Shown here one piece after another: positions 1 through 64,000 of a DNA stretch of 64,000 nucleotides. Origin of the DNA: Candidatus Nitrosoglobus terrae (GTDB lineage: Bacteria > Pseudomonadota > Gammaproteobacteria > Nitrosococcales > Nitrosococcaceae); the NCBI RefSeq assembly GCF_002356115.1, contig NZ_AP014836.1, positions 434,001-498,000 of the forward strand, given 5' to 3'. The position numbers and the translations under genes are program-made. Within the stretch, counting starts at the first letter, position 1. The number at the start of each line of letters is the position of its first letter. The notes under the pieces were generated by a model that worked only from the letters and a program-made list of their open reading frames with translations, did not search any database and had not been told where the DNA came from.

Positions 1-629
1 TATTTCTTACTTTCCATGGTGAAGAGCGAGCGGATGAGCATACTCGAGAGCATCTTAAAGAATCCCCTGCAGTAGTTATTATTCCACTAATTTTATTAGC
101 TATACCCTCTATGGTAGCTGGTATCTATATTGAGGAGATTTTGTTTAATAATTTTTTCGGAAAAGCAATTCTAGTCTTACCAAATCATAATGTACTAGAA
201 AGGCTGAGCCCCGAACTTCACAGTGGGACTATGGCATTTATTTTGGATGGTTTTAAAGGTATTCCTTTTATTTTAGCGATATCTGGGGTTGTTACAGCGT
301 GGTATTTATATCTTATTCGCCCCAAGTTGCCTGATCGGATTCGCGCGCACTTTAGTTTTATCTACTGGGCTTTAAGTAATAAATATGGCTTTGATCGTTT
401 TAATGAAATTGTTTTTGCTAGCGGGTCTCGCCGTATTGGCCAGCTGCTTTCGCACTTTGGAGATCAAATATTGATTGATGGCTTAATTGTTAATGGAGTG
501 GCAAGAATAATAAATATTGTTGCTCAATCGATGCGCTATTTACAATCAGGTTATCTATTTCATTATGCCTTTGCTATGATTTTGGGGTTACTTCTCCTGA
601 TCGGTGGTTTCGTGATTTATGGGGAATAG
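1..629 (+). CDS. nuoL: NADH-quinone oxidoreductase subunit L, C-terminal part
   Basis: This is the 3' end of the complex I antiporter-like membrane subunit NuoL, which takes part in proton translocation in the inner membrane. The reading frame is open from base 3, so the gene starts outside the window. The visible part contains a short charged stretch rich in His and Glu, a membrane segment, and then the C-terminal region with several hydrophobic helices and the YWALSNKYGFDRFNE segment. That segment is typical of the region around the long amphipathic helix and last helices of NuoL. The stop is followed after four bases by the nuoM start, and nuoN follows, giving the standard nuoL-M-N order. 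The identification rests on this order and on the sequence; the N-terminal two thirds cannot be judged. Confidence 0.95.
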   Translation, partial: FLTFHGEERADEHTREHLKESPAVVIIPLILLAIPSMVAGIYIEEILFNNFFGKAILVLPNHNVLERLSPELHSGTMAFILDGFKGIPFILAISGVVTAWYLYLIRPKLPDRIRAHFSFIYWALSNKYGFDRFNEIVFASGSRRIGQLLSHFGDQILIDGLIVNGVARIINIVAQSMRYLQSGYLFHYAFAMILGLLLLIGGFVIYGE

Positions 630-633
630 GTGA

Positions 634-2148
634 ATGGTTACTGGATTGCCGCTTCTATCTTTAGTTATCTGGGTGCCCATTATAGGAGGCATCCTAGTAT
701 TAACTGTTAGCAATCGTAAAGATTATATTCGTTGGCTTTCTTTATTGTTTTCAGTGCTGACTTTTATAGTAAGCTGGCTGCTTTATATTGATTTTGATAC
801 CAGCACCGCTGCAATGCAATTTCAAGAAAAAGCTACGTGGATAACAGCTTTTAAAGTTTATTACCATCTAGGAATTGATGGCATCTCCATGCCTTTAATT
901 ATTCTTACTACGTTTTCTACGGTGCTTGTTGTTATAGCTGGCTGGAAGTTTACTAAGTACAAATTAGCTCAATATATGGCGAGCTTTCTAATCATGGAAG
1001 GATTAATGAATGGTACTTTTGCAGCACTAGATGCAGTTTTATTCTATGTTTTTTTTGAGAGTACGCTCATTCCTCTATTCCTAATTATTGGTATCTGGGG
1101 AGGACCAAACAGAATTTACGCTACACTTAAATTCTTCCTGTATACCTTTTTAGGTTCGGTTTTTTTACTGATCTCAATTCTTTATTTACGTAGTGTTACT
1201 GGCAGTTTCTCTATATTAGAATTTCACCTAGTACCCTTAGATATGCAGGCGCAAATAGCAATATTCTTAGCTTTTTTACTTGCTTTTGGTATTAAGATTC
1301 CTATGTGGCCAGTACATACTTGGCTACCAGATGCCCATGTTGAAGCGCCGACCGGGGGGTCAGTTATCTTAGCCGCAATTGCTTTAAAGCTAGGTGCCTA
1401 TGGTTTAGTACGGTTTAGTTTGCCTATTGCTCCTGACGCTAGCTTAGCTTTGAATTGGTTTATTATTACGTTATCGCTGATTGCCATAATATATATTGGC
1501 TTAGTAGCTATAGTACAGCCAGATCTTAAAAAATTAATTGCTTACTCTAGTGTTGCTCATATGGGGTTTGTAACTTTAGGATTGTTTATTGCATTTGCTT
1601 TGGCTAGAGATGGCGCTGTAGGAGAGGGATCGGCTTTAGGTTTAGCAGGTGCATTAGTACAAATGATTTCCCATGGATTAATTTCAGCTGCTCTATTTTT
1701 ATGTGTTGGAGTTTTATATGACCGAATGCATACTCGGATAATTGGAGATTATGGCGGTGTAGTTAATACAATGCCAATATTTGCTTCCTTTTGGGTTTTA
1801 TTTGCTATGGCAAACACGGGTCTACCAGGTACTTCAGGGTTTGTTGGGGAGTTTTTGGTAATCTTAGCGAGTTTTCAAGCAAGTTTTTGGTATGCTTTCT
1901 TTGCGTCGATCACCTTAATTTTGAGCGCTGCATATTCTCTTTGGATGATCAAACGAGTGATTTTTGGTGAGGTCGCTAATGATAATGTAGCTGCTTTGAA
2001 AGATCTGAATTCACGGGAATTTCTAGTTTTAGGGTTTTTAGCTATAGCAGTATTATTACTTGGTATATGGCCTCAACCCCTATTGGAAGTGATGCATGCT
2101 TCTATAGAGCATTTATTATCCCAGATGGTATTATCAAAATTAACATAA
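634..2148 (+). CDS. nuoM: NADH-quinone oxidoreductase subunit M
   Basis: NuoM is one of the three antiporter-like proton-pumping subunits of complex I. The 504-residue product is of normal length and almost wholly hydrophobic, with about 14 predicted membrane helices. The family hallmarks are present: an essential Glu in the LFYVFFESTLIPLF segment, a GIKIPMWPVHTWLPDAHVEAP segment, and a Lys-containing LKKLIAYSSVAHMGF segment. The ATG lies four bases after the nuoL stop, which points to co-translation. The gene is followed at 2200 by nuoN. Nothing is odd about it. Confidence 0.97.
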   Translation: MVTGLPLLSLVIWVPIIGGILVLTVSNRKDYIRWLSLLFSVLTFIVSWLLYIDFDTSTAAMQFQEKATWITAFKVYYHLGIDGISMPLIILTTFSTVLVVIAGWKFTKYKLAQYMASFLIMEGLMNGTFAALDAVLFYVFFESTLIPLFLIIGIWGGPNRIYATLKFFLYTFLGSVFLLISILYLRSVTGSFSILEFHLVPLDMQAQIAIFLAFLLAFGIKIPMWPVHTWLPDAHVEAPTGGSVILAAIALKLGAYGLVRFSLPIAPDASLALNWFIITLSLIAIIYIGLVAIVQPDLKKLIAYSSVAHMGFVTLGLFIAFALARDGAVGEGSALGLAGALVQMISHGLISAALFLCVGVLYDRMHTRIIGDYGGVVNTMPIFASFWVLFAMANTGLPGTSGFVGEFLVILASFQASFWYAFFASITLILSAAYSLWMIKRVIFGEVANDNVAALKDLNSREFLVLGFLAIAVLLLGIWPQPLLEVMHASIEHLLSQMVLSKLT

Positions 2149-2199
2149 ATTATAAACTGCAGAATTCTGTATTTTTTGCGTTTTGAAAAAAATAACACA

Positions 2200-3645
2200 A
2201 TGAGCTTCGATATACCCAATTTCCTACCCGCGTTGCCAGAGATTTTAATTCTAGGGATGGGATGTATACTCTTACTAGCAGTTGCATATAGTCGTACGCA
2301 AGACGGCAAAGTCGCATATGGAATTACTCAAATCACATTAGTTCTTGCAGCATTGGTGACTTGTTATTATTTTGACTTTGATTCTCAAAACACTACTTTT
2401 AATAATAGTTACATTAGAGATTCCCTAAGTGATACTTTGAAATTGTTTATTTATTTAATTGTCTTCATGGTATTTTTGTATTCTCGGGAATATTTACAAG
2501 TTCGAAACCTAAGTAGAGGTGAATATTATGTTCTTGGCCTTTTTGGGATGCTAGGGATGATAGTGATGGCATCAGCTCATCATTTTCTAATTCTTTACTT
2601 AGGACTAGAACTACTTTCTCTTAGCCAATACGCTATGGTTGCCCTGCACCGGAATGATAGCCAAGCCACTGAGGCGGGGATGAAGTTTTTTGTACTTGGA
2701 TCTCTAGCTTCAGGGATGCTGTTATATGGCATGTCGATGATTTATGGAGTAACAGGTAGCCTTCAAATTTCAGATATAGCAGCATCGATACAGGAAAGTA
2801 CTAGTACTAGCCAAGTTTTGGTGTTTGGGGTTGTTTTTATTGTAGTAGCGCTGGCATTTAAATTTGGTGCTGTGCCTTTTCATATGTGGTTACCTGATGT
2901 TTATCATGGCGCCCCTACTGCGGTTACTCTCTATATTGGTACAGCCTCCAAAATTGCTGCGTTTGCTATGCTTATGCGTCTATTGATAGATGCGCTAGGA
3001 GGAGTACAGGCACAATGGCAGGGTATGTTGGTAATCCTTGCCGTACTTTCTATGGGGCTTGGGAATATTGTTGCTATTGCCCAGAGTAATCTTAAGCGGA
3101 TGCTAGCTTATTCTGCTATAACTCACATGGGATTTCTTTTCTTAGGAGTTTTATCTGGCACTGGTGCAGGTTATGCTTCTGCTATGTTTTATATTATTGT
3201 GTACGCTTTGATGAGTCTTGGGAGCTTTGGTATGATTATCCTTCTTTCTCGAGCTGGTTTTGAGGCCGATCGCTTGGAAGATTTTAAAGGGCTGAATGAG
3301 CGTAGCCCTTGGTTTGCGTTCATGATGTTAATTCTTATGTTCGCTATGGCGGGCGTTCCTCCTACTGTAGGCTTTTATGCAAAATGGGCGGTGATTATGG
3401 CGGTTGTAGATAAAGGATTAGTTTGGTTAGCTATAATTGCAGTCATATCCTCTGTTATAGGTGCCTTTTATTACCTTCGTGTTATTAAGTTCATGTATTT
3501 TGATAAGCCTGCAGAAATAGTGTCTCTTCCTATTAGTGCTAGAGCTGATTTCCGTTGGTGTATAAGCGCTAATGGTCTCGTTATGCTAGGATTAGGTATT
3601 TTTCCAGATAGTTTAATGGAATTATGTATGACTGTGCTAAATTAA
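2200..3645 (+). CDS. nuoN: NADH-quinone oxidoreductase subunit N
   Basis: NuoN is the third antiporter-like subunit of complex I and normally the last gene of the nuo operon. I place the start at the ATG at 2200 ([15 protein letters not shown]), which gives 481 residues and matches usual NuoN N-termini. A TTG at 2176 would add eight charged residues that are not typical. Conserved segments visible are [17 protein letters not shown] with the key Glu, [20 protein letters not shown], and [15 protein letters not shown]. The 51-base gap from nuoM and the convergent rluD 25 bases downstream mark the operon end. I see no convincing terminator hairpin between them. Confidence 0.96.
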
Positions 3646-3670
3646 TACCCTATAGATTAATTAAGGTAAT

Positions 3671-4636
3671 CTAAGCGTGTGATTTTTGCTGTTGATCTTC
3701 TTCAAGCAAAATAAGTAAATCCGCTATATCTCTGGGAAGAGGTACCTCCCAGCTAATCTTCTGATTCGTGATTGGGTGAGTAAGTGTTAGGTGAATGGCA
3801 TGTAACGCTTGACGCTTAAAATTACGCAAGGCAGTAATGACTTTTTCACTGCTTCCTATAGGGGTATGTAAACGTTTTCCATATAGTGGATCTCCTAATA
3901 AAGGGTAATTAATATGGGCTAAATGAACCCGAATCTGATGAGTTCGCCCTGTTTCAAGAATGCAAGCCACATAAGTATGAGCGCAAAAGCGAGTTAATAT
4001 CCGATAGTGAGTAACTGCAGGTTTTCCTAGGGAAGCTATTGCCATTTTCTTACGATTAATTGAATGACGGGCGATAGGTGCGTTTATAGATCCTCCTCCT
4101 GTCATGACACCTGCAGTAATAGCGCGATATTCGCGATTGATCTGCTGTGTTTGTAATTGTCGTACTAAAATATGATGAGCTGAAAGAGTTCTGGCCACCA
4201 CTAAAAGACCTGTTGTGTCTTTATCTAGGCGATGAATAATGCCAGCACGCGGAATAACCTCTAGCTCAGGGGCATGATTTAGTAGTGCATTTACTAGGGT
4301 ACCATCATGATTACCTGCCCCCGGGTGCACCACAAGACCAGCGGGTTTATTAACCACAATAATGGCTTCATCCTCATAAACAATATTTAAGGGTAGTGGC
4401 TGGGCCCGCCAAATTACTTCAGCCTCAGTTTCAGCAATTAATACTATATGTTCTCCACCTAAGACAGGATATCGAGGGTACGCTAGAGTGTTATTGACTC
4501 TTATTTTCCCTTGTTTAATCCATTGCTGAAGTCGTGTACGGGAATAGGTAGGAAATACGCAAGCTAGTGCTTGATCTAATCGTTTTCCAGCTAGCCCAGA
4601 AGGGAGAATTGCGCTTAATTCTATTGTTTCTTGCAT
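3671..4636 (-). CDS. rluD: 23S rRNA pseudouridine synthase RluD
   Basis: This is a RluA-family pseudouridine synthase, best matched to RluD, which modifies U1911, U1915 and U1917 in helix 69 of 23S rRNA. The 321-residue product has an N-terminal S4 RNA-binding domain (about residues 17-75, with the GKRLDQALACVFPTYSRTRL pattern) and then the catalytic domain. The catalytic motif HRLDKDTTGL is at residues 135-144, with Asp138 as the expected nucleophile. The GRTHQIRVHL segment follows later, as in all members. Specificity among RluA, C and D paralogues is inferred from the S4 domain and length. Confidence 0.92.
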   Translation of the reverse strand: MQETIELSAILPSGLAGKRLDQALACVFPTYSRTRLQQWIKQGKIRVNNTLAYPRYPVLGGEHIVLIAETEAEVIWRAQPLPLNIVYEDEAIIVVNKPAGLVVHPGAGNHDGTLVNALLNHAPELEVIPRAGIIHRLDKDTTGLLVVARTLSAHHILVRQLQTQQINREYRAITAGVMTGGGSINAPIARHSINRKKMAIASLGKPAVTHYRILTRFCAHTYVACILETGRTHQIRVHLAHINYPLLGDPLYGKRLHTPIGSSEKVITALRNFKRQALHAIHLTLTHPITNQKISWEVPLPRDIADLLILLEEDQQQKSHA

Positions 4637-4885
4637 ATAGTTTTAAGCACTATTGATTGGTTCATTTATTATGTATTAATGTGCAGAATTAGATTTTACC
4701 CGTGTAGGTAAAATAAGTCTTTGCTTGATTTTACCAGTGATCCTACAGTGAAAGAAGAATAGCTTGTGGTGCCTTACTAATAGATATTAAAGCTATCTAT
4801 GTTTGGTAACTTCTTGCTTCTATAAAGTCATTGGTTCTTTAATACCTAGTTAAGATGCCTCTTTATATTTAGCTAAAAAATTATT

Positions 4886-6952
4886 ATGCCCGCCTTATTA
4901 GTGAAAAACCATCTACAAAAAGAAACCAGTCCGTATTTACTACAACATATGGATAATCCAGTGGAGTGGTACCCTTGGGGTGAGAAAGCGTTAGCACGCG
5001 CCCGTAGAGAAGATAAACCTATTTTGCTCTCTATTGGCTATTCTGCTTGCCATTGGTGTCATGTGATGGCTCATGAGTCATTTGAGAATGCGGATACCGC
5101 AGCTATGATGAATGATTATTTTATCAATATCAAGGTAGATCGAGAGGAGCGACCTGATCTTGATCAAATCTATCAGCTAGCTCAGCAAATGCTAACAGCT
5201 CGCCCAGGGGGATGGCCCCTGACTATGTTTCTAGAGCCAACGAATCAAGCTCCATTTTTTGGTGGTACTTATTTTCCCCCGGAAGGGCGCTATGGTTTAC
5301 CTGGGTTTAAGGATTTATTGCAGCGGATAGCTGAGTATTTCCGTACCCATAGGACTGAAATTCATTCACAAAATAGCCAACTATTAGCTGCTTTTAGAGA
5401 CAGCCATAGACAAGATTCAGCAAAGGTACTGAACATTACCCCATTAAAGCTGGCTCAGCAGCAATTGACCCAGTCCTTCGATTCCGATTATGGGGGTCTT
5501 AAGGGTGCACCGAAATTTCCCAACCCAACTATCATTGAACGGTATTTACGTGATGTAAAAGGAGAGTATCTAGGAGATGAATCCCAACAGCAAGCGCTAG
5601 CTAAGATGAAATTAACTCTAGATCATATAGCTCAAGGGGGAATTTATGATCAGCTTGGTGGTGGATTTTATCGCTACTCAGTGGATACAAAGTGGCAAAT
5701 CCCTCATTTTGAGAAAATGCTATACGATAATGGACAGTTATTAACCCTGTATGCCGATGCTTATCGCCTTTGTAAGGATAAACTTTATCATCAAGTGTTG
5801 ATAGAAATGGGACACTGGATTAAGCGAGAGATGCAATCTTCTAAAGGAGGGTATTATTCTTCACTGGATGCCGACTCTGAAGGTCATGAGGGTAAATTCT
5901 ATGTCTGGACGCAAGATCAGGTGCGATTAATCCTAGATAAGGATGAATATTTTTTAGCAGCTCGCTATTTTGGTTTTGATCAGTCGGCAAATTTCGAAGG
6001 TCAATGGCATTTATGCCTTAATACTACTATAAAAATTTTGGCCCAAGAGCAGGATTTACCTATTGATAAGGTACAAGAAAAACTGGAAGTAGTGAGGCAA
6101 AAGCTATTTATAGCTCGAGAAAGCCGCGTACGCCCCAGTAGAGATGATAAAATTTTAACGGCATGGAATGCCTTAGTGATTAAGGGGATGGCAACGGCAG
6201 GCCAGGTATTAAATCAGGGGAATTTTATTACTTCAGCTGAGCAGGCGCTAAATTTTATCCGTAACCATTTGTGGCAAGATGGCCGTTTATTGGTAAGCTA
6301 TAAGGACGGTCGAGCGCAGCATCGAGGCTATTTAGATGATTATGCGTTTCTGATTGATGCTTTATTAACACTGTTACAAACGCGCTGGCAGGATGAGGAT
6401 TTAATTTTTGCAGTACAACTTACTGATGTAGTACTGAATCACTTTGAAGATAAAAGCCAAGGTGCTTTTTACTTTACCGCCGATGATCATGAAACTTTAA
6501 TCCATCGTCCTATCCCTTTGATGGATAACGCTACCCCAGCTGGGAATGGGGTGATGGCTTTAAATTTGATCCGACTGGGGCATTTACTAGGTGAGATGCG
6601 TTATTTAGAAGCGGCTGAGCGATCTTTAAAGGCAAGTTGGTCTAGTATTCAACGTACCCCTCATGCTCATTGTAGTTTGCTTAAGGCTTTAGAAGAGTGG
6701 TGTTATCCTCCTCAGATTATTATTCTGAGGGGATCTCAGGAGGCTTTGAAATCATGGCAGGATATAGCTACAGCTAGTTATGACCCAAAGCGAATAACTT
6801 TAGCAATTCCTATTGAGGCACAAGGTTTATTGGGGCAACTGAAAAAATATAATCCCATAGGAAAATCAGTAACTGCTTATATCTGTAGTGGACAAACCTG
6901 CTCAGCCCCCATAACCCATATTGAATCTTTTAAGAAGCAGTTGGTTTACTAA
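4886..6952 (+). CDS. DUF255 thioredoxin-domain protein (YyaL / SSP411 family)
   Basis: A 688-residue cytoplasmic protein of the YyaL/spermatogenesis-associated protein 20 family. The N-terminal DUF255 thioredoxin-like domain (about residues 5-165) opens with the family signature [16 protein letters not shown] and holds a CHWCHVM redox-type motif. The remaining part is an alpha-helical toroid related to N-acylglucosamine epimerase / six-hairpin folds, with the KFP and [10 protein letters not shown] segments conserved in the family. Its biochemical role is not established. The ATG at 4886 has no strong ribosome site in front of it but gives the usual family N-terminus. Its stop region overlaps the convergent kinase gene by four bases. 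Confidence 0.9.
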
Positions 6953-7881
6953 GGCCGGTAATTGAAATTTTCCTCAAATCGATCCCAAAATGCGGTGAGT
7001 TCAAAATAGTGGTTCTGGGTTCCATGATGTTCTATTTTAATGGCGCCTAGAAGAGAGGCAATCCGACCCGTAGTCTCCCAGTCCATTTTATGAGAAAGCC
7101 CATAGAGTAGGCCGGCTCGGTAAGCATCTCCGCAACCTGTTGGATCAGCAAGGGTAGTTGCTTTAGCTGCTGGGATTTTAAGGCATTTTCCTTGGGTGTA
7201 AATGTCAGATCCTTCTGCTCCGCGGGTAATAATTAAAGCTTCCACTTGTTTAGTAAGCTGCTGGATGGATAAATCTGTGCGCTCTTGGAATAGCTGCGCT
7301 TCATAATCATTAAGGGCAACCCAAGTAGCCTGTTTGCTGAATTCTAATAACTCATCTTTATTAAACATAGGCAATCCTTGCCCTGGATCAAAAATAAACG
7401 GAATCTTAGCTTCATGGAATTGCTGGGCGTGTTCAATCATACCTGCTCGCCCATCAGGAGCTACAATGCCAATATTGACTCCTTCAGCTGTGGCTATTTG
7501 GTTTTCATGGGCATAGTTCATAGCTCCAGGATGAAAAACCGTGATCTGATTATTATCTCTATCCGTGGTGATAAAAGCCTGAGCTGTATAGGTATTTTCA
7601 ATTAAGCGTATATGTTGGCAAGGAATTTTCCATCGATCTAACCATTCTTGATAAGGGTCAAAATCATTGCCTACAGTGCCCATTGGCAAAGGGTTGCCTT
7701 TGAGTAAATTTAGATTATAGGCAATATTACCTGCACAGCCTCCGAATTCTCGTCGTAATTCAGGGACTAGAAAGGAAATATTAAGGATATGCACCTTGTT
7801 AGGGAGAATATGGTTTTTAAACTGATCATGGAATACCATAATCGTGTCATAGGCAAAAGATCCGCAAATTAAAGCAGTCAT
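6949..7881 (-). CDS. PfkB-family carbohydrate/nucleoside kinase (adenosine kinase-like)
   Basis: A 310-residue ribokinase/PfkB-family kinase. It has the N-terminal glycine signature [15 protein letters not shown] (around residues 46-60) and the C-terminal ATP/anion-hole signature [12 protein letters not shown], in which the second Asp is the catalytic base. The overall pattern resembles bacterial adenosine-kinase-like members, but substrate cannot be fixed from sequence; ribokinase, adenosine kinase or another sugar kinase are possible. It lies 41 bases downstream of gcvPB on the same strand, so the two may be co-transcribed. Its 3' end overlaps the convergent DUF255 gene by four bases. Confidence 0.85.
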
Positions 7882-7922
7882 GGTTTTTCCTGAGTGATTT
7901 TATTGATCTGGGTACGCTTTAA

Positions 7923-9377
7923 TTATGGCGCCGGTTTCCAAGCCAGATCTAACTCTCGTGCTGCCCTAACTTCATCAAGACGGCGCACAGGTAAAGTATA
8001 GGGGGCTAGCTTAAGTTGCTCTGGGCTTTCTTGGGCTTCTTTTGTAATTTGCTTCATAGCCTCTACAAAAAAATCAAGCGTTTGCTTACTTTCTGTTTCT
8101 GCAGGCTCAATGAGTAGGCATTCTGGTACTAACAAGGGGAAATAAATTGTAGGGGCATGAAAACCTAGATCTAATAAGCGTTTAGCAAAATCAGTGGCAG
8201 TAACACCTAGCTCTTTTGCTTGGCGTTTAAGTGTGATTACAAATTCATGGCTAGCGCGGCGGCTTGGGTAGGCTAGATCAAAACCGGCTTTGGTAAGACA
8301 TTTAGATAAATAATTAGCATTAAGCGCAGAGAAATCAGCAACCCGTTTCATCCCCTCACGGCCAAGCAAGCGTATATAAATATAAGCGCGAAGGAGCACT
8401 CCGGCGTTACCCATCCAAGCAGAGAGGCGACCGATGCTCTGGGGGCAGTCCTCTTCAGTGAACCAGCGATAGGTTCCATCCTCGGTTTTTCCGACCCGAG
8501 GTATAGGAAGAAAGGGCAGTAATTTTTTACCTACCCCTACGGGGCCTGCGCCAGGGCCACCGCTACCATGGGGCGTGGCAAAGGTTTTATGGAGATTGAG
8601 GTGTATCACATCAAAGCCCATATCTCCTGGTTTTACCTTACCTAAAATCGCATTTAAGTTCGCTCCATCATAATAGAGTAGCCCACCCACGTTATGAACA
8701 CTTTCAGCGACCGCTTTAATATTACGGTCAAATATCCCTAGCGTTGAAGGATTGGTCAGCATAATGCCCGCTGTCTTAGGGCCTAGGGTTTTGCGTAGCG
8801 CCTCTAGATCTATATCACCTTGCTGGTTAGTAGGGATTTCTCGTACTTGAAAACCGCACATTGTAGCAGTGGCTGGGTTGGTTCCATGGGCAGCATCTGG
8901 GACTAACATCTCAGTTCTTTCCTTATCACCACGAGCTTCGTGATAGGCGCGAATCATGGCTACACCACTAAACTCTCCTTGAGCCCCTGCCATAGGCGCA
9001 AGACTCATCTCCTGCATTCCTGTCGCTGCTGCTAGAATTTCCTGTAATTCATAAAGACACGCTAGAAATCCTTGGCTGAAAAGCTCAGGGGTAGCGGGGT
9101 GTCGTTCCGAGAAACCCGGTAAGCTAGCTAATGTATGGCAGGCTCGCGGATTGTATTTCATGGTGCAGGAGCCTAATGGGTAAAAGTGAGTGTCAATAGA
9201 AAAGTTTTTTTGAGATAGCTGGGTGTAGTGGCGTACTACGTCCAGCTCGGAGACCTCAGGTAATGCGGGTGGTTTTGTGCGTAGAAATTGTGCCGGTAAA
9301 TCGTCTATAGGGGCAATTTCTTTAGGGGCCTGAGTACGAGGATAGCGGCCTGGGCGGGAGGATTCAAAAATTAACAT
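7923..9377 (-). CDS. gcvPB: glycine dehydrogenase (decarboxylating) subunit 2
   Basis: This is the PLP-binding beta half of a split P-protein of the glycine cleavage system, which decarboxylates glycine and passes the aminomethyl group to lipoyl GcvH. The 484 residues show the family N-terminus (LIFE-S-GR), the SCTMKYNP segment near residue 70, and the PLP lysine in NLHKTF at about Lys264, followed by a glycine-rich [11 protein letters not shown] stretch. Split P-proteins need GcvPA, usually encoded just upstream with gcvT and gcvH. Here the 520 bases upstream hold no gene, so the partners must be elsewhere. No strong ribosome site is seen before the ATG at 9377. Confidence 0.95.
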
Positions 9378-9814
9378 GGTGAATTAAAATCCAAAGGTTA
9401 GAGTTAAAAATGGGTTTTCTATATTCTAAATTATGCCAGCCTTGATGAAGATACTCTACTAGTAGGAAGGACTTAATAGGAGGTAAAGTAAAATTACCTT
9501 TTAATTAAATCGAAACTGCTAAAGTAGTAGATTATAGGATAGGTCAGCGATATTTTAATTATCCCTACTTAATAATTAGGCGTGCGCCTCTAAACTATTA
9601 GGAAAGGATTATTTCTAGAAAATAAGAAAGGGGGGCATAAGTCTTGCTATAGATAGCTGATAGTTATCCATTCATTTAACATAGCTGAATTTACCCTTGA
9701 AGGCTTTATAAATGGATAGATAATAGAGCAACACCTTTTGAATATAATCAATTGACTAGAATTTTTTATCAGTCTTACAAGAGGTTTTCTCATTTAGAGA
9801 GACTAAGATAAGAA
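9378..9814. other. intergenic region upstream of gcvPB
   Basis: This AT-rich stretch holds no reading frame with coding features on either strand, and I saw no trace of a gcvPA remnant. I looked on the minus strand for a glycine riboswitch before gcvPB and did not recognise its conserved core. The gcvPB promoter should lie in the part nearest 9377, but I cannot name one with confidence. Confidence 0.5.
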
Positions 9815-9862
9815 ATAAGAAAAGCTAGATTAGTTGTTAAATCTAGATCTAGCTTTTCTTAT
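9815..9862 (-). terminator. hairpin after the 9902-10594 gene
   Basis: A near-perfect inverted repeat with a 16-bp stem (9815-9830 pairing with 9847-9862) and a 16-base loop. It lies 40 bases past the stop of the minus-strand gene ending at 9902. Read on the minus strand the stem is followed by a T-rich tract, so it likely acts as a factor-independent terminator. The stem is AT-rich, which lowers certainty. Confidence 0.55.
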
Positions 9863-9901
9863 AGATAATTTAAGGAGTCTTATAGTATTGTTTTTACCAT
9901 A

Positions 9902-10594
9902 TTAAGCCACAAGGGGTAAGTTAAGAGTAACCAAAGAGCTCTCACGTTGGAATTGGCCATTTGTGTAGGGCACGAACACGCCAAGATTTGGTTCGTACTT
10001 AAGGGTAATATTATTAACTCCATTACCAAAGCGAGCTATAGTATATTTTCCTATAATTCTGCTAATAATAGTTTCACTAGAAAATACAGCTTGTAACCAA
10101 ACGTAGATGTTAGTAAAGGGGGTCATCTCTATAGACTGATTTGCCAGTACCGATGCTGCAGAAAGCGGTTTCCTGTTTATAGGCTTTTGATTAACTAATG
10201 CGCTCTGACTCAATCCAAATGTCAAAGATTGGTACTGGCTGTATGGCACGCTATTCTGTGCTGCCCAAGTGCCCGCGGGAACACTTTCGTTAAAGTATGG
10301 GCCAGTAAACACCGCACTTGCACTTAAAGTATAGTAAGCACCGTCTTGGGCTGGAATGCCAGTTTCTGATAACTTTGTGATAGTGGCGCCTTGCTGAACT
10401 GCAGTTGTAGAGGCATATATGCCATATTGTTCTTGCCAAGAAACTTCAGTACTAGAGAATGGATCAACAGAGAGCCAGATAACATTAGGGGAATTACTGT
10501 TTACTGGTTTGGCCAATGTGATGTATTGCCCCGCTCCTTTAATAACAGGCAGATCTTTTTCATCAATCAGCAATTGCAAACTATAATCAGGCAT
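9902..10594 (-). CDS. hypothetical protein, predicted beta-rich
   Basis: I do not recognise this 230-residue protein. It has no signal peptide and no membrane helix. It is rich in Ser, Thr, Asn, Val and aromatic residues in alternating patterns that suggest a beta-sandwich, for example the VIWLSVDPFSSTEVSWQEQY segment near residue 40 and a final SLVTLNLPLVA strand. The ATG is preceded by TAAGGAGTAAG, a strong ribosome site, so translation is likely. It follows a small secreted Cys-rich protein by 35 bases on the same strand and ends in a hairpin terminator, so the two may form a two-gene unit. A secreted, structural or toxin-like role is possible but not shown. Confidence 0.65.
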   Translation of the reverse strand: MPDYSLQLLIDEKDLPVIKGAGQYITLAKPVNSNSPNVIWLSVDPFSSTEVSWQEQYGIYASTTAVQQGATITKLSETGIPAQDGAYYTLSASAVFTGPYFNESVPAGTWAAQNSVPYSQYQSLTFGLSQSALVNQKPINRKPLSAASVLANQSIEMTPFTNIYVWLQAVFSSETIISRIIGKYTIARFGNGVNNITLKYEPNLGVFVPYTNGQFQRESSLVTLNLPLVA

Positions 10595-10629
10595 GGTAAT
10601 TACTTACTCCTTAAATTGGATAAGTTAAT

Positions 10630-10944
10630 TTAGTCTCTACAGCCAGGACCTTTGAGACATGGGCTAGTGGCGTGGATGTAAGGGCCGCAGGATGGGTATT
10701 GAGCTAGTAAATTAGCTTTTGCTTTATTTTTGGCAGTAGTACAGACACTATGACCACAACCCTGTTCCCGAGCTGTTGCGGAAGCACCAACTGGGCAGTT
10801 TTTTTGATCCTTATTATTGCCTATAGTAGCAGTACCCTCCTCCCATTTATCTTTGGCGTAAGAAGATTGACTGAAAATGAGAGAAAAAGAGGCTGTTGCT
10901 ACCAGAATAATTGAGAGAGAACCGCTTATTTTCCTTATACTCAT
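10630..10944 (-). CDS. small secreted cysteine-containing protein
   Basis: A 104-residue protein with a clear Sec signal peptide (positive MSIRK start, hydrophobic core to about residue 24, SYA cleavage site near residue 30). The mature part is about 74 residues and holds six cysteines (CPVGA, GCGHSVCTTA, PSCGPY, SPCLKGPGC), which suggests disulphides in the periplasm or outside. I do not recognise the family. It is the first gene of a likely pair with the 9902-10594 gene. The ATG at 10944 follows a TTTAAAGGATAGCG stretch that contains a ribosome site. Confidence 0.7.
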   Translation of the reverse strand: MSIRKISGSLSIILVATASFSLIFSQSSYAKDKWEEGTATIGNNKDQKNCPVGASATAREQGCGHSVCTTAKNKAKANLLAQYPSCGPYIHATSPCLKGPGCRD

Positions 10945-11333
10945 TTTATCGCTATCCTTTAAAGTTAGAATGCATCTGTAGTTTAGAATTAATTAACTTT
11001 TAATTAATAGTCCCTGCTGCTAGAAATGTGACCTATATCACTTTTTAAGTCTATAAAAGAGTTATGGGGAGTGTTTCTTATTTGTCTTTAAATAGCTCAA
11101 ATCCTACTAGAGCGTTACAGCGCTATATTTAAATTACCTTAAAAGTTTAGATTTGTAATAACCTTAAATGGATATAGCTATAAAATCGTAAGAGGGAACG
11201 AATAGAATCAAGAATATATACGGATTTTTATGAAAGGTAATGAGGTTAGCAGGACAGTATGTATTTATAATTTTATAAAAAAATCAGTATCTTATATGAT
11301 AAAATTATTGATAGAGCGCTTATCGACTCTTAA
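10945..11333. other. intergenic region between two minus-strand genes
   Basis: AT-rich region of about 390 bases. It contains an AT-only perfect palindrome at 10988-11008 (9-bp arms, three-base loop) just upstream of the 10630-10944 gene. It should also hold that gene's promoter. A plus-strand open frame starting at 11230 runs antisense into the next gene and has no coding look. I see nothing else. Confidence 0.5.
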
Positions 11334-11774
11334 TTACCTTCCTCTGGGTCTGTTTCCCCTAGGAGAAATACCAGCGTTTAATGCTGAAGGAGGGGTCGCC
11401 TTGGATTCTGCGATAGGTAAGACTCTAATCTCTGATACTTTGGGTATGGCATCTTGCCCGTATTCCTCGTAGGCGAGAATATAGTTTTCTCCTCTTAAGA
11501 TTGACTTTAGGCCCTGTACTAAAGGGAAATCGTTAAAGGAGATAGATATTTTTTCGTTAGCAGCAGACTCAGAGACATAAACTTTAATTTTAGCTTGTCG
11601 TCCTAATTCTTTTAACACTTCACCTAAAAGGGCATCATATCCTTTAAAGCTTAATGAATTATCCTTTATAGATAGGATGAAAGGGGGATTGTCGGGGCTT
11701 GCGATTACCATCGCTGGATCTAAAAATAAGATTAAAAATCCGATAAAAGAAATGAAAGCGTATTTTTTCTTCAT
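11334..11774 (-). CDS. secreted protein with STN-like (secretin/TonB short N-terminal) domain
   Basis: A 146-residue exported protein. Residues 1-25 form a signal peptide (MKKKYAFISFIGFLILFLDP, then a probable cleavage after IAS). The mature part follows the STN pattern: a short strand (LSFKGYDALLGEVLKELGRQAKIKVYVSES), a helix, then SISFNDFPLVQGLKSILRGENYILAYEE. STN domains occur at the periplasmic N-terminus of secretins, FecA-type receptors and FecR-linked proteins. Here it stands alone with an Arg/Pro-rich tail (ISPRGNRPRGR), so it may be a periplasmic adaptor. The assignment is by pattern and is moderate. Confidence 0.6.
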   Translation of the reverse strand: MKKKYAFISFIGFLILFLDPAMVIASPDNPPFILSIKDNSLSFKGYDALLGEVLKELGRQAKIKVYVSESAANEKISISFNDFPLVQGLKSILRGENYILAYEEYGQDAIPKVSEIRVLPIAESKATPPSALNAGISPRGNRPRGR

Positions 11775-11961
11775 AAAACTTCTATTAATAGCCTTTATTT
11801 TAAAAGCTGTTTTTTGCGCTCACATAAATTGGATATGGGTCTATGCCCATCAATTCTGGAGGATAGGGTAAGTATATTATCGGCATAATACGCTAGCGGT
11901 TTATGGGGATTCTTTAAACCGTGATTCATGTTAAGAAAAATATGAAATAATAGACATTCCA

Positions 11962-12849
11962 TTAAGATCGGTACCGTAACGCGGCTAGACTCAGGATCGT
12001 TAAGCTTGTAAGGATAAGCAACATGCCTACCATTTCTCCGAGTGTGGGTATTTCGTCTAAGATGAGCCAAGCAAGCGCCATACTGATAACAGGCACCGCT
12101 AACGAGCTTAAGCCCGTTACGCTAGCGGATAGTTTCTGCAATACATAAAGCCAAAGTAACCAACCAAGGGCGCTAGTTAGAATAGCGGCATAAGCTAATG
12201 CCCAGAGAAAAGGTGCGTTCCAGGTGATAGGTTTGCTGGGTATAAAATAGGCGAGTACTTCAAGTAAGATACCCCCCAATAGCATTTGCCAAGCAGTAAC
12301 ATTAAGTAGCTCTAGGGTATTATTAAGTTTTAGCCGCTTAGAGACCACTACGCTGATACCCCACCATAGCCCCGCTGCTAGCGCAAATAAAGTGCTCGCT
12401 AGGGTGAAATTAGCTTCCCAAGGGTTGATAATACCTATCAAACCTAAGCTTGCTAGCCCAAGGGCAAGCCATTGTAAATGGTATAAGCGTTCGCCTAAAA
12501 ACCAAGCGGCAAAAATGACGGCCCATAGCGGCATGGTATAAGCCAGTACTATACTTCTACCCACCGCCCCTTCAGCTAAAGCGAGTGCAGAGCAGCCTAA
12601 AAAGCCAACAGTCTGCAATAGAGCAAGCCAGAGCATAGATTTGATATAGAGGGGTTGCAATGATCCACCTTGCCAGATAATCACGGGTAACAGGCATAAA
12701 CCCCCGAATATTGAGCGTAGTGCAGCAAAATCCAGTGGCGCACTCCAGAACAGTGCCTGTTTTGTGACTATCCAGCTATAACCCCAGATCAACACCAATA
12801 CAACCAATGCTAGGACAGGTTTATTATTTGTCATGGATGGATAATCCAT
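11962..12849 (-). CDS. EamA-family (DMT superfamily) transporter
   Basis: A 295-residue inner-membrane protein with ten predicted helices in two EamA repeats, as in the drug/metabolite transporter superfamily. Visible family features are the LVLIWGYSWIVTK start, the FAALRSIFGGLCLLPVI segment, and the second repeat with ALGWLLWLYVLQKLSASVTGLSSLAVPVISMALAW. Such proteins export metabolites or amino acids; the substrate here is unknown. A start at Met6 (12834) is an alternative to 12849. An open frame that overlaps its 3' end in another phase (11795-12070) looks spurious. Confidence 0.88.
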   Translation of the reverse strand: MDYPSMTNNKPVLALVVLVLIWGYSWIVTKQALFWSAPLDFAALRSIFGGLCLLPVIIWQGGSLQPLYIKSMLWLALLQTVGFLGCSALALAEGAVGRSIVLAYTMPLWAVIFAAWFLGERLYHLQWLALGLASLGLIGIINPWEANFTLASTLFALAAGLWWGISVVVSKRLKLNNTLELLNVTAWQMLLGGILLEVLAYFIPSKPITWNAPFLWALAYAAILTSALGWLLWLYVLQKLSASVTGLSSLAVPVISMALAWLILDEIPTLGEMVGMLLILTSLTILSLAALRYRS

Positions 12850-12983
12850 TATATCACCTATGGTTATCTAAATAATCGTTATTGGTTTAGCTAGGCGCTT
12901 TTTTTGCTCATCCTAGTGGATAAAAAGCACGCGCGAGTAGCCCCACCAGTAGCCCCAAGACTGTGGGGGCTTTGATGTATCGC

Positions 12984-13678
12984 TTATTTAACTCTAAGGC
13001 CGGTCATATCTACATGATTTCTTAATGCATCCTGTATCATTTTTTTAAGCGCGTCAGCATTTGTTGGATCAGAGGTAGCAGTTATGTTCCCTCCTATCCC
13101 CTGTACGGTATCTTGACCGGTGAGATTAAAAGCAGCGACTGTGGCGGGCGATATAATGGCAACGTAGTTATATCCTTCAGTAAAGTCAGAAGCTATCACT
13201 ATCACCGCTTGCCCGGTATCTAGTATAGTTCCATTAATCGCACCGTTGAGAGGTCTAGAGAGGCTGAGGGTGCTAGATGTTTGTATTTTAAGTGATGGTC
13301 CTGTAGGAACAAAAATATACCATTGACCTGCTAGGCTATCTAACCCTTGCCCATAGGCAAAATTAAACCGCTCGATGTTAAATGTCTCAGACTTCCAAGT
13401 CACCTGAGCATGGCTTCTATCTATCCTTAAAGGTGATATGTAGGTTTTCTATGGTGTTGCCGCCTTGCTCTGCCATGGCTATATCTTGTGCTTTGTTGTA
13501 TGCACCAAATGTGGTTGAGCTTGAATACCAGCCTTCTGTATCAAATCTAGCAATAAATAAAGTGCCTTGTTGATTTTCTATATTAAAACCGGTGAGGGTT
13601 CCACCACCATCCACTTTCTGGATCTGCATAGGCGACCGTGGTGATAAGGGCTAAAATTAGTGCTATGATCTTTTTCAT
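12984..13678 (-). pseudogene. decayed secreted protein of the GWWWNP/AESG type, two frameshifts
   Basis: The coding pieces lie in three frames. The piece at 13678 has a good ribosome site (AGGAG) and a signal peptide MKKIIALILALITTVAYA, then DPESGWWWNP, and stops at a TAA. A second frame resumes with TGFNIENQQGTLFIARF up to NLHITFKDR. A third frame resumes with SHAQVTW and runs to the stop at 12984. The second junction is an exact tandem CTAT CTAT (13417-13424, plus strand); removing one copy restores KDRSHAQVTW, which aligns with SDPSHGQLTT in the intact paralogue at 15898-16923. The first junction near 13592 appears to have lost the residues normally between WWWNP and TGF. The C-terminal IERFNFAYGQGLDSLAGQW also matches IELFNFNYGQGIARLESAW of the paralogue. 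Assembly error is an alternative cause. Confidence 0.8.
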
Positions 13679-13837
13679 TTTTCTCCTGTTTTTTAACGAT
13701 GGAAAATGATTTGTCGGTTAGGAGAAAAAAAATTAAGTGGAAGAAAATCCTCTTAACTAAATTTAATTTAAGTTAAATATAAAAACGGGTTATATAACTA
13801 TTTAACGTGGGTAAGCGGCACCTAGTTACAGGATTAT

Positions 13838-14500
13838 TTACCCGAAAAAATATTGAAAAGCTTCATGAATGGCCGCACCGCCAGTAGCGATAAGCGCCGT
13901 AAAATAGATGATGGTGGCCAAATTAGCCAAGTGCCCAAAAAGAATGCTGATACCATCCTGCTGCAACAAACCAATGGCGAGGAAAAGTAAAGCTAAGGCT
14001 GGAAAAGTGTTACTAAAGGGAATAAATCCAAAGGGAGCTATGAGCAGGATAGCGCCTAAGATTAAAGCACCGTTATTAACGATCTCCATTAAGCCTTGAG
14101 AGGTTAGCCAGCGAAGGCGATGAGGACGGCTAATGCGCTCTAAGCGGTCAATCCATATTAGGCTACGGTTTAGGGTAGCACGAAGCGCTTGGGTGGATAT
14201 TACTCGTTTTTCAATGGCGCTAGGCAACCATAACTTGCGATCAAAGAGACGACTAATTCCAATCAGCAGGATGGCGGTGCCAAACACAGTGCTCACCCCA
14301 GGGATGGATACCGGCACCATGAAAATTAAGGTCAGAAAAGCGGTAAAGAGCATCAGGCCATCTTGCCCAATCAGATCTCTAATTTCAGCCAGCGTTACGC
14401 TCTCTGGGGGTAAGCTGTCTATTATCATTTTGAACCTTTTCCCTAGAGAGTCTTGCGATAAAGGTATTTTTTTTTCAGTTACCAAAGGATCAGTATTCAT
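13838..14500 (-). CDS. ExoD-family membrane protein
   Basis: A 220-residue inner-membrane protein of the ExoD (exopolysaccharide synthesis) family. It has a hydrophilic N-terminus of about 50 residues, then hydrophobic segments including LMLFTAFLTLIFMVPVSIPG with the conserved PGVST turn, and a C-terminal pair of helices with ILLIAPFGFIPFSNTFPALALLFLAIGLLQ-DG. This Pro-Gly-rich pattern is diagnostic for the family. In rhizobia exoD affects exopolysaccharide and alkaline tolerance; the biochemical activity is unknown. It is only five bases from the oxidoreductase gene upstream (14506), so co-transcription is likely. Confidence 0.88.
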   Translation of the reverse strand: MNTDPLVTEKKIPLSQDSLGKRFKMIIDSLPPESVTLAEIRDLIGQDGLMLFTAFLTLIFMVPVSIPGVSTVFGTAILLIGISRLFDRKLWLPSAIEKRVISTQALRATLNRSLIWIDRLERISRPHRLRWLTSQGLMEIVNNGALILGAILLIAPFGFIPFSNTFPALALLFLAIGLLQQDGISILFGHLANLATIIYFTALIATGGAAIHEAFQYFFG

Positions 14501-14505
14501 GTTAA

Positions 14506-15888
14506 TTAATTTTTATTAATCTGACTTCTTATACCGCTAGACTTTAGGCTCGATTGGAGAACCTTTGTCAGGATATAGGGATGGAATAAGGCAGTGGGTG
14601 ATTTAAGAAAGTGTATCACCTCGTAGAAAGTAGTGGCAACTTTTGGGTCATAGGCCGATAGTTGAAAGATCTGAGTGTTGTACCAACCTATTAGGAGATG
14701 TCCCCATGGCCGTTTACCTTCTGTTTTAGGGTAGAAAAAATCCGCAATGGTGGCCATTTCCCAAGCATGATCAATGATATAAGCGGCTTTTTTAAAATAT
14801 TTTTGGGATAATTGACTGAGATCTTCGTTAGCCTGCTGTAAGCAGGTGTTTAGCGCATTTGCTTCAAGGGCGCAAACAGTTATCCCTTGGCCGTAAAGGG
14901 GGTTAAAGTTACATATAGCATCCCCTATCACTAGGAAGTTCTCAGGAAATTCTCTTAGCTGTTCGTAATAGCGACGAGTATAGGTAGGGAGTCGGTATTT
15001 CGCTACGGGAGTTAAAGGGGTGGCATTTTGAATAGCCTGATAAATACTCGGATGATCTAAAGCTTGAGCAAATTGGAGAAATCCTTGCTCATCTTCTGGT
15101 GGATAATCTCGTAATACGCCTCCTAAGGTTACTAGCCAGCGATCTTTCTCAACAGGAAAGATAACACCAAACTTAGTACTTAGCGGGGCTTGAGGATAAA
15201 TGGCTAGGAGTTTCCAGTTAGGCTTAAAGTTTAGCGGGGGCTGATAGAGGCGACTGCCATAACCTAAATAAATCCCTACCTTAGCTTCTTTCAGCCTAGG
15301 GTAGCCTAATTTTTCTAGCCAGAAGGGGCTTTTGCTCCCGTGGCCGCTAGCATCAATAACCAGATCGGCTGCAATGTTTTTTATACCTCCATCATCTTTC
15401 GATCGAACTTGAACCCCAATGATGCGCTGTTTGTCAGGGGTAGTCTGTAGGTTGATGACAGAGCTAGTGCTGAGGAATTGAATAGCATACTGAGATGCTA
15501 GAGAATGTTTTAGGCACCATTCAAGCAGCGGTCTGGTCTGTGAATATACTTCGATTTTACGGCCGGAAGATAATTTCCAGCAACCATGCTGAAACCACTG
15601 CACTTGAGTAGAAGCATCTACTAAAACACTACCGTGGTTTTTTAAATCGGTTAATAAATCAGGAAATAGTTGAACCAACGCAGAAATACCTCCGGCTAAT
15701 AGCAGATGGCTGTGTTGACCCTGAGGAACCCCTTTTCTTGGGGTGGGGGTATGGGTTTCAATGTCCTTATCAACAATAGTGACGCGTTTGAAATAGTCTG
15801 CCAAGACTCGCGCCGCCAGCAGGCCGGCGATACCAGCTCCAATCACAATGGCGTGACTGCGAGAGTCTGTGCTATCTACTGTCGGCAT
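14506..15888 (-). CDS. FAD-dependent oxidoreductase (PHBH/halogenase-like)
   Basis: A 460-residue flavoprotein. The N-terminal dinucleotide-binding fold is clear: AIVIGAGIAGLLAARVLADYF (GxGxxG, residues 16-21) followed by the acidic end of strand 2 (VTIVDKD). A GD motif occurs in FLVIGDAICNFNPLYGQGITVCALEA, the second FAD-binding signature of the p-hydroxybenzoate hydroxylase / geranylgeranyl reductase class. The HSHLLLAGG segment is typical of bacterial proteins annotated as FAD-binding monooxygenases of unknown substrate. It probably forms a unit with exoD downstream and the secreted protein gene upstream (10-base gap). Confidence 0.82.
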   Translation of the reverse strand: MPTVDSTDSRSHAIVIGAGIAGLLAARVLADYFKRVTIVDKDIETHTPTPRKGVPQGQHSHLLLAGGISALVQLFPDLLTDLKNHGSVLVDASTQVQWFQHGCWKLSSGRKIEVYSQTRPLLEWCLKHSLASQYAIQFLSTSSVINLQTTPDKQRIIGVQVRSKDDGGIKNIAADLVIDASGHGSKSPFWLEKLGYPRLKEAKVGIYLGYGSRLYQPPLNFKPNWKLLAIYPQAPLSTKFGVIFPVEKDRWLVTLGGVLRDYPPEDEQGFLQFAQALDHPSIYQAIQNATPLTPVAKYRLPTYTRRYYEQLREFPENFLVIGDAICNFNPLYGQGITVCALEANALNTCLQQANEDLSQLSQKYFKKAAYIIDHAWEMATIADFFYPKTEGKRPWGHLLIGWYNTQIFQLSAYDPKVATTFYEVIHFLKSPTALFHPYILTKVLQSSLKSSGIRSQINKN

Positions 15889-15897
15889 GTTCTCCTC

Positions 15898-16923
15898 CTA
15901 TAAGTCATTTTGATTTATTAAAGAGAGCAGTAAACTTTTTATATTTGCCAAAGTAGCACTATCTAGGAAAGGATCGATTTTAGATGCAAGATCGGCTAAC
16001 GATATATTAAGAGGGCCTAGTATCAATTTACTTATAACATTACTACTTCGAAATGCCGTTGATATAAGTACCTGACTAGGGTCAGGGGAAGTAAAACTCT
16101 CCTTAGCGATAAGGGTAAGCTGATTTGCAATCCCTTGAGGGTTATCGGCAGCATTAGCTAGGGTATATACACCGATAAGGGCATTTAGTCCTGTTAAAAT
16201 ATAAATACCTACACGGCATTGATTTGATGAGAACCCTGGCTGAGTGGTAATTAAATACATATCCGGATCAGCAGTTTGATGGATCAAGTAGATACTAGAA
16301 GACACTTCACCGATTACAGTGTCTGATCCACCGATTAAATTGCCACTACTATCAAAGCTAATAGGAGAGAAATTAGTGCCAATTTTATTGAATCCCTCTA
16401 TTAACGTTGAGGCAAGCTGGTAGTTAATCTCCCAAGCACTCTCTAACCTAGCAATGCCTTGGCCATAATTAAAATTAAATAGTTCTATGGGGGCTTGCTT
16501 GTCGTCTGTAGTGAGCTGCCCATGGCTTGGATCAGAGAAGCTTAATATAATCTGTTTTCCACTATTACGGGTTTGCGGTGCCTTATGAGAGCAACCTGAA
16601 CAAGAACCTCCAGTTGATTCCATCAGATCAATTGTCAATGGATTACTCCCATCCGATTCTGATGAGAAAACCGGAATCTGAACAGATCCCGTAAACCAAG
16701 TAGGATTACCGTTTTCATCATAGGTATTTTCAACCATAAACAACAGACTGTTTTGTATGGTAATACTGTAGCTAGTACCTGAATCTTGTCGACTCCACCA
16801 TAAGCCATTTTCAGGGATAGTACTGGGGAAGGTAGGAGGTGGAGGGGTGGTGGTTTGTGCTTGGAGTAAGAGGGTGAATAAAAGTACTACCAAAGTAAGC
16901 ACTTTAGGGGTTATTGTTTTCAT
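15898..16923 (-). CDS. secreted protein of unknown function, paralogue of the 12984-13678 pseudogene
   Basis: A 341-residue exported protein with signal peptide MKTITPKVLTLVVLLFTLLLQAQ. Next comes a Pro/Thr-rich linker and then the repeat-family start NGLWWSRQDSGTSYSITIQ, which corresponds to the GWWWNPxESGxGFxIE motif common in secreted proteobacterial proteins. The segment YDENGNPTWFTGS is also a hallmark. A CSGC pair sits near residue 105. The function of this family is unknown. It shares the IELFNFNYGQG region with the broken gene at 12984-13678. The stop lies nine bases before the oxidoreductase start. Confidence 0.7.
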   Translation of the reverse strand: MKTITPKVLTLVVLLFTLLLQAQTTTPPPPTFPSTIPENGLWWSRQDSGTSYSITIQNSLLFMVENTYDENGNPTWFTGSVQIPVFSSESDGSNPLTIDLMESTGGSCSGCSHKAPQTRNSGKQIILSFSDPSHGQLTTDDKQAPIELFNFNYGQGIARLESAWEINYQLASTLIEGFNKIGTNFSPISFDSSGNLIGGSDTVIGEVSSSIYLIHQTADPDMYLITTQPGFSSNQCRVGIYILTGLNALIGVYTLANAADNPQGIANQLTLIAKESFTSPDPSQVLISTAFRSSNVISKLILGPLNISLADLASKIDPFLDSATLANIKSLLLSLINQNDL

Positions 16924-17006
16924 CTTTTTACCCTCTCAGGTGATATATTTTCTTAGAACTCTGAAATAGGCTATTAGGAATCTATCCAATTCACACCAGA
17001 GAAATT

Positions 17007-17042
17007 GGCTCTACCTTAAGCCAAGGTACTTTAGGTAGAGCC
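17007..17042 (-). terminator. hairpin after the 17069-18124 gene
   Basis: An inverted repeat with perfect 10-bp arms (GGCTCTACCT and AGGTAGAGCC) and a 16-base loop, starting 26 bases past the stop of the minus-strand membrane protein gene. On the minus strand the stem is followed by AATTTC, a short U-tract. It is likely an intrinsic terminator, though the tract is weak. Confidence 0.5.
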
Positions 17043-17068
17043 GTTTATCTTAATCTGTATATTTGTAA

Positions 17069-18124
17069 TTAAATTGAAACTCTAACTCCCGTTACAGCAG
17101 CAATAATAATGGCTGCAATAGCTAAGCTTACAACGGTAGAGATTATCCACAAACGGTTTGCAAAGCTTGGCTCAGTACCCTGATGGAGCAGAACTACCCG
17201 TGTTCCTGAAGCAAGGTGAGTGAGGGCAAAGAATACACTAAGCAGATAATAGGGGAGCAGTCGAATATTCCAAGGATCATGAATGATTCCTGCCTTACCT
17301 CCAGTGGCCCAAATCCAATCAGGGGTAATATCTAGATAGGTTCTGGCAAGAATAAATACAGCAGTCATATGACTCATCAAGAAAACAAATAGAAAAGCGC
17401 CAGCGGCTAACTGGAAGGTGCGATAAAAATCCTGCCTTGCGGCGCTCCAGTGCCAAATGAGCCGCAACCCGGAGCCGGCCATAAACAGAAACAGCGCAAC
17501 AAGAATCGGTTCACCGAAAGTCGACTGATAGACGATCTCTCCTGCTTTTCGGATCTGATCATGTAAGTGAGCGCCAAAAAGGCCAAAAAAATGATTCGTT
17601 AAATGAAAAAAGATAAAAATTACAGCTATAGTCGCCCCGATACCATGTATCGTCCGCCAGCGAGTGATACGGGGGCGATGTGGGACATTTTCGATCTCGC
17701 TCGTTTCAAGATTAGCTTTGGTAAGTGCTAACCAAGAAAACCCAATCCATAGGAGAGTCCAGATCCACTCATCGGGTATTGGGCTATGGAGCATATAAGC
17801 GGTTGTGCCAAGAAGGGTATAGAGGGCGGGTGAAAGGACACTGGCATAGGCTAGTCTACGGGTGCTTGCAGTGCTAGAGAATTTCCAAGCAAAGATAATG
17901 CCGGTTACCGGAACCATAATTGTGGCCAGTAGCGATAATATCGCCAGTGGAAACATGATTGGTGTACTAGAATCGGCTGCCCCTACAGCGTGGTGAAAAA
18001 CGTGTAGGAAATGAGGATATATGATTACCGTAAATGCTGGCGTAAGCTCAAGTAAGCCGCTGGGTATGCTCAGTTCTTTTTTGGATAGAGAGGCTAATAC
18101 TCGCTCATTCATTAATTTTTCCAT
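17069..18124 (-). CDS. multi-pass membrane protein, possibly b-type cytochrome-like
   Basis: A 351-residue integral membrane protein with about ten hydrophobic segments. Several His residues lie inside or beside helices (FLHVFHHAVG near residue 40, RTIHGIGATIAVIFIFFHLTNHFFG near residue 165, MSHMTAVF near residue 255, FALTHLASG near residue 305). This arrangement recalls the heme-ligating helices of succinate dehydrogenase/fumarate reductase cytochrome b subunits, and the length suggests a duplicated four- or five-helix unit. No catalytic SDH genes lie nearby. I do not recognise a named family, so the heme idea is inference only. Confidence 0.6.
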   Translation of the reverse strand: MEKLMNERVLASLSKKELSIPSGLLELTPAFTVIIYPHFLHVFHHAVGAADSSTPIMFPLAILSLLATIMVPVTGIIFAWKFSSTASTRRLAYASVLSPALYTLLGTTAYMLHSPIPDEWIWTLLWIGFSWLALTKANLETSEIENVPHRPRITRWRTIHGIGATIAVIFIFFHLTNHFFGLFGAHLHDQIRKAGEIVYQSTFGEPILVALFLFMAGSGLRLIWHWSAARQDFYRTFQLAAGAFLFVFLMSHMTAVFILARTYLDITPDWIWATGGKAGIIHDPWNIRLLPYYLLSVFFALTHLASGTRVVLLHQGTEPSFANRLWIISTVVSLAIAAIIIAAVTGVRVSI

Positions 18125-18191
18125 CCTTCTGTAAAAATAAAACTTAACCTGATGCTTATAGAATCAGGCTAGAATCTTGATGTGCTACTTG

Positions 18192-18626
18192 CTATTCTGC
18201 TACGGTAATTCCCGATCCCCCCATCTCTTTTGGCATATCCTTGATCTTGGGCAATCCATCTTTAATTTTTAATTTTGCCTCCTGATAATGAACATGGAGG
18301 CTAGGTTGATAGGGGAGTTCTGGAATAGCGGCTGCATATATATCGACAAGCTCCATCTCAGGATGTTCGGTAAACACATGACCGCCACATACCTTACACC
18401 ACTTACGGTAGCTCTTTGGGGTCTTATGATAAGTGCCAATATGCTCTATTCCTTGAGTAATTTGCACGGCCTCGGGGTTCCATAAAGTAAAGGCATTTAC
18501 AGGACCTGCTGACCATTTTCGGCAAGATTCGCAATGACAATATCCCATTGCCTCGGGTTCACCAGTGGCAGTGAATTGAATTGCGCCACAAAAACAGCTA
18601 CCGTTATAAACTTTTTTATTGCTCAC
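18192..18626 (-). CDS. GFA-family protein (glutathione-dependent formaldehyde-activating enzyme fold)
   Basis: A 144-residue protein of the GFA / centromere protein V family. The zinc ligands are visible: CFCGAIQF near residue 11, CHCESCRKW near residue 31, and CKVCGGHVFTEHP near residue 77. The family name derives from a Paracoccus enzyme that speeds S-hydroxymethylglutathione formation, but most members, including short ones like this, have no proven activity. It follows a 290-base gap from the lipoprotein gene upstream and precedes the membrane protein gene by 67 bases on the same strand. Confidence 0.88.
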   Translation of the reverse strand: MSNKKVYNGSCFCGAIQFTATGEPEAMGYCHCESCRKWSAGPVNAFTLWNPEAVQITQGIEHIGTYHKTPKSYRKWCKVCGGHVFTEHPEMELVDIYAAAIPELPYQPSLHVHYQEAKLKIKDGLPKIKDMPKEMGGSGITVAE

Positions 18627-18917
18627 TATGCACCTCCTTGGGTGATTTGCATAATGATAAGATAGTACAGATTAAGGTAAAGATCTGAGAGAAAAACTAG
18701 AGGATCAGATATCGATCCTTTTACGATAAGTACAGCATATACCGAAGGAACGGGAAAGATTCCCAGATCCTTTGGTTAGATTACCCGCTACTTAGAAGAT
18801 GCTTGCATAGACAATCTATAGGCAACGGCATAATAGGGCAGTGCCTATTAAAATAAATATAGGATTGTTACTGACTGCTTACTGCCCTAATTGCTAAGAT
18901 TAAATGTATCAGCCCTT

Positions 18918-19259
18918 TCACCACTGTATTGTTGCGGCTTTTTGGCCATTAACGAAAACAGTGCACCGTACATAGTCACTATAGGTGCCTCCTCTACGGC
19001 GGCAGTGGGCAGAGGCTTCTTCGCCTTGATACTCACCATTCATAATCGCTGTATCGCCAAAAAACGATAACCTGCCAGAGATAGCTTTGTAGCCATTAAT
19101 GTATATCTTTAAGCTATTGCTGCCTTCGTTAAAATCCCCATCAACATTCCATACTGAACCTTTATGATTACCCTTAGCGTAAGTGCGTGCTGGTCCAGAT
19201 GAACAGGCCGCTATAAGTAGGCTGGCTATAGTCAATAAAAAATATAAACGCTTAAGCAT
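18918..19259 (-). CDS. small lipoprotein, unknown function
   Basis: A 113-residue protein with a lipoprotein signal peptide: MLKRLYFLLTIASLLIAAC, with a lipobox ending at Cys19. The mature part is polar and strand-rich (SVWNVDGDFNEGSNSLKIYI, RLSFFGDTAIMNGEYQ), ending with a Cys pair that could form a disulphide. I do not recognise a specific family. The start has an AGGAAG-type ribosome site just upstream (plus-strand CTTCCTTCC after 19261). It has its own 290-base spacers on the downstream side. Confidence 0.65.
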   Translation of the reverse strand: MLKRLYFLLTIASLLIAACSSGPARTYAKGNHKGSVWNVDGDFNEGSNSLKIYINGYKAISGRLSFFGDTAIMNGEYQGEEASAHCRRRGGTYSDYVRCTVFVNGQKAATIQW

Positions 19260-19601
19260 AAAAGTATCTTCCTTCCTTTCTAAACCATTCTCTATTATTT
19301 GTACTGTTATATCCTGCTATATCAAGCTATTCATCTATATATAGGATTGATAAATCGCAGTGGTTTCCTTTATATCTTCAAAAATGCGACCCATTATAAG
19401 GTGTTTACAAAATTTTTTTCTGTATTTTTATGGGATCAGGCCGTGTGATTATCGTCGTTTTCTTAACTTTAAGGATTCCATTACTGCTATATTTTGAGTG
19501 GAATAACTTTAAATTTTCATGTTCTAACGTATTCAGAGTAGAAAATTATATTCGAAGGCGCTTGATAAAGCAGGAGGGAGATTTGGGAGGCTTATTTAAT
19601 A
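19260..19601. other. intergenic region
   Basis: About 340 bases without a supported gene. A 60-codon plus-strand open frame at 19430-19612 has a hydrophobic start but no ribosome site and ends inside the hairpin at 19602-19633, so I treat it as chance. The region should hold the promoter of the lipoprotein gene. Confidence 0.45.
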
Positions 19602-19633
19602 AGAGGAATTAAATGGTGTCATTTAATTCCTCT
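19602..19633 (-). terminator. strong hairpin after the PH-domain gene
   Basis: A perfect 14-bp inverted repeat (19602-19615 pairing with 19620-19633) with a four-base loop. It is about 70 bases past the stop of the minus-strand gene at 19701. The following minus-strand bases (TTATTAAATAAG) are only partly T-rich, so it may be a terminator or an mRNA 3'-end stabiliser. Confidence 0.5.
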
Positions 19634-19700
19634 CAACTCTGTTAGTGTATTGCGTGATTTTTACTACGGTATAACAAAATAGCACGAAATGTAAGAACAA

Positions 19701-20138
19701 TTATTGCTCCACATCCACTTCCCGAACACCTTGGGTTTTAGCCCGACAAGCCTCAACTGCTTCTCGAATTTTCCCTTGTAACTCCTCGCCATTTTTAACG
19801 GCTCGAATAATAACTACTGGGTCTGTTCTATCAGATGTCTGTAATATAATATTTTCAAGGCCAAACCACCGCAATAAAAGCGGCTGCTCTAGGCTATAGT
19901 CCCGAACCCGGTAAAGCTCTAGATCATCCATTTTTTTATTGATAACGCCTTGGCGGATCTTTAGCCGATGAGTGGTCAATTCATATTGTGTGTTTTTAAC
20001 CACAAGCCATTGCCACAAGATGATGAAAAGTGGAATGATCAGCCAAAAAAATAAACCGCAGATAATGAATGTGGAAAGATTAACGATTTGTGATGGGGTA
20101 CCGCTCCAAATTTCTTTTTCTTCAGTTATTTCGGTCAT
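19701..20138 (-). CDS. bacterial PH-domain (bPH2/YdbT-like) membrane protein
   Basis: A protein of 145 residues when started at the ATG at 20138, which has an AGGAAG ribosome site; a longer frame from 20201 lacks one. It has a short N-terminus (EKEIWSGTPSQ), two membrane segments (about residues 18-45), then a bPH2 domain. The domain pattern YELTTHRLKIRQGVINKKMDDLELYRVRDYSLEQPLLLRWFGLENIIL is diagnostic. Such proteins are membrane-anchored and of unknown function. A charged tail follows. Confidence 0.85.
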   Translation of the reverse strand: MTEITEEKEIWSGTPSQIVNLSTFIICGLFFWLIIPLFIILWQWLVVKNTQYELTTHRLKIRQGVINKKMDDLELYRVRDYSLEQPLLLRWFGLENIILQTSDRTDPVVIIRAVKNGEELQGKIREAVEACRAKTQGVREVDVEQ

Positions 20139-20488
20139 CTTTGCTTCCTTTGGGTTATCCCCGTAACGCTTAAGTTTGGATTCCCATATTAGCATGCTCA
20201 TTATAAGGAGTTGTTAGGTTTTTTTGAGTTATTTTTTTAGCGCTAGCGGAAAGTATATTTTAAGAAAAAAGATAAATAGGGCGATAAATAAAATAATATG
20301 ATGATTCCCTTTCTTATAGCTGATTGAGATAAAAAAAGCCTAAATTATGAGCGCTTACAATTTCTATTAAGTTCCTTGGATTCAGCTATGGGTAGCTCAC
20401 TATCGCTGGAAAGCAGATACTCATGGATCTGTTTAATTTTAATTAGGATGTTTATTTAGGTGTGTTGTTATGTGGAGGGCTACTAACA
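20139..20488. other. intergenic region downstream of the reverse transcriptase gene
   Basis: About 350 AT-rich bases between the stop of the reverse transcriptase gene and the PH-domain gene. Retrons and some defence reverse transcriptases carry a structured non-coding RNA beside the enzyme gene, so I looked here for paired arms. I found only short AT-rich pairings and no convincing msr/msd-like structure. The PH gene's promoter should be here. Confidence 0.4.
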
Positions 20489-22039
20489 TTAACTCTGCTG
20501 TTCGATCTGCTGTTCGTATAACTCTACTTCTTCTCGTTGGATAATTGGTTTTGACTTACTAAGCTCATCTTTATCAATAATTTTGGGGGTATCATCCATG
20601 ATTTTTTTCAACTCATCATTTTGAATCCAGCAATCTTCCCATAAACTAGCGGGTTTCCCATCGACAATTTGACAGATAGGCTCATTACTTTCAAATTCAA
20701 GCTCATTTGGCTTTGCAATTCGTTGTAGCCAAATTTCCATATACCCATTATGGGGTATACGTTTAATTTTCTTTTGTATCTTTTCCCAAATGGGTTGTTT
20801 TTGATCATCGGGTACTAGAGGTAGCCACCGATTTAAGATTCGGGCAACCCTTGGAAAAGTACTCGGTGAGGTAAATGCTATATCGGTAGTGATTGCAATG
20901 AGCACTTCTACTGCTGGGCGGTGTAAATTTTCTGTGAATAGATTGTTTTGATCATTATCAAATTCACTATCAAACGCACTGACTAGGCGCTGTAATGCTC
21001 CGCTATTGGTAAACTGCTGCCCAAAGGCATGGATCTGTAATAACTGCATTTGAACATTAGCTGTTTTCTCTCTTTTTTCTCTGAAATATTGAGATGTAAT
21101 GGCAGCTAGTTTATCTGGTTTAATTGAACTTTCGACTATATTGCTAGAGGCTACTGTTTTTGCAGTATTAAGGGTCATGCCCACTTCTCGCAAGCAATCA
21201 CTAATCGTTTTGAGAATTTTCTCCGCCTGTCCACGGCTATTGGTAAAGATGCGATAATCATCTCTATATCGAAGTATTCGAGCATTCTCTTTTTCTTTTT
21301 CTTCTAATTTTTCATCGATTTTTTCATCCACATAGCCAAGCATCAGTTCCGCAATAAAATCCATTAATATTGAACCTTGGCTGATCCCGTTAGTTTGCCC
21401 ATAGCGGCCTGCTCGAATATGCTTATCAATTTTATTTCCAAGCAGATCATCATTCTTATTTTTAGGTTTTTTATGTTCTTTTGCTTCATCTCTACCATGA
21501 ATAGCCCAAGCAATGCTATGGGTATAAAGAGAGCCATAGCAATTTGCGACATCAGTATGCAATAAATAGCTAAATTCTAAGGAATAGATAAGGGATTGTT
21601 GCTCAATTTTTTCCCACCAATTTGTAATCAGCACTGCCCTACCAGTTTTGCGATCCGTAGAGATGACGGGCAGGCTATGGCATTCAATAAAGCTCTCTTT
21701 AAGTTTATTAAAACGTTTTTTTAAGCGATCCCAATTGTCTTTTGCACAAATAGTATTGACTAGAGAGACGTACAGTACCGGGTGAATCAGCTCAATGGGT
21801 CGCCAAGAAAGCCGCCCATATTTACTCATTAACAACGTATAATTTACGTTTGGAATAGAAGGTGCTGGTTTATCTTTGAATTGGAATTTACAGTAGTCCT
21901 GGCCGTTTAATATAGAATCAACCTCGTTCAAGATGGGTTCAAAGGTTAGATGAGGGGGTAAGTCGCAGGTGAGATAGCTAGTGTTCTTTAAAAAATGAGT
22001 TTTTGCTTCCTCATTTGACAGATCAAGTAATTGCTTCAT
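20489..22039 (-). CDS. reverse transcriptase of the Abi / unknown-group type, putative anti-phage
   Basis: A 516-residue RNA-directed DNA polymerase. Motif A is HTDVANCYGSLYTHSIAWAI (residues 161-180), with catalytic Asp163 and the YTHSI signature also seen in AbiK-type enzymes. Motif B is NGISQGSILMDFIAELML (about 217-234), and motif C is RYRDDYRIF with Asp260 and Asp261. After the palm, about 230 residues are helical (AVEVLIAITTDIAF, FPRVARILNRWL), resembling the alpha-repeat tail of Abi/UG reverse transcriptases. There is no group II intron maturase (X or HNH) domain, and I found no retron RNA nearby. From the family, abortive infection or another phage defence is likely. It lies 20 bases after the 3D-domain gene and next to a restriction-modification cluster. 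The exact subgroup is not fixed. Confidence 0.8.
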   Translation of the reverse strand: MKQLLDLSNEEAKTHFLKNTSYLTCDLPPHLTFEPILNEVDSILNGQDYCKFQFKDKPAPSIPNVNYTLLMSKYGRLSWRPIELIHPVLYVSLVNTICAKDNWDRLKKRFNKLKESFIECHSLPVISTDRKTGRAVLITNWWEKIEQQSLIYSLEFSYLLHTDVANCYGSLYTHSIAWAIHGRDEAKEHKKPKNKNDDLLGNKIDKHIRAGRYGQTNGISQGSILMDFIAELMLGYVDEKIDEKLEEKEKENARILRYRDDYRIFTNSRGQAEKILKTISDCLREVGMTLNTAKTVASSNIVESSIKPDKLAAITSQYFREKREKTANVQMQLLQIHAFGQQFTNSGALQRLVSAFDSEFDNDQNNLFTENLHRPAVEVLIAITTDIAFTSPSTFPRVARILNRWLPLVPDDQKQPIWEKIQKKIKRIPHNGYMEIWLQRIAKPNELEFESNEPICQIVDGKPASLWEDCWIQNDELKKIMDDTPKIIDKDELSKSKPIIQREEVELYEQQIEQQS

Positions 22040-22059
22040 TAGATAAAAAATAGATCGCC

Positions 22060-22524
22060 TTACTTTTTAAGCGGACTTTGCCAGTGAATCGTCACTTGGC
22101 GCTTACCCCATTTACGGGTAGCGGCCACATCATTACCCATAAAAATATCAATTTTTTTCTTCCAGCGTTTATTCATTTTATCCCGCACAATATAAACGCT
22201 GGGTAGCCCTTCAATCCTTACCTGAGTGCCGTGATCTAAGCCAAGGCGAATTAAATCCCGAGAGACGGAGAGGGATTTCATCCCAGGTTTGAGTTGATCT
22301 CCCCAAGCAGTAAGACCCACATGGCCTTTTTTTGTCTCTTCGACTCTCATGGTGTAAGCCGTTGAGGTCACTACCAAGGTGTGCTGTTTGTATTTACGTT
22401 TGTGCTTATGCTTGTTTTTTTGGCTTTGGCTTTGGCTTTGATTTGTAGCGGCTGAGCTATTATTAGCGACTAGTAAAACAGCCAGAAGTAAAATACCTAG
22501 AATAGCGCTATGTTTTTTTGTCAT
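22060..22524 (-). CDS. secreted 3D-domain protein (double-psi beta-barrel)
   Basis: A 154-residue exported protein. The signal peptide covers about residues 1-25 (ILGILLLAVLLVANNSSAA), followed by a basic Gln/Lys/His-rich linker. The 3D domain then follows: STAYTMRVEETKKGHVGLTAWG, SVSRDLIRLGLDHGTQVRIEG, and the three conserved aspartates in RDKMNKRWKKKIDIFMG. Family members act on peptidoglycan as lytic transglycosylase-like modules (MltA, Rpf/YabE), though many are uncharacterised. It lies between a methyltransferase gene (76-base gap) and the reverse transcriptase gene (20-base gap). Confidence 0.85.
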   Translation of the reverse strand: MTKKHSAILGILLLAVLLVANNSSAATNQSQSQSQKNKHKHKRKYKQHTLVVTSTAYTMRVEETKKGHVGLTAWGDQLKPGMKSLSVSRDLIRLGLDHGTQVRIEGLPSVYIVRDKMNKRWKKKIDIFMGNDVAATRKWGKRQVTIHWQSPLKK

Positions 22525-22600
22525 TATTAAAACGGTTTCCTTTTTGAATAGCCCCTACTGAGGCCAGCTCTAGCTATTGGGTATAGTCTGAAAGTTAGTC

Positions 22601-23710
22601 TTAATTGGGTTGCTCGTCATAGAGTCCATTTTCTATTCTGTATTTTTCTCGTAAATCACCAAGGCTGATTAAGTTATCATTTTTCTGCAAAAACCAATGT
22701 TCCCAGCCATTACAGGGGGCACCTTTCATATAGTGGCTTCCTGCCTGATGGATACTGCCTTCAAAACCATCTGCGGTTCGAAGTCTGGCATCAGGTTTGA
22801 TGGTGGCAGAACGAGACTGATCTTTTGAGAAAAATAAAGTTTGCCCAGCCTGTAATAATCCATTTTCAACTAGTGCCGAAAACGCTACTTTTGGCGCGGA
22901 TTTATTTTTGCTTTTTACGTTAAAGGTTTGGGAGTCAAACTTTTCTGGCTGAATTGCGTCTATTCGTGTTTGCGCTACTTTTATATATTTTTCTTCTCTT
23001 TCTAAGCCAATCCAATGCCTGTGAAGACGTTTTGCCACTGCGCCCGTGGTACCACTGCCAAAGAATGGATCAAGTACTACATCCCCGGGGTTGCTTGAGG
23101 CAAGAATAATACGATAAAGCAAAGATTCAGGCTTTTGTGTGGAATGGGCTTTATTGCCATCCTTATCTTTGATTCTCTCAGATCCAGTTGCCAACGATAA
23201 TAGCCACCAATCAGAGCGCATTTGTTTCTCTTCATTTAATCCTTTCATGGCTTGGTGATGAAACGTGTATTTTGCGCCTTGCCCGGTGCTTGCCCAAATG
23301 AGGGTCTCATGGGCATTGGTAAATCGAACCCCACGAAAATTAGGCATAGGATTGGTTTTGATCCAAATTACGTCATTTAATAACCAAAACCCTAAATTTT
23401 GCATGAGGGTGCCCACCCGAAAAATATTATGATAAGCGCCAATCACCCAAATTGATCCGGTTGGCTTTAGAACACGTTTGCAGGCAGTCAGCCATTTTTT
23501 AGTAAACTGGTCATAAGTTTGAAACGAATCGAATTTATCCCAATCATCATTAACAGCGTCGACCCTGCTCATATTAGGACGATGCAATTCATGCTGTAGC
23601 TGTAAATTGTACGGAGGATCGGCAAAAATCAAGTCAATGGATTGTTCAGGCAAAGCATTTAAGCTTTCAACACAATTACCGTGAAGGATTTGATTCAGGG
23701 GTAATTTCAT
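22601..23710 (-). CDS. DNA adenine methyltransferase of the HinfI/CcrM type
   Basis: A beta-class N6-adenine methyltransferase of about 369 residues from the ATG at 23710 (MKLPLNQILHGNC), a typical family start; an ATG at 23743 that overlaps the upstream gene is the alternative. The catalytic motif DLIFADPPYNLQL comes first and the SAM motif VVLDPFFGSGTTGAVAKRL later, the beta order. The segments NPMPNFRGVRFTNAHET and HSTQKPESLLYRII and a C-terminal extension (VENGLLQAGQTLF, SIHQAGS, CNGWEHWF) match M.HinfI and CcrM, whose target is GANTC. The target here is inferred. No HinfI-like endonuclease lies beside it, so it may be solitary. Confidence 0.9.
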   Translation of the reverse strand: MKLPLNQILHGNCVESLNALPEQSIDLIFADPPYNLQLQHELHRPNMSRVDAVNDDWDKFDSFQTYDQFTKKWLTACKRVLKPTGSIWVIGAYHNIFRVGTLMQNLGFWLLNDVIWIKTNPMPNFRGVRFTNAHETLIWASTGQGAKYTFHHQAMKGLNEEKQMRSDWWLLSLATGSERIKDKDGNKAHSTQKPESLLYRIILASSNPGDVVLDPFFGSGTTGAVAKRLHRHWIGLEREEKYIKVAQTRIDAIQPEKFDSQTFNVKSKNKSAPKVAFSALVENGLLQAGQTLFFSKDQSRSATIKPDARLRTADGFEGSIHQAGSHYMKGAPCNGWEHWFLQKNDNLISLGDLREKYRIENGLYDEQPN

Positions 23711-23732
23711 TTTTATATTTGCAGTTAAGGCG

Positions 23733-24119
23733 TTAACTTTCATCGTAGGGCAGATCTTTTGGGTTAACGCCAATGTAATCTGGATTGGGTAGCTTAGGCA
23801 GGCGGTAAGCCCATATCACGTTGTGCCCCTCCAAGAGCGCTTTCACCACTCGGTGCATGCCATCCATGATCCTGCCTTCTGGGTAGAGGATGATTGGATA
23901 AGCAAGATTTGACACTTGAACTAAGCGCATGTGATCTGCTATGGATCTACAAGTAGATATATCCCCCTCAGAATCGTACCAGTAGGGAGCATCAAGCTCA
24001 TGGATAGCACTGAGCTGGATTTCATCAGCTTGTAGATCTTTCGTAAGCTGGATAAGCTTATGAACATCCCAAGCTAGCAGGCCGTTACTGCTATTACGGA
24101 AATAGTATTGTTTTCTCAT
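23733..24119 (-). CDS. ParB/sulfiredoxin-fold protein in the modification cluster
   Basis: A protein of 128 residues from the ATG at 24119; a GTG at 24158 inside the end of the upstream methyltransferase gene would add 13 residues. The segment YPIILYPEGRIMDGMHRVVKALLEG (residues about 73-97) matches the ParB/Srx core, with the DGMHR motif in place of the usual GxxR nucleotide-binding box. Such stand-alone proteins occur in phages and beside DNA methyltransferases, and some ParB-fold proteins bind CTP or act as nucleases. Its job here is unknown. It sits between the EcoRV-type and HinfI-type methyltransferase genes, close to or overlapping both. Confidence 0.7.
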   Translation of the reverse strand: MRKQYYFRNSSNGLLAWDVHKLIQLTKDLQADEIQLSAIHELDAPYWYDSEGDISTCRSIADHMRLVQVSNLAYPIILYPEGRIMDGMHRVVKALLEGHNVIWAYRLPKLPNPDYIGVNPKDLPYDES

Positions 24120-24151
24120 GAGCGATATATATACCGTTTCATATATAGCAC

Positions 24152-25054
24152 TTAGCACGCCCCTGAAGACAGGGCAGAGAGCACTGAGCGGGTTACTTTT
24201 ATTTTCTGAGGGGATAGGGTGAAATTAGTGATGAGCGCTTCAATCATTGGGTTTCTGTTCTCTTCTTTTCCGCCAACATGATAAAAGTGCTCTTTAGTAA
24301 ATATGGAGAAATTTGCCCATAGGGATTTTATGTATTCATTTTCTCGATAGTCATTATGGTGCCAAGTGGATAAGATGAATTTGCCGTGAAAAGCGCTTAG
24401 GAATTTAAACAGGGAGTTTTCATGATCCCCATCCCAGCCGTTGTAGTAGTCAACATGTCTATCGATGTACGGAGGATCGCAGTAAATAATGTCGTCTTTG
24501 GTGGTTTGCGATATTGTTTCCTCAAAGCTCTGGCATTTAAACGAAAAATCCTTAGCTTTAATTATGTTTGTAACCCATGTAACTTGGTTGGTGATTTTTG
24601 TCACATAGGCCCGAGCAAACCGGTTAGGTTTTCTGCAAAAGGGGATATTAAACTCCCCTTTACGGTTAAAACGAATCATGCCATTAAAACCGGCTCGATT
24701 CACAAACAAAAAATCTAACGGAGAGTGATGAGCATTAAACCGGTCACGGATGAAATAATAGTGATCTTCCCCTTTCTCCAACAGGGTCGCGCCCTCCTTA
24801 GTAAGATAGGCGTTAATAATCTCCGGTGTAATCTCGCCCTTTGCAATTGCAGTGTAGAAATTTACTAGGTGTAGATTAGTGTCGCAAAGTACTGCGTGAT
24901 AGGGCGCAACGTTGAAAGCAACGGCACCTGTCCCCATGAATGGCTCAACCCAAGCGCCCTTGAAATCTGAGGGGATAAGGCTGTTTATCCAAGGGATGAG
25001 CTTGGTTTTTATCCCTTGGGATTTGATGGGAGGCACGCCGACTTTGAAACTCAT
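24152..25054 (-). CDS. EcoRV-type DNA adenine methyltransferase (Dam family)
   Basis: A 300-residue D12-class (alpha) N6-adenine methyltransferase. The start [18 protein letters not shown] matches M.EcoRV closely, as does the SAM motif [17 protein letters not shown]. The [18 protein letters not shown] segment, the catalytic [20 protein letters not shown], and the [11 protein letters not shown] segment also fit. M.EcoRV methylates the first A of GATATC; the same target is inferred here because the gene beside it encodes an EcoRV-like nuclease. Its ATG overlaps the nuclease stop (ATGA), so translation is coupled. It looks intact even though the nuclease frame is interrupted. Confidence 0.93.
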
Positions 25055-25890
25055 TCTTCACCGTTCCTTTTTTGGACGATGAGCGAACCATCTCCGTGCT
25101 TATATTCCACAAACTCCCGTAGCGTAGCAATTTTCTTCGTGCCTCCTTTCCCGTCTTGTACTATTATTTTTTTATAACTCATCCAATATTTGTCAAACCA
25201 ATCCTCGCCTAATTTGGAAAATATGCCTCGACCCGCCATAATATCGGCGATGTTGTTGATGCTACCAATGTTCGCGGTATTTCCACTACCGCTTTTATCG
25301 CTTGCGATCTTCCATTTTTCTGTAACAAAAAATTTTCAATTTTTTGCCACCGAGGCAATGGCTTGTAGCTCATCAATGCTGTGTGATTTTGTTTCGTCAA
25401 TAGTTGCACCATTGGCTCTGTCATAGATGATGCCAAGGCAAAAATGACCTAAGTATGAGCCATAAGGGAATTGAATATTTTTTGTGCTTGTTCTATTTTC
25501 GAAGTATTCGCCATGTGAACCCAGCGTGAAGCCATTGCATAAATGAGGTTTTTTGGGGTTACGATATGTTGTTTTGAAATCAATGGCAAAACGTACAGTC
25601 TCATCAATAGCTTTGACAAATGAAATATCAGGATAGTAATTTTGATGTTCTGCAAGCACGACTTTATAGCCATAGCCATTCTCTTGGGCAAACTTTAGGA
25701 TTTTTGGAAAGAGGTGTAGTTCAAGAATTTTTGACACAATTTTTGTATCTGAAGATAGCGTGTAGATATTTTTGAAGATATCAATGAAGCCCTTAACCGT
25801 CCATTGGCCGTCTTCCGTGCTGATGTGATCTTTAAGGATTTTAACAAAACTTTCTAATTTGGTAGCAAAAATGGTTTTTTCAGAGGTCAT
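25051..25890 (-). pseudogene. EcoRV-type restriction endonuclease interrupted by one in-frame TGA
   Basis: The frame from 25890 encodes an EcoRV relative. Visible are LSSDTKIVSKILELHLFPKI (Glu57 aligning with the EcoRV active-site helix), QNYYPDISF (Asp88), and FAIDFKTTY (Asp104, Lys106), which form the PD-D-x-K site. Next come FTLGSHGEYF and the KNIQFPYGSYLGHF-LGIIYDR block. Codon 185 (25336-25338) is TGA. Reading through in the same frame gives KFFVTEKWKIASDKSGSGNT, then ANIGSI and GRGIFSKLGEDWFDKYW, again clearly EcoRV-like, up to the stop at 25051. The lost part includes the SGSGNTANIGS block that corresponds to the EcoRV DNA-recognition loop, so the 184-residue product should not recognise DNA properly. 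No frameshift is present; a single base change explains it. Confidence 0.88.
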
Positions 25891-26064
25891 TGAGTTGATT
25901 TTGAGCAGGCTGAGCTTGTATTTCGCTAGGTAAATTCCGATGAGTGTACGGCAGCGCAGCGCTGTTCAGCCGCCGCTCGATACGTAGCCGGATGTAGTCG
26001 GCTGAATTATCAGTTATTAATTAAAGATATCGGACAATACTAAAGCCATTGCCAACTTATCTTA

Positions 26065-26382
26065 TTATTTAGGTTGAATAAAAGTTGTCCATTCATCCAT
26101 GGTAGTGACTGGATGAATAGCCCCTTTTTGGGTAGGGATAAGGGGTTCAAAAAACTCAAGCATGCTCTGATAATCTTTAGCTTGTACGATAATATAGTAG
26201 ATATGCTCCGTTGCGGCGACATAAGCTCCAAGGATTTTGATTCCTTTCTTTTCAGCCGTCTTGCGATTCGCCCAAAAGTCGATGAGCATTTGCGCACCTT
26301 CTTGACTTCTCCCTGGGCAATTGTCCGGGTTATGAGTCCAGTGGGCCACGAAAAGCATCCCATCATTTATTTTTTTATCCAT
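26065..26382 (-). CDS. DUF3303-like small protein
   Basis: A 105-residue cytoplasmic protein with the start MLFVAHWTHNPDNCPGRSQEGAQMLIDFW, a pattern common to small proteins annotated DUF3303 or YciI-like dimeric alpha-beta barrels. The centre GIKILGAYVAATEHIYYIIVQAKD reads as a ferredoxin-like strand-helix-strand unit. The role is unknown. A second open frame on the same strand in another phase (26040-26366) has no coding features. A TCTCCTTTT on the plus strand just before the start gives a good AGGAGA ribosome site. Confidence 0.75.
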   Translation of the reverse strand: MDKKINDGMLFVAHWTHNPDNCPGRSQEGAQMLIDFWANRKTAEKKGIKILGAYVAATEHIYYIIVQAKDYQSMLEFFEPLIPTQKGAIHPVTTMDEWTTFIQPK

Positions 26383-26485
26383 GTGCTTCTCCTTTTGATA
26401 CTGTAGTCTTATTTCATAACCTTCTAATGCTTAAGTTTTTAAGCTAGGCAGCGGGCGCTTGAAAACTTATTATGTATAATTTGGC

Positions 26486-26806
26486 TTATTTATAGAAAAC
26501 TGCTAGCCAAATAGTGATTTTATTTGGATCTGTCCATGCAACCTTGTGTTTGACGCGTGCCGGTATGTTGATGTAATCACCTGTTGACAGCACACAGCTT
26601 GGAGCGTCCTCAAATTCTAAGGATGCTTTGCCTTTAACAACCATCACCCATTCATTTTCATCTTGATCATACCACCCGATTTTAGGCGAGATATGACCTT
26701 TGGAAACGATCCGTTCAATTCGTACGTTCTGAGAATGAATGATATCTTCAAAGAGCTCTATTTCAAGGTTTTGGGGTAGGGAAGCAAATATGTTGGATGG
26801 ATTCAT
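26486..26806 (-). CDS. small cupin-domain protein
   Basis: A 106-residue single-domain cupin. The beta-barrel motifs are recognisable: cupin motif 1 around GWYDQDENEWVMVVKGKASLEFED (with Glu and Gly of the HxH...E..G type but no clear HxH pair), and motif 2 around GDYINIPARVKHKVAWTDPN (with His). Metal binding may be weak because the first His pair is replaced. Such proteins are often annotated as cupin of unknown function. It is next to, and in the same direction as, the DUF3303-like gene 103 bases downstream. Confidence 0.85.
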   Translation of the reverse strand: MNPSNIFASLPQNLEIELFEDIIHSQNVRIERIVSKGHISPKIGWYDQDENEWVMVVKGKASLEFEDAPSCVLSTGDYINIPARVKHKVAWTDPNKITIWLAVFYK

Positions 26807-27019
26807 ATTGAGAAATTTATATAGAGTTGAAATTAAGGTGGCGCTGAAGATGTTCGTTTGAATGAGCAGTTAGAGCTAATTGACAATGATCTTTCCTTAT
26901 TGTCATGGTTAAGCTAAATAGCTAAAAAATAAGTTTTCACTGTTGACTGTTACCTATAGATCAGGACATGATACATAGATTTTATTGCAATTTTTTAACT
27001 ATACTGCAATATAAGCTAG

Positions 27020-28405
<1,386 letters not shown>

Positions 28406-28693
28406 TTGAGCATAAGAATAAAGGTATAATAGTCGTTTTCTGTTATCTCCCGTTTATACTTAGCCTATCTCATTGATGTACTGAGTAAAGTATGCATCAT
28501 TCCATTTATCAGCGATAGTGAGGCCATGCCATGAGTTTGAATAACTGGGGTGGTTATACCTAATACCTAAGAATAAGGATGGGGCAGGAATACGCCGGTT
28601 AGCGCCAATCCATGGCTATTTACCGGTATTGAGCTTTCTTGCAGTGATTTCGGGGTTTCCTTAGTGATTATTTTAGCTGGATTTAACCAACTG

Positions 28694-29866
28694 TTATTCT
28701 GAGACAACCATGTTTTGATCTACAATCTCCTTAGCGATAGCTTTTGCATCAGTGATTTCATTGGCGTAAACGTTCGTTGCATATTCATGGCTAGAATTAG
28801 TTACCAGTGAGCTGCTGACTGGATGCCCTGGGTTACCCACATTAATATGGGTGATAGTTGATAATCCTGGGCGTATAGGATGTTTTAAGAGCTCTTCTTT
28901 CGGTAAACCAATACGTACGGGTACACGTTGAACAATATGAATAAAGTTACCTACGGCGTTATCTGGGGGGAGCAGAGCAAATACACTTCCGGTCCCAGGC
29001 ACTATTCCTTCTACTGTTCCATGAAATGTGTAAGTATCCCCAAAGACATCGACATATACTAATGCGGGTTGGCCAGGCCGTACTTGGCGTAGTTCAGTTT
29101 CTCGTACATTCACTTCTACCCACAAGTGATCTAAGGGCACAATTGTCATGAGCAGATTACCCGGCATGACCCGATCCCCTACTTGCGCTTTGCGTTTAGC
29201 TACATAACCCGTGGCGGGTGATGGAATATTTTGCCGTACATATTCTATATAGGCACTAATAAGCTCGTTTGTAGCAGCTATAATAGCAGGGTGCTCTCGT
29301 ACAGTAGTTCCTCCTACCTGTGATTGGACGGCCTCGAGCGCCTGGTCGGTTTCTTGGACATCGGCCTCAAGTGAATTCATACGATCAATAGCATTCTGCA
29401 GGGTCTGTTTAGATACTGCACCGCTCGGTAGGGCTTTTTTGTAGCGAGCTACGTCATGGCGGACTACATCGAGTAAAGCTAAACGAGATTTAAGGGTTCG
29501 TTCTACCTGTCGTCTGTTAGCATATAGGGCACCGATTCTACGTACTTCTAACCCTAGCTGACCTTCAGTTCGGCCTAAATTAGCTTGTGCAACGTGGGCA
29601 TCAAGGCGAACTAGGATATCTCCTTTATTAACTTGCTGCGTTTCTTCAGCCAAAACATCAGTAATAATTCCTGTTGCCTGAGCTTCTAATGGAACAAGAT
29701 TGCCTGTTACAAAGGCATTGTCTGTCCATATCCAAAAACGAGCATTACTCCACCAATAGCTAGCATAAGCTAATGCGGCTATTACCAAAATTAGCGTAAA
29801 GAGCCAAAGGCGGCGATTGCGACGTGCGCGGATTGCTTTAGGGTGAATTTTAGTAGGTGTATTCAT
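28694..29866 (-). CDS. EmrA/HlyD-family efflux membrane-fusion protein
   Basis: A 390-residue periplasmic adaptor. It has a short cytoplasmic N-terminus, one membrane anchor (about residues 20-42, LWLFTLILVIAALAYASYWW), a biotinyl-lipoyl strand pair (VPLEAQATGIITDVLAEETQQVNKGDILVRLD), a coiled-coil hairpin (about 85-190), and a second lipoyl half (IPSPATGYVAKRKAQVGDRVMPG). It would join an MFS pump of the DHA2 type to the outer-membrane factor. It is the last gene of the minus-strand cluster MFS2, pseudo-OMF, MFS1, OMF2, OMF1, adaptor. Its first 36 coding bases are repeated at 31556-31591 as part of a segmental duplication. Confidence 0.88.
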   Translation of the reverse strand: MNTPTKIHPKAIRARRNRRLWLFTLILVIAALAYASYWWSNARFWIWTDNAFVTGNLVPLEAQATGIITDVLAEETQQVNKGDILVRLDAHVAQANLGRTEGQLGLEVRRIGALYANRRQVERTLKSRLALLDVVRHDVARYKKALPSGAVSKQTLQNAIDRMNSLEADVQETDQALEAVQSQVGGTTVREHPAIIAATNELISAYIEYVRQNIPSPATGYVAKRKAQVGDRVMPGNLLMTIVPLDHLWVEVNVRETELRQVRPGQPALVYVDVFGDTYTFHGTVEGIVPGTGSVFALLPPDNAVGNFIHIVQRVPVRIGLPKEELLKHPIRPGLSTITHINVGNPGHPVSSSLVTNSSHEYATNVYANEITDAKAIAKEIVDQNMVVSE

Positions 29867-31386
29867 GGTTTAAACTTTTAACCAGCTGCCTGTTGAGCGC
29901 GTTGATCTTCTTGTTGAGTATGTTGAGTGTCTTTGGTTTTTTCTTGAGTTTGTTGCTCTGTCGGGCTAGGGTTTGCCGCGGCCTCTATGGCTCCGCCCCC
30001 TAGCGCTTCAATTAACTCTATCATTGCTGCCAATTCATCTGCTTCAATAGCCCTTAATGCAAATTTTTGATCTAATACTGCAAACTGCCGTGTTAGCATC
30101 TCTCGACGATCATCTAACCCAGTTCGAACCCGTACTTTAGTCAGGCGCCACTCTCCTCTGGCTGAACCTAACAAACGATGATGGGCTTCAAGTATTTTTC
30201 GGGTTTGGTGCCAGGCACTTAGACTTTCTGCTACCTCTTTCATCGCCTCCAGCAAGGTCCCATTGTAGAGATTAACCGCATTATCATAAGCCGCCCGCTC
30301 TGCTTGCAGCTCACCCCGCAAACGACCCCCTTCAAAATAAGGCACACTAAAACTCGGCCCACCCCCATAAGCAAGGCTAGCGTGGGAGAAGAGCAAAGCC
30401 GGTAGGTTGATACTATCTCCTCTGAGGGTTAACGCATTAAAGCCGGCGAAGGCATTTAAATTGATAGTGGGATAAAATTGAGCTTTAGCCGCCTTAATCA
30501 GCTTAGCAGCTGCCTGAGCACGATACATCGCCGCCGTGAGATCAGGTCGATGAGCTAGAAGCCCAATAGGTAAATTCTCAGGTAATGGAATCCCCCGAGG
30601 GATAGTCACCGAGTCTTTAAATAACTCTTCTCCTACATCAGGCCCATGGCCGCTTAATCGAGCCAGCGTATATTGATAAAATTCCAATAGATCTTTAGTG
30701 CCAGCAATTCGCTTGTTAGTGGTCTCTAATGATTCGGTAGCCTCCATGACTCTTCTCGCATCATCTAGTCCAGATTGGACTCGAACCTGAGATAGGTTTA
30801 ATAGATCTTCACGAATGGCTAGCATTGTTTCTAGCAAACTAAGTTGCTGATAAGTGGCTAATCCGTGAAAATAAGATTTAGCAATACTGGTAGTCAGTTG
30901 CAGCCATACCTCAGCTCTTTCGGCTTTTTCAGCCATAGATCGGCCTAGGGCCGCTTCCATCAAGGAACGATTCCTTCCCCAGAAGTCTAAGTTGTAGCGA
31001 AAACTCAGGGGGTTGATTTGTGCAATACTAAGGTTTAATCCAGCTACCTGAGGGTTTAAGGCGGCAAATACACCATTTTCTGAAAGACGCTCTACGCTAA
31101 GCTCGCCTTCTGCCTCTAGGAAGGGAAGGAGTCCGGCACCTTGGATTTTGATGATAGAGTCTGCTTCTTTTAATCGGGCGCCGGCGGCTTTAAGGCCTGG
31201 ATTATCGGCAAGGGCTACCTCGATTAAATGGTTAAGTTCAGCGCTTTCGAACTGCTCCCACCAACGATCCTTGGGCCAGTCAGGGAGAGTGAATTCGTGC
31301 TCATGAGCTTCCCCAAGAGTGTGTTCCATTTCCATGGAGGCGGGGTCTAAGTACTCAGCCCGTTTTCCGCCATGAGGGAGCCAAGC
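29831..31386. repeat. segmental duplication, copy 1
   Basis: This segment and 31556-33174 are direct repeats. By eye they are essentially identical over all stretches I compared outside two divergent blocks. They run from inside the 5' end of the adaptor gene to inside the 5' end of the outer-membrane factor gene. The divergent blocks in this copy are near 30370-30443 and at 31018-31104. Confidence 0.9.
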
Positions 31387-31467
31387 GCATCCGCTAATAA
31401 AAAGAATACACCCTATAACGATGAACCTTAAACTATATTGGCTTCTTGAAGTAGATTGAACTGTCAT
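29878..31467 (-). CDS. NodT-type outer-membrane efflux lipoprotein, copy 1
   Basis: A 529-residue TolC-like outer-membrane factor. The lipoprotein signal ends at Cys27 (FISGCAW). The body shows two OEP repeats with long helices and the LDFWGRNRSLMEAALGRS segment after the first beta hairpin and VPYFEGGRLRGELQAERAAYDNAV after the second. It would form the outer-membrane channel for the adaptor and MFS pumps in this cluster. Copy 2 (31603-33252) is identical over long stretches. It differs at the signal peptide, around residues 122-151 (first beta-hairpin loop) and around the FAGFNALTLRGDSINLPALLFSH segment (second loop). A Gln/Thr-rich tail ends both. Confidence 0.9.
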   Translation of the reverse strand: MTVQSTSRSQYSLRFIVIGCILFISGCAWLPHGGKRAEYLDPASMEMEHTLGEAHEHEFTLPDWPKDRWWEQFESAELNHLIEVALADNPGLKAAGARLKEADSIIKIQGAGLLPFLEAEGELSVERLSENGVFAALNPQVAGLNLSIAQINPLSFRYNLDFWGRNRSLMEAALGRSMAEKAERAEVWLQLTTSIAKSYFHGLATYQQLSLLETMLAIREDLLNLSQVRVQSGLDDARRVMEATESLETTNKRIAGTKDLLEFYQYTLARLSGHGPDVGEELFKDSVTIPRGIPLPENLPIGLLAHRPDLTAAMYRAQAAAKLIKAAKAQFYPTINLNAFAGFNALTLRGDSINLPALLFSHASLAYGGGPSFSVPYFEGGRLRGELQAERAAYDNAVNLYNGTLLEAMKEVAESLSAWHQTRKILEAHHRLLGSARGEWRLTKVRVRTGLDDRREMLTRQFAVLDQKFALRAIEADELAAMIELIEALGGGAIEAAANPSPTEQQTQEKTKDTQHTQQEDQRAQQAAG

Positions 31468-31555
31468 GTTAATTACTCATGGGTATTTCTAGCCTATACT
31501 TCTCGTATTTTTTCTGTTTTTTAAAGAGAAGAACTGGTAAATTACAATGGGTGTA

Positions 31556-33174
31556 GATTGCTTTAGGGTGAATTTTAGTAGGTGTATTCATGGTTTAAAC
31601 TTTTAACCAGCTGCCTGTTGAGCGCGTTGATCTTCTTGTTGAGTATGTTGAGTGTCTTTGGTTTTTTCTTGAGTTTGTTGCTCTGTCGGGCTAGGGTTTG
31701 CCGCGGCCTCTATGGCTCCGCCCCCTAGCGCTTCAATTAACTCTATCATTGCTGCCAATTCATCTGCTTCAATAGCCCTTAATGCAAATTTTTGATCTAA
31801 TACTGCAAACTGCCGTGTTAGCATCTCTCGACGATCATCTAACCCAGTTCGAACCCGTACTTTAGTCAGGCGCCACTCTCCTCTGGCTGAACCTAACAAA
31901 CGATGATGGGCTTCAAGTATTTTTCGGGTTTGGTGCCAGGCACTTAGACTTTCTGCTACCTCTTTCATCGCCTCCAGCAAGGTCCCATTGTAGAGATTAA
32001 CCGCATTATCATAAGCCGCCCGCTCTGCTTGCAGCTCACCCCGCAAACGACCCCCTTCAAAATAAGGCACACTAAAACTCGGCCCACCCCCATAAGCAAC
32101 ACTACCATGAGAGAATAAAATATCAGAAAAAGCCCCAGCACTTAATATACTCATAGCATTAAAGCCGGCGAAGGCATTTAAATTGATAGTGGGATAAAAT
32201 TGAGCTTTAGCCGCCTTAATCAGCTTAGCAGCTGCCTGAGCACGATACATCGCCGCCGTGAGATCAGGTCGATGAGCTAGAAGCCCAATAGGTAAATTCT
32301 CAGGTAATGGAATCCCCCGAGGGATAGTCACCGAGTCTTTAAATAACTCTTCTCCTACATCAGGCCCATGGCCGCTTAATCGAGCCAGCGTATATTGATA
32401 AAATTCCAATAGATCTTTAGTGCCAGCAATTCGCTTGTTAGTGGTCTCTAATGATTCGGTAGCCTCCATGACTCTTCTCGCATCATCTAGTCCAGATTGG
32501 ACTCGAACCTGAGATAGGTTTAATAGATCTTCACGAATGGCTAGCATTGTTTCTAGCAAACTAAGTTGCTGATAAGTGGCTAATCCGTGAAAATAAGATT
32601 TAGCAATACTGGTAGTCAGTTGCAGCCATACCTCAGCTCTTTCGGCTTTTTCAGCCATAGATCGGCCTAGGGCCGCTTCCATCAAGGAACGATTCCTTCC
32701 CCAGAAGTCTAAGTTGTAGCGAAAACTCAGGGGGTTGATAATCCCTAGACTGATAGTTTTTCCAGATATTCCTAGACTAAAATCAGCTAGGCCATGCCCA
32801 GGTAGCCCTGCTCCAAGGTCAGGAAATGGGTTTTCCGCATCTATGCTTAGGGCACCTATTCCATGGGATGAAATACGTTCCGTACTAAAGCTGCCTTCTG
32901 CCTCTAGGAAGGGAAGGAGTCCGGCACCTTGGATTTTGATGATAGAGTCTGCTTCTTTTAATCGGGCGCCGGCGGCTTTAAGGCCTGGATTATCGGCAAG
33001 GGCTACCTCGATTAAATGGTTAAGTTCAGCGCTTTCGAACTGCTCCCACCAACGATCCTTGGGCCAGTCAGGGAGAGTGAATTCGTGCTCATGAGCTTCC
33101 CCAAGAGTGTGTTCCATTTCCATGGAGGCGGGGTCTAAGTACTCAGCCCGTTTTCCGCCATGAGGGAGCCAAGC
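31556..33174. repeat. segmental duplication, copy 2
   Basis: Second copy of the segment at 29831-31386, 63 bases longer because of the first divergent block (32740-32892 here against 31018-31104 there) with a small opposite difference in the second. It begins with a 36-base remnant of the adaptor gene's 5' end (ATG at 31591) that breaks off at 31556, showing that an outer-membrane-factor/adaptor unit was copied upstream. Confidence 0.9.
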
Positions 33175-33252
33175 ACATGCAGCAATAAGCGGCAGACACC
33201 CTACTACAAACCCTAAGCGATACTGATCCTTTAAAGTAAACTGAGCTATCAT
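31603..33252 (-). CDS. NodT-type outer-membrane efflux lipoprotein, copy 2
   Basis: A 549-residue paralogue of the 29878-31467 product. The lipobox Cys is at residue 26 (LIAACAW). The periplasmic helical parts are the same, residue for residue, as in copy 1. The first variable block is 22 residues longer here and Gly-rich (SIDAENPFPDLGAGLPGHGL), and the second is AMSILSAGAFSDILFSHGSVAYGG. Both lie where OEP proteins have the extracellular turns of their beta hairpins. The start is seven bases after the stop of MFS pump 1 (33260), so it belongs to that pump's operon. Confidence 0.9.
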   Translation of the reverse strand: MIAQFTLKDQYRLGFVVGCLPLIAACAWLPHGGKRAEYLDPASMEMEHTLGEAHEHEFTLPDWPKDRWWEQFESAELNHLIEVALADNPGLKAAGARLKEADSIIKIQGAGLLPFLEAEGSFSTERISSHGIGALSIDAENPFPDLGAGLPGHGLADFSLGISGKTISLGIINPLSFRYNLDFWGRNRSLMEAALGRSMAEKAERAEVWLQLTTSIAKSYFHGLATYQQLSLLETMLAIREDLLNLSQVRVQSGLDDARRVMEATESLETTNKRIAGTKDLLEFYQYTLARLSGHGPDVGEELFKDSVTIPRGIPLPENLPIGLLAHRPDLTAAMYRAQAAAKLIKAAKAQFYPTINLNAFAGFNAMSILSAGAFSDILFSHGSVAYGGGPSFSVPYFEGGRLRGELQAERAAYDNAVNLYNGTLLEAMKEVAESLSAWHQTRKILEAHHRLLGSARGEWRLTKVRVRTGLDDRREMLTRQFAVLDQKFALRAIEADELAAMIELIEALGGGAIEAAANPSPTEQQTQEKTKDTQHTQQEDQRAQQAAG

Positions 33253-33259
33253 GGTTAAT

Positions 33260-34855
33260 CTAGGGTGCTTTAACTTCCTTAGCTTCCCTTATTCCTAACT
33301 TTTTAGGGCTTGGGGGTATAGGTGAATGGGTTGGATAAGCAAACCAGACAAGTATGGCAAGCCCTAGAAATATACAAGCACCTAATATAAAAGCATCAGC
33401 CACAGCTAAAATATTGGAGGCTCGGTGAATAAGTCTTCCAAGATAAGCTTTTATCATGCCATCATTGTAACCAATACCCGTTAGCTTGGAGGAGAGTTGG
33501 CCAAGGGAATCAAAGGATGGGAAGAATCGGCCGCCAAAATAATTTGATAAATGAAGTTGATGGTAGGGGGCGCGTCGGTAGATGACGATATTTTGAAAGG
33601 AAATTCCAAGGCCACCTGCAGTCACCCGTAGCATATTGACTATTTCAGCCGCTCGTAATACTTGGGCACCTGATAATCCATGCAAGGTAACTGCGGTAAG
33701 TGGGGCAACAAATGATCCTAAGAAAAATCCTTCAAATAGTAGTGGCCAGCGAATCTGATCAAATGAAGCTGGATCGTCATATAATCCTATCCAGTAAGAA
33801 GCTGTAGCGAGTCCAAGCAGGCTGAGACAAGCAAGTAGGCGGGCATCCATACGCTTACTGAGTATATGCATGATGGCAACTGCGGGGGCGCTTAATAAAA
33901 GGATAGGTACAAATTCTAGACCTGCAAGGGTAGATGAATAGCCTAGTAGTACCTGAATTTGAACAGTAAGCAGTGAGATTAACCCTTGGAGTGAGAAAAA
34001 TCCGACAACTAGGCAAATTATACCAATAGCAAAATTACGGTGCGCAAACAGTTTCAAATCTACTAATGGCCGGCGTTTGTCTATTTCCCAAATAATAAAA
34101 CAAGGAAAAGCCACGAGCGTGAAGAGCAGCACTTTACGGAGAAAAGGTGAATTTAGCCAATCAAAATCATTGCCCATATTTAGAAGTGTCTGAATGCCGT
34201 ACATGGTACAAGCAAAGAGGAGAAAGCCAATAAAATCAAATTGGCGATATCGATATTTGAATCCACGAGCATATAGCAGCGATCCAACAATGCCGGCGAT
34301 AATCAAAGAAAGAATAATACTCAGGTAGAAAAAGTAGCGCCAATTAAGCTCATCAGCAAACCATCCGCCTATTGATCCAGCAAGCGTAAAGGGAGTAATA
34401 GTGAGTACCCCCCATATGGATACTCCTAATACCTTAAGACGTGCTGGGTACTCATTGAGTAGTATTTCTTGGCCTAGAAGGAGTGTAAGACCACCAGAGA
34501 AACCAAGTAGAATACGAGCCCATAAAAATCGTAGATAACTGTCGCTGATAGCACATAAGTATGAGGCGGCAGCAAATAGGATAAATGCGGTTACATATAC
34601 TCGATAATTACCATATCGCTCTGCTAGCGTACGACCAATAGGGAAACCTAGCGCCATCGCAAGCATGAGATTTGTCTGTGACCAGCCCATAAAACTGACA
34701 AAGGTTCCTTCTAGGTCTCCAGCAGCATGGGGCTCAAGGGCCAAATAACTTCCTCCATTGAACATGACTAGTATGTGTCCAAGGCCAAGGGTAATGTTAA
34801 GGAGACCGAAGTGCCATCCGCGTAGACGCTTGGAGAAAATAACTGGTTTTTTCAT
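33260..34855 (-). CDS. DHA2-family MFS efflux pump 1 (EmrB-like)
   Basis: A 531-residue inner-membrane transporter with about 14 predicted helices, as in the DHA2 drug:proton antiporter family that works with EmrA-type adaptors. The motif A region reads GFPIGRTLAERYGNYRVY and the motif C-like region is GFSGGLTLLLGQEILLNEYP. The N-terminus is basic (KRLRGWHFGLLNI). It is a clear paralogue of the 35252-36844 pump. Each pump gene has an outer-membrane factor gene, intact or broken, directly downstream. The drug or metabolite exported cannot be told. Confidence 0.87.
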   Translation of the reverse strand: MKKPVIFSKRLRGWHFGLLNITLGLGHILVMFNGGSYLALEPHAAGDLEGTFVSFMGWSQTNLMLAMALGFPIGRTLAERYGNYRVYVTAFILFAAASYLCAISDSYLRFLWARILLGFSGGLTLLLGQEILLNEYPARLKVLGVSIWGVLTITPFTLAGSIGGWFADELNWRYFFYLSIILSLIIAGIVGSLLYARGFKYRYRQFDFIGFLLFACTMYGIQTLLNMGNDFDWLNSPFLRKVLLFTLVAFPCFIIWEIDKRRPLVDLKLFAHRNFAIGIICLVVGFFSLQGLISLLTVQIQVLLGYSSTLAGLEFVPILLLSAPAVAIMHILSKRMDARLLACLSLLGLATASYWIGLYDDPASFDQIRWPLLFEGFFLGSFVAPLTAVTLHGLSGAQVLRAAEIVNMLRVTAGGLGISFQNIVIYRRAPYHQLHLSNYFGGRFFPSFDSLGQLSSKLTGIGYNDGMIKAYLGRLIHRASNILAVADAFILGACIFLGLAILVWFAYPTHSPIPPSPKKLGIREAKEVKAP

Positions 34856-34934
34856 TGCTATACTTTAAATAAATTGAATGTAGGTTTTTTTAAGGTAGAA
34901 AGATTTAACGATCTTCCTCTATATTCAATTGTCT

Positions 34935-35244
34935 TTAATGCTTTGGTAACTTTTACGACTCTTCTATCGTCATCTAACCTTGATTGGACTCGAGTCTCAA
35001 ATAAGTTTAATAAACTATTCATGAATAGCCAGCATTGCCTCTAGCAGACTAAGTTATTTTTAATCGAGCGCAAGTAGCTTTCCTTCTTAAGGCTTGGGTT
35101 ATCGACAAACGCTACTTCAATTAAATGGTTAAATTCAGCTTGGTTTCCACCGTGGGGGAGCCAAGCGCATGCAGCAATAAGCGATATACACTCTACAGCA
35201 AGTTCCAAACGACACAGATTTCTTAAAGTAACTTGGGTAATCAT
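34935..35244 (-). pseudogene. remnant of a third outer-membrane factor gene
   Basis: The first 30 codons from 35244 match the signal peptide of copy 2 (LIAACAWLPHGG) and then jump to AEFNHLIEVAFVDNPSLK, which in the intact copies lies about 50 residues later. Downstream, 34935-35050 still resembles the intact genes' stretch covering EATESLETT to LETMLAIRED at the DNA level, but with many changes and stops. Most of the gene is deleted. It sits seven bases after MFS pump 2 (35252), in the same place that copy 2 holds after pump 1, so it is the decayed partner of pump 2. Confidence 0.85.
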
Positions 35245-35251
35245 GATTAAT

Positions 35252-36844
35252 TTATGATACTTCTGCTTCTTCTATTTCTAGTTCTTTAGGGCTTGGAGGT
35301 ATAGGTAAATGGGTTGGATAAGCAAACCAGACAAGTATGGCAAGCCCTAGAAATGTGTAGGCACCCAATATAAAAGCATCATCCACCGCTAAAATACCTG
35401 AAAGTTGGCGAATGAGCCTTCCCCCTTGGCTTACTATCGCGTTAGCATTGAATTCAATACCCATTAGCTTAGAGGAAAATTGATCAAAGACATCAACGGA
35501 TGGAAAGAATCGGCCCCCAAAATAATCTGCTAAATGGAGTTGGTGGTAGGGAGCGCGTCGGTAGACGACGATGGTTTGGGAGGCGATGCCGAATCCACCG
35601 CCAGCAAAGCGTAGTACATTGATTATTTCTGCTGCACTTGCTACCCGAGTGGCTGCTAGCCCGTGAAGAGCAATTGCAGTGGGCGGAGCAAAAAATGCTC
35701 CAATGAAGATACCTTCAAATAATAGGGGCCAGCGAATCTGATCGAATGAGGCTGGATCGTCATAGAATCCTATCCAGTAAAAAGCTATGGCAAGCCCAAG
35801 AAAGCTGAAACAAGCGAGTATACGGGCATCCATGCGCTTAGTAAGTATATGCATTATCGCGATTGTTGGCGCGCTTAGTGTAAATAGGGTTGCGAGTTCT
35901 TGCGCTGCAAGAGTAGACGAGTAGTCTAGCAGTACCTGAAGCTGGACGGTGAGCAACGCGGCTAATCCTTGGATTGCAAAGAATCCAAGAAATAAACAGA
36001 GTACACCAATAGTAAAGTTACGGTGCATAAATAGCTTTAAATCTATTAATGGATGGCGTCTCTCTATTTCCCAAATGATAAAGCATACTAAGGATATAAA
36101 AGTGAGAATTACCACCTTACGAAGAAAAGGTGATTCAAGCCAATCAAAATCACTACCCAGCGTGAGGAGAATTGCGATACCTCCCATAAAGAGGGCATAG
36201 AGAATAAACCCGATGAAATCAAATCGACGATATTTATACTTAAATCCACGCTGGTATAGCAATGAGCCGACGGTACCGGCAACGATTAGGGAGACGACGG
36301 TATTTAGGTAAAATAAATAGCGCCAATTCATCTCATCAGCAAACCATCCCCCGATTGGGCCAGCGACTGAAAGAGGAGCAACCGTTAATATTCCCCATAT
36401 TGCTAGCCCTAATACTTTAAGACGGTTGGGATACTCGTTTATTAATAGTTCTTGACCCAGAAAAAACGCAAGGCCGCCAAAGAAGCCAAGCAAAAGACGC
36501 GCCCATAAAAATCGTATAAAGCTATCGCTGATAGCACAGAGACAAGAAGCAATGGCAAATAGGATAAACGCGGCTACATATACCCGATAGTTTCCGTATC
36601 GTTCTGCTAGGGTGCGACCGATGGGGAAGCTGAGTGCTAATGAGACTATAAAATCTGTCTGTGACCAAGTTGCAAAACTTACCAGTACCCCTTCCAGATC
36701 TCCAGCCACATGGGGCTGGATAGTGACATAACTGCCTATGCTAAACAGGATTGATATATTTCCAAGGCAAAGGGCAATATTGAGAAGAAAAAAACGCCAA
36801 CCCCGTAGACGCCTAGAGAAAATGACTGATGCTTTCTTTGCCAT
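35252..36844 (-). CDS. DHA2-family MFS efflux pump 2 (EmrB-like)
   Basis: A 530-residue transporter, paralogous to pump 1, with roughly 14 helices. Conserved shared blocks include SFPIGRTLAERYGNYRVYVAAFILFA, WGILTVAPLSVAGPIGGWFADEMNWRYLFYL and RRAPYHQLHLADYFGGRFFPS. The differences from pump 1 are spread over the protein, unlike the blockwise pattern of the outer-membrane factors, so the pump duplication is older. It is the first gene of the minus-strand cluster, with the promoter expected just above 36844. Whether it uses copy 1, copy 2 or another factor now that its own is broken is unknown. Confidence 0.87.
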   Translation of the reverse strand: MAKKASVIFSRRLRGWRFFLLNIALCLGNISILFSIGSYVTIQPHVAGDLEGVLVSFATWSQTDFIVSLALSFPIGRTLAERYGNYRVYVAAFILFAIASCLCAISDSFIRFLWARLLLGFFGGLAFFLGQELLINEYPNRLKVLGLAIWGILTVAPLSVAGPIGGWFADEMNWRYLFYLNTVVSLIVAGTVGSLLYQRGFKYKYRRFDFIGFILYALFMGGIAILLTLGSDFDWLESPFLRKVVILTFISLVCFIIWEIERRHPLIDLKLFMHRNFTIGVLCLFLGFFAIQGLAALLTVQLQVLLDYSSTLAAQELATLFTLSAPTIAIMHILTKRMDARILACFSFLGLAIAFYWIGFYDDPASFDQIRWPLLFEGIFIGAFFAPPTAIALHGLAATRVASAAEIINVLRFAGGGFGIASQTIVVYRRAPYHQLHLADYFGGRFFPSVDVFDQFSSKLMGIEFNANAIVSQGGRLIRQLSGILAVDDAFILGAYTFLGLAILVWFAYPTHLPIPPSPKELEIEEAEVS

Positions 36845-37503
36845 ACTTTTAGTAAACCAAATGTAGGTTTTTTAGAATTAGTATTTTATTTTTTCGTTAA
36901 CAAGGGAAGTTGAGTGAATGCTTAGATTTTTGATAATCAAAGATATTCCCATTAAAGATAAAAACTATAGCTAAATTATAAAGATAGAAATAATAAGTAC
37001 TCTTCCTAATAACTATATATTGATGAGATATAAGCTTATCAATTATAGAAATTAATGTTTAAGTATTAGCGATCCCCTTCTGCTTTTACATTAATCTGCT
37101 CTTTCTGGTTCAGGGGTTTTTTTGCTGCATTAGGTGAAATCAAATAGTGCCAATGTTATTTTAAGGAAATTAGCCTAGGTTCTTGAGTATGTAAGATTTA
37201 CTATCAGCAAATAAACCGTATTAGTAATCTGCAAAATTTGTTCCATTAGCCTGCGCTGGTGAATAAAAATATATAACTTATTGATTTAAAATTGAAATAA
37301 AATTAATTAATAGTAACTAAGTCAATAAAAAACATTTAATCATAGCCACTCATATGGGTGATTTCAACTAGTATTTTAACTACTATAGAAGCTTGTTGAG
37401 CTAATAACCCTAACTATAGTGTAAAGTTTGTCAGGATGAATAATATATTTAGAAAAGCTATAACAAAAATATTTCTTTAAATCTATTGAATTTTAATATT
37501 GGC
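36845..37503. other. intergenic region between divergent genes
   Basis: About 650 very AT-rich bases between the minus-strand efflux cluster and the plus-strand L,D-transpeptidase gene. It should hold both promoters. I found no gene, no regulator gene and no clear hairpin terminator. No TetR or MarR-type regulator for the efflux cluster lies nearby. Confidence 0.5.
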
Positions 37504-37995
37504 ATGGCACTTAAATTTTATATCAATATCCAACTACTAAAGCAGCGTCTGATTTTAAATGAGGGACAGAAAGTAATATTTGAAACTTCTGTATCGCTAG
37601 CAAAAAATGGATTTGGTGAACAAATGGGCAGCCAATGTACTCCACGTGGTTGGCATCAGATTCGGGCTAAGATTGGTGCAGACTATCCTATAAATACGGT
37701 ATTTAAGGGTCGTCGGCCAACAGGGGAGGTTTATACGCCCGATTTGGGAAAAATTTACCCGAATCGGGATTGGATATTAACCCGAATTCTATGGCTAAGT
37801 GGGTTAGAACCGGGGAAGAATCGTTTTGGTAATGTAGATACTATGCGTCGTTATATTTATATTCACGGATCGCCAGATGAAGTTCCTATGGGGGTTTATG
37901 GATCTCGGGGTTGTATCCGTGTGCATAATGAGCCATTGCTTGAGTTATTTAAGCGTGTTAATCCGGGAACTTCAGTGCTATTAGCTGAGGAGTAA
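37504..37995 (+). CDS. L,D-transpeptidase (YkuD domain)
   Basis: A protein of 163 residues from the ATG at 37504; a TTG at 37486 would add six residues. The YkuD catalytic signature is near the C-terminus: IHGSPDEVPMGVYGSRGCIRVHN, with the His and the Cys of the SRGCIR motif. These enzymes form 3-3 peptidoglycan cross-links or attach proteins to peptidoglycan. There is no signal peptide and no LysM domain, which is unusual because the reaction is periplasmic; export by another route or a cytoplasmic role are possible. No strong ribosome site is seen at either start. Confidence 0.85.
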   Translation: MALKFYINIQLLKQRLILNEGQKVIFETSVSLAKNGFGEQMGSQCTPRGWHQIRAKIGADYPINTVFKGRRPTGEVYTPDLGKIYPNRDWILTRILWLSGLEPGKNRFGNVDTMRRYIYIHGSPDEVPMGVYGSRGCIRVHNEPLLELFKRVNPGTSVLLAEE

Positions 37996-38058
37996 CACTT
38001 TAAGTCCTTTAGTAGGGTGGATGAATGCCCTATTTAGATTGGCTATAGGATCAGCTAA

Positions 38059-39129
38059 ATGTTAATAAGTAGCAAGAAGAAGTTAGTGGGACAGAAAATA
38101 ACTGTTGGCCCACTCATGGTAGGTTTAAAGGGAAAGGTACTCGACTCAAAGGAGCGGAAACTGTTAAAGCACCCTCTTGTGGGTGGAGTGATTCTTTTTA
38201 CCCGTAATTATGAATCTCTTAACCAAATTAAGGTACTTATCAGTAGCATCCATACCCTTAAGAAGCCAAGACTATTAATAGCTGTAGACCATGAAGGAGG
38301 GCGTGTACAGCGTTTTCGGGAGGGTTTTACTGCACTACCTCCAGTGAGAACCTTGGGCAAGATTTACGATCGTGATCCTCGCTTTGCCTGCCATCTAGCA
38401 ACCATAACTGGCTGGCTTATGGCAGCAGAATTACAAGCAATCGGTGTTGACTTTAGCTTTGCACCAGTACTAGATTTAGATCAAGGTATCAGCGTAGTGA
38501 TAGGTGATCGAGCTTTTCATTCGGAGCCTAACGCGGTAATAGCTTTAGCTGAGGCTTATATTCTGGGTATGGCAAAGGCTGGAATGGCGGCTATAGGTAA
38601 GCATTTCCCTGGCCATGGATCAGTATCAGCTGATTCTCACATTGTACTTCCAGTAGATGATCGATCTTGGCCTCAGATTCAAGCTAAAGATCTCTTACCT
38701 TTTAAAAATATGATTGCCATCGGTTTGTCTGGAGTGATGCCATCCCATGTTCTTTATTCTGCTGTAGATTCTCTTCCTGCCGGATTTTCTCGTTTCTGGC
38801 TACAAGAAGTATTACGCAAGCAGCTAGGTTTTCAGGGGGCTATTATTAGTGATGACTTAAGTATGGCTGGAGCCGCCACAGTAGGGGAAGTTAGCGAGCG
38901 GGTACTCGTAGCCTTGGAGGCTGGGTGCGATATGGTATTAGTTTGTAATGATTTTGAAAGTTATGTTTCTGTGCTAGATAGACTCCATAGTATTTATAGT
39001 AGCAATGATGATTCCTCTACACGCCTACTTCATCTTTACGGGCGTTATTCCTTAAGATTTCCCAAACTGCATCAGCATTTAGTTTGGAAAAGATCAGCCC
39101 AAATGGTTGCTACCTATGCTAATGCCTAA
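38059..39129 (+). CDS. nagZ: beta-N-acetylhexosaminidase
   Basis: NagZ removes N-acetylglucosamine from cytoplasmic muropeptides in cell-wall recycling. The 356-residue product is a GH3 single-domain enzyme. It shows [15 protein letters not shown], the [12 protein letters not shown] segment, the [16 protein letters not shown] loop with the catalytic Asp/His dyad, and the nucleophile in [11 protein letters not shown]. It follows the L,D-transpeptidase gene by 63 bases, so the pair may be a cell-wall unit. Its stop overlaps the convergent DUF2232 gene by four bases. Confidence 0.93.
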
Positions 39130-40025
39130 GATTTAGCAGAAAGACTACCGCGAAGATTAATCAGACTGTCAACAATGCCAATGGTAGCTAGGCCAATAAT
39201 AAAATTGGGCGTAAAGAAGAAAAGCCCTAGGTAAACAGGTAGGAGCCATAGCTGGGGTAATTTACGAGCTGTAACTATTTCATGGATAGCGGCTAAGCCT
39301 TGGAATAAGTACATCATAATTGAAATAATGAGTATATCAATTAAGATATGAGCCTTATTATCAAAAACCCCAATAAACACAATTATAGCAAGAAGAAGAA
39401 TGAAAAAAGTAAGGTTGCGAGGTAAGCGTAAGGCATAGAATTCTTTTACAAACCCACCTGGGTTATAGAGAAGTCCTTGCCACCAGCGGGCTAATAATAT
39501 AGTTACCATAAGATTAAGACCAAAGAGCATAGAAACTAGCCCGTTCATCAAGATTAGCGCGTTCACTTGGGTAAGCTGCTCTGCGGTGATGCCTTCAATA
39601 TTCGCTTGATGAATAACTTGTTCTATTAATTGTTGCCACCATGCAGTAACATCGCCAGTTATCAGATACATACTTGCAGCAAATAAAGCCGCGAATCCTC
39701 CGATAGCTAGTAGAGTTAAAGCCTGAGACTGAGTAATTCGTAATATCCAACAGCCTAATACATTGGGTAGCCATAATCCTACTAGAAGAGGAAAGGTTAA
39801 ATCTGCTCTTCCGGTTACGACTAGGAAAGTTGTTGCTACAATTAATGCAGCACCGGCAGTAACTATGAGGCCCTCTTTGATTCCATGCCGTAGGGTTACG
39901 AGACCTACCGTAGCGCCACTAAATAAAGAGAACGGCGGCAGGGCAACAGCAAGTGTACCTAATAACCCAGCTATAGCTATTGCGTAGTGGCGACCTTTCA
40001 TAATAAATTGGGCAAACTCACGCAT
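39126..40025 (-). CDS. DUF2232 predicted membrane protein
   Basis: A 299-residue integral membrane protein with about eight helices in the pattern of DUF2232 (YybS-like). The N-terminal [21 protein letters not shown] segment and the final helix [31 protein letters not shown] are typical. Family members are often near ribosomal protein genes and their function is unknown; some resemble S components of ECF transporters. Here it stands alone, convergent with nagZ. Confidence 0.8.
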
Positions 40026-40489
40026 CTTTTATTACCTTTATTGCTAATTTTAAGAAACTTATACTACTTTGGATGGTTATTTTGCCCTAATTATTAAGCT
40101 AATTTAATAATATAATTGAAGAATCAATTTATTTTATGGTTTTTACCATTAACTAATGAGAGATTAAACCAGTATTGATGATACCTAGCTAGGCCAAATT
40201 ATCTCTAAGCTGGGTATAGCTAAATAGTTATGGCTATTACTTATATTATTAAAATTTTAGATTAAGAGACTTGTTTTTAAAATAAGAATAGTTGATTTTG
40301 TTAAGCGTGCCTTTAAAAATTATGAAACTTTAAGCTAAAAATAGGGAATATTATTTTTATGTATTTTAATACGCTATATTAATTAATGGTTTATTAAGCA
40401 CTAATTTAAATAGTATAAATTTTTATCGTGGTAGAAAAATTAGCAATATTAATTAGTTTTAATAATTTCTCAGCAAGAAAGGGGTATTG
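40026..40489. other. intergenic region between divergent genes
   Basis: About 460 AT-rich bases between the DUF2232 gene and the purine-salvage genes. It should contain promoters for both directions. Several short AT palindromes are present but none stands out, and I see no gene or RNA structure I can support. Confidence 0.45.
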
Positions 40490-41041
40490 ATGGGAGATAT
40501 TTTACAGGAAATTGAATCTGTCTATAAAAAAGCAGACTGTCTTTATACGCGCCCCCAAGTAGAGGCAGCGTTAGATCGATTGGCTCAGGAGATTACCATA
40601 AAACTAAGTACTTATAACCCGTTGCTGTTGTGCTGTATGATAGGCGGTATTATTCCTTGCGGGGGCCTTTTACCGCGCCTTAATTTTCCACTACAGCTTG
40701 ATTATATCCATGCTACTCGCTATCAAGGAGAGATTGAGGGTGGGGTATTACGCTGGCTATATAAACCATTAACTCCACTTCGAGGTCGAACTGTACTTGT
40801 GATTGATGATATCTTTGATGAAGGGCATACCCTAGCTGCTATCTTAGAATATTGCCGAGAGGAAGGGGCAACTGCTTACAGTGCCGTATTAGTAGATAAA
40901 CTACATGATCGTAAGCGTGATGGTTTATCTGCAGATTTTATAGGGCTTAGGGCAGAGGATTATTATCTATTTGGTTATGGCTTAGATTATAAAGGATATC
41001 TTCGTAATGCGCCTGGAGTTTACGCCTTAAGGAGATCGTAA
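40490..41041 (+). CDS. hpt: hypoxanthine-guanine phosphoribosyltransferase
   Basis: A 183-residue type I purine phosphoribosyltransferase that makes IMP or GMP from hypoxanthine or guanine and PRPP. The PRPP motif is VLVIDDIFDEGHTLAAIL at about residue 100, and the LQLDYIHATRYQG flexible-loop region precedes it. The ATG at 40490 follows an AAGAAAGGGG ribosome site; a TTG three bases earlier is less likely. The gene after it makes hypoxanthine from methylthioinosine, so the two would act in sequence. Activity toward hypoxanthine rather than xanthine is inferred. Confidence 0.87.
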   Translation: MGDILQEIESVYKKADCLYTRPQVEAALDRLAQEITIKLSTYNPLLLCCMIGGIIPCGGLLPRLNFPLQLDYIHATRYQGEIEGGVLRWLYKPLTPLRGRTVLVIDDIFDEGHTLAAILEYCREEGATAYSAVLVDKLHDRKRDGLSADFIGLRAEDYYLFGYGLDYKGYLRNAPGVYALRRS

Positions 41042-41049
41042 AGTAACTA

Positions 41050-41790
41050 ATGGCAAATCTAGCAATTATTGGCGGCACGGGGTTAACCGCGTTAAAGCAT
41101 CTGGAGATTACTCAGCAAGAGACAATAGGCACTCCTTTTGGAGAGCCTTCCTCTTCACTAGTATATGGCCGGTTTTATGGTAAAGAAATTGTATTTTTAC
41201 CTCGGCATGGTTTTCATCATAGTATTCCGCCCCATAAGATTAATTATCGAGCTAACCTGTGGGCTTTAAAAGAAATTGGAATTACTCAGGTGGTAGCTAT
41301 AGCAGCGGTAGGGGGTATTAATTCTGAGTATGCTATAGCTGATCTTATTATTCCTGATCAGATTATTGATTATACATGGGGTCGCGCCCATACTTTTTAC
41401 GAGCAAGATCAAGATCCAGTGGTTCATATTGATTTTACTCATCCTTATTCTGAGGGTCTGCGCAACCTGCTCCTTAAAGCCGCCTTAATTGCGGGTTTAA
41501 ATATCAAGGATAGAGGGATTTACGGTGCCGTTCAGGGACCTCGTTTAGAAGCAGCAGCAGAGATTAACCGTCTTGAGCGGGATGGCTGCCATATGGTAGG
41601 AATGACGGGTATGCCTGAAGCTGCGCTGGCGAGAGAATTAGGGCTAAACTATGCTGCGGTTGCAGTGATTGCTAATCCAGCAGCAGGCCGTGGTGAAGGG
41701 ATTATTGAGATGAGTAGTATTGAACAAAATCTTAAACTGGGTATGGGAAAAGTTCTTCTGTTGCTAGAGCAGCTTATTTCTTTAATCTGA
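41050..41790 (+). CDS. S-methyl-5'-thioinosine phosphorylase
   Basis: A 246-residue member of the MTAP/PNP family. The start LAIIGGTGL is the phosphate-binding loop, followed by FLPRHGFHHSIPPHKINYRANLWALKEIG and AVGGINSEY. The specificity region reads HMVGMTGMPEAALARELGLNYAAVAVIANPAAG; an Asn-Pro near the purine site and the overall length fit the thioinosine-specific enzymes described in Pseudomonas. It would release hypoxanthine from methylthioinosine in polyamine by-product salvage. It lies eight bases after hpt, which would use the hypoxanthine, and 19 bases before the deformylase gene. Confidence 0.85.
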   Translation: MANLAIIGGTGLTALKHLEITQQETIGTPFGEPSSSLVYGRFYGKEIVFLPRHGFHHSIPPHKINYRANLWALKEIGITQVVAIAAVGGINSEYAIADLIIPDQIIDYTWGRAHTFYEQDQDPVVHIDFTHPYSEGLRNLLLKAALIAGLNIKDRGIYGAVQGPRLEAAAEINRLERDGCHMVGMTGMPEAALARELGLNYAAVAVIANPAAGRGEGIIEMSSIEQNLKLGMGKVLLLLEQLISLI

Positions 41791-41809
41791 TTTTAAAAAA
41801 TAGCTATCT

Positions 41810-42352
41810 ATGCCGGTACGCACAGTATTACGGATGGGACATCCCTTTTTAAATAAAATTGCCGATCCAGTTATTACATTTGATATTCCTGAGCTTAATG
41901 AGCTTGTTATTGATATGTTTGATACGATGGCTGCCTATAATGGTGCTGGCCTCGCTGCCCCTCAGATTGGGGTAGGATTACGAGTGGTAATCTTTGGTGC
42001 TAAAACTAATCCACGCTATCCTCAGATGGAACCAGTCCCAGTGACTATCTTAATTAACCCCGTTATTGATCCTGTAGAAGAAGTTATGGAGGAAGGTTGG
42101 GAGGGCTGCTTGAGTGTTCCCGGTTTACGAGGGCTAGTGCCGCGTTATAGTCATATCCGTTATTGCGGGTACGATCAAACAGGTAACCCTATCGCCCGAG
42201 AGGTTGAAGGATTTCATGCTAGGGTCGTACAGCATGAGTGTGATCATTTAGACGGCATTCTTTTCCCTCGCCGGATTAAAGATTTTTCCCATTTTGGGTT
42301 TGAGGAAGAGCTTTTTATGGATCTAGATAAAGAGGATAGGTCTGTAGATTAG
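41810..42352 (+). CDS. def: peptide deformylase
   Basis: A 180-residue metalloenzyme that removes formyl groups from nascent proteins. All three motifs are present: [11 protein letters not shown] near residue 44, EGCLSVPG with the Cys metal ligand near residue 102, and QHECDHLDG with both His ligands and the catalytic Glu near residue 145. The sequence resembles second-copy deformylases more than the one beside fmt, so another def gene probably exists elsewhere. It is the last gene of the three-gene unit after hpt and the phosphorylase. Confidence 0.94.
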
Positions 42353-42374
42353 AATTTATACATAAATGGGTACT

Positions 42375-43820
42375 TTATAAGGATCCGGAAACGTCTTCTA
42401 GGGATTTTCCCTCGGCATCAAAGCCAAAAAATAGCCCGATGATACCCGCTATTATCATAACGCAAGCAGCTAATAAATAACCAAGCGTTAATGAACCGCG
42501 ATAAATTCCTTGACTAATGAGTATTCCAAAAACTGCTGGGGCAATAGCCCCGGTAATCTGGGCAATAGCAAAAAAGTAGGAAATGGCCTGATTTCGTAAT
42601 GCCAAAGGAAATATTTCACTGATGGTGAGATAAGCTGAAGAGGCACCAGCAGAGGCAAAGAAAAATGAGATGCTCCAGAGAAGGGTTTGGGTTGTGGGAG
42701 ACAAAATTCCTTGATAAAAGAGTACTGCCGAGCTAGCAAGTACTACGCCAGCGGTGCTGTAAGTTGCAAAAATCATTTTTCGTCGGCCAATGGTGTCAAA
42801 AAGAGGCCCGAGAATAAGTGGCCCAGCAAGATTGCCAATAGCAAAGGGGAGAAAAAAATCTTGGGTTGAATCTAAAGGAATATAGTAAAAATTTTTTAAC
42901 ACGAGCACGTAAGCAAAGAAAATCGCGTTATAAAAAAATGACTGCGCAACCATCAGGGAAAAACTGAGCAATGTTTGCCGAGGGTATTTCGTTAAGAGAA
43001 TCTTAATGAGTTCAGTGGGGTGAAGATTTTTATAGGGCACGATGGGTATACGCTTGCTTTTAGGTACTTCACTTAGATTATAGCCCTGACCTTGGATTTG
43101 AACTTCAATATCGTTAACGACTTGTTCCGCTTCGTTTACATGGCCATGGCTTAGCAGCCATCGCGGACTCTCAGGTAGATGGCGGCGTAGAAAAATAATG
43201 ATAAAACCCAAAGCGGGTCCCAAGAAAAAGCCAATTCGCCAACCTATTTCTGTTGGAATAATACTGGGATCTAGCAGAAATGAGTTGATAGTAGCGCCTA
43301 ATGCAGCACCTCCCCAATAAGTCCCGTATATTGCGATACTAGCATGTCCTCGATACTTTGGCGGGATAATTTCATCGATTGCAGCATTAATAGCCGCATG
43401 TTCTCCACCTATGCCAAGGCCAGAAATGAATCGAAATATTAATAGAAACCATAAAGAGAAAGAAAATCCGGCCATGCCGCCACTAAAGAGATAGATCCCT
43501 AGGGTAGCGATGAAGATTTTTTTACGCCCTAGCTGATCTGATAGTCGAGCAAAAATTAAGGCACCAATTACTTGACCCGCAAGATATATACTTGCAGTAA
43601 ACCCTACCTCTGTTGCTGTCATTTGTAAGGTTTCTTGGAATCCGGCTGAGGCGGCAATCTGCGCTTCCAAGCCATCTAAAATCCAAGCAGCCCCTAGGCC
43701 AATGACGACCATCCAATGGAATTTTGTCCATGGTAGTCGATCCATGCGGGCTGGCACTAAGCTCATTTTAGTGGATGACATTTTAGTAGTGATTATCCTG
43801 TTATCCGGTATAGACCCCAT
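42375..43820 (-). CDS. MFS metabolite:proton symporter
   Basis: A 481-residue inner-membrane transporter with twelve predicted helices. Helix 1 holds AAWILDGLEAQIAAS, with the Asp/Glu pair typical of aromatic-acid and sugar symporters. The motif A segment is ARLSDQLGRKKIF, with a second copy LFDTIGRRKMIF in the C-half, and the helix-5 signature RFISGLGIGGEHAAINAAIDEI is clear. A long cytoplasmic loop lies between the halves. An ATG at 43781 is an alternative start with a better-placed AGGA. The substrate is unknown. Confidence 0.87.
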   Translation of the reverse strand: MGSIPDNRIITTKMSSTKMSLVPARMDRLPWTKFHWMVVIGLGAAWILDGLEAQIAASAGFQETLQMTATEVGFTASIYLAGQVIGALIFARLSDQLGRKKIFIATLGIYLFSGGMAGFSFSLWFLLIFRFISGLGIGGEHAAINAAIDEIIPPKYRGHASIAIYGTYWGGAALGATINSFLLDPSIIPTEIGWRIGFFLGPALGFIIIFLRRHLPESPRWLLSHGHVNEAEQVVNDIEVQIQGQGYNLSEVPKSKRIPIVPYKNLHPTELIKILLTKYPRQTLLSFSLMVAQSFFYNAIFFAYVLVLKNFYYIPLDSTQDFFLPFAIGNLAGPLILGPLFDTIGRRKMIFATYSTAGVVLASSAVLFYQGILSPTTQTLLWSISFFFASAGASSAYLTISEIFPLALRNQAISYFFAIAQITGAIAPAVFGILISQGIYRGSLTLGYLLAACVMIIAGIIGLFFGFDAEGKSLEDVSGSL

Positions 43821-44152
43821 AGTAAGGGGTGTTATCCCAGTAAAGGTAGTAAAACTCTTGTGAATTTAGATTTTTTGGATAATAAGGTAGGGGTGATGCA
43901 AGGGATTGTTGGTTAGAATATTTAATTACGGATCATCAATTTTATCTCATGGTTTTTGCCCTATTTCAATACTGCTTTTTAATTAATTAGTCTTACTTAG
44001 AATATAAAGTATAAGAAATTAAGCTGAAGATATTCTGAACAGGCATTAATAGATTAATTACTATGCGTTTGATCTCTGTCATACTTTAATTGGGTAGCTG
44101 CGTAGCCGCTACCTATTTTTTACGGTGTCGTTTGAGCGAGTGAGGAATTATC
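43821..44152. other. divergent intergenic region before hdeD
   Basis: About 330 bases between the minus-strand symporter gene and the plus-strand HdeD gene. The only structured part I can see is the terminator-like hairpin at 44093-44119, listed separately. No gene is supported here. Confidence 0.45.
44093..44119 (+). terminator. terminator-like hairpin upstream of the HdeD gene
   Basis: GGTAGC at 44093-44098 pairs with GCTACC at 44108-44113 around a nine-base loop, and TATTTTTT follows directly. This has the form of an intrinsic terminator on the plus strand, but no gene precedes it: the upstream gene is on the other strand. It could end a small transcript or act as an attenuator of the HdeD gene, which starts 34 bases later. 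Confidence 0.45.
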
Positions 44153-44734
44153 ATGAACAATATGAAAGAAACTACTGAGATAACAGTAACTCCATTGAGC
44201 AACGGTTGGCAGATTGCATGGGGTGTTCTATTGATTATCTCTGGTTTTCTAGCGATGCTAGTGCCAGAAATTGCTGCATTGGCTACCACTCTATTTTTTG
44301 CTTGGTTGCTAGTTTTTTGTGGTGTATTTGAAATTGCTTATGCTATTCAAACGCGTACCAATGGCGGTTTTGGCTGGAAGCTAGCCTCTGGTATTTTAAC
44401 TTTGCTGCTTGGAGTGGCGATCATAGTGGCTCCAGATGTTGGGATTAAGTCGCTGGCATTATTGGTAGGTGCCTTTTTGCTTATAAGCGGCATCACGCGA
44501 ATGATGCTAGCTTTCCAATTAAAGCCATATCGGGGTTGGAGCTGGCTATTGTTTGATGGGTTATTATCGACGGTGCTGGCGATTCTGATTGTAATCGGTT
44601 GGCCGCAAAGCTCATTTGAAATTATTGGTTTACTAACCGGATTTACGTTGGTATCAGCCGGTATATGGCGAATCGTGTTAGGTCAACTGCTGCCAGAGCA
44701 CCGATTCCGCATTAAAGTATTTATAAAAAGATAA
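44153..44734 (+). CDS. HdeD-family acid-resistance membrane protein (DUF308)
   Basis: A 193-residue inner-membrane protein with six predicted helices in three DUF308 hairpins (WQIAWGVLLIISGFLAMLVPEIAALATTLFFAWLLVFCGVFEIAYA, WKLASGILTLLLGVAIIVAP and WLLFDGLLSTVLAILIVIGWPQS). The family is named for E. coli HdeD, needed for acid resistance at high cell density. The ATG has a GAGTGAGGAATT ribosome site. It fits an ammonia oxidiser that acidifies its surroundings, though the family also occurs in non-acidophiles. Confidence 0.88.
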   Translation: MNNMKETTEITVTPLSNGWQIAWGVLLIISGFLAMLVPEIAALATTLFFAWLLVFCGVFEIAYAIQTRTNGGFGWKLASGILTLLLGVAIIVAPDVGIKSLALLVGAFLLISGITRMMLAFQLKPYRGWSWLLFDGLLSTVLAILIVIGWPQSSFEIIGLLTGFTLVSAGIWRIVLGQLLPEHRFRIKVFIKR

Positions 44735-44811
44735 ACAATAGGTTGTTTGGGCCATCTGTGTTTTCTCCATTGTAAGGGGTTTATTAAAATCTATTTTTAT
44801 AGCAATCAATT

Positions 44812-47800
44812 TTAGTTGTTACTTGGCTTGTTACCCTCGTGATTTTCGCTAGGATTAGTGCTGATTTGGGCGGTGTGCTGTGGTAACTGAGGTGAAGCCG
44901 GCTCTAGCTGATCTCCAAGTAAACGACGTACAACCACATAGAACACTGGAATGAGTAATACCCCAAAAAAGGTGGCAAATAGCATACCGCCAGTAACCCC
45001 TGTTCCAATGGCCTGGCGGGCACTAGCCCCAGCGCCCGTGGAGATAACGAGCGGGAATACACCACCAATAAACGCAATTGAGGTCATGATAATAGGTCGC
45101 AAGCGTAGCCTAGCGGCCGTAATAACTGCCTCGCCTAGGCTACGCCCAGCCTTCTGCTCGTCCACTGCAAATTCAATAATTAGGATTGCATTTTTTGCCG
45201 CTAAACCCACGACGGCGACTACCCCAATATTAAAGTAGATATCATTGGGCAGATTGCGCAGGAATGAGAATAACACTATGCCCAGTAAGCCTAAAGGGAC
45301 TACCAATATCACTGCAACCGGAATTGACCAGCTTTCATAGAGCGCTGCAAGGGCTAAGAACACAATGACAATGGATAAACCTATCAAAAACATACCGGCA
45401 TCACCCGCAAGTACTTCTTGGTAGGATAAACCTGTCCAGTCGAAACCAAAACCTTTGGGTAAGTCATTACGGACGATTTTTTCTATTTCTTTCATGGCTT
45501 CACCAGAGGCATGCCCAGGGGCAGCTGCGCCAACAATTTCAATGGCTGGATAGCCATTATAGCGGGATAAGGTTGGAGGGATGACCTCCCAGGTGGCATC
45601 GATCACATTGCTTATAGAGATCATCTGAGGCAGACCATTACTCTCCATCTGAGTACTGGGAGTGTAAAAATGATGTAGCGCATCTAGTCCCATTCGGTAG
45701 GGGATATCCGCCTGAGTAAAGACGCGTTTTACCCGTCCCCCATAGTAAAAATCATTAATATAGACGGGGGCTAGCATCATACTGAGGGCATTATAGATAT
45801 CACTGACTGATAAACCCATGGACTCCGCCTGTACCCGATCCACTTTGAACTGTAGCTGTGGTGAAGGTGCTAGGGTATTAGGGCGTACTGCAGTCATCAC
45901 TGGGTTTCGATTGGCTGTGGCAGTCACTATGTTTTGGGCTTCGAGTAATTCGCTAGTAGCTTGACCAAGCTGGGCTTGTAGATACATATCAATGCCACCG
46001 AACTGACTTAGGCCGCGAATAGTGGGAAGATTAATGACAAAAATCTGCGCTTCAGGAATGGCGGCATATAGCTTAGGATTGACTCTGTTGATGAATTCTG
46101 CGGCTGTGACCTTGCGTGTGGACCAGTCCGTCAGATGGACAAAATCCATGCCCACATTCTCGCCAGAACCCACGAAGCTAAATCCGGATATCTGAAATAC
46201 GCCCTCATATCCTTCTTCTTGTTCGAGAATTTTGAGGATCCTTTCATTGACTTTCTTGGTACGCTGTATGGAAGCCCCCGGAGGTAGGGAGACCACGGCT
46301 AGGACAAAGCCTTGATCTTCATCAGGTACAAAACTCGTGGGCAGGCGGGGGTACAAAAACCCAACTAGCAGAACGAGTATTGTAAAAGCTATCATCCACC
46401 GCGGTGTATGCCTAATAGCGCTATTGACGCGGTTAATGTAGATTTTAGTAATTTTATCAAAACCCGTGTTAAACCCGCGAAAGATAAAATTTTTCTTTTC
46501 CTCATGTACGGGCTCGAGAAAACTGGCGCATAGGGCTGGAGTGAATGACAAGGCTAAGACAGCAGACAGACCCATTGATACAGCGATGGTCAGCGCGAAT
46601 TGCTTATAGATGATACCAGAGGCGCCAGGCTGAAAAGTTGAAGGAACAAAAACCGCTATTAATACGACTGTGATCGCAATAATGGCTCCAGTGATCTGCC
46701 CCATAGCCTTACGGCTGGCATCTTTTGGGGATAAACCTTCCTCGGTCATGATACGTTCAACATTCTCGATCACCACAATAGCATCATCCACTACGATACC
46801 AATAGCCAGCACCATGCCAAATAAGCTTAATTGATTAATACTGAAGCCTAGTGCCAGCAGACCGATGAAAGTACCTAATAAGGCTACCGGGATGATTAAA
46901 GTGGGGATAATCGTGGCTCGTATATTTTGCAGAAAGATGAATACTACAATAAAGACCAGAGCGGTTGCCTCAACTAGGGTATGGAGAACTTCTTTGATTG
47001 AACGCTTGACGAAAGGAGTCGTATTGTAAGGGATAACCCAAGTGACGCCCTCAGGGAAATTTTTCTCCAGTTCCTGCATTTTAGCAAGCACTACTTTTTC
47101 CACGTCCAAAGCGTTAGCCCCAGGGAGCAGTTGTATTCCAAACGCGCCAGTAGGGATACCGCTCCAACGGGTGGAGGTACCATAGGTTTGAGGGCCAAAT
47201 GACATTTTGGCTACATCCTTGAGCTTGACCGTAGTGCCATTAGGATCAGCGCGCAAAATGATGTTTTCAAACTGATCTGGGGTATTAAATCGGCCCTCAG
47301 CAGAGGCGATAATACTTAACCCTTGACCATTAATTGCTGGATCAGAGCCTATTGCACCGGCTGCAAACTGTACATTTTGTGTGGCTATGGCATTTCGTAC
47401 TTGGGTTGCTGATAGGCCGTAGCCTCGAAGCTTATCCGGATTAAGCCAGATACGCATCGCGTATTCTGAGCCAAGATGACGGATATGACCTACGCCAGAA
47501 ATACGGCCCATAGGCTCAAGCAGCTGGGAGGCGATAATATCGTCAAGACGATGGGCGTCAATTTCTGGATTACTCGAAAGTAGCGCAATGAATAACAGAA
47601 AATCAGGGTTGTTTTTAACTACTTCTACCCCTTGTTTATTGACCTCGTCAGGTAGTCGTGGGGTAGCTAGGGGGAGCTTGTTTTGTACTTGTACTTGGGC
47701 AATATCTGGATCTGTGCCGACTTCAAAGGTTAAGGTAATTTGGGCGGTGCCATTAGCGCTTGATTGAGAAGTGAAATAGAGCAAGTGATCGATACCGGTG

Positions 47801-48006
47801 AGCTGTGGCTCAATGACCTGCGTCACTGTTTTTTCAACAGTATCGGCACTAGCGCCAGGATAGGTCGCGCTTATTACTACTTGGGGAGGGGCAATGGTGG
47901 GATATGCAGCTATACCCATTCTAAATATGGACAGCACACCCAGCATACTAATTAGGATGGCGATTACCCAAGCGAAAATCGGACGGTCGATAAAGAAACT
48001 TGCCAT
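44812..48006 (-). CDS. RND multidrug efflux permease (HAE1, AcrB-like)
   Basis: A 1064-residue inner-membrane pump of full HAE1 length. The N-terminus MASFFIDRPIFAWVIAILISMLG and the proton-relay pair in GMVLAIGIVVDDAIVVIENVER (two Asp in helix 4) are as in AcrB. Helix 10-11 segments with AAKNAILIIEFA contain the essential Lys. It exports hydrophobic drugs or toxic metabolites with an adaptor and an outer-membrane factor. The adaptor gene is 49 bases upstream; no outer-membrane factor gene follows, so it probably borrows one, perhaps from the Emr-type cluster. Confidence 0.95.
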   Translation of the reverse strand: MASFFIDRPIFAWVIAILISMLGVLSIFRMGIAAYPTIAPPQVVISATYPGASADTVEKTVTQVIEPQLTGIDHLLYFTSQSSANGTAQITLTFEVGTDPDIAQVQVQNKLPLATPRLPDEVNKQGVEVVKNNPDFLLFIALLSSNPEIDAHRLDDIIASQLLEPMGRISGVGHIRHLGSEYAMRIWLNPDKLRGYGLSATQVRNAIATQNVQFAAGAIGSDPAINGQGLSIIASAEGRFNTPDQFENIILRADPNGTTVKLKDVAKMSFGPQTYGTSTRWSGIPTGAFGIQLLPGANALDVEKVVLAKMQELEKNFPEGVTWVIPYNTTPFVKRSIKEVLHTLVEATALVFIVVFIFLQNIRATIIPTLIIPVALLGTFIGLLALGFSINQLSLFGMVLAIGIVVDDAIVVIENVERIMTEEGLSPKDASRKAMGQITGAIIAITVVLIAVFVPSTFQPGASGIIYKQFALTIAVSMGLSAVLALSFTPALCASFLEPVHEEKKNFIFRGFNTGFDKITKIYINRVNSAIRHTPRWMIAFTILVLLVGFLYPRLPTSFVPDEDQGFVLAVVSLPPGASIQRTKKVNERILKILEQEEGYEGVFQISGFSFVGSGENVGMDFVHLTDWSTRKVTAAEFINRVNPKLYAAIPEAQIFVINLPTIRGLSQFGGIDMYLQAQLGQATSELLEAQNIVTATANRNPVMTAVRPNTLAPSPQLQFKVDRVQAESMGLSVSDIYNALSMMLAPVYINDFYYGGRVKRVFTQADIPYRMGLDALHHFYTPSTQMESNGLPQMISISNVIDATWEVIPPTLSRYNGYPAIEIVGAAAPGHASGEAMKEIEKIVRNDLPKGFGFDWTGLSYQEVLAGDAGMFLIGLSIVIVFLALAALYESWSIPVAVILVVPLGLLGIVLFSFLRNLPNDIYFNIGVVAVVGLAAKNAILIIEFAVDEQKAGRSLGEAVITAARLRLRPIIMTSIAFIGGVFPLVISTGAGASARQAIGTGVTGGMLFATFFGVLLIPVFYVVVRRLLGDQLEPASPQLPQHTAQISTNPSENHEGNKPSNN

Positions 48007-48055
48007 AATTTAGTAGTCGCTATTTACTTTTTTCAGGGAGAAATGGGGTTATCTA

Positions 48056-49219
48056 TCACTCATCATCTGGCAATTCCTGTGGAATGGCGTTAACTGGCAT
48101 TCCTTCTCTAACTCTCTGTAATCCTGACACAATAACTTGTTCTCCAGCTTTAAGACCACCAGTGATTATCCAATTACCCTCACGCATATCTTGGGTGATT
48201 ACGTTACGATGAATAGCTTTGCTATCTTGACTCACAATCATGACATAGGTACCACCAGTGTCTCGCTGCACAGCCTCTTGGGAGATAAGGAACACATTAT
48301 GGGATCTACCTAACTTGGCTTTTATGGCTACGAATGTACCTGGCAATAGATAATATTCTGGGTTAGGGACTACAGCCCGTAGATCTACTGATCCAGTCTC
48401 TGGATGAACTATACTGGCGGAGAAGTCTACTACCCCCAATTCAGGATAAGGACTACCATCGGGAAGGGTAAGCTGTACCGTAGTTTGATTTCGTTTAGCT
48501 AAGGTGACATTACCCTTACGCTGCGCATGGCGCATTTGCTCCATTTCCCTGATGCTCATCGTGAAGTTGACATAGAGGGGATCGATTTGATCGACAGTGG
48601 TCAGTAAGGTAGATTCATCTACTCCTTGATCGCCTTTACCAACTAAGGCTCCTTCTGTCACTTGCTGTTTATCAGCTCGACCACTGATGGGTGAAATAAC
48701 GTCAGTGTAGCTTAAATTAATACGGGCTGTTTGTACGTTAGCCTGAGCTTGCTGTACTGCAGCAGCGGCAGTACGTTCAGCAGCTTCAGCATTATTTAGG
48801 TCAGTTTGAGTAATGAAACCTTTAACGATTAACTTGCGGGCACGATCTGCATTAATTTTATTATTAGTATAAGTTGCTTGGGTCTGTGCCAGTATCGCTA
48901 AGTTGGCGTCCAATACAGCTTTAAAGGGTAATGGATCAATTTGGAACAGTAGCTGGCCTTTTTTAACCTCAGTGCCTTCATCATAAGCACGTTTGAGTAA
49001 TATTCCTGCTACCCTGGCGCGTACATCAGCACTACGGTAGGGGGATAACCGGCCAACTTGCTCTTTAGTGAGAGGTAAATCCTGTGGCTGAGCTTGAATT
49101 ATTCCAACTTTAGGGGCGGGCGGTGCTAATGTTCCTTGCGGTCCATTTTTATCACTGCAACCAGCAATTGCCAGTAAACTGATGCATAATATCAAGACGT
49201 TCAGTACTAGAGGTTGCAT
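48056..49219 (-). CDS. RND efflux periplasmic adaptor lipoprotein (AcrA-like)
   Basis: A 387-residue membrane-fusion protein. The ATG at 49219 has a GGAG ribosome site and gives a lipoprotein signal MQPLVLNVLILCISLLAIAGC; a GTG at 49243 would add eight residues. The lipoyl halves are VRARVAGILLKRAYDEGTEVKKGQLLFQID and TDVISPISGRADKQQVTEGALVGKG, separated by a coiled coil. The C-terminal barrel and membrane-proximal domains follow. It makes an operon with the downstream RND permease. No TetR-type repressor gene is adjacent. Confidence 0.93.
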   Translation of the reverse strand: MQPLVLNVLILCISLLAIAGCSDKNGPQGTLAPPAPKVGIIQAQPQDLPLTKEQVGRLSPYRSADVRARVAGILLKRAYDEGTEVKKGQLLFQIDPLPFKAVLDANLAILAQTQATYTNNKINADRARKLIVKGFITQTDLNNAEAAERTAAAAVQQAQANVQTARINLSYTDVISPISGRADKQQVTEGALVGKGDQGVDESTLLTTVDQIDPLYVNFTMSIREMEQMRHAQRKGNVTLAKRNQTTVQLTLPDGSPYPELGVVDFSASIVHPETGSVDLRAVVPNPEYYLLPGTFVAIKAKLGRSHNVFLISQEAVQRDTGGTYVMIVSQDSKAIHRNVITQDMREGNWIITGGLKAGEQVIVSGLQRVREGMPVNAIPQELPDDE

Positions 49220-49648
49220 GAGGACTCCAAAATTTATACACACAAAAAGCTGTAGCTAATATAGAGCAGCTGTGAAGCACATTTATCAGAGCTACCCGAT
49301 TATTGCGAACAAATAACACACTGAAGTTATCATCAGTGAGGGGTAGGAAATATGCTTAATAATTAATAATCAGTGAAGATTGTAATTCATTTAGGGATAA
49401 CCTTCAGGAATTAGGAAGATAGTACATCAATTTAATGAAGGATAAAAACGCTACTATTGAGCCTAATATTATTATATTGCCTAATAAGTGCAGTTCTGTA
49501 ATGAAAAACGACTATGTTTTGCAAAATTATTTCAGCATTTACTTAAGGATTTAATTGGTATAGACAATTATTATTAAGAGGAATTAGAGGCTATAAATAA
49601 AATAGCGTAATTTTAGTAGATTTTAGACTGATATTTAGAGACTCAATA
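49220..49648. other. divergent intergenic region between RND operon and hemH
   Basis: About 430 AT-rich bases that should hold the promoters of the RND operon and of hemH. I see no gene, no strong hairpin and no clear operator palindrome. Confidence 0.45.
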
Positions 49649-50755
49649 ATGGATTTTAAAGGTCATTTAGATTATCGCCATGATAGATCATCATTTTCTA
49701 GCAGCACTGGCATTTTAGTAACGAGCTTGGGGACGCCTGAAGCACCAACGGCATTTGCAGTGCGACGCTTTCTAGCAGAGTTTTTATCCGATCCTCGGGT
49801 TGTGGAAATGTCACGGCCGTTATGGTGGTTTATTCTTCATAGTATTGTGCTACCTATCCGTCCATTTCCTGTAGCGCGCCTTTATCAGAGTATTTGGCAA
49901 CCAGAGGGTTCTCCCCTATTAATTTTTGCGCGGCGAGTAGGGCAAAGTTTACAGAATGAGCTTAATCATCGGGGTCAACCTATGAAGGTGAGTTTAGGAA
50001 TGCGCTATGGATCGCCTTCAATTACACAAGCACTGGAGGAATTGCGCCAAGCTGGAGTTGAGCGTTTACTAGTGTTCCCTCTGTATCCTCAGTACTCTGG
50101 AAGTACCACTGGCTCTACTTTTGATGCGATAGCAAAGGTGCTTTCTACTTGGCGCTGGATACCGGAGCTACGAATGATAACCCACTACCATGATCACCCT
50201 GGTTACCTGCAAGCGCTTGCTGAAAGCATTAGGCGTAGTTGGCAAGATATAGGACGCGGGGAACGCTTGCTTTTCTCTTTTCATGGTCTGCCAAAGCGTT
50301 ATTTATTAGCGGGTGATCCCTATCATTGTTTTTGCCATAAAACTGCCCGCCTTGTAGCTGATCAATTAGGGTTAGAGGAGGGGAGCTGGCAAGTGGCTTT
50401 CCAATCTCGTTTTGGCCGTGAAGAGTGGCTTAAGCCTTATGCTGATCATCTTTTACGTGAGTGGGCTAAGACGGGAGTAAAGCGAGTAGATGTAGTGTGC
50501 CCTGGTTTTGCCGTTGATTGTTTGGAGACTTTAGAGGAGATGGCGCAACGGAATAGAGAATTATTTTTGCGAGCAGGTGGAGAAGAATACCGCTATATTT
50601 CTGCGCTTAATGATAACCCCTCCCATATCTGTGCTTTAGCTGATTTAATTGAGCAGCATACTCAAGGATGGGCTAATGCAGATTCGAAGGAATCAATAAT
50701 GGAAGCTGCTAAAATGAGCTATCAGCGAGCCATAGCTTTTGGCGCTAACAATTAA
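49649..50755 (+). CDS. hemH: ferrochelatase
   Basis: HemH inserts iron into protoporphyrin IX in the last step of heme synthesis. The 368-residue product shows ILVTSLGTPEAPT at the start, the VFPLYPQYSGSTTGS block, LLFSFHGLPKRYLLAGDPY with the conserved active-site His, and QSRFGREEWLKPY and VVCPGFAVDCLETLEEMA with the catalytic Glu. An ammonia oxidiser needs much heme for HAO and cytochromes. There is no C-terminal iron-sulphur Cys cluster. Confidence 0.95.
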   Translation: MDFKGHLDYRHDRSSFSSSTGILVTSLGTPEAPTAFAVRRFLAEFLSDPRVVEMSRPLWWFILHSIVLPIRPFPVARLYQSIWQPEGSPLLIFARRVGQSLQNELNHRGQPMKVSLGMRYGSPSITQALEELRQAGVERLLVFPLYPQYSGSTTGSTFDAIAKVLSTWRWIPELRMITHYHDHPGYLQALAESIRRSWQDIGRGERLLFSFHGLPKRYLLAGDPYHCFCHKTARLVADQLGLEEGSWQVAFQSRFGREEWLKPYADHLLREWAKTGVKRVDVVCPGFAVDCLETLEEMAQRNRELFLRAGGEEYRYISALNDNPSHICALADLIEQHTQGWANADSKESIMEAAKMSYQRAIAFGANN

Positions 50756-50845
50756 TAGAAACCTAAATCCTTATTGACACTATGGTTGAATAAAGCGCTA
50801 CAAAAGTAAAGCGTCTAGCAACAGCATTTAAGGAATTTTATCTAT

Positions 50846-52129
50846 ATGGCAGGTGAGTTACGGCGTATCTCCTCTCTGCTTCTTGGCATCAGTATTGTGT
50901 TATTGGGTGCTGGACTGCTGGGCACATTAATCGGTGTACGGGCTAGTCAGGAGCAGTTTGGCCCAGCTATGATTGGAGCTATTCAGGCGCTTTATTTTCT
51001 AGGTTATGTACTTGGAACTTATTTTTGTCTATTCCTAATTAAACGGGTGGGCTATATTCGGGTTTTTGCAACCATGACAGCGCTGGGAGCTGCTGCTGCT
51101 ATAGGCTATGGAATGTGGGTTCAGCCATGGTTTTGGGCGATATTAAGATTGATTTCAGGTATATCAATGGTGGGTCTTTATATAGTTATCGAAAGCTGGC
51201 TAAATACTCAATCTCCTCATCATAGTCGAGGTAAAATCTTTGCTATCTATATGAGTATTACCCTTATCGCTTTAGGGTTAAGCCAGTTTTTGCTTTTAAT
51301 TGAGAGTAAGGAAGGTATTCGTTTTGCCCTTGCCGCTATGTTATTTTCACTGGCTTTGATTCCTGTTGCATTGACTCAGGTAGTGGAACCTGAATTAGTG
51401 GCTACACCTCAAATAAGACTTAAAGATCTTTATTTTATCTCGCCACTAGGTATTACAGCAGCCTTGGTTGCTGGCCTTATCAGTAGTGCTTTTTGGGGTA
51501 TGGGCGCTGTATTTGCGCATGATATTGGTCTTTCAGTAACAGAAATACCCGCCTTTATGAGTGCCGTTATTTTTGGTGGTGCCCTGTTGTTGTGGCCGGT
51601 AGGGCAATTATCAGATCGTTGGGATCGTCGTAAGATACTGGTCTTAGTTAGCTTTACAAGTGCTTTTGCTGCTTTTGGGGTTTTTATGTCTGTAGATGGC
51701 TCATTGGGTGTCTTGTTATTGCTATCCTTTTTTTATGGAGGGGTGTCTTTTTCTATTTATGCTTTAGCCGTAGCTTATCTAAATGATCATCTTAAAGCTG
51801 GAGAAGTACTTGAGGCTACCCGGGGGATTTTGCTCGTTTATGGTATAGGATCTATTTTAGGGCCAATTATCGTAGGTTTCTGTATGGCCCTATGGGGCCC
51901 TGTCGCTTTACCGGGTTATCTAGCTATAGTTCTAGCTTTACTTGGATTGTTTGGTATTTATCGCGCTCTATATAGCGATCCGGTTCCGGCTGAAGAGCAA
52001 GGGGAATTTATTCCAATGGTACGTACCTCCGAAGCCGCTTTTGAAATGTATCCAGAGGCGGATTTAGAGCTAGAATTGCCTTTAGCCCCCCCTGTTAATT
52101 CTAGAGAAGAAAAAACTAGAGATGCTTGA
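50846..52129 (+). CDS. MFS transporter, YcaD type
   Basis: A 427-residue transporter with twelve predicted helices. The motifs resemble the YcaD-like branch: GVRASQEQFGPAMIGAIQALYFLGYVLGTY, RLISGISMVGLYIVIESWLNTQSP and VGQLSDRWDRRKIL between the halves. The tail after the last helix is acidic (about 45 residues, ending LELPLAPPVNSREEKTRDA). The substrate is unknown. It follows hemH by 90 bases on the same strand. Confidence 0.85.
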   Translation: MAGELRRISSLLLGISIVLLGAGLLGTLIGVRASQEQFGPAMIGAIQALYFLGYVLGTYFCLFLIKRVGYIRVFATMTALGAAAAIGYGMWVQPWFWAILRLISGISMVGLYIVIESWLNTQSPHHSRGKIFAIYMSITLIALGLSQFLLLIESKEGIRFALAAMLFSLALIPVALTQVVEPELVATPQIRLKDLYFISPLGITAALVAGLISSAFWGMGAVFAHDIGLSVTEIPAFMSAVIFGGALLLWPVGQLSDRWDRRKILVLVSFTSAFAAFGVFMSVDGSLGVLLLLSFFYGGVSFSIYALAVAYLNDHLKAGEVLEATRGILLVYGIGSILGPIIVGFCMALWGPVALPGYLAIVLALLGLFGIYRALYSDPVPAEEQGEFIPMVRTSEAAFEMYPEADLELELPLAPPVNSREEKTRDA

Positions 52130-52256
52130 AATGGAAAAAGGAGATATTCATTTTATTGTGTTTTTAGATAACTAAATCAATTTAATATGATAATCGTAAA
52201 TTGAATGGTGTTTAAGCTGCTAAGCTATATTTAGCTGCATATTGGATTGAAGAGCA

Positions 52257-54611
52257 ATGAACCAAGATCATGGGAAAGATAAAGATAAAAATATAATTTA
52301 CCCTAGGCTAGCAGCCTTAGCAGCTACACCTATAAGTCTCTATACCTTAGATTCCCTTAGCCGTATTGTTCAGAAAGTAAGCCTTGCTGCTAATCTTGAG
52401 GAAGCATTGCAGGTTATTGTAGTGCAGACATGTAAAATTATGGCAGTGGATGTGTGTTCTGTTTATCTTACAGAAAGTGATGGTAGTCATGTTTTAATGG
52501 CAACTCAAGGGTTACACCTTGATTCAGTAGGGCAGGTTAGATTGGCTCAAGGAGAAGGGTTAGTAGGTTTAGTAGCAGAGCGTGTCGAACCAATCAATCT
52601 GGAGAATGCGTCTGCTCATCGCTGCTTCAAATTTATTCCTCGTTCTGGGGAAGAATCATTTCGGGCATTTTTAGGGGTGCCAGTGCTCCATCAACGGAAA
52701 TTATTAGGTGTACTGGTAATACAGCACAGTGCGGAGCGTCAATTTAACGAAAACGATGTATCTTTTTTATTTACATTAGCTGCACAGCTTGCTGGTGTTA
52801 TTGCCCATGCGAGGGTTAGCGGGGCCTTACAAAGACCTAAAAATAATCTAAGCACTAGATCGGTATCACAATCGATTATTGGTATTGCTGGGGCTCCAGG
52901 AGTGGCTCTTGGCAAAGGAGTAGTTATTTATTCTGCGGCTGATTTAGATACAGTGCCTGAGCGTCAGAGCTCAGATCCTGATGAGGAAGAGAGGGTATTT
53001 CGATCAGCAGTAGAACATATTTCCCAAGAAATGCAGTCATTAGCAAATCACTTAGAACGACCATTAGCTGATGAATACCAAGCTTTGCTTAAAGCTTATG
53101 CTATGCTCGCAGAGAGCCAGAGTTTGGTAGAGGCTACGGTGGAACGTATTCAGGCGGGTGAGTGGGCGCCAAGCGCATTTAGGGCTGTTATCAAAGAGCA
53201 AGCTAAGCGCTTTGAAGCTATAGAAGATCCTTATTTACGTGAACGTGCTAATGATCTTCAGGAAATTGGTCGGCATATCCTAAGTTATTTGCAAAATACT
53301 GCTGCTGTGAATGTGGAATATCCAGAAAATACGATACTAATAGGGGAAAATTTAAGCGCTATGGATCTTGCTGAAGTTCCAGCTGGACGCCTTGTGGGCG
53401 TGATTTCAGCGCATGGATCAGGTTTTTCTCATGCCGCTATTCTTGCTCGTGCTATGGGAATTCCGGCAGTAATGGGAATTAATAAGGGAAGTATTGGTCA
53501 GCTCGATCAGCGAAAATTAATACTTGATGGGTATCAAGGCCGAGTACATTTGGAACCGAGCGCACCTATGCGCCGGGAATTTGCCCGCCTTGCTCGGGAA
53601 GAGCGGCAGCTTACAGAAGAACTTAGATGTTTGCGGGATTTACCCGCCAATACCTTGGATGGTTTTCAGGTTAATTTATATACCAATGTGGGTTTATTAG
53701 CAGATATTGAACCCTCTCTTGCTGTTGGCGCTGAAGGAGTAGGTCTTTATCGAACTGAGCTACCGTTTATGGTGAGAGATCGTTTTCCCACTGAGGAAGA
53801 ACAATATAGTATGTATCGTAAGCTTCTTCAGTCTTTTGCTCCATGCCCAGTGGTTTTAAGGATGCTTGATGTGGGAGGAGATAAACCTTTACCTTATTTT
53901 TCCATTCAAGAGGCCAATCCGTTTCTCGGCTGGCGCGGGATTCGAGTTATTTTAGATCATCCTGAGATATTTTTAACTCAGGTGAAGGCAGCGCTGCGAG
54001 CTGCTGAAGGTTTGAATAATCTTAACCTATTATTGCCTATGATTAGTAGAGTGTCTGAGATAGAGGAGGCCGCCTGCTTAGTACAGCAAGCTTATCATGA
54101 GCTGAAGATCGAGGGTATTCAAGTGGCGTGGCCTCGTATGGGGGCTATGATTGAGGTTCCTGCAGCTGTTTATCAGATTGATTCTTTAGCTCGGCGAGTG
54201 GATTTTTTCTCTGTTGGCACGAATGATTTGACTCAATATCTATTGGCGGTGGATCGTAACAATGAGCGAGTAGTGAGATTATATAATTCTTTGCATCCTG
54301 CTGTTTTGGCTGCGATACAGAGTGTTATTAAGATAGGTTATCAATACCATAAGCCGGTGAGCATTTGTGGTGAGATGGCTAGCGAACCGACGGCGGTGGT
54401 ACTATTGCTTGGTATGGGAGTGAATAGCCTGAGTGTTAGTATTGGTGCTCTGCCAAGGGTTAAATGGGTTATTAGAAACTTTAGCCAGCAACAGGCAAAA
54501 GAGTTGCTTACTCGTTCGTTACAGGAAGAAAAACCTGAGCCAATTTATGAGCTATTATGTCAGGCGCTTGATAATTCTGGGTTGGGAGGGCTGATACGTA
54601 CAGGAAAGTAA
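52257..54611 (+). CDS. ptsP: nitrogen-type phosphoenolpyruvate-protein phosphotransferase (EI-Ntr)
   Basis: A 784-residue enzyme I of the regulatory nitrogen phosphotransferase system. It has an N-terminal GAF domain (about residues 35-185) and then the EI part: the phospho-His swivelling segment SAHGSGFSHAAILARAMGIPAVM and the C-terminal PEP-binding barrel with GLYRTELPFM, DKPLPYF and FFSVGTNDLTQYLLAVDRNN, ending with VSICGEMAS. It phosphorylates NPr, which in turn serves EIIA-Ntr and tunes K+ and nitrogen responses. The partner genes are not in this window. Confidence 0.94.
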   Translation: MNQDHGKDKDKNIIYPRLAALAATPISLYTLDSLSRIVQKVSLAANLEEALQVIVVQTCKIMAVDVCSVYLTESDGSHVLMATQGLHLDSVGQVRLAQGEGLVGLVAERVEPINLENASAHRCFKFIPRSGEESFRAFLGVPVLHQRKLLGVLVIQHSAERQFNENDVSFLFTLAAQLAGVIAHARVSGALQRPKNNLSTRSVSQSIIGIAGAPGVALGKGVVIYSAADLDTVPERQSSDPDEEERVFRSAVEHISQEMQSLANHLERPLADEYQALLKAYAMLAESQSLVEATVERIQAGEWAPSAFRAVIKEQAKRFEAIEDPYLRERANDLQEIGRHILSYLQNTAAVNVEYPENTILIGENLSAMDLAEVPAGRLVGVISAHGSGFSHAAILARAMGIPAVMGINKGSIGQLDQRKLILDGYQGRVHLEPSAPMRREFARLAREERQLTEELRCLRDLPANTLDGFQVNLYTNVGLLADIEPSLAVGAEGVGLYRTELPFMVRDRFPTEEEQYSMYRKLLQSFAPCPVVLRMLDVGGDKPLPYFSIQEANPFLGWRGIRVILDHPEIFLTQVKAALRAAEGLNNLNLLLPMISRVSEIEEAACLVQQAYHELKIEGIQVAWPRMGAMIEVPAAVYQIDSLARRVDFFSVGTNDLTQYLLAVDRNNERVVRLYNSLHPAVLAAIQSVIKIGYQYHKPVSICGEMASEPTAVVLLLGMGVNSLSVSIGALPRVKWVIRNFSQQQAKELLTRSLQEEKPEPIYELLCQALDNSGLGGLIRTGK

Positions 54612-54640
54612 GGTTGTTTATGGGCAATAAGCGCTTAAAT

Positions 54641-54715
54641 TGGCGCTCCCAAGGGGAATTGAACCCCTGTTACCGCCTTGAGAGGGCGGTGTCCTAACCC
54701 CTAGACGATGGGAGC
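54641..54715 (-). tRNA. tRNA-Glu (anticodon CTC)
   Basis: On the minus strand the sequence folds as a cloverleaf: acceptor GCTCCCA paired with TGGGAGC, anticodon stem CCGCC/GGCGG around the loop CTCTCAA (anticodon CTC), and T arm AGGGG-TTCAATT-CCCCT. A genome-encoded CCA follows the discriminator G. The body is very close to gammaproteobacterial tRNA-Glu, which usually has TTC; the CTC isoacceptor reads GAG. Confidence 0.93.
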
Positions 54716-54814
54716 AATAAATAAATGTTACCCATAGAAAGCTGATATTATACATACTTTTTATTGACTTAGAAAACTCAATATTTACTTTATTAAGGCT
54801 ATTAACGAGCTAAT

Positions 54815-56119
54815 ATTATTTACTTACCTATTATTATCCCTCGTTCTGGGCACATAATTTCACGAGCAAATATCAGCGAATCTGCGCTTAAGGTTTTATA
54901 TCGTTTAAAGAAAGCAGGTTTTAGCGCGTATTTGGTAGGAGGTTGCGTGCGAGATTTGCTGCTTGGTCGTGAGCCAAAAGATTTTGACGTGACCACGGAT
55001 GCTAAACCGGAGCAGATTCGAGATATGTTTCGTAACTGTCGGCTCATTGGGCGTAGATTTCGCTTAGCTCATGTACGTTTTGGGGAAAATCTTATAGAGG
55101 TCTCTACTTTTCGTAGCCATCCAGGAAAAGGATTAGATGAGAATGGACGTATTGTAAATGATAATGTGTATGGAACCTTGGAGCAGGATGTTTGGAGGCG
55201 AGACTTCTCCATTAATGCTTTGTACTACAATATTAGAGATTTTTCGGTAGTTGACTATACAGGAGGTATAGAAGATCTTAAAACTGGCCAGCTTCGCTTA
55301 ATTGGCGATCCAGTTACCCGTTACCGAGAGGATCCGGTACGAATGTTACGAGCAGTGAGATTTGCGGCTAAGCTAGGATTTAGGCTTCACCCCGATAGTG
55401 AAGCCCCTATTTGGGAGTTAGCACCCTCTTTACAAGAGATACCACCAGCAAGGTTATTTGAAGAGGTACTTAAATTATTCTTAGGAGGCTATGCAATACA
55501 GAGTTTTGAGTTGCTTCGTCATTTTAGGTTATTTGAATGGTTGTTTCCCCAAACTGAGGCCTGTTTAGCTGTAGAGGAGAATCATTTCCCTCAAACTTTC
55601 TTAATTCGAGCATTAAGTAATACAGATGCCCGAATTGTAGAGGGTAAGCCAGTAACGGTAGCATTTCTATTTGCAGCTTTATTATGGGAGCCTATAAGAC
55701 GACAACTAGCTGAACACTATCAACAAGAGAATGTGCTGGAAATACAAGCTATGCAAGAGGCAGTAGAGACTGTATTAGCCAAACAAACTACCTATATTAT
55801 TTTACCTCGACGATTCTTATTACCTATGCGTGAGATCTGGTATTTACAGCCGCGCTTTGCCTATCGATACGGTAGGCACCCTTTACACTTACTTCAGCAC
55901 CCACGTTTTCGGGCTGCTTATGATTTTCTTCTATTACGAATGCAGTCCGGCGAGCAGCCAAAGGAATATGAGTTGGAAGAGCTTTGTCAGTGGTGGACTG
56001 GGATCCAAGAAATGGAAGAAAAAGAACGTTTACGCTATGTTAAAACTTTAGCAAGTTCACGCTATCGCTATAAGTCAAGAAAGCGTAAGAATAAACTAAG
56101 AGTTTCAGCAGAAATTTAG
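54815..56119 (+). CDS. pcnB: poly(A) polymerase I, probable AUU start
   Basis: PcnB adds poly(A) tails that mark RNA for decay. The nucleotidyltransferase signature is YLVGGCVRDLLLGREPKDFDVTTDA, followed by CRLIGRRFRLAHVRFG, RRDFSINALYYN and DPVRMLRAVRFAAKLGF, and a basic C-terminus. The conserved N-terminal block IIIPRSGHIISRANISESALKVLYRLKKAGF lies before the first usual start codon (TTG 54932). The frame is open only from 54806 and contains no ATG, GTG or TTG before this block, only ATT codons at 54815 and 54818. E. coli pcnB is known to use AUU, so I propose 54815 (54818 equally possible). folK follows by nine bases. Confidence 0.9.
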   Translation: MIYLPIIIPRSGHIISRANISESALKVLYRLKKAGFSAYLVGGCVRDLLLGREPKDFDVTTDAKPEQIRDMFRNCRLIGRRFRLAHVRFGENLIEVSTFRSHPGKGLDENGRIVNDNVYGTLEQDVWRRDFSINALYYNIRDFSVVDYTGGIEDLKTGQLRLIGDPVTRYREDPVRMLRAVRFAAKLGFRLHPDSEAPIWELAPSLQEIPPARLFEEVLKLFLGGYAIQSFELLRHFRLFEWLFPQTEACLAVEENHFPQTFLIRALSNTDARIVEGKPVTVAFLFAALLWEPIRRQLAEHYQQENVLEIQAMQEAVETVLAKQTTYIILPRRFLLPMREIWYLQPRFAYRYGRHPLHLLQHPRFRAAYDFLLLRMQSGEQPKEYELEELCQWWTGIQEMEEKERLRYVKTLASSRYRYKSRKRKNKLRVSAEI

Positions 56120-56128
56120 AGCAAAATT

Positions 56129-56632
56129 ATGGCTCGAGTCTATATTGGATTAGGGAGTAATCTTCATCAACCCTGTTGGCAAGTAGGCCAAGCCCTATCT
56201 GAATTAGGTGCTTTACCCCAAACCCGACAGGTAGCACGCTCTAAGCTTTATCGGAGTGCACCCATGGGACCGCCCGATCAACCTGATTATATTAACGCTG
56301 TTGCGGCTTTAGATACAGAATTAAATCCCTATGATCTACTGACTAATTTACAACGCGTGGAGCAGTATCATCACCGAATTAGAAACCGTCGTTGGGGTGA
56401 GCGTACCTTAGATCTTGATCTGCTTTTGTATGACGATCTAGAGCTCTCTACTGAAGAGTTGATAATACCGCATCCTGGTGCGCATGAGCGCGCATTTGTA
56501 CTTTATCCGTTAGCAGAGATTACCCCTAGTATGATTATACCCGGGAGGGGGCGGGTTACCGATCTTATTCTTTGTTTACCTTACTCAAGTATACAGCCGC
56601 TGAAAGATGATGATATTTACTATAAATGTTGA
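56129..56632 (+). CDS. folK: 2-amino-4-hydroxy-6-hydroxymethyldihydropteridine pyrophosphokinase
   Basis: A 167-residue HPPK of folate synthesis. The start RVYIGLGSNLHQPCWQVGQAL, the FLYRSAPMGPPDQPDYINAV-type loop (here KLYRSAPMGPPDQPDYINAVA), and RRWGERTLDLDLLLYDD with the two metal-binding Asp, then IPHPGAHERAFVLYPLAEI are all present. It lies between pcnB and panB, the usual gammaproteobacterial order. Confidence 0.95.
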   Translation: MARVYIGLGSNLHQPCWQVGQALSELGALPQTRQVARSKLYRSAPMGPPDQPDYINAVAALDTELNPYDLLTNLQRVEQYHHRIRNRRWGERTLDLDLLLYDDLELSTEELIIPHPGAHERAFVLYPLAEITPSMIIPGRGRVTDLILCLPYSSIQPLKDDDIYYKC

Positions 56633-56670
56633 ATATCAGCAGAGGCTAAGTTTAATAATGTAATAATTTA

Positions 56671-57465
56671 ATGAGCCGTTTGACTTTAACTAAATTGCGA
56701 AGCGCAAAGCAGCGGGGCGAAAAGGTTGCCATGCTAACGGTTTATGATGCGACCTTTGCTGGGTTATTAGAAGCAGCAAATGTAGATGTACTACTTGTAG
56801 GGGATTCCTTAGGTATGGTAATTCAAGGGCAAGAAAGTACCTTGCCCGTTACTATGGATGATATGGTATATCATTGTCGAAATGTCCTTAGAGGCAGCCG
56901 TCATGCGTTTATCCTAGTGGATATGCCATTTATGAGCTATGCTGTGCCCGCTCAAGCTATTGATAATGCTGCTCGGCTTATGCGTGAAGGGGGAGCGCAG
57001 ATGGTCAAGCTTGAAGGAGGGCAAATGCTAAGCGAGACTATACTACAGCTCACTATGCGAGGTATTCCTGTATGCGCTCATTTAGGGCTATTACCCCAAT
57101 CAGTGCATCGAGTTGGTGGTTATCGGGTACAGGGACGAGAAGAAAGGGTGGCGGATCAAATTTATGAGGATGCTGTAGTTTTGCAGCAAGCAGGGGCGGA
57201 TATGCTAATTCTAGAGTGTATTCCTGCGCATCTTGGTCGAAAAATTACCAAAGCATTAGAAATTCCAGTAATCAGCTGCGGAGCGGGTCCTTATTGCGAT
57301 GGTCAAGTTTTGGTACTTTATGACATGTTAGGTATTAGTCTGAGTAGGTTGCCGAGATTTAGTCATAATTTTTTGGAAAAAACGGATAGTATCCTCAATG
57401 CGGTTCAATCTTACGTTAGTGCAGTAAAAAGAGGAGAATTCCCTACACTTGAGCAGAGTTACTAG
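56671..57465 (+). CDS. panB: 3-methyl-2-oxobutanoate hydroxymethyltransferase
   Basis: A 264-residue PanB that makes ketopantoate from 2-oxoisovalerate and methylene-tetrahydrofolate. The segments LTVYDATFAGLLEAANVDVLLVGDSLGMV, LPVTMDDMVYHCRNV and GAQMVKLEGG and the catalytic Glu region ILECIPAHLG are visible. It starts the panBCD cluster; folK next to it serves folate synthesis, which supplies the cofactor. panC starts three bases after the stop. Confidence 0.96.
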   Translation: MSRLTLTKLRSAKQRGEKVAMLTVYDATFAGLLEAANVDVLLVGDSLGMVIQGQESTLPVTMDDMVYHCRNVLRGSRHAFILVDMPFMSYAVPAQAIDNAARLMREGGAQMVKLEGGQMLSETILQLTMRGIPVCAHLGLLPQSVHRVGGYRVQGREERVADQIYEDAVVLQQAGADMLILECIPAHLGRKITKALEIPVISCGAGPYCDGQVLVLYDMLGISLSRLPRFSHNFLEKTDSILNAVQSYVSAVKRGEFPTLEQSY

Positions 57466-57468
57466 TTA

Positions 57469-58323
57469 GTGGAAACCTTACAAACTATTACTGCAATGCG
57501 TAGTGCGGTGGAGTACTGGCGTACATCCTATGGGCGAATAGCATTGGTACCTACTATGGGCAATCTTCATGAAGGCCATCTGGCTTTAGTTGATCGGGCT
57601 GCTCAATTATCAGACTATGTAGTAGTAAGTATTTTTGTTAACCCTCTTCAATTTAATGATCAGCATGATTATGCTAATTATCCTCGGACTTTTAAGAAAG
57701 ACCAGCAATATTTAGCAGCTCATCGTAAAGCTGCCGCTATTTTCGCTCCGGTACTAGAAGATATATATCCGCAGCCATTGAAGAACATAACTCGGGTTGA
57801 GGTTCCTAGTCTTTCAAATATTCTTGAAGGAGCCTACCGATTAGGGCATTTTAGTGGTGTTGGTACTATTGTTATGACACTATTTAATGTAGTGCAGCCT
57901 CATGTAGCGGTGTTTGGGGAAAAAGACTATCAGCAGTTACTTATTATTCGGTATATGGTTGCAGATCTTGCTGTATCTATAGATATTGAGAGCGTTGCAA
58001 CGGTAAGGGACGAAAGTGGTTTAGCACTAAGCTCGCGTAATTGTTATCTCTCAGAGGAGGAACGGGCGCAAGCTCCAGTATTGTTTAATACGCTTAGCAT
58101 TGCTGCTGAGGCTATTGAGGGTGGACGACGAGACTTCTCTTCTTTAGAGGAAGAGGGGTATCGAATATTAAAGAATAAAGGTTTTTACCCTGATTATTTT
58201 TGTATTCGAAACCCTGAAGATTTAGCTAAACCGAAGGGAGGCGAGGAGAAATTAATAATTTTAACAGCTGCTTATTTAGGGAAAGCCCGTCTTATTGATA
58301 ATATATTAGTTAAATTAACCTGA
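57469..58323 (+). CDS. panC: pantothenate synthetase
   Basis: A 284-residue ligase that joins pantoate and beta-alanine using ATP. The PTMGNLHEGHLALV segment with the HxGH nucleotide motif, VSIFVNPLQFN, and the GEKDYQQLLIIRYMVADL and RDESGLALSSRN blocks are present. The start is GTG at 57469, three bases after panB's stop, so translational coupling is likely. Confidence 0.96.
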   Translation: METLQTITAMRSAVEYWRTSYGRIALVPTMGNLHEGHLALVDRAAQLSDYVVVSIFVNPLQFNDQHDYANYPRTFKKDQQYLAAHRKAAAIFAPVLEDIYPQPLKNITRVEVPSLSNILEGAYRLGHFSGVGTIVMTLFNVVQPHVAVFGEKDYQQLLIIRYMVADLAVSIDIESVATVRDESGLALSSRNCYLSEEERAQAPVLFNTLSIAAEAIEGGRRDFSSLEEEGYRILKNKGFYPDYFCIRNPEDLAKPKGGEEKLIILTAAYLGKARLIDNILVKLT

Positions 58324-58386
58324 AATGGCATGGCCAAAGGATAAATAAGGTAGCTAGGTATTTACCGTTGGGAGATTATTAGTTTT

Positions 58387-58755
58387 ATGTATTTGACCCT
58401 ATTGAAATCTAAGTTACATCGCGCTCGTGTTACCCATGCAGAGCTAGAGTATGAGGGTTCTTGTGCTATTGATGGTTCTTTACTGGATGTGGCTAGAATT
58501 CAGGAGTATGAGCAGATTCATATCTATAATTTAAATAATGGTGAGCGTTTTGTGACCTATGCAATACGGGCTGAATGCGGATCTAGCATTGTTTCCGTAA
58601 ATGGTGCTGCAGCTCGCAAAGCTTGCCCTAATGATCGGCTTATTATATGCGTCTACGCAATGTTTGATCATTCTAAAGTGGGTTCATTTAAGCCATATTT
58701 AGTCTACTTGAATAGCCAAAATAGCATTACCCATACTCAGAATATCCCCTCTTAA
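58387..58755 (+). CDS. panD: aspartate 1-decarboxylase
   Basis: A 122-residue pyruvoyl-dependent enzyme that makes beta-alanine for PanC. The self-cleavage site is Gly24-Ser25 in [10 protein letters not shown], and Lys9, the Thr57-region RFVTYAI and the [20 protein letters not shown] core are typical. The C-terminus ends in a short polar tail. It completes panBCD; a bidirectional hairpin follows at 58811. Confidence 0.95.
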
Positions 58756-58810
58756 GAGAATATTTCTACTTAATTTAATTTAGTAGATAATGCTTCAGGT
58801 AGCTAGAAAA

Positions 58811-58835
58811 AGGGGATAAAGGTTACCTATCCCCT
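58811..58835. terminator. bidirectional intrinsic terminator between panD and the cytochrome P460 gene
   Basis: AGGGGATA (58811-58818) pairs with TATCCCCT (58828-58835) around a nine-base loop. On the plus strand CTTTTTAG follows, and on the minus strand TTTTCTAG follows. It lies between convergent genes, so it can end both transcripts. Confidence 0.75.
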
Positions 58836-58878
58836 CTTTTTAGCTTAGCAGGTCTTTAGCTATTAGCTATATTGATAG

Positions 58879-59556
58879 CTACTTAGCAGACGAAGTCGAT
58901 TGCTGTGGCTTTGTAGTGCGGAGATTTGGATAGTATTGAGTAAACACCCAGTCATCCTTAGCGTTTTTTTCATGACAAGAATTACACTCACTAGTGGGTT
59001 TAGCAGCAACTTTATCAAGCAAAGGATATTTCATTCCATACATGAAATAGGCCCAATTCCCAGGTTCCTTAGGGAAACGTTTTGAATCTTTAACAGCCGC
59101 TTCTAAGCCAGTAAACTCGCCCATAAAATAACCATTGCCTGTTAATGCTTTTTTATCGCCTACGCTCATAAGTTCTTTAACTATCATGGTTCCATCTCGA
59201 AACTCGCCGGTTTTTTTCCAATGGTTAAAACTTTTGTGATCAATGTAGACGTTGTGAAATTCAGGAACAATAGCTTTGCCATTATTCATATCGTTAGGCG
59301 TTACCTGTGTACCTATATGAACCCATCCTCTATAGCCTTCTGGCTGGAGAAGTTCGTTATTATCGTTAAAATGAGCGGGAGATGAATGGGTGACATATCC
59401 TATAGTGTTATCAAATGTTGATCGGATTTTTGATGTAATTGATGACTCTTCTGCTAATGCAGCCATACTGCTAATTGTAGCGTATGCAATAAAAACGAAG
59501 GTAATAATTTTTTCTGAGTTTTTTGTTTTACGAAATATGGATCTAAATTGTTTCAT
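58879..59556 (-). CDS. cytL: cytochrome P460
   Basis: A 225-residue exported c-type cytochrome. A signal peptide covers about residues 1-35 (IITFVFIAYATISSMAALA). The P460 fold segments are PEGYRGWVHIGTQVTPND, VPEFHNVYIDHKSFNHWKKTGEFRDGTMIVKEL and GNWAYFMYG, and one heme motif CNSCH sits near the C-terminus. In ammonia oxidisers cytochrome P460 carries a Lys-heme cross-link and oxidises hydroxylamine, giving N2O or NO. A related cytochrome c'-beta without the cross-link is the alternative; I cannot assign the cross-linking Lys by eye. It lies in the hao neighbourhood, downstream of the MocR gene on the same strand. Confidence 0.88.
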   Translation of the reverse strand: MKQFRSIFRKTKNSEKIITFVFIAYATISSMAALAEESSITSKIRSTFDNTIGYVTHSSPAHFNDNNELLQPEGYRGWVHIGTQVTPNDMNNGKAIVPEFHNVYIDHKSFNHWKKTGEFRDGTMIVKELMSVGDKKALTGNGYFMGEFTGLEAAVKDSKRFPKEPGNWAYFMYGMKYPLLDKVAAKPTSECNSCHEKNAKDDWVFTQYYPNLRTTKPQQSTSSAK

Positions 59557-59834
59557 AGAACACCTTTATGTATATAAAAATTACTTATCGGAGTTAACTA
59601 CTTACGTGTTGCAATTATCGGCTTATGTGCTTTTCTTCTGATCACATCCTCAAGGCCACCTTATTGTGACCACATCCTAGCCTGATGAAACGATACCGAA
59701 GAACGCCGCCGTTAACAACCTATTATCTGCCCTCGTACCTTTACGCTATTACATTGCGCATCGTTGCTAGGGGGCGCGTGTTCTGCACTTCTTCAAAGTT
59801 ACTTAGATATATTGTTTCAGGTTATTTTTTTAAA

Positions 59835-61307
59835 TTACCTATCCATTGCTTTTGCCACCCGAGCAATTGCTTCGCATATCTGAATCTCAGGAACAGATGA
59901 ATAGCCAAGGATAAGGGTACGCTCGCTATGTTCTGTATATCCATAGTCATAAGCCCCTCCTCTTTCTAAAGTATAAATTCCAACCCCTACTTCTTGGGCA
60001 AGAGTTTGCATTTCAATAGCTGTAGGAAAATTAGATGGAAGATGCCAAACAATATGCATACCTCCATCCAAACCTGATAGCTGAACATCTCCGAAATGTA
60101 GTTTTAATGCTGCTATTAGGCAATCACGACGATGAAGATAGATGCGACGAATTTGCCGCAAATGCTTGGCGTAATTACCACTGGAGATAAAATCCGCTAG
60201 AACTGCTTGATCCAGCCAAGGGTTTCCGCTATCTAGCAAAGCTTTAACTGTTCTAGCGGGTTCTACTAATTCTGTTGGGACTACCACGTAGCCTAGGCGA
60301 AGCCCGGCACCAATTGATTTTGATACTGTTCCCATATAAATTACACAGCCATAAGGATCTAAACCTGCTAGAGCCGTTAATGGTGATCCATTATGACGAA
60401 AATCGCTATCGTAGTCATCCTCAATTAGATAAGCGCCTACTCGTCCCGCCCAATCTAGGAGCTGAACTCGACGCTTTAGAGATAAAGTCGATCCCATTGG
60501 ATATTGGTGAGATGGAGTAACATAGGCCAAGCTTGCAGGAGTAGAAGGGAGCTTTAAGACTTGAAGTCCATATTGATCTACGGGTACAGGATGAAGCTGA
60601 GCACCATAGCTTTCAAATACATAAGCTGCTCCTTGATAGCAAGGGCATTCGGTAACTACTCGTGTTCCTTGGTTTATTAGTAAGCGAGAAACAATATTTA
60701 AAGCCTGTTGACTGCCGCTAACTACAATGACCTGATCTGGTGTGACGGCAATACCTCGTGCGGGTCCTAAATGATTAACTATTGCCTTTCGTAGTGCCTC
60801 CATACCAGAAGGATTGCGATATTCTGTTAAATTAGCTCCGCCGGAACTTAAATGGCGTAAAAGCAAGCGTCGCCAAATTTTAACCGGAAAAGAGTGCGGA
60901 TCTAAGCGCCCGACGCGAAAGTCTACTGTAAATTGATTTTGCTGGGGGTTTATTAATTTTTGAGCGCGACCTTGAAATAATACTGGATGCCGTTTAATAG
61001 GGGGTTTTTTAGAAAATACGGGTGATTGTATTGAAGTCTTTAGAACTAACGAATCTGTAGGAAGATGAAAATTAACATAGGTTCCTATTGCTTCTTGAGT
61101 TTGTAGATAATCTTCAGCAATCAAGCGTTCATAGGCTAGGAGCACTGTATTACGAGATACGCCAAGCTGCTCACTTAAAGAGCGGGTAGCAGGTATGGGC
61201 ATGCCAGGTCTTAATTTCCCGCTCAGGATTAAGCTACGAATTTGCTCGAAAATCTGGCTTTGTAAAGTTTGGCTACTCTGGCGTTCTAATTTTAGAGGTA
61301 ATTGCAT
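59835..61307 (-). CDS. MocR/PdxR-type transcription regulator (GntR HTH plus aminotransferase fold)
   Basis: A 490-residue chimeric regulator. The N-terminal GntR winged helix (about residues 10-75) reads LSGKLRPGMPIPATRSLSEQLGVSRNTVLLAYERL. The rest is a fold-type I aminotransferase domain, with the PLP lysine expected in MGTVSKSIGAGLRLGYVV. Proteins of this class sense PLP or amino-acid derivatives; PdxR controls PLP synthesis genes. No pdx, gab or tau genes are near. It is divergent from hao (about 480 bases apart) and upstream of the cytochrome P460 gene, so a link to either is possible but unproven. Confidence 0.9.
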   Translation of the reverse strand: MQLPLKLERQSSQTLQSQIFEQIRSLILSGKLRPGMPIPATRSLSEQLGVSRNTVLLAYERLIAEDYLQTQEAIGTYVNFHLPTDSLVLKTSIQSPVFSKKPPIKRHPVLFQGRAQKLINPQQNQFTVDFRVGRLDPHSFPVKIWRRLLLRHLSSGGANLTEYRNPSGMEALRKAIVNHLGPARGIAVTPDQVIVVSGSQQALNIVSRLLINQGTRVVTECPCYQGAAYVFESYGAQLHPVPVDQYGLQVLKLPSTPASLAYVTPSHQYPMGSTLSLKRRVQLLDWAGRVGAYLIEDDYDSDFRHNGSPLTALAGLDPYGCVIYMGTVSKSIGAGLRLGYVVVPTELVEPARTVKALLDSGNPWLDQAVLADFISSGNYAKHLRQIRRIYLHRRDCLIAALKLHFGDVQLSGLDGGMHIVWHLPSNFPTAIEMQTLAQEVGVGIYTLERGGAYDYGYTEHSERTLILGYSSVPEIQICEAIARVAKAMDR

Positions 61308-61729
61308 AAATCTCAGACAAAAACTCCGAGCCTCTTTTGAGTAAATGAATTGTAAAATGATACTATAACAGAGAATTTTTTTATTATGGCACTATTTCCA
61401 ATAGATATAGGTATTGTAATAACTGCGATGTGCCATGGGTCATGAATACATTATTTTTTTGGCTGTAGTTTTGTTGCAATGCGTTTTTTTATTGTTATAC
61501 TCACGGCAGTTGTGGGTATGGTACTAGTGTTTTATGATTCTAAGAATTATCTATAGGATTAAAATTGTTCGGATTTATTTTGCGCTTAATTGCTTAGGTT
61601 ATGATTTCAGTAATATTGGTACCATACAATAATGCTAATTTGGCTCTAATGGACTTCTTATTTTTTTGCTAGGCGGTACTTTTCATTGAAGCCAGTAAGC
61701 CATATAACCACAAAATAAGAGAGCGTTTT
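61308..61729. other. divergent control region of hao and the MocR gene
   Basis: About 420 bases without a gene. It holds the promoter candidate at 61474-61501 and a pair of 9-base inverted sites, GTATGGTAC at 61516-61524 and GTACCATAC at 61619-61627. These are 94 bases apart and could be operators or pair in the RNA leader. It must also contain the MocR promoter on the other strand. Confidence 0.5.
61474..61501 (+). promoter_or_regulatory. sigma-70-like promoter candidate for hao
   Basis: TTGCAA at 61474-61479 and TATACT at 61496-61501 are separated by 16 bases. The match to consensus is fair, and it would give a long leader of about 280 bases. AT-rich DNA yields such matches by chance, so confidence is low. 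Confidence 0.3.
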
Positions 61730-61795
61730 ATGCCTCAAAGCCAAGGTGTAAGGGAGATTGATATGAGTGACAGTGTAATTAGAGGTCAATTATGA
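61730..61795 (+). CDS. short leader reading frame overlapping the hao start
   Basis: An open frame of 21 codons from ATG 61730, with an internal in-frame ATG at 61763. The internal start has a strong AGGGAG site about seven bases upstream and encodes MSDSVIRGQL. The stop TGA overlaps the hao start codon (ATGA, 61792-61795). The 12 bases ATGAGTGACAGT at 61763 are repeated exactly at the hao start, 29 bases later, so the leader may be a duplicated gene start. Translation would couple to hao. No expression evidence is available from sequence. Confidence 0.45.
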   Translation: MPQSQGVREIDMSDSVIRGQL

Positions 61796-63543
61796 GTGAC
61801 AGTACAATAATTAAAAGGCTTTTACGTACTACTGCCGCAATAGCTAGCATAGCTTTGTTATTTGCGGGTAGTGCAAATGCTGATATTCCAAAAGAGCTTT
61901 ATGACGCTCTAGGGGTGAGCAAAGGAGCTTCACCTAAGGAGTTATATGAAGCTATAACAAAGCGTTATTATGATCCAGCTCAAGGTCACGGGGAAGGCAA
62001 ATACGCCGAATATTGGTCCCCTGTCCCGTTCAGCCAATATTTAGATCCTGATACATACTACACACCTCCAAGTGCACCGGCTAAGGTTGCTACTCGAGAG
62101 GAATGTATAAAGTGCCATAAAGATGAGACTAAAGGCTGGGTGCATTCATGGGAGCAAAGCGTACATGCGAACTTAGATGAGATTCGCAAATTAACCAAGG
62201 ATGATCCGCGCTTCTATAAGAAGGAGCTTATACAGGAAGTTGAGAATAATCTTCGCTCTATGGGTAAGCTTAAAGAAGGTCAGAATCTCAAAGAAGTCTC
62301 CTGTATCGATTGTCATGTGGGTATTGGTGCTGAAAAAGGTAGCCATAAAGAAGATCTTCGTCTCCCTGACGCTGCCGCTTGTGGAGTTTGCCATCTACAG
62401 CAGTTTGCGGAGCGAGAATCAGAACGCGATACGCTTACTTGGCCGAGTACAGATGTTCATGGCAAAAAAATAGATCCCGTTTGGCCTCCAGGCCGCCCCT
62501 CTCATGCTCTTGATTATCAAGCTAATGTAGAGCTTGCAACTTGGGCTGCAATGGAGGATCGGTCAATCGCAGATGGCTGTACCATGTGTCATATCAACCA
62601 AAATCGCTGTGATACTTGCCATACCCGCCATCAGTTCTCGGCTACAGAAGCACGCAAGCCGGAGGCGTGTGGCTACTGTCATAATGGTGCCGATCATAAT
62701 GAATATGAAAACTATATGATGTCAAAACATGGCACTGTTTATGAGACCCATAGTGATGAGTGGGACTGGAATTTACCGCTTAAAGATGCGGTTTCTAAAG
62801 GAAAGCAAACTGCGCCTACCTGTGCTTTCTGTCATATGGAGTATGAGGGTGAATTTAGTCATAACGTAGTGCGTAAGGTGCGTTGGGCTTTTAATCCTCA
62901 AGAAAAAATTGCAGATAACCTTGAACAAGGATGGTATACAGATCGCAGTAAGTCTTGGGTAAAGACCTGTAGAAATTGCCATTCAGGAAAATTTGCTAAG
63001 AGCTATCTAGAGTTTTCAGATAGTGGAACTATTTCTGGCCTTAAGAAGCAGATTGAAGTGAAAGGGATTATGGAGGCACTTTATAAGGATAAATTGCTAC
63101 CTGGCCAAACCACCAATCGCCCTCTTCCAGCTAAGCCAGAGCAGGATGGTCCAGGAGAATTCTTCCAGCTATTTATGGCTAAGGATAATAATCCCACTAC
63201 GGTTGAGCTAGCGTACTCTAAGCTGTGGGAGCAGGATTTACTCCAGAACTATAAGGGTCTTTTCCACGTATTCCCAGGTGGTTTTACCTATACATGGGGT
63301 TGGGCGCCTCTGATTCAACACTATGTTGAGATTCAAACTGAAAATACTAAGCTTCGAGATTTTGCTAAGTTGAAATCTCAAGTTGCTACGCTTGAATCTA
63401 CGGTAGGGAGGCTAAAAACTGCGAGCGTGCTAGATCTGGATAGTAAAATGAAGCAAGCTGTTATTGGAAGTCTTGGAAGTGGTATGGTACTTGTTGGTGT
63501 AGGCTTAGTAGCTTGGCGCCGTAAGCAGCAGACAAAAGGCTAA
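61792..63543 (+). CDS. hao: hydroxylamine oxidoreductase
   Basis: HAO oxidises hydroxylamine in the periplasm, the central energy step of ammonia oxidation. The 583-residue product has a signal peptide ending at SANA (residue 30) and eight c-heme motifs: CIKCH 105, CIDCH 171, CGVCH 197, CTMCH 263, CDTCH 273, CGYCH 293, CAFCH 344 and CRNCH 393. By comparison with the known enzyme the fourth is the P460 catalytic heme. A Tyr for the cross-link to the neighbouring subunit should lie in the conserved region up to GGFTYTWGWAPLIQHY. The C-terminus has a membrane helix (about residues 559-577). An AGAGGT site precedes the ATG, and haoB follows by six bases. Confidence 0.97.
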   Translation: MSDSTIIKRLLRTTAAIASIALLFAGSANADIPKELYDALGVSKGASPKELYEAITKRYYDPAQGHGEGKYAEYWSPVPFSQYLDPDTYYTPPSAPAKVATREECIKCHKDETKGWVHSWEQSVHANLDEIRKLTKDDPRFYKKELIQEVENNLRSMGKLKEGQNLKEVSCIDCHVGIGAEKGSHKEDLRLPDAAACGVCHLQQFAERESERDTLTWPSTDVHGKKIDPVWPPGRPSHALDYQANVELATWAAMEDRSIADGCTMCHINQNRCDTCHTRHQFSATEARKPEACGYCHNGADHNEYENYMMSKHGTVYETHSDEWDWNLPLKDAVSKGKQTAPTCAFCHMEYEGEFSHNVVRKVRWAFNPQEKIADNLEQGWYTDRSKSWVKTCRNCHSGKFAKSYLEFSDSGTISGLKKQIEVKGIMEALYKDKLLPGQTTNRPLPAKPEQDGPGEFFQLFMAKDNNPTTVELAYSKLWEQDLLQNYKGLFHVFPGGFTYTWGWAPLIQHYVEIQTENTKLRDFAKLKSQVATLESTVGRLKTASVLDLDSKMKQAVIGSLGSGMVLVGVGLVAWRRKQQTKG

Positions 63544-63549
63544 CAATTC

Positions 63550-64000
63550 GTGTCTGTAGCTAAAGAAGAAGCTGTGCTACCCTCCTCAACTGGAGTAGGT
63601 AAAGCTCCCCTGCTTATCGGTTTAGTTTTGATAGCGGGGGGGCTTCTCCTCTTAAGCTGGCTTGGTTGGGCGTTATTTAACTCAACTGATGGCCAGAAAG
63701 CTCCATACCATTATAAGAAAATAGCAGAGGGTGGATTAGGAGAATTCTCAGACCTAGTAGATCTTAAGGTTTACGAGGACGAGGGGATTACTATCCGTAA
63801 GTATGAATTAATCGATGAGAAAGTACAGAAAGGTCCTCTAGTAGAGCTTTATGCTGGATCTAAGGATGGCCGAACTCCTGTATTACTGGAGTGGAAGAAT
63901 AATCTAAGAGAGCCGCTGTTAGCTATTAGTGGTGATGTTAAAGATTTAGCTAACCTAGCTCAGGCAGTTAGTCAGCACGTGTCCTCTAAGGCAGTGCTGC
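63550..64000 (+). CDS. haoB: HaoB-like membrane-anchored protein, N-terminal part
   Basis: An open frame from GTG at 63550 to the window end without a stop (150 codons visible). The protein has a short cytoplasmic start, one membrane helix (APLLIGLVLIAGGLLLLSWLGWALF, about residues 19-43), and a periplasmic part with EGGLGEFSDLVDLKVYEDEGI. The gene directly after hao in ammonia oxidisers encodes HaoB (orf2), followed by cytochrome c554 and cM552 genes, and this matches in position and layout. Its role is not settled. It has a weak ribosome site, so coupling to hao is likely. Confidence 0.88.
   Translation, partial: MSVAKEEAVLPSSTGVGKAPLLIGLVLIAGGLLLLSWLGWALFNSTDGQKAPYHYKKIAEGGLGEFSDLVDLKVYEDEGITIRKYELIDEKVQKGPLVELYAGSKDGRTPVLLEWKNNLREPLLAISGDVKDLANLAQAVSQHVSSKAVL

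Follow-up and report, generated by a model that had tools for sequence, protein, structure and literature searches.

Two adjacent genes encode the duct by which a drug pump empties through the outer membrane; why are they identical over most of their length and different at a few sharply bounded places? The genes, OMF A and OMF B, belong to the ammonia-oxidising bacterium Candidatus Nitrosoglobus terrae and lie in a window of 64,000 nucleotides (positions 434,001 to 498,000 of contig NZ_AP014836.1), to which all coordinates below refer. We propose that A and B arose by an old tandem duplication and that gene conversion has homogenised the cores that bind the adaptor while sparing the hairpin tips, a reading that we hold at a probability of roughly 0.75.

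Two channel genes and one adaptor gene in a predicted efflux operon

The locus contains the following genes, all on the reverse strand.

28694..29866, minus strand: periplasmic adaptor, EmrA/HlyD-like MFP, the sole one in the operon (PRK15136, TIGR00998, HlyD Pfam domains)
29878..31467, minus strand: OMF A, 529 aa, outer-membrane efflux lipoprotein of the NodT family with a short hairpin 1 (TIGR01845, PF02321)
31603..33252, minus strand: OMF B, 549 aa, outer-membrane efflux lipoprotein of the NodT family with a long hairpin 1 (TIGR01845, nucleotide match to A)
33260..34855, minus strand: MFS transporter, EmrB/DHA2-like, directly upstream of B (TIGR00711, PF07690)
34856..35251, minus strand: remnant of a third OMF (75-85% nucleotide identity to pieces of B and A)
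35252..36844, minus strand: second MFS transporter, EmrB/DHA2-like (TIGR00711, tree)

The best explanation of this layout is an EmrAB/VceCAB-type MFS efflux operon with a single adaptor gene and, by prediction, VceC-like OMFs. Both channels score above the cut-offs of their families (304 bits for A and 294 bits for B against 210 for TIGR01845; 126 and 130 bits against 22 for PF02321), and both contain a lipobox and an N-terminal Cys that is predicted to be lipidated (FISGC/A in A, LIAAC/A in B). The two MFS proteins are 68% identical and fall on either side of the TIGR00711 cut-off of 230.2 bits, the second transporter just over it with 235.4 bits and the one adjoining B just under it with 230.1 bits. 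The adaptor stays below the EmrA cut-offs (275 against 390.8 bits for TIGR00998; 283 against 563 bits for PRK15136 EmrA), and because of these scores we name it EmrA-like, a related HlyD-type adaptor, rather than EmrA. The OMF remnant has a B-like signal peptide, has lost hairpin 1 through deletions and is frameshifted. When the spacer between A and B was searched for a promoter private to A, its coding strand gave a single weak match to the consensus (31599-31572); promoter-like sites are no more numerous across the region than in shuffled sequences. Likewise, no inverted repeats or invertible segments were found around A and B.

Identical cores and divergent blocks

At the nucleotide level, A and B share three blocks of 100% identity (282, 584, and 497 nt), which are interrupted or preceded by three divergent blocks: the signal peptide, hairpin 1, and hairpin 2. 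In the order of translation, on the minus strand and with borders from the nucleotide alignment, these are as follows.

A 31387..31467 / B 33175..33252: divergent signal peptide, up to the lipobox Cys
A 31105..31386 / B 32893..33174: core tract 1, 282 nt identical (pS 0/62)
A 31018..31104: block 1 of A, hairpin 1, aa 122-150 (AlphaFold2/DSSP)
B 32740..32892: block 1 of B, hairpin 1, aa 121-171 (AlphaFold2/DSSP)
A 30434..31017 / B 32156..32739: core tract 2, 584 nt identical, periplasmic helices (AlphaFold2 models)
A 30375..30433: block 2 of A, hairpin 2, aa 346-365 (AlphaFold2/DSSP)
B 32100..32155: block 2 of B, hairpin 2, aa 367-385 (AlphaFold2/DSSP)
A 29878..30374 / B 31603..32099: core tract 3, 497 nt identical up to the stop codon

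A preliminary description of the locus, made from the sequence, had depicted A and B as near-identical channels that differ in two blocks and in the signal peptide, and the alignment bears this out almost to the base; the coordinates given there for block 1 agree exactly with ours, and block 2, which had been placed approximately, now has the borders listed above. The border of the signal-peptide block falls directly after the lipobox Cys (Cys27 in A), and past this residue the mature proteins differ in the two hairpin blocks and nowhere else. Protein identity between A and B is 46% in the signal peptide, 41% in hairpin 1, and 33% in hairpin 2; judged by sequence, the blocks are strongly diverged homologues rather than unrelated segments. 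Inside the core tracts, identity could have been exaggerated by repeat collapse or polishing of the assembly.

The silent sites separate cores and blocks most clearly. Silent differences amount to 0/62, 1/141, and 0/92 sites in core tracts 1, 2, and 3 (pS 0, 0.01, and 0), the lone change being in the codon that borders block 2, while the signal peptide, block 1, and block 2 contain 10.5/17, 12/21, and 10.5/13 (pS 0.61, 0.57, and 0.79), values that are near saturation and on par with between-genus comparisons. With about 295 synonymous core sites almost unchanged beside near-saturated blocks, chance and protein-level selection are excluded as the cause. This extreme unevenness along the genes is what gene conversion of the core predicts. 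Could the pair instead stem from a recent duplication of a single gene, after which positive selection rapidly changed the loops? The identical cores would fit such a history, but point mutation could not have saturated the silent sites of the blocks while leaving the cores nearly unchanged, and hairpin 1 of A is close to that of the second OMF of a sister genus (see below). We regard this history as extremely improbable.

Placement of the blocks on the channel

Where do the divergent blocks lie in the protein? Our placement is based on AlphaFold2 models and DSSP, together with homology to VceC/OprM. The models have a TolC-type fold, in which each protomer contributes two beta-hairpins and long helices in the periplasm; their best fold match by Foldseek is VceC (1yc9; E 9.9e-24, TMt 0.83), which is also the closest solved relative by sequence. 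In these models both blocks correspond to the outer halves of four beta-strands and to the extracellular loops. For example, block 1 of A covers the outer halves of strands 116-127 and 145-160 with the loop between them, and block 1 of B covers the outer parts of strands 121-127 and 165-180 with a long loop, the tip of which (130-164) is modelled with low confidence (pLDDT under 50). Similarly, the strands of hairpin 2 are 334-349 and 364-374 in A and 355-370 and 384-394 in B. As modelled, the blocks are thus the two beta-hairpins with outward-facing tips that had been proposed for them, and a location within the periplasmic helices is ruled out by the same models. Two outcomes had been named beforehand as refuting, blocks in the helices and silent divergence that is even along the genes; both were checked and neither was found.

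The 3' overrun and the proposed direction of conversion

The identity between A and B runs 47 nt past the stop codon, and 36 nt of this overrun lie inside the adaptor gene. B is therefore followed by a copy of the adaptor start, and the intact adaptor gene is present only after A.

A 29831..30374 / B 31556..32099, minus strand: core tract 3 including the 47 nt beyond the stop codon (nucleotide alignment)
31469..31591, minus strand: 40-codon mini-ORF, the copied adaptor start fused to spacer, with its stop ending 1 nt ahead of the A start codon

An overrun that carries the adaptor start points to A as the source of the conversion, although the 47 nt could instead be a relic of the duplication junction.

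We propose that ectopic gene conversion recently copied the core of A into B, in a tract that would begin right behind the lipobox, be broken at the two hairpins, end 47 nt beyond the stop codon, and carry along the opening 36 nt of the adaptor gene. Homogenisation may have been tolerated or even favoured, since the one adaptor has to accept either duct. With identical periplasmic barrels, A and B would stay interchangeable and might even assemble into mixed trimers. The hairpin tips would face LPS, phages, and bacteriocins, not the adaptor, and their difference may have persisted because conversion is blocked by heterology and unequal length, because two tip types are kept by selection, or for both reasons. 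The outcome would be one efflux duct in two surface versions.

Relatives of the operon

In a sister genus of ammonia oxidisers the operon reads MFS-MFS-OMF1-OMF2-MFP (the two OMFs are called O1 and O2 below), again with one adaptor gene. Apart from the OMF remnant, its gene order and flanking genes are the same as here, and it likewise encodes one short- and one long-hairpin-1 OMF, in the same positions. The cores of O1 and O2 are only about 69% identical, without recent conversion, whereas those of A and B are identical. The nearest relative outside the two genera has a single MFS-OMF-MFP set. In the core tree the copies cluster by genome, the identical A and B against O1 and O2 (support 100/98); the by-genome grouping in the OMF-core and MFS trees is also compatible with independent duplications in each genus.

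Hairpin 1 follows gene position across the two genera in both its length and its tip motif. Hairpin 1 of A closely resembles that of O2 (16/29 residues, Z 12.8), and its type also occurs in Methylosinus. The likelihoods of a hairpin 1 ML quartet of A, B, O1, and O2 single out no topology. Hairpin 2, if it leans at all, leans away from a grouping by gene position: (A,O2)(B,O1) is disfavoured (AU p 0.03); pair scores hinted at a swap between the genera (A with O1, B with O2), which we do not claim because (A,B)(O1,O2) fits as well.

Were the loop segments imported horizontally from other species? The sharp borders would suit an import, and the silent divergence of the blocks is compatible with a foreign origin. 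Against this, the hairpin 1 type of A occurs in the sister genus and in Methylosinus, no closer foreign source appeared among the class- and phylum-level genomes sampled or in the plasmid collection, and independent events would be needed at both hairpins, with another cause for the signal peptide. A search of a collection of genome contigs for closer relatives returned only proteins of 22-33% identity, and in the class, phylum, and plasmid samples relatives reached at most about 42% identity and no tandem pair was seen. We consider import improbable.

Why would the hairpins have been spared?

The preliminary description had suggested that the different loops were selected for or imported, and had viewed them as surface variation for escape from phages. 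Neither proposal is borne out in that form: the hairpins are old, with near-saturated silent sites and no excess of amino-acid over silent change, and the genome contains no silent loop cassettes or further loop-like copies besides A, B, and the OMF remnant. Furthermore, the signal peptide is cut off and never exposed at the surface, yet it too went unconverted, and the escape of the tips could thus follow from heterology alone.

A purely mechanical account, in which conversion halts where the sequences are heterologous or unequal in length, the hairpins and signal peptide have simply diverged too far for copying, and the difference has no function, is a serious contender that we place somewhat short of even odds. 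The unconverted signal peptide agrees with it. The blocks are the segments of lowest identity and the only ones with length differences between the paralogs, and all borders lie in or beside stretches conserved in A, B, and both channels of the sister genus (LLPFLEAE, INP, NA, YGGG). Against it, heterologous stretches of 60-150 nt that are flanked by identical arms of 282-584 nt are as a rule readily co-converted, and unless selection acts or the event is very recent, there is no obvious reason to expect both blocks to survive for long.

That long identical arms beside short blocks should ease the loss of the blocks by conversion also speaks for selection at the surface, in which tip-binding phages, bacteriocins, or other ligands favour two tips and conversions that erase the difference are purged. 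The mature proteins differ at the tips only, TolC loops are phage receptors (PMC7260982), phage-defence genes lie a few kb from the OMF locus, and hairpin pN (0.43-0.45) exceeds that of between-genus cores of similar silent divergence (0.18-0.31). Yet pN is below pS in both hairpins, whose near-saturated silent sites leave no detectable positive selection; the signal peptide was spared as well; loops of this family are normally variable without special selection; and no phage of these bacteria has been linked to the channel. We entertain such selection tentatively, at perhaps one chance in three.

More speculatively, the two tip versions may be kept on purpose: identical barrels would share the single adaptor and even mix within a trimer, different tips would give the pump two faces, and conversion would have kept the versions interchangeable since the genera split. 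A phage or bacteriocin that binds one tip, for example, would be unable to use the other or would be diluted on it. We think this unlikely, though worth stating.

Comparison with known systems

The two ducts offer a clean natural experiment, as once processed they differ only in their extracellular tips. Cells with A only or B only would isolate the role of the OMF tip in phage and bacteriocin reception, LPS contact, and outer gating.

The operon resembles the VceCAB pump in combining an MFS transporter, an adaptor, and a dedicated OMF. VceCAB has one dedicated OMF; here there are two MFS transporters, two OMFs, and one adaptor, and hairpin 1 of B is long. The adaptor shared by both ducts supplies a plausible reason for the homogenisation of the cores. 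TolC, of the same protein superfamily as A and B, is the receptor of phages TLS and U136B, and phage-resistance mutations that retain tetracycline resistance are in or near its surface loops (PMC7260982); for the A/B channel neither a phage nor a bacteriocin is known. What the OMF tip does is a question that simulations of TolC and OprM did not settle (PMC8277102).

Finally, the closest parallel in mode of evolution is provided by homA/homB and babA/babB of H. pylori, in which one segment evolves in concert by gene conversion and groups by strain, while another is divergent, groups by gene, and is thought to be involved in antigenic diversity (PMC2795765, PMC3960876). Like A and B, these are outer-membrane paralogs within a genome that undergo segmental concerted evolution. 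In contrast, they are adhesin-type proteins with one variable middle region and strain-level variation across many isolates, whereas here a tandem efflux duct in one genome has two variable hairpins and no evidence of switching. Segmental concerted evolution is already known, and the efflux duct is a new setting for it, in a pump of free-living ammonia oxidisers rather than in the adhesins of a pathogen.

Results

What distinguishes the two outer-membrane factors (OMFs) A and B, which stand in tandem in an efflux operon of a host with a 2.0 Mb genome? We take this host to be an ammonia-oxidising, acid-tolerant gammaproteobacterium of the Nitrosococcaceae, probably Candidatus Nitrosoglobus, partly on gene content: ammonia monooxygenase occurs in all of its family's genomes (n=6), and the window encodes cytochrome P460 together with a hydroxylamine-oxidoreductase-type protein of the seven-haem cytochrome family. 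The operon reads as follows.

36844-35252, minus strand: MFS transporter, EmrB/DHA2-like, first gene of the operon
35251-34856, minus strand: broken OMF remnant, between both MFS genes
34855-33260, minus strand: MFS transporter, EmrB/DHA2-like
33252-31603, minus strand: OMF B, NodT family
31467-29878, minus strand: OMF A, NodT family
29866-28694, minus strand: periplasmic adaptor (MFP), only adaptor of the operon, scoring under the EmrA cut-offs and hence termed EmrA-like

A and B exceed the curated cut-off for NodT-family outer-membrane factors, and their best solved relative, by sequence and by fold, is VceC of the MFS pump VceCAB. Roughly 3-8 kb past the 3' end of the operon lies a small defence cluster (20489-25890, minus strand) with an AbiP2-type reverse transcriptase (PADLOC DRT, 611 bits), two DNA methyltransferases and an EcoRV-family restriction enzyme that is perhaps truncated (184 aa against a 244-position model).

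Nucleotide alignment of A and B gives tracts of 282, 584 and 497 nt, each 100% identical, interspersed with three divergent blocks: the signal peptide, hairpin 1 (29 codons in A, 51 in B) and hairpin 2 (20 and 19 codons). The alternation of identity and divergence described from the sequence alone is thus exact. Because the first border falls directly after the lipobox cysteine, processing would leave two lipoproteins that diverge solely at the hairpin blocks. Silent divergence is not even along the genes: silent differences occupy 0/62, 1/141 and 0/92 sites of the core tracts, the single change being the border codon of block 2, whereas silent differences per site (pS) reach 0.61, 0.57 and 0.79 in the blocks. 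Silent divergence from the sister genus is 0.68-0.78 in the cores and 0.47-0.93 in the hairpins; therefore the A and B hairpins are about as diverged as the two genera, and the identity of the cores is of very recent origin. These values come from one genome of the host genus, and assembly or polishing can homogenise tandem near-repeats, which would touch the identity of the tracts, not the presence or position of the divergent blocks.

AlphaFold2 models of both proteins, built from 19-sequence alignments, reach a mean pLDDT of 76 (A) and 73 (B) and show the topology typical of OMFs. The strands of A span residues 116-127, 145-160, 334-349 and 364-374, with blocks at 122-150 and 346-365. Those of B span 115-118 with 121-127, 165-180, 355-370 and 384-394, with blocks at 121-171 and 367-385. 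Thus the blocks comprise the loop and the outward-facing portion of each hairpin, while the inner strand parts belong to the identical core. The hairpin 1 loop of B (130-164) has pLDDT < 50. The preliminary description had placed the differences at hairpin tips, and the models agree, locating them away from the periplasmic helices.

The two MFS paralogs are 68% identical without identical tracts, unlike the OMFs, so the OMF genes seem to be the only ones recently converted. The OMF remnant begins with a B-like signal peptide (SLIAACAWLPHGG), followed by segments that match the A/B core at 77-85% identity, and carries deletions and frameshifts, a pattern suggestive of duplication of an MFS-OMF unit and loss of one OMF.

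In which direction would the core have been copied? The 497-nt tract runs on for 47 nt past the stop codon of both genes, a common flank that takes in the opening 36 nt of the adaptor gene. The copy downstream of B is the extra one, since the adaptor is intact only downstream of A and the gap between the two OMF genes of the sister genus is 5 nt. Most simply, A would have served as donor, with a conversion tract that overran the 3' end; alternatively, the overrun would be a relic of a duplication junction. The copied adaptor start (MNTPTKIHPKAI) and spacer form a 40-codon mini-ORF (31469-31591, minus strand) whose stop ends 1 nt before the start codon of A; through it, translation of A might be coupled to that of B.

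Among the six family genomes, only one besides the host's has a close counterpart of the operon's OMF: a 1.8 Mb genome of another genus, presumably Nitrosacidococcus. Its locus reads MFS-MFS-OMF1-OMF2-MFP with the same neighbours. The cores of OMF1 and OMF2 are ~69% identical without identical tracts. OMF2, which adjoins the adaptor as A does, has a short hairpin 1 closely resembling that of A (ERLSEHGVFAALNPGVAG against ERLSENGVFAALNPQVAG); OMF1, which adjoins an MFS gene as B does, has a long, glycine-rich hairpin 1 like that of B. This agreement by position has an even chance of arising, since a long and a short hairpin 1 are paired in each genome. The core tree joins the copies by genome, A/B and OMF1/OMF2 (support 100/98), and in the MFS tree both sister-genus copies group together. 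Either a single duplication preceded the genus split and homogenisation followed in both genera, or separate duplications took place in the two genera at about the time they split. Quartet likelihoods, computed on hairpins of 20-30 codons, do not separate these histories; we place shared ancestry slightly ahead. The nearest relative outside the family, a single-copy MFS-OMF-HlyD operon with a short hairpin on a Methylosinus plasmid, adjoins a MarR regulator and an NnrS gene. Within the family, the operon's OMF is present in the two small-genome genera, whereas the four larger genomes lack a close counterpart. A connection between the operon and acid or nitrite stress is possible.

Discussion

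A and B switch sharply between recent identity and old divergence, with the divergence of the mature proteins on hairpins, one adaptor in the operon and cores that group by genome. We propose that gene conversion homogenised the cores, as the preliminary description suggested, and that docking to the single adaptor would explain why homogenised cores are tolerated or favoured. Mixed A/B trimers might form.

Why do the tips differ? Escape from phages is possible: the tips are the only difference between mature A and B, and phages use the loops of TolC as receptors, where mutations that confer resistance can preserve tetracycline efflux (PMC7260982). Against this, the hairpins show no sign of positive selection, with silent sites near saturation and amino-acid-changing differences per site below pS, and conversion also spared the signal peptide, although it plays no part at the surface. 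Its escape fits a purely mechanical limit, in which conversion stops at heterology. Loop functions in OMFs are debated; simulations of OprM found no outer gate, and loop-LPS contacts have been reported (PMC8277102). Our confidence in conversion under adaptor docking overlaps with that in these two explanations, which part ways solely over what keeps the tips distinct and are themselves versions of the conversion scenario.

Finally, segmental concerted evolution of outer-membrane paralogs is already known from homA/homB and babA/babB of H. pylori (PMC2795765, PMC3960876), which A and B resemble, and a limited literature search returned no report of it in efflux ducts. We therefore regard A and B as an efflux-duct case of a known mode of evolution rather than a new system.
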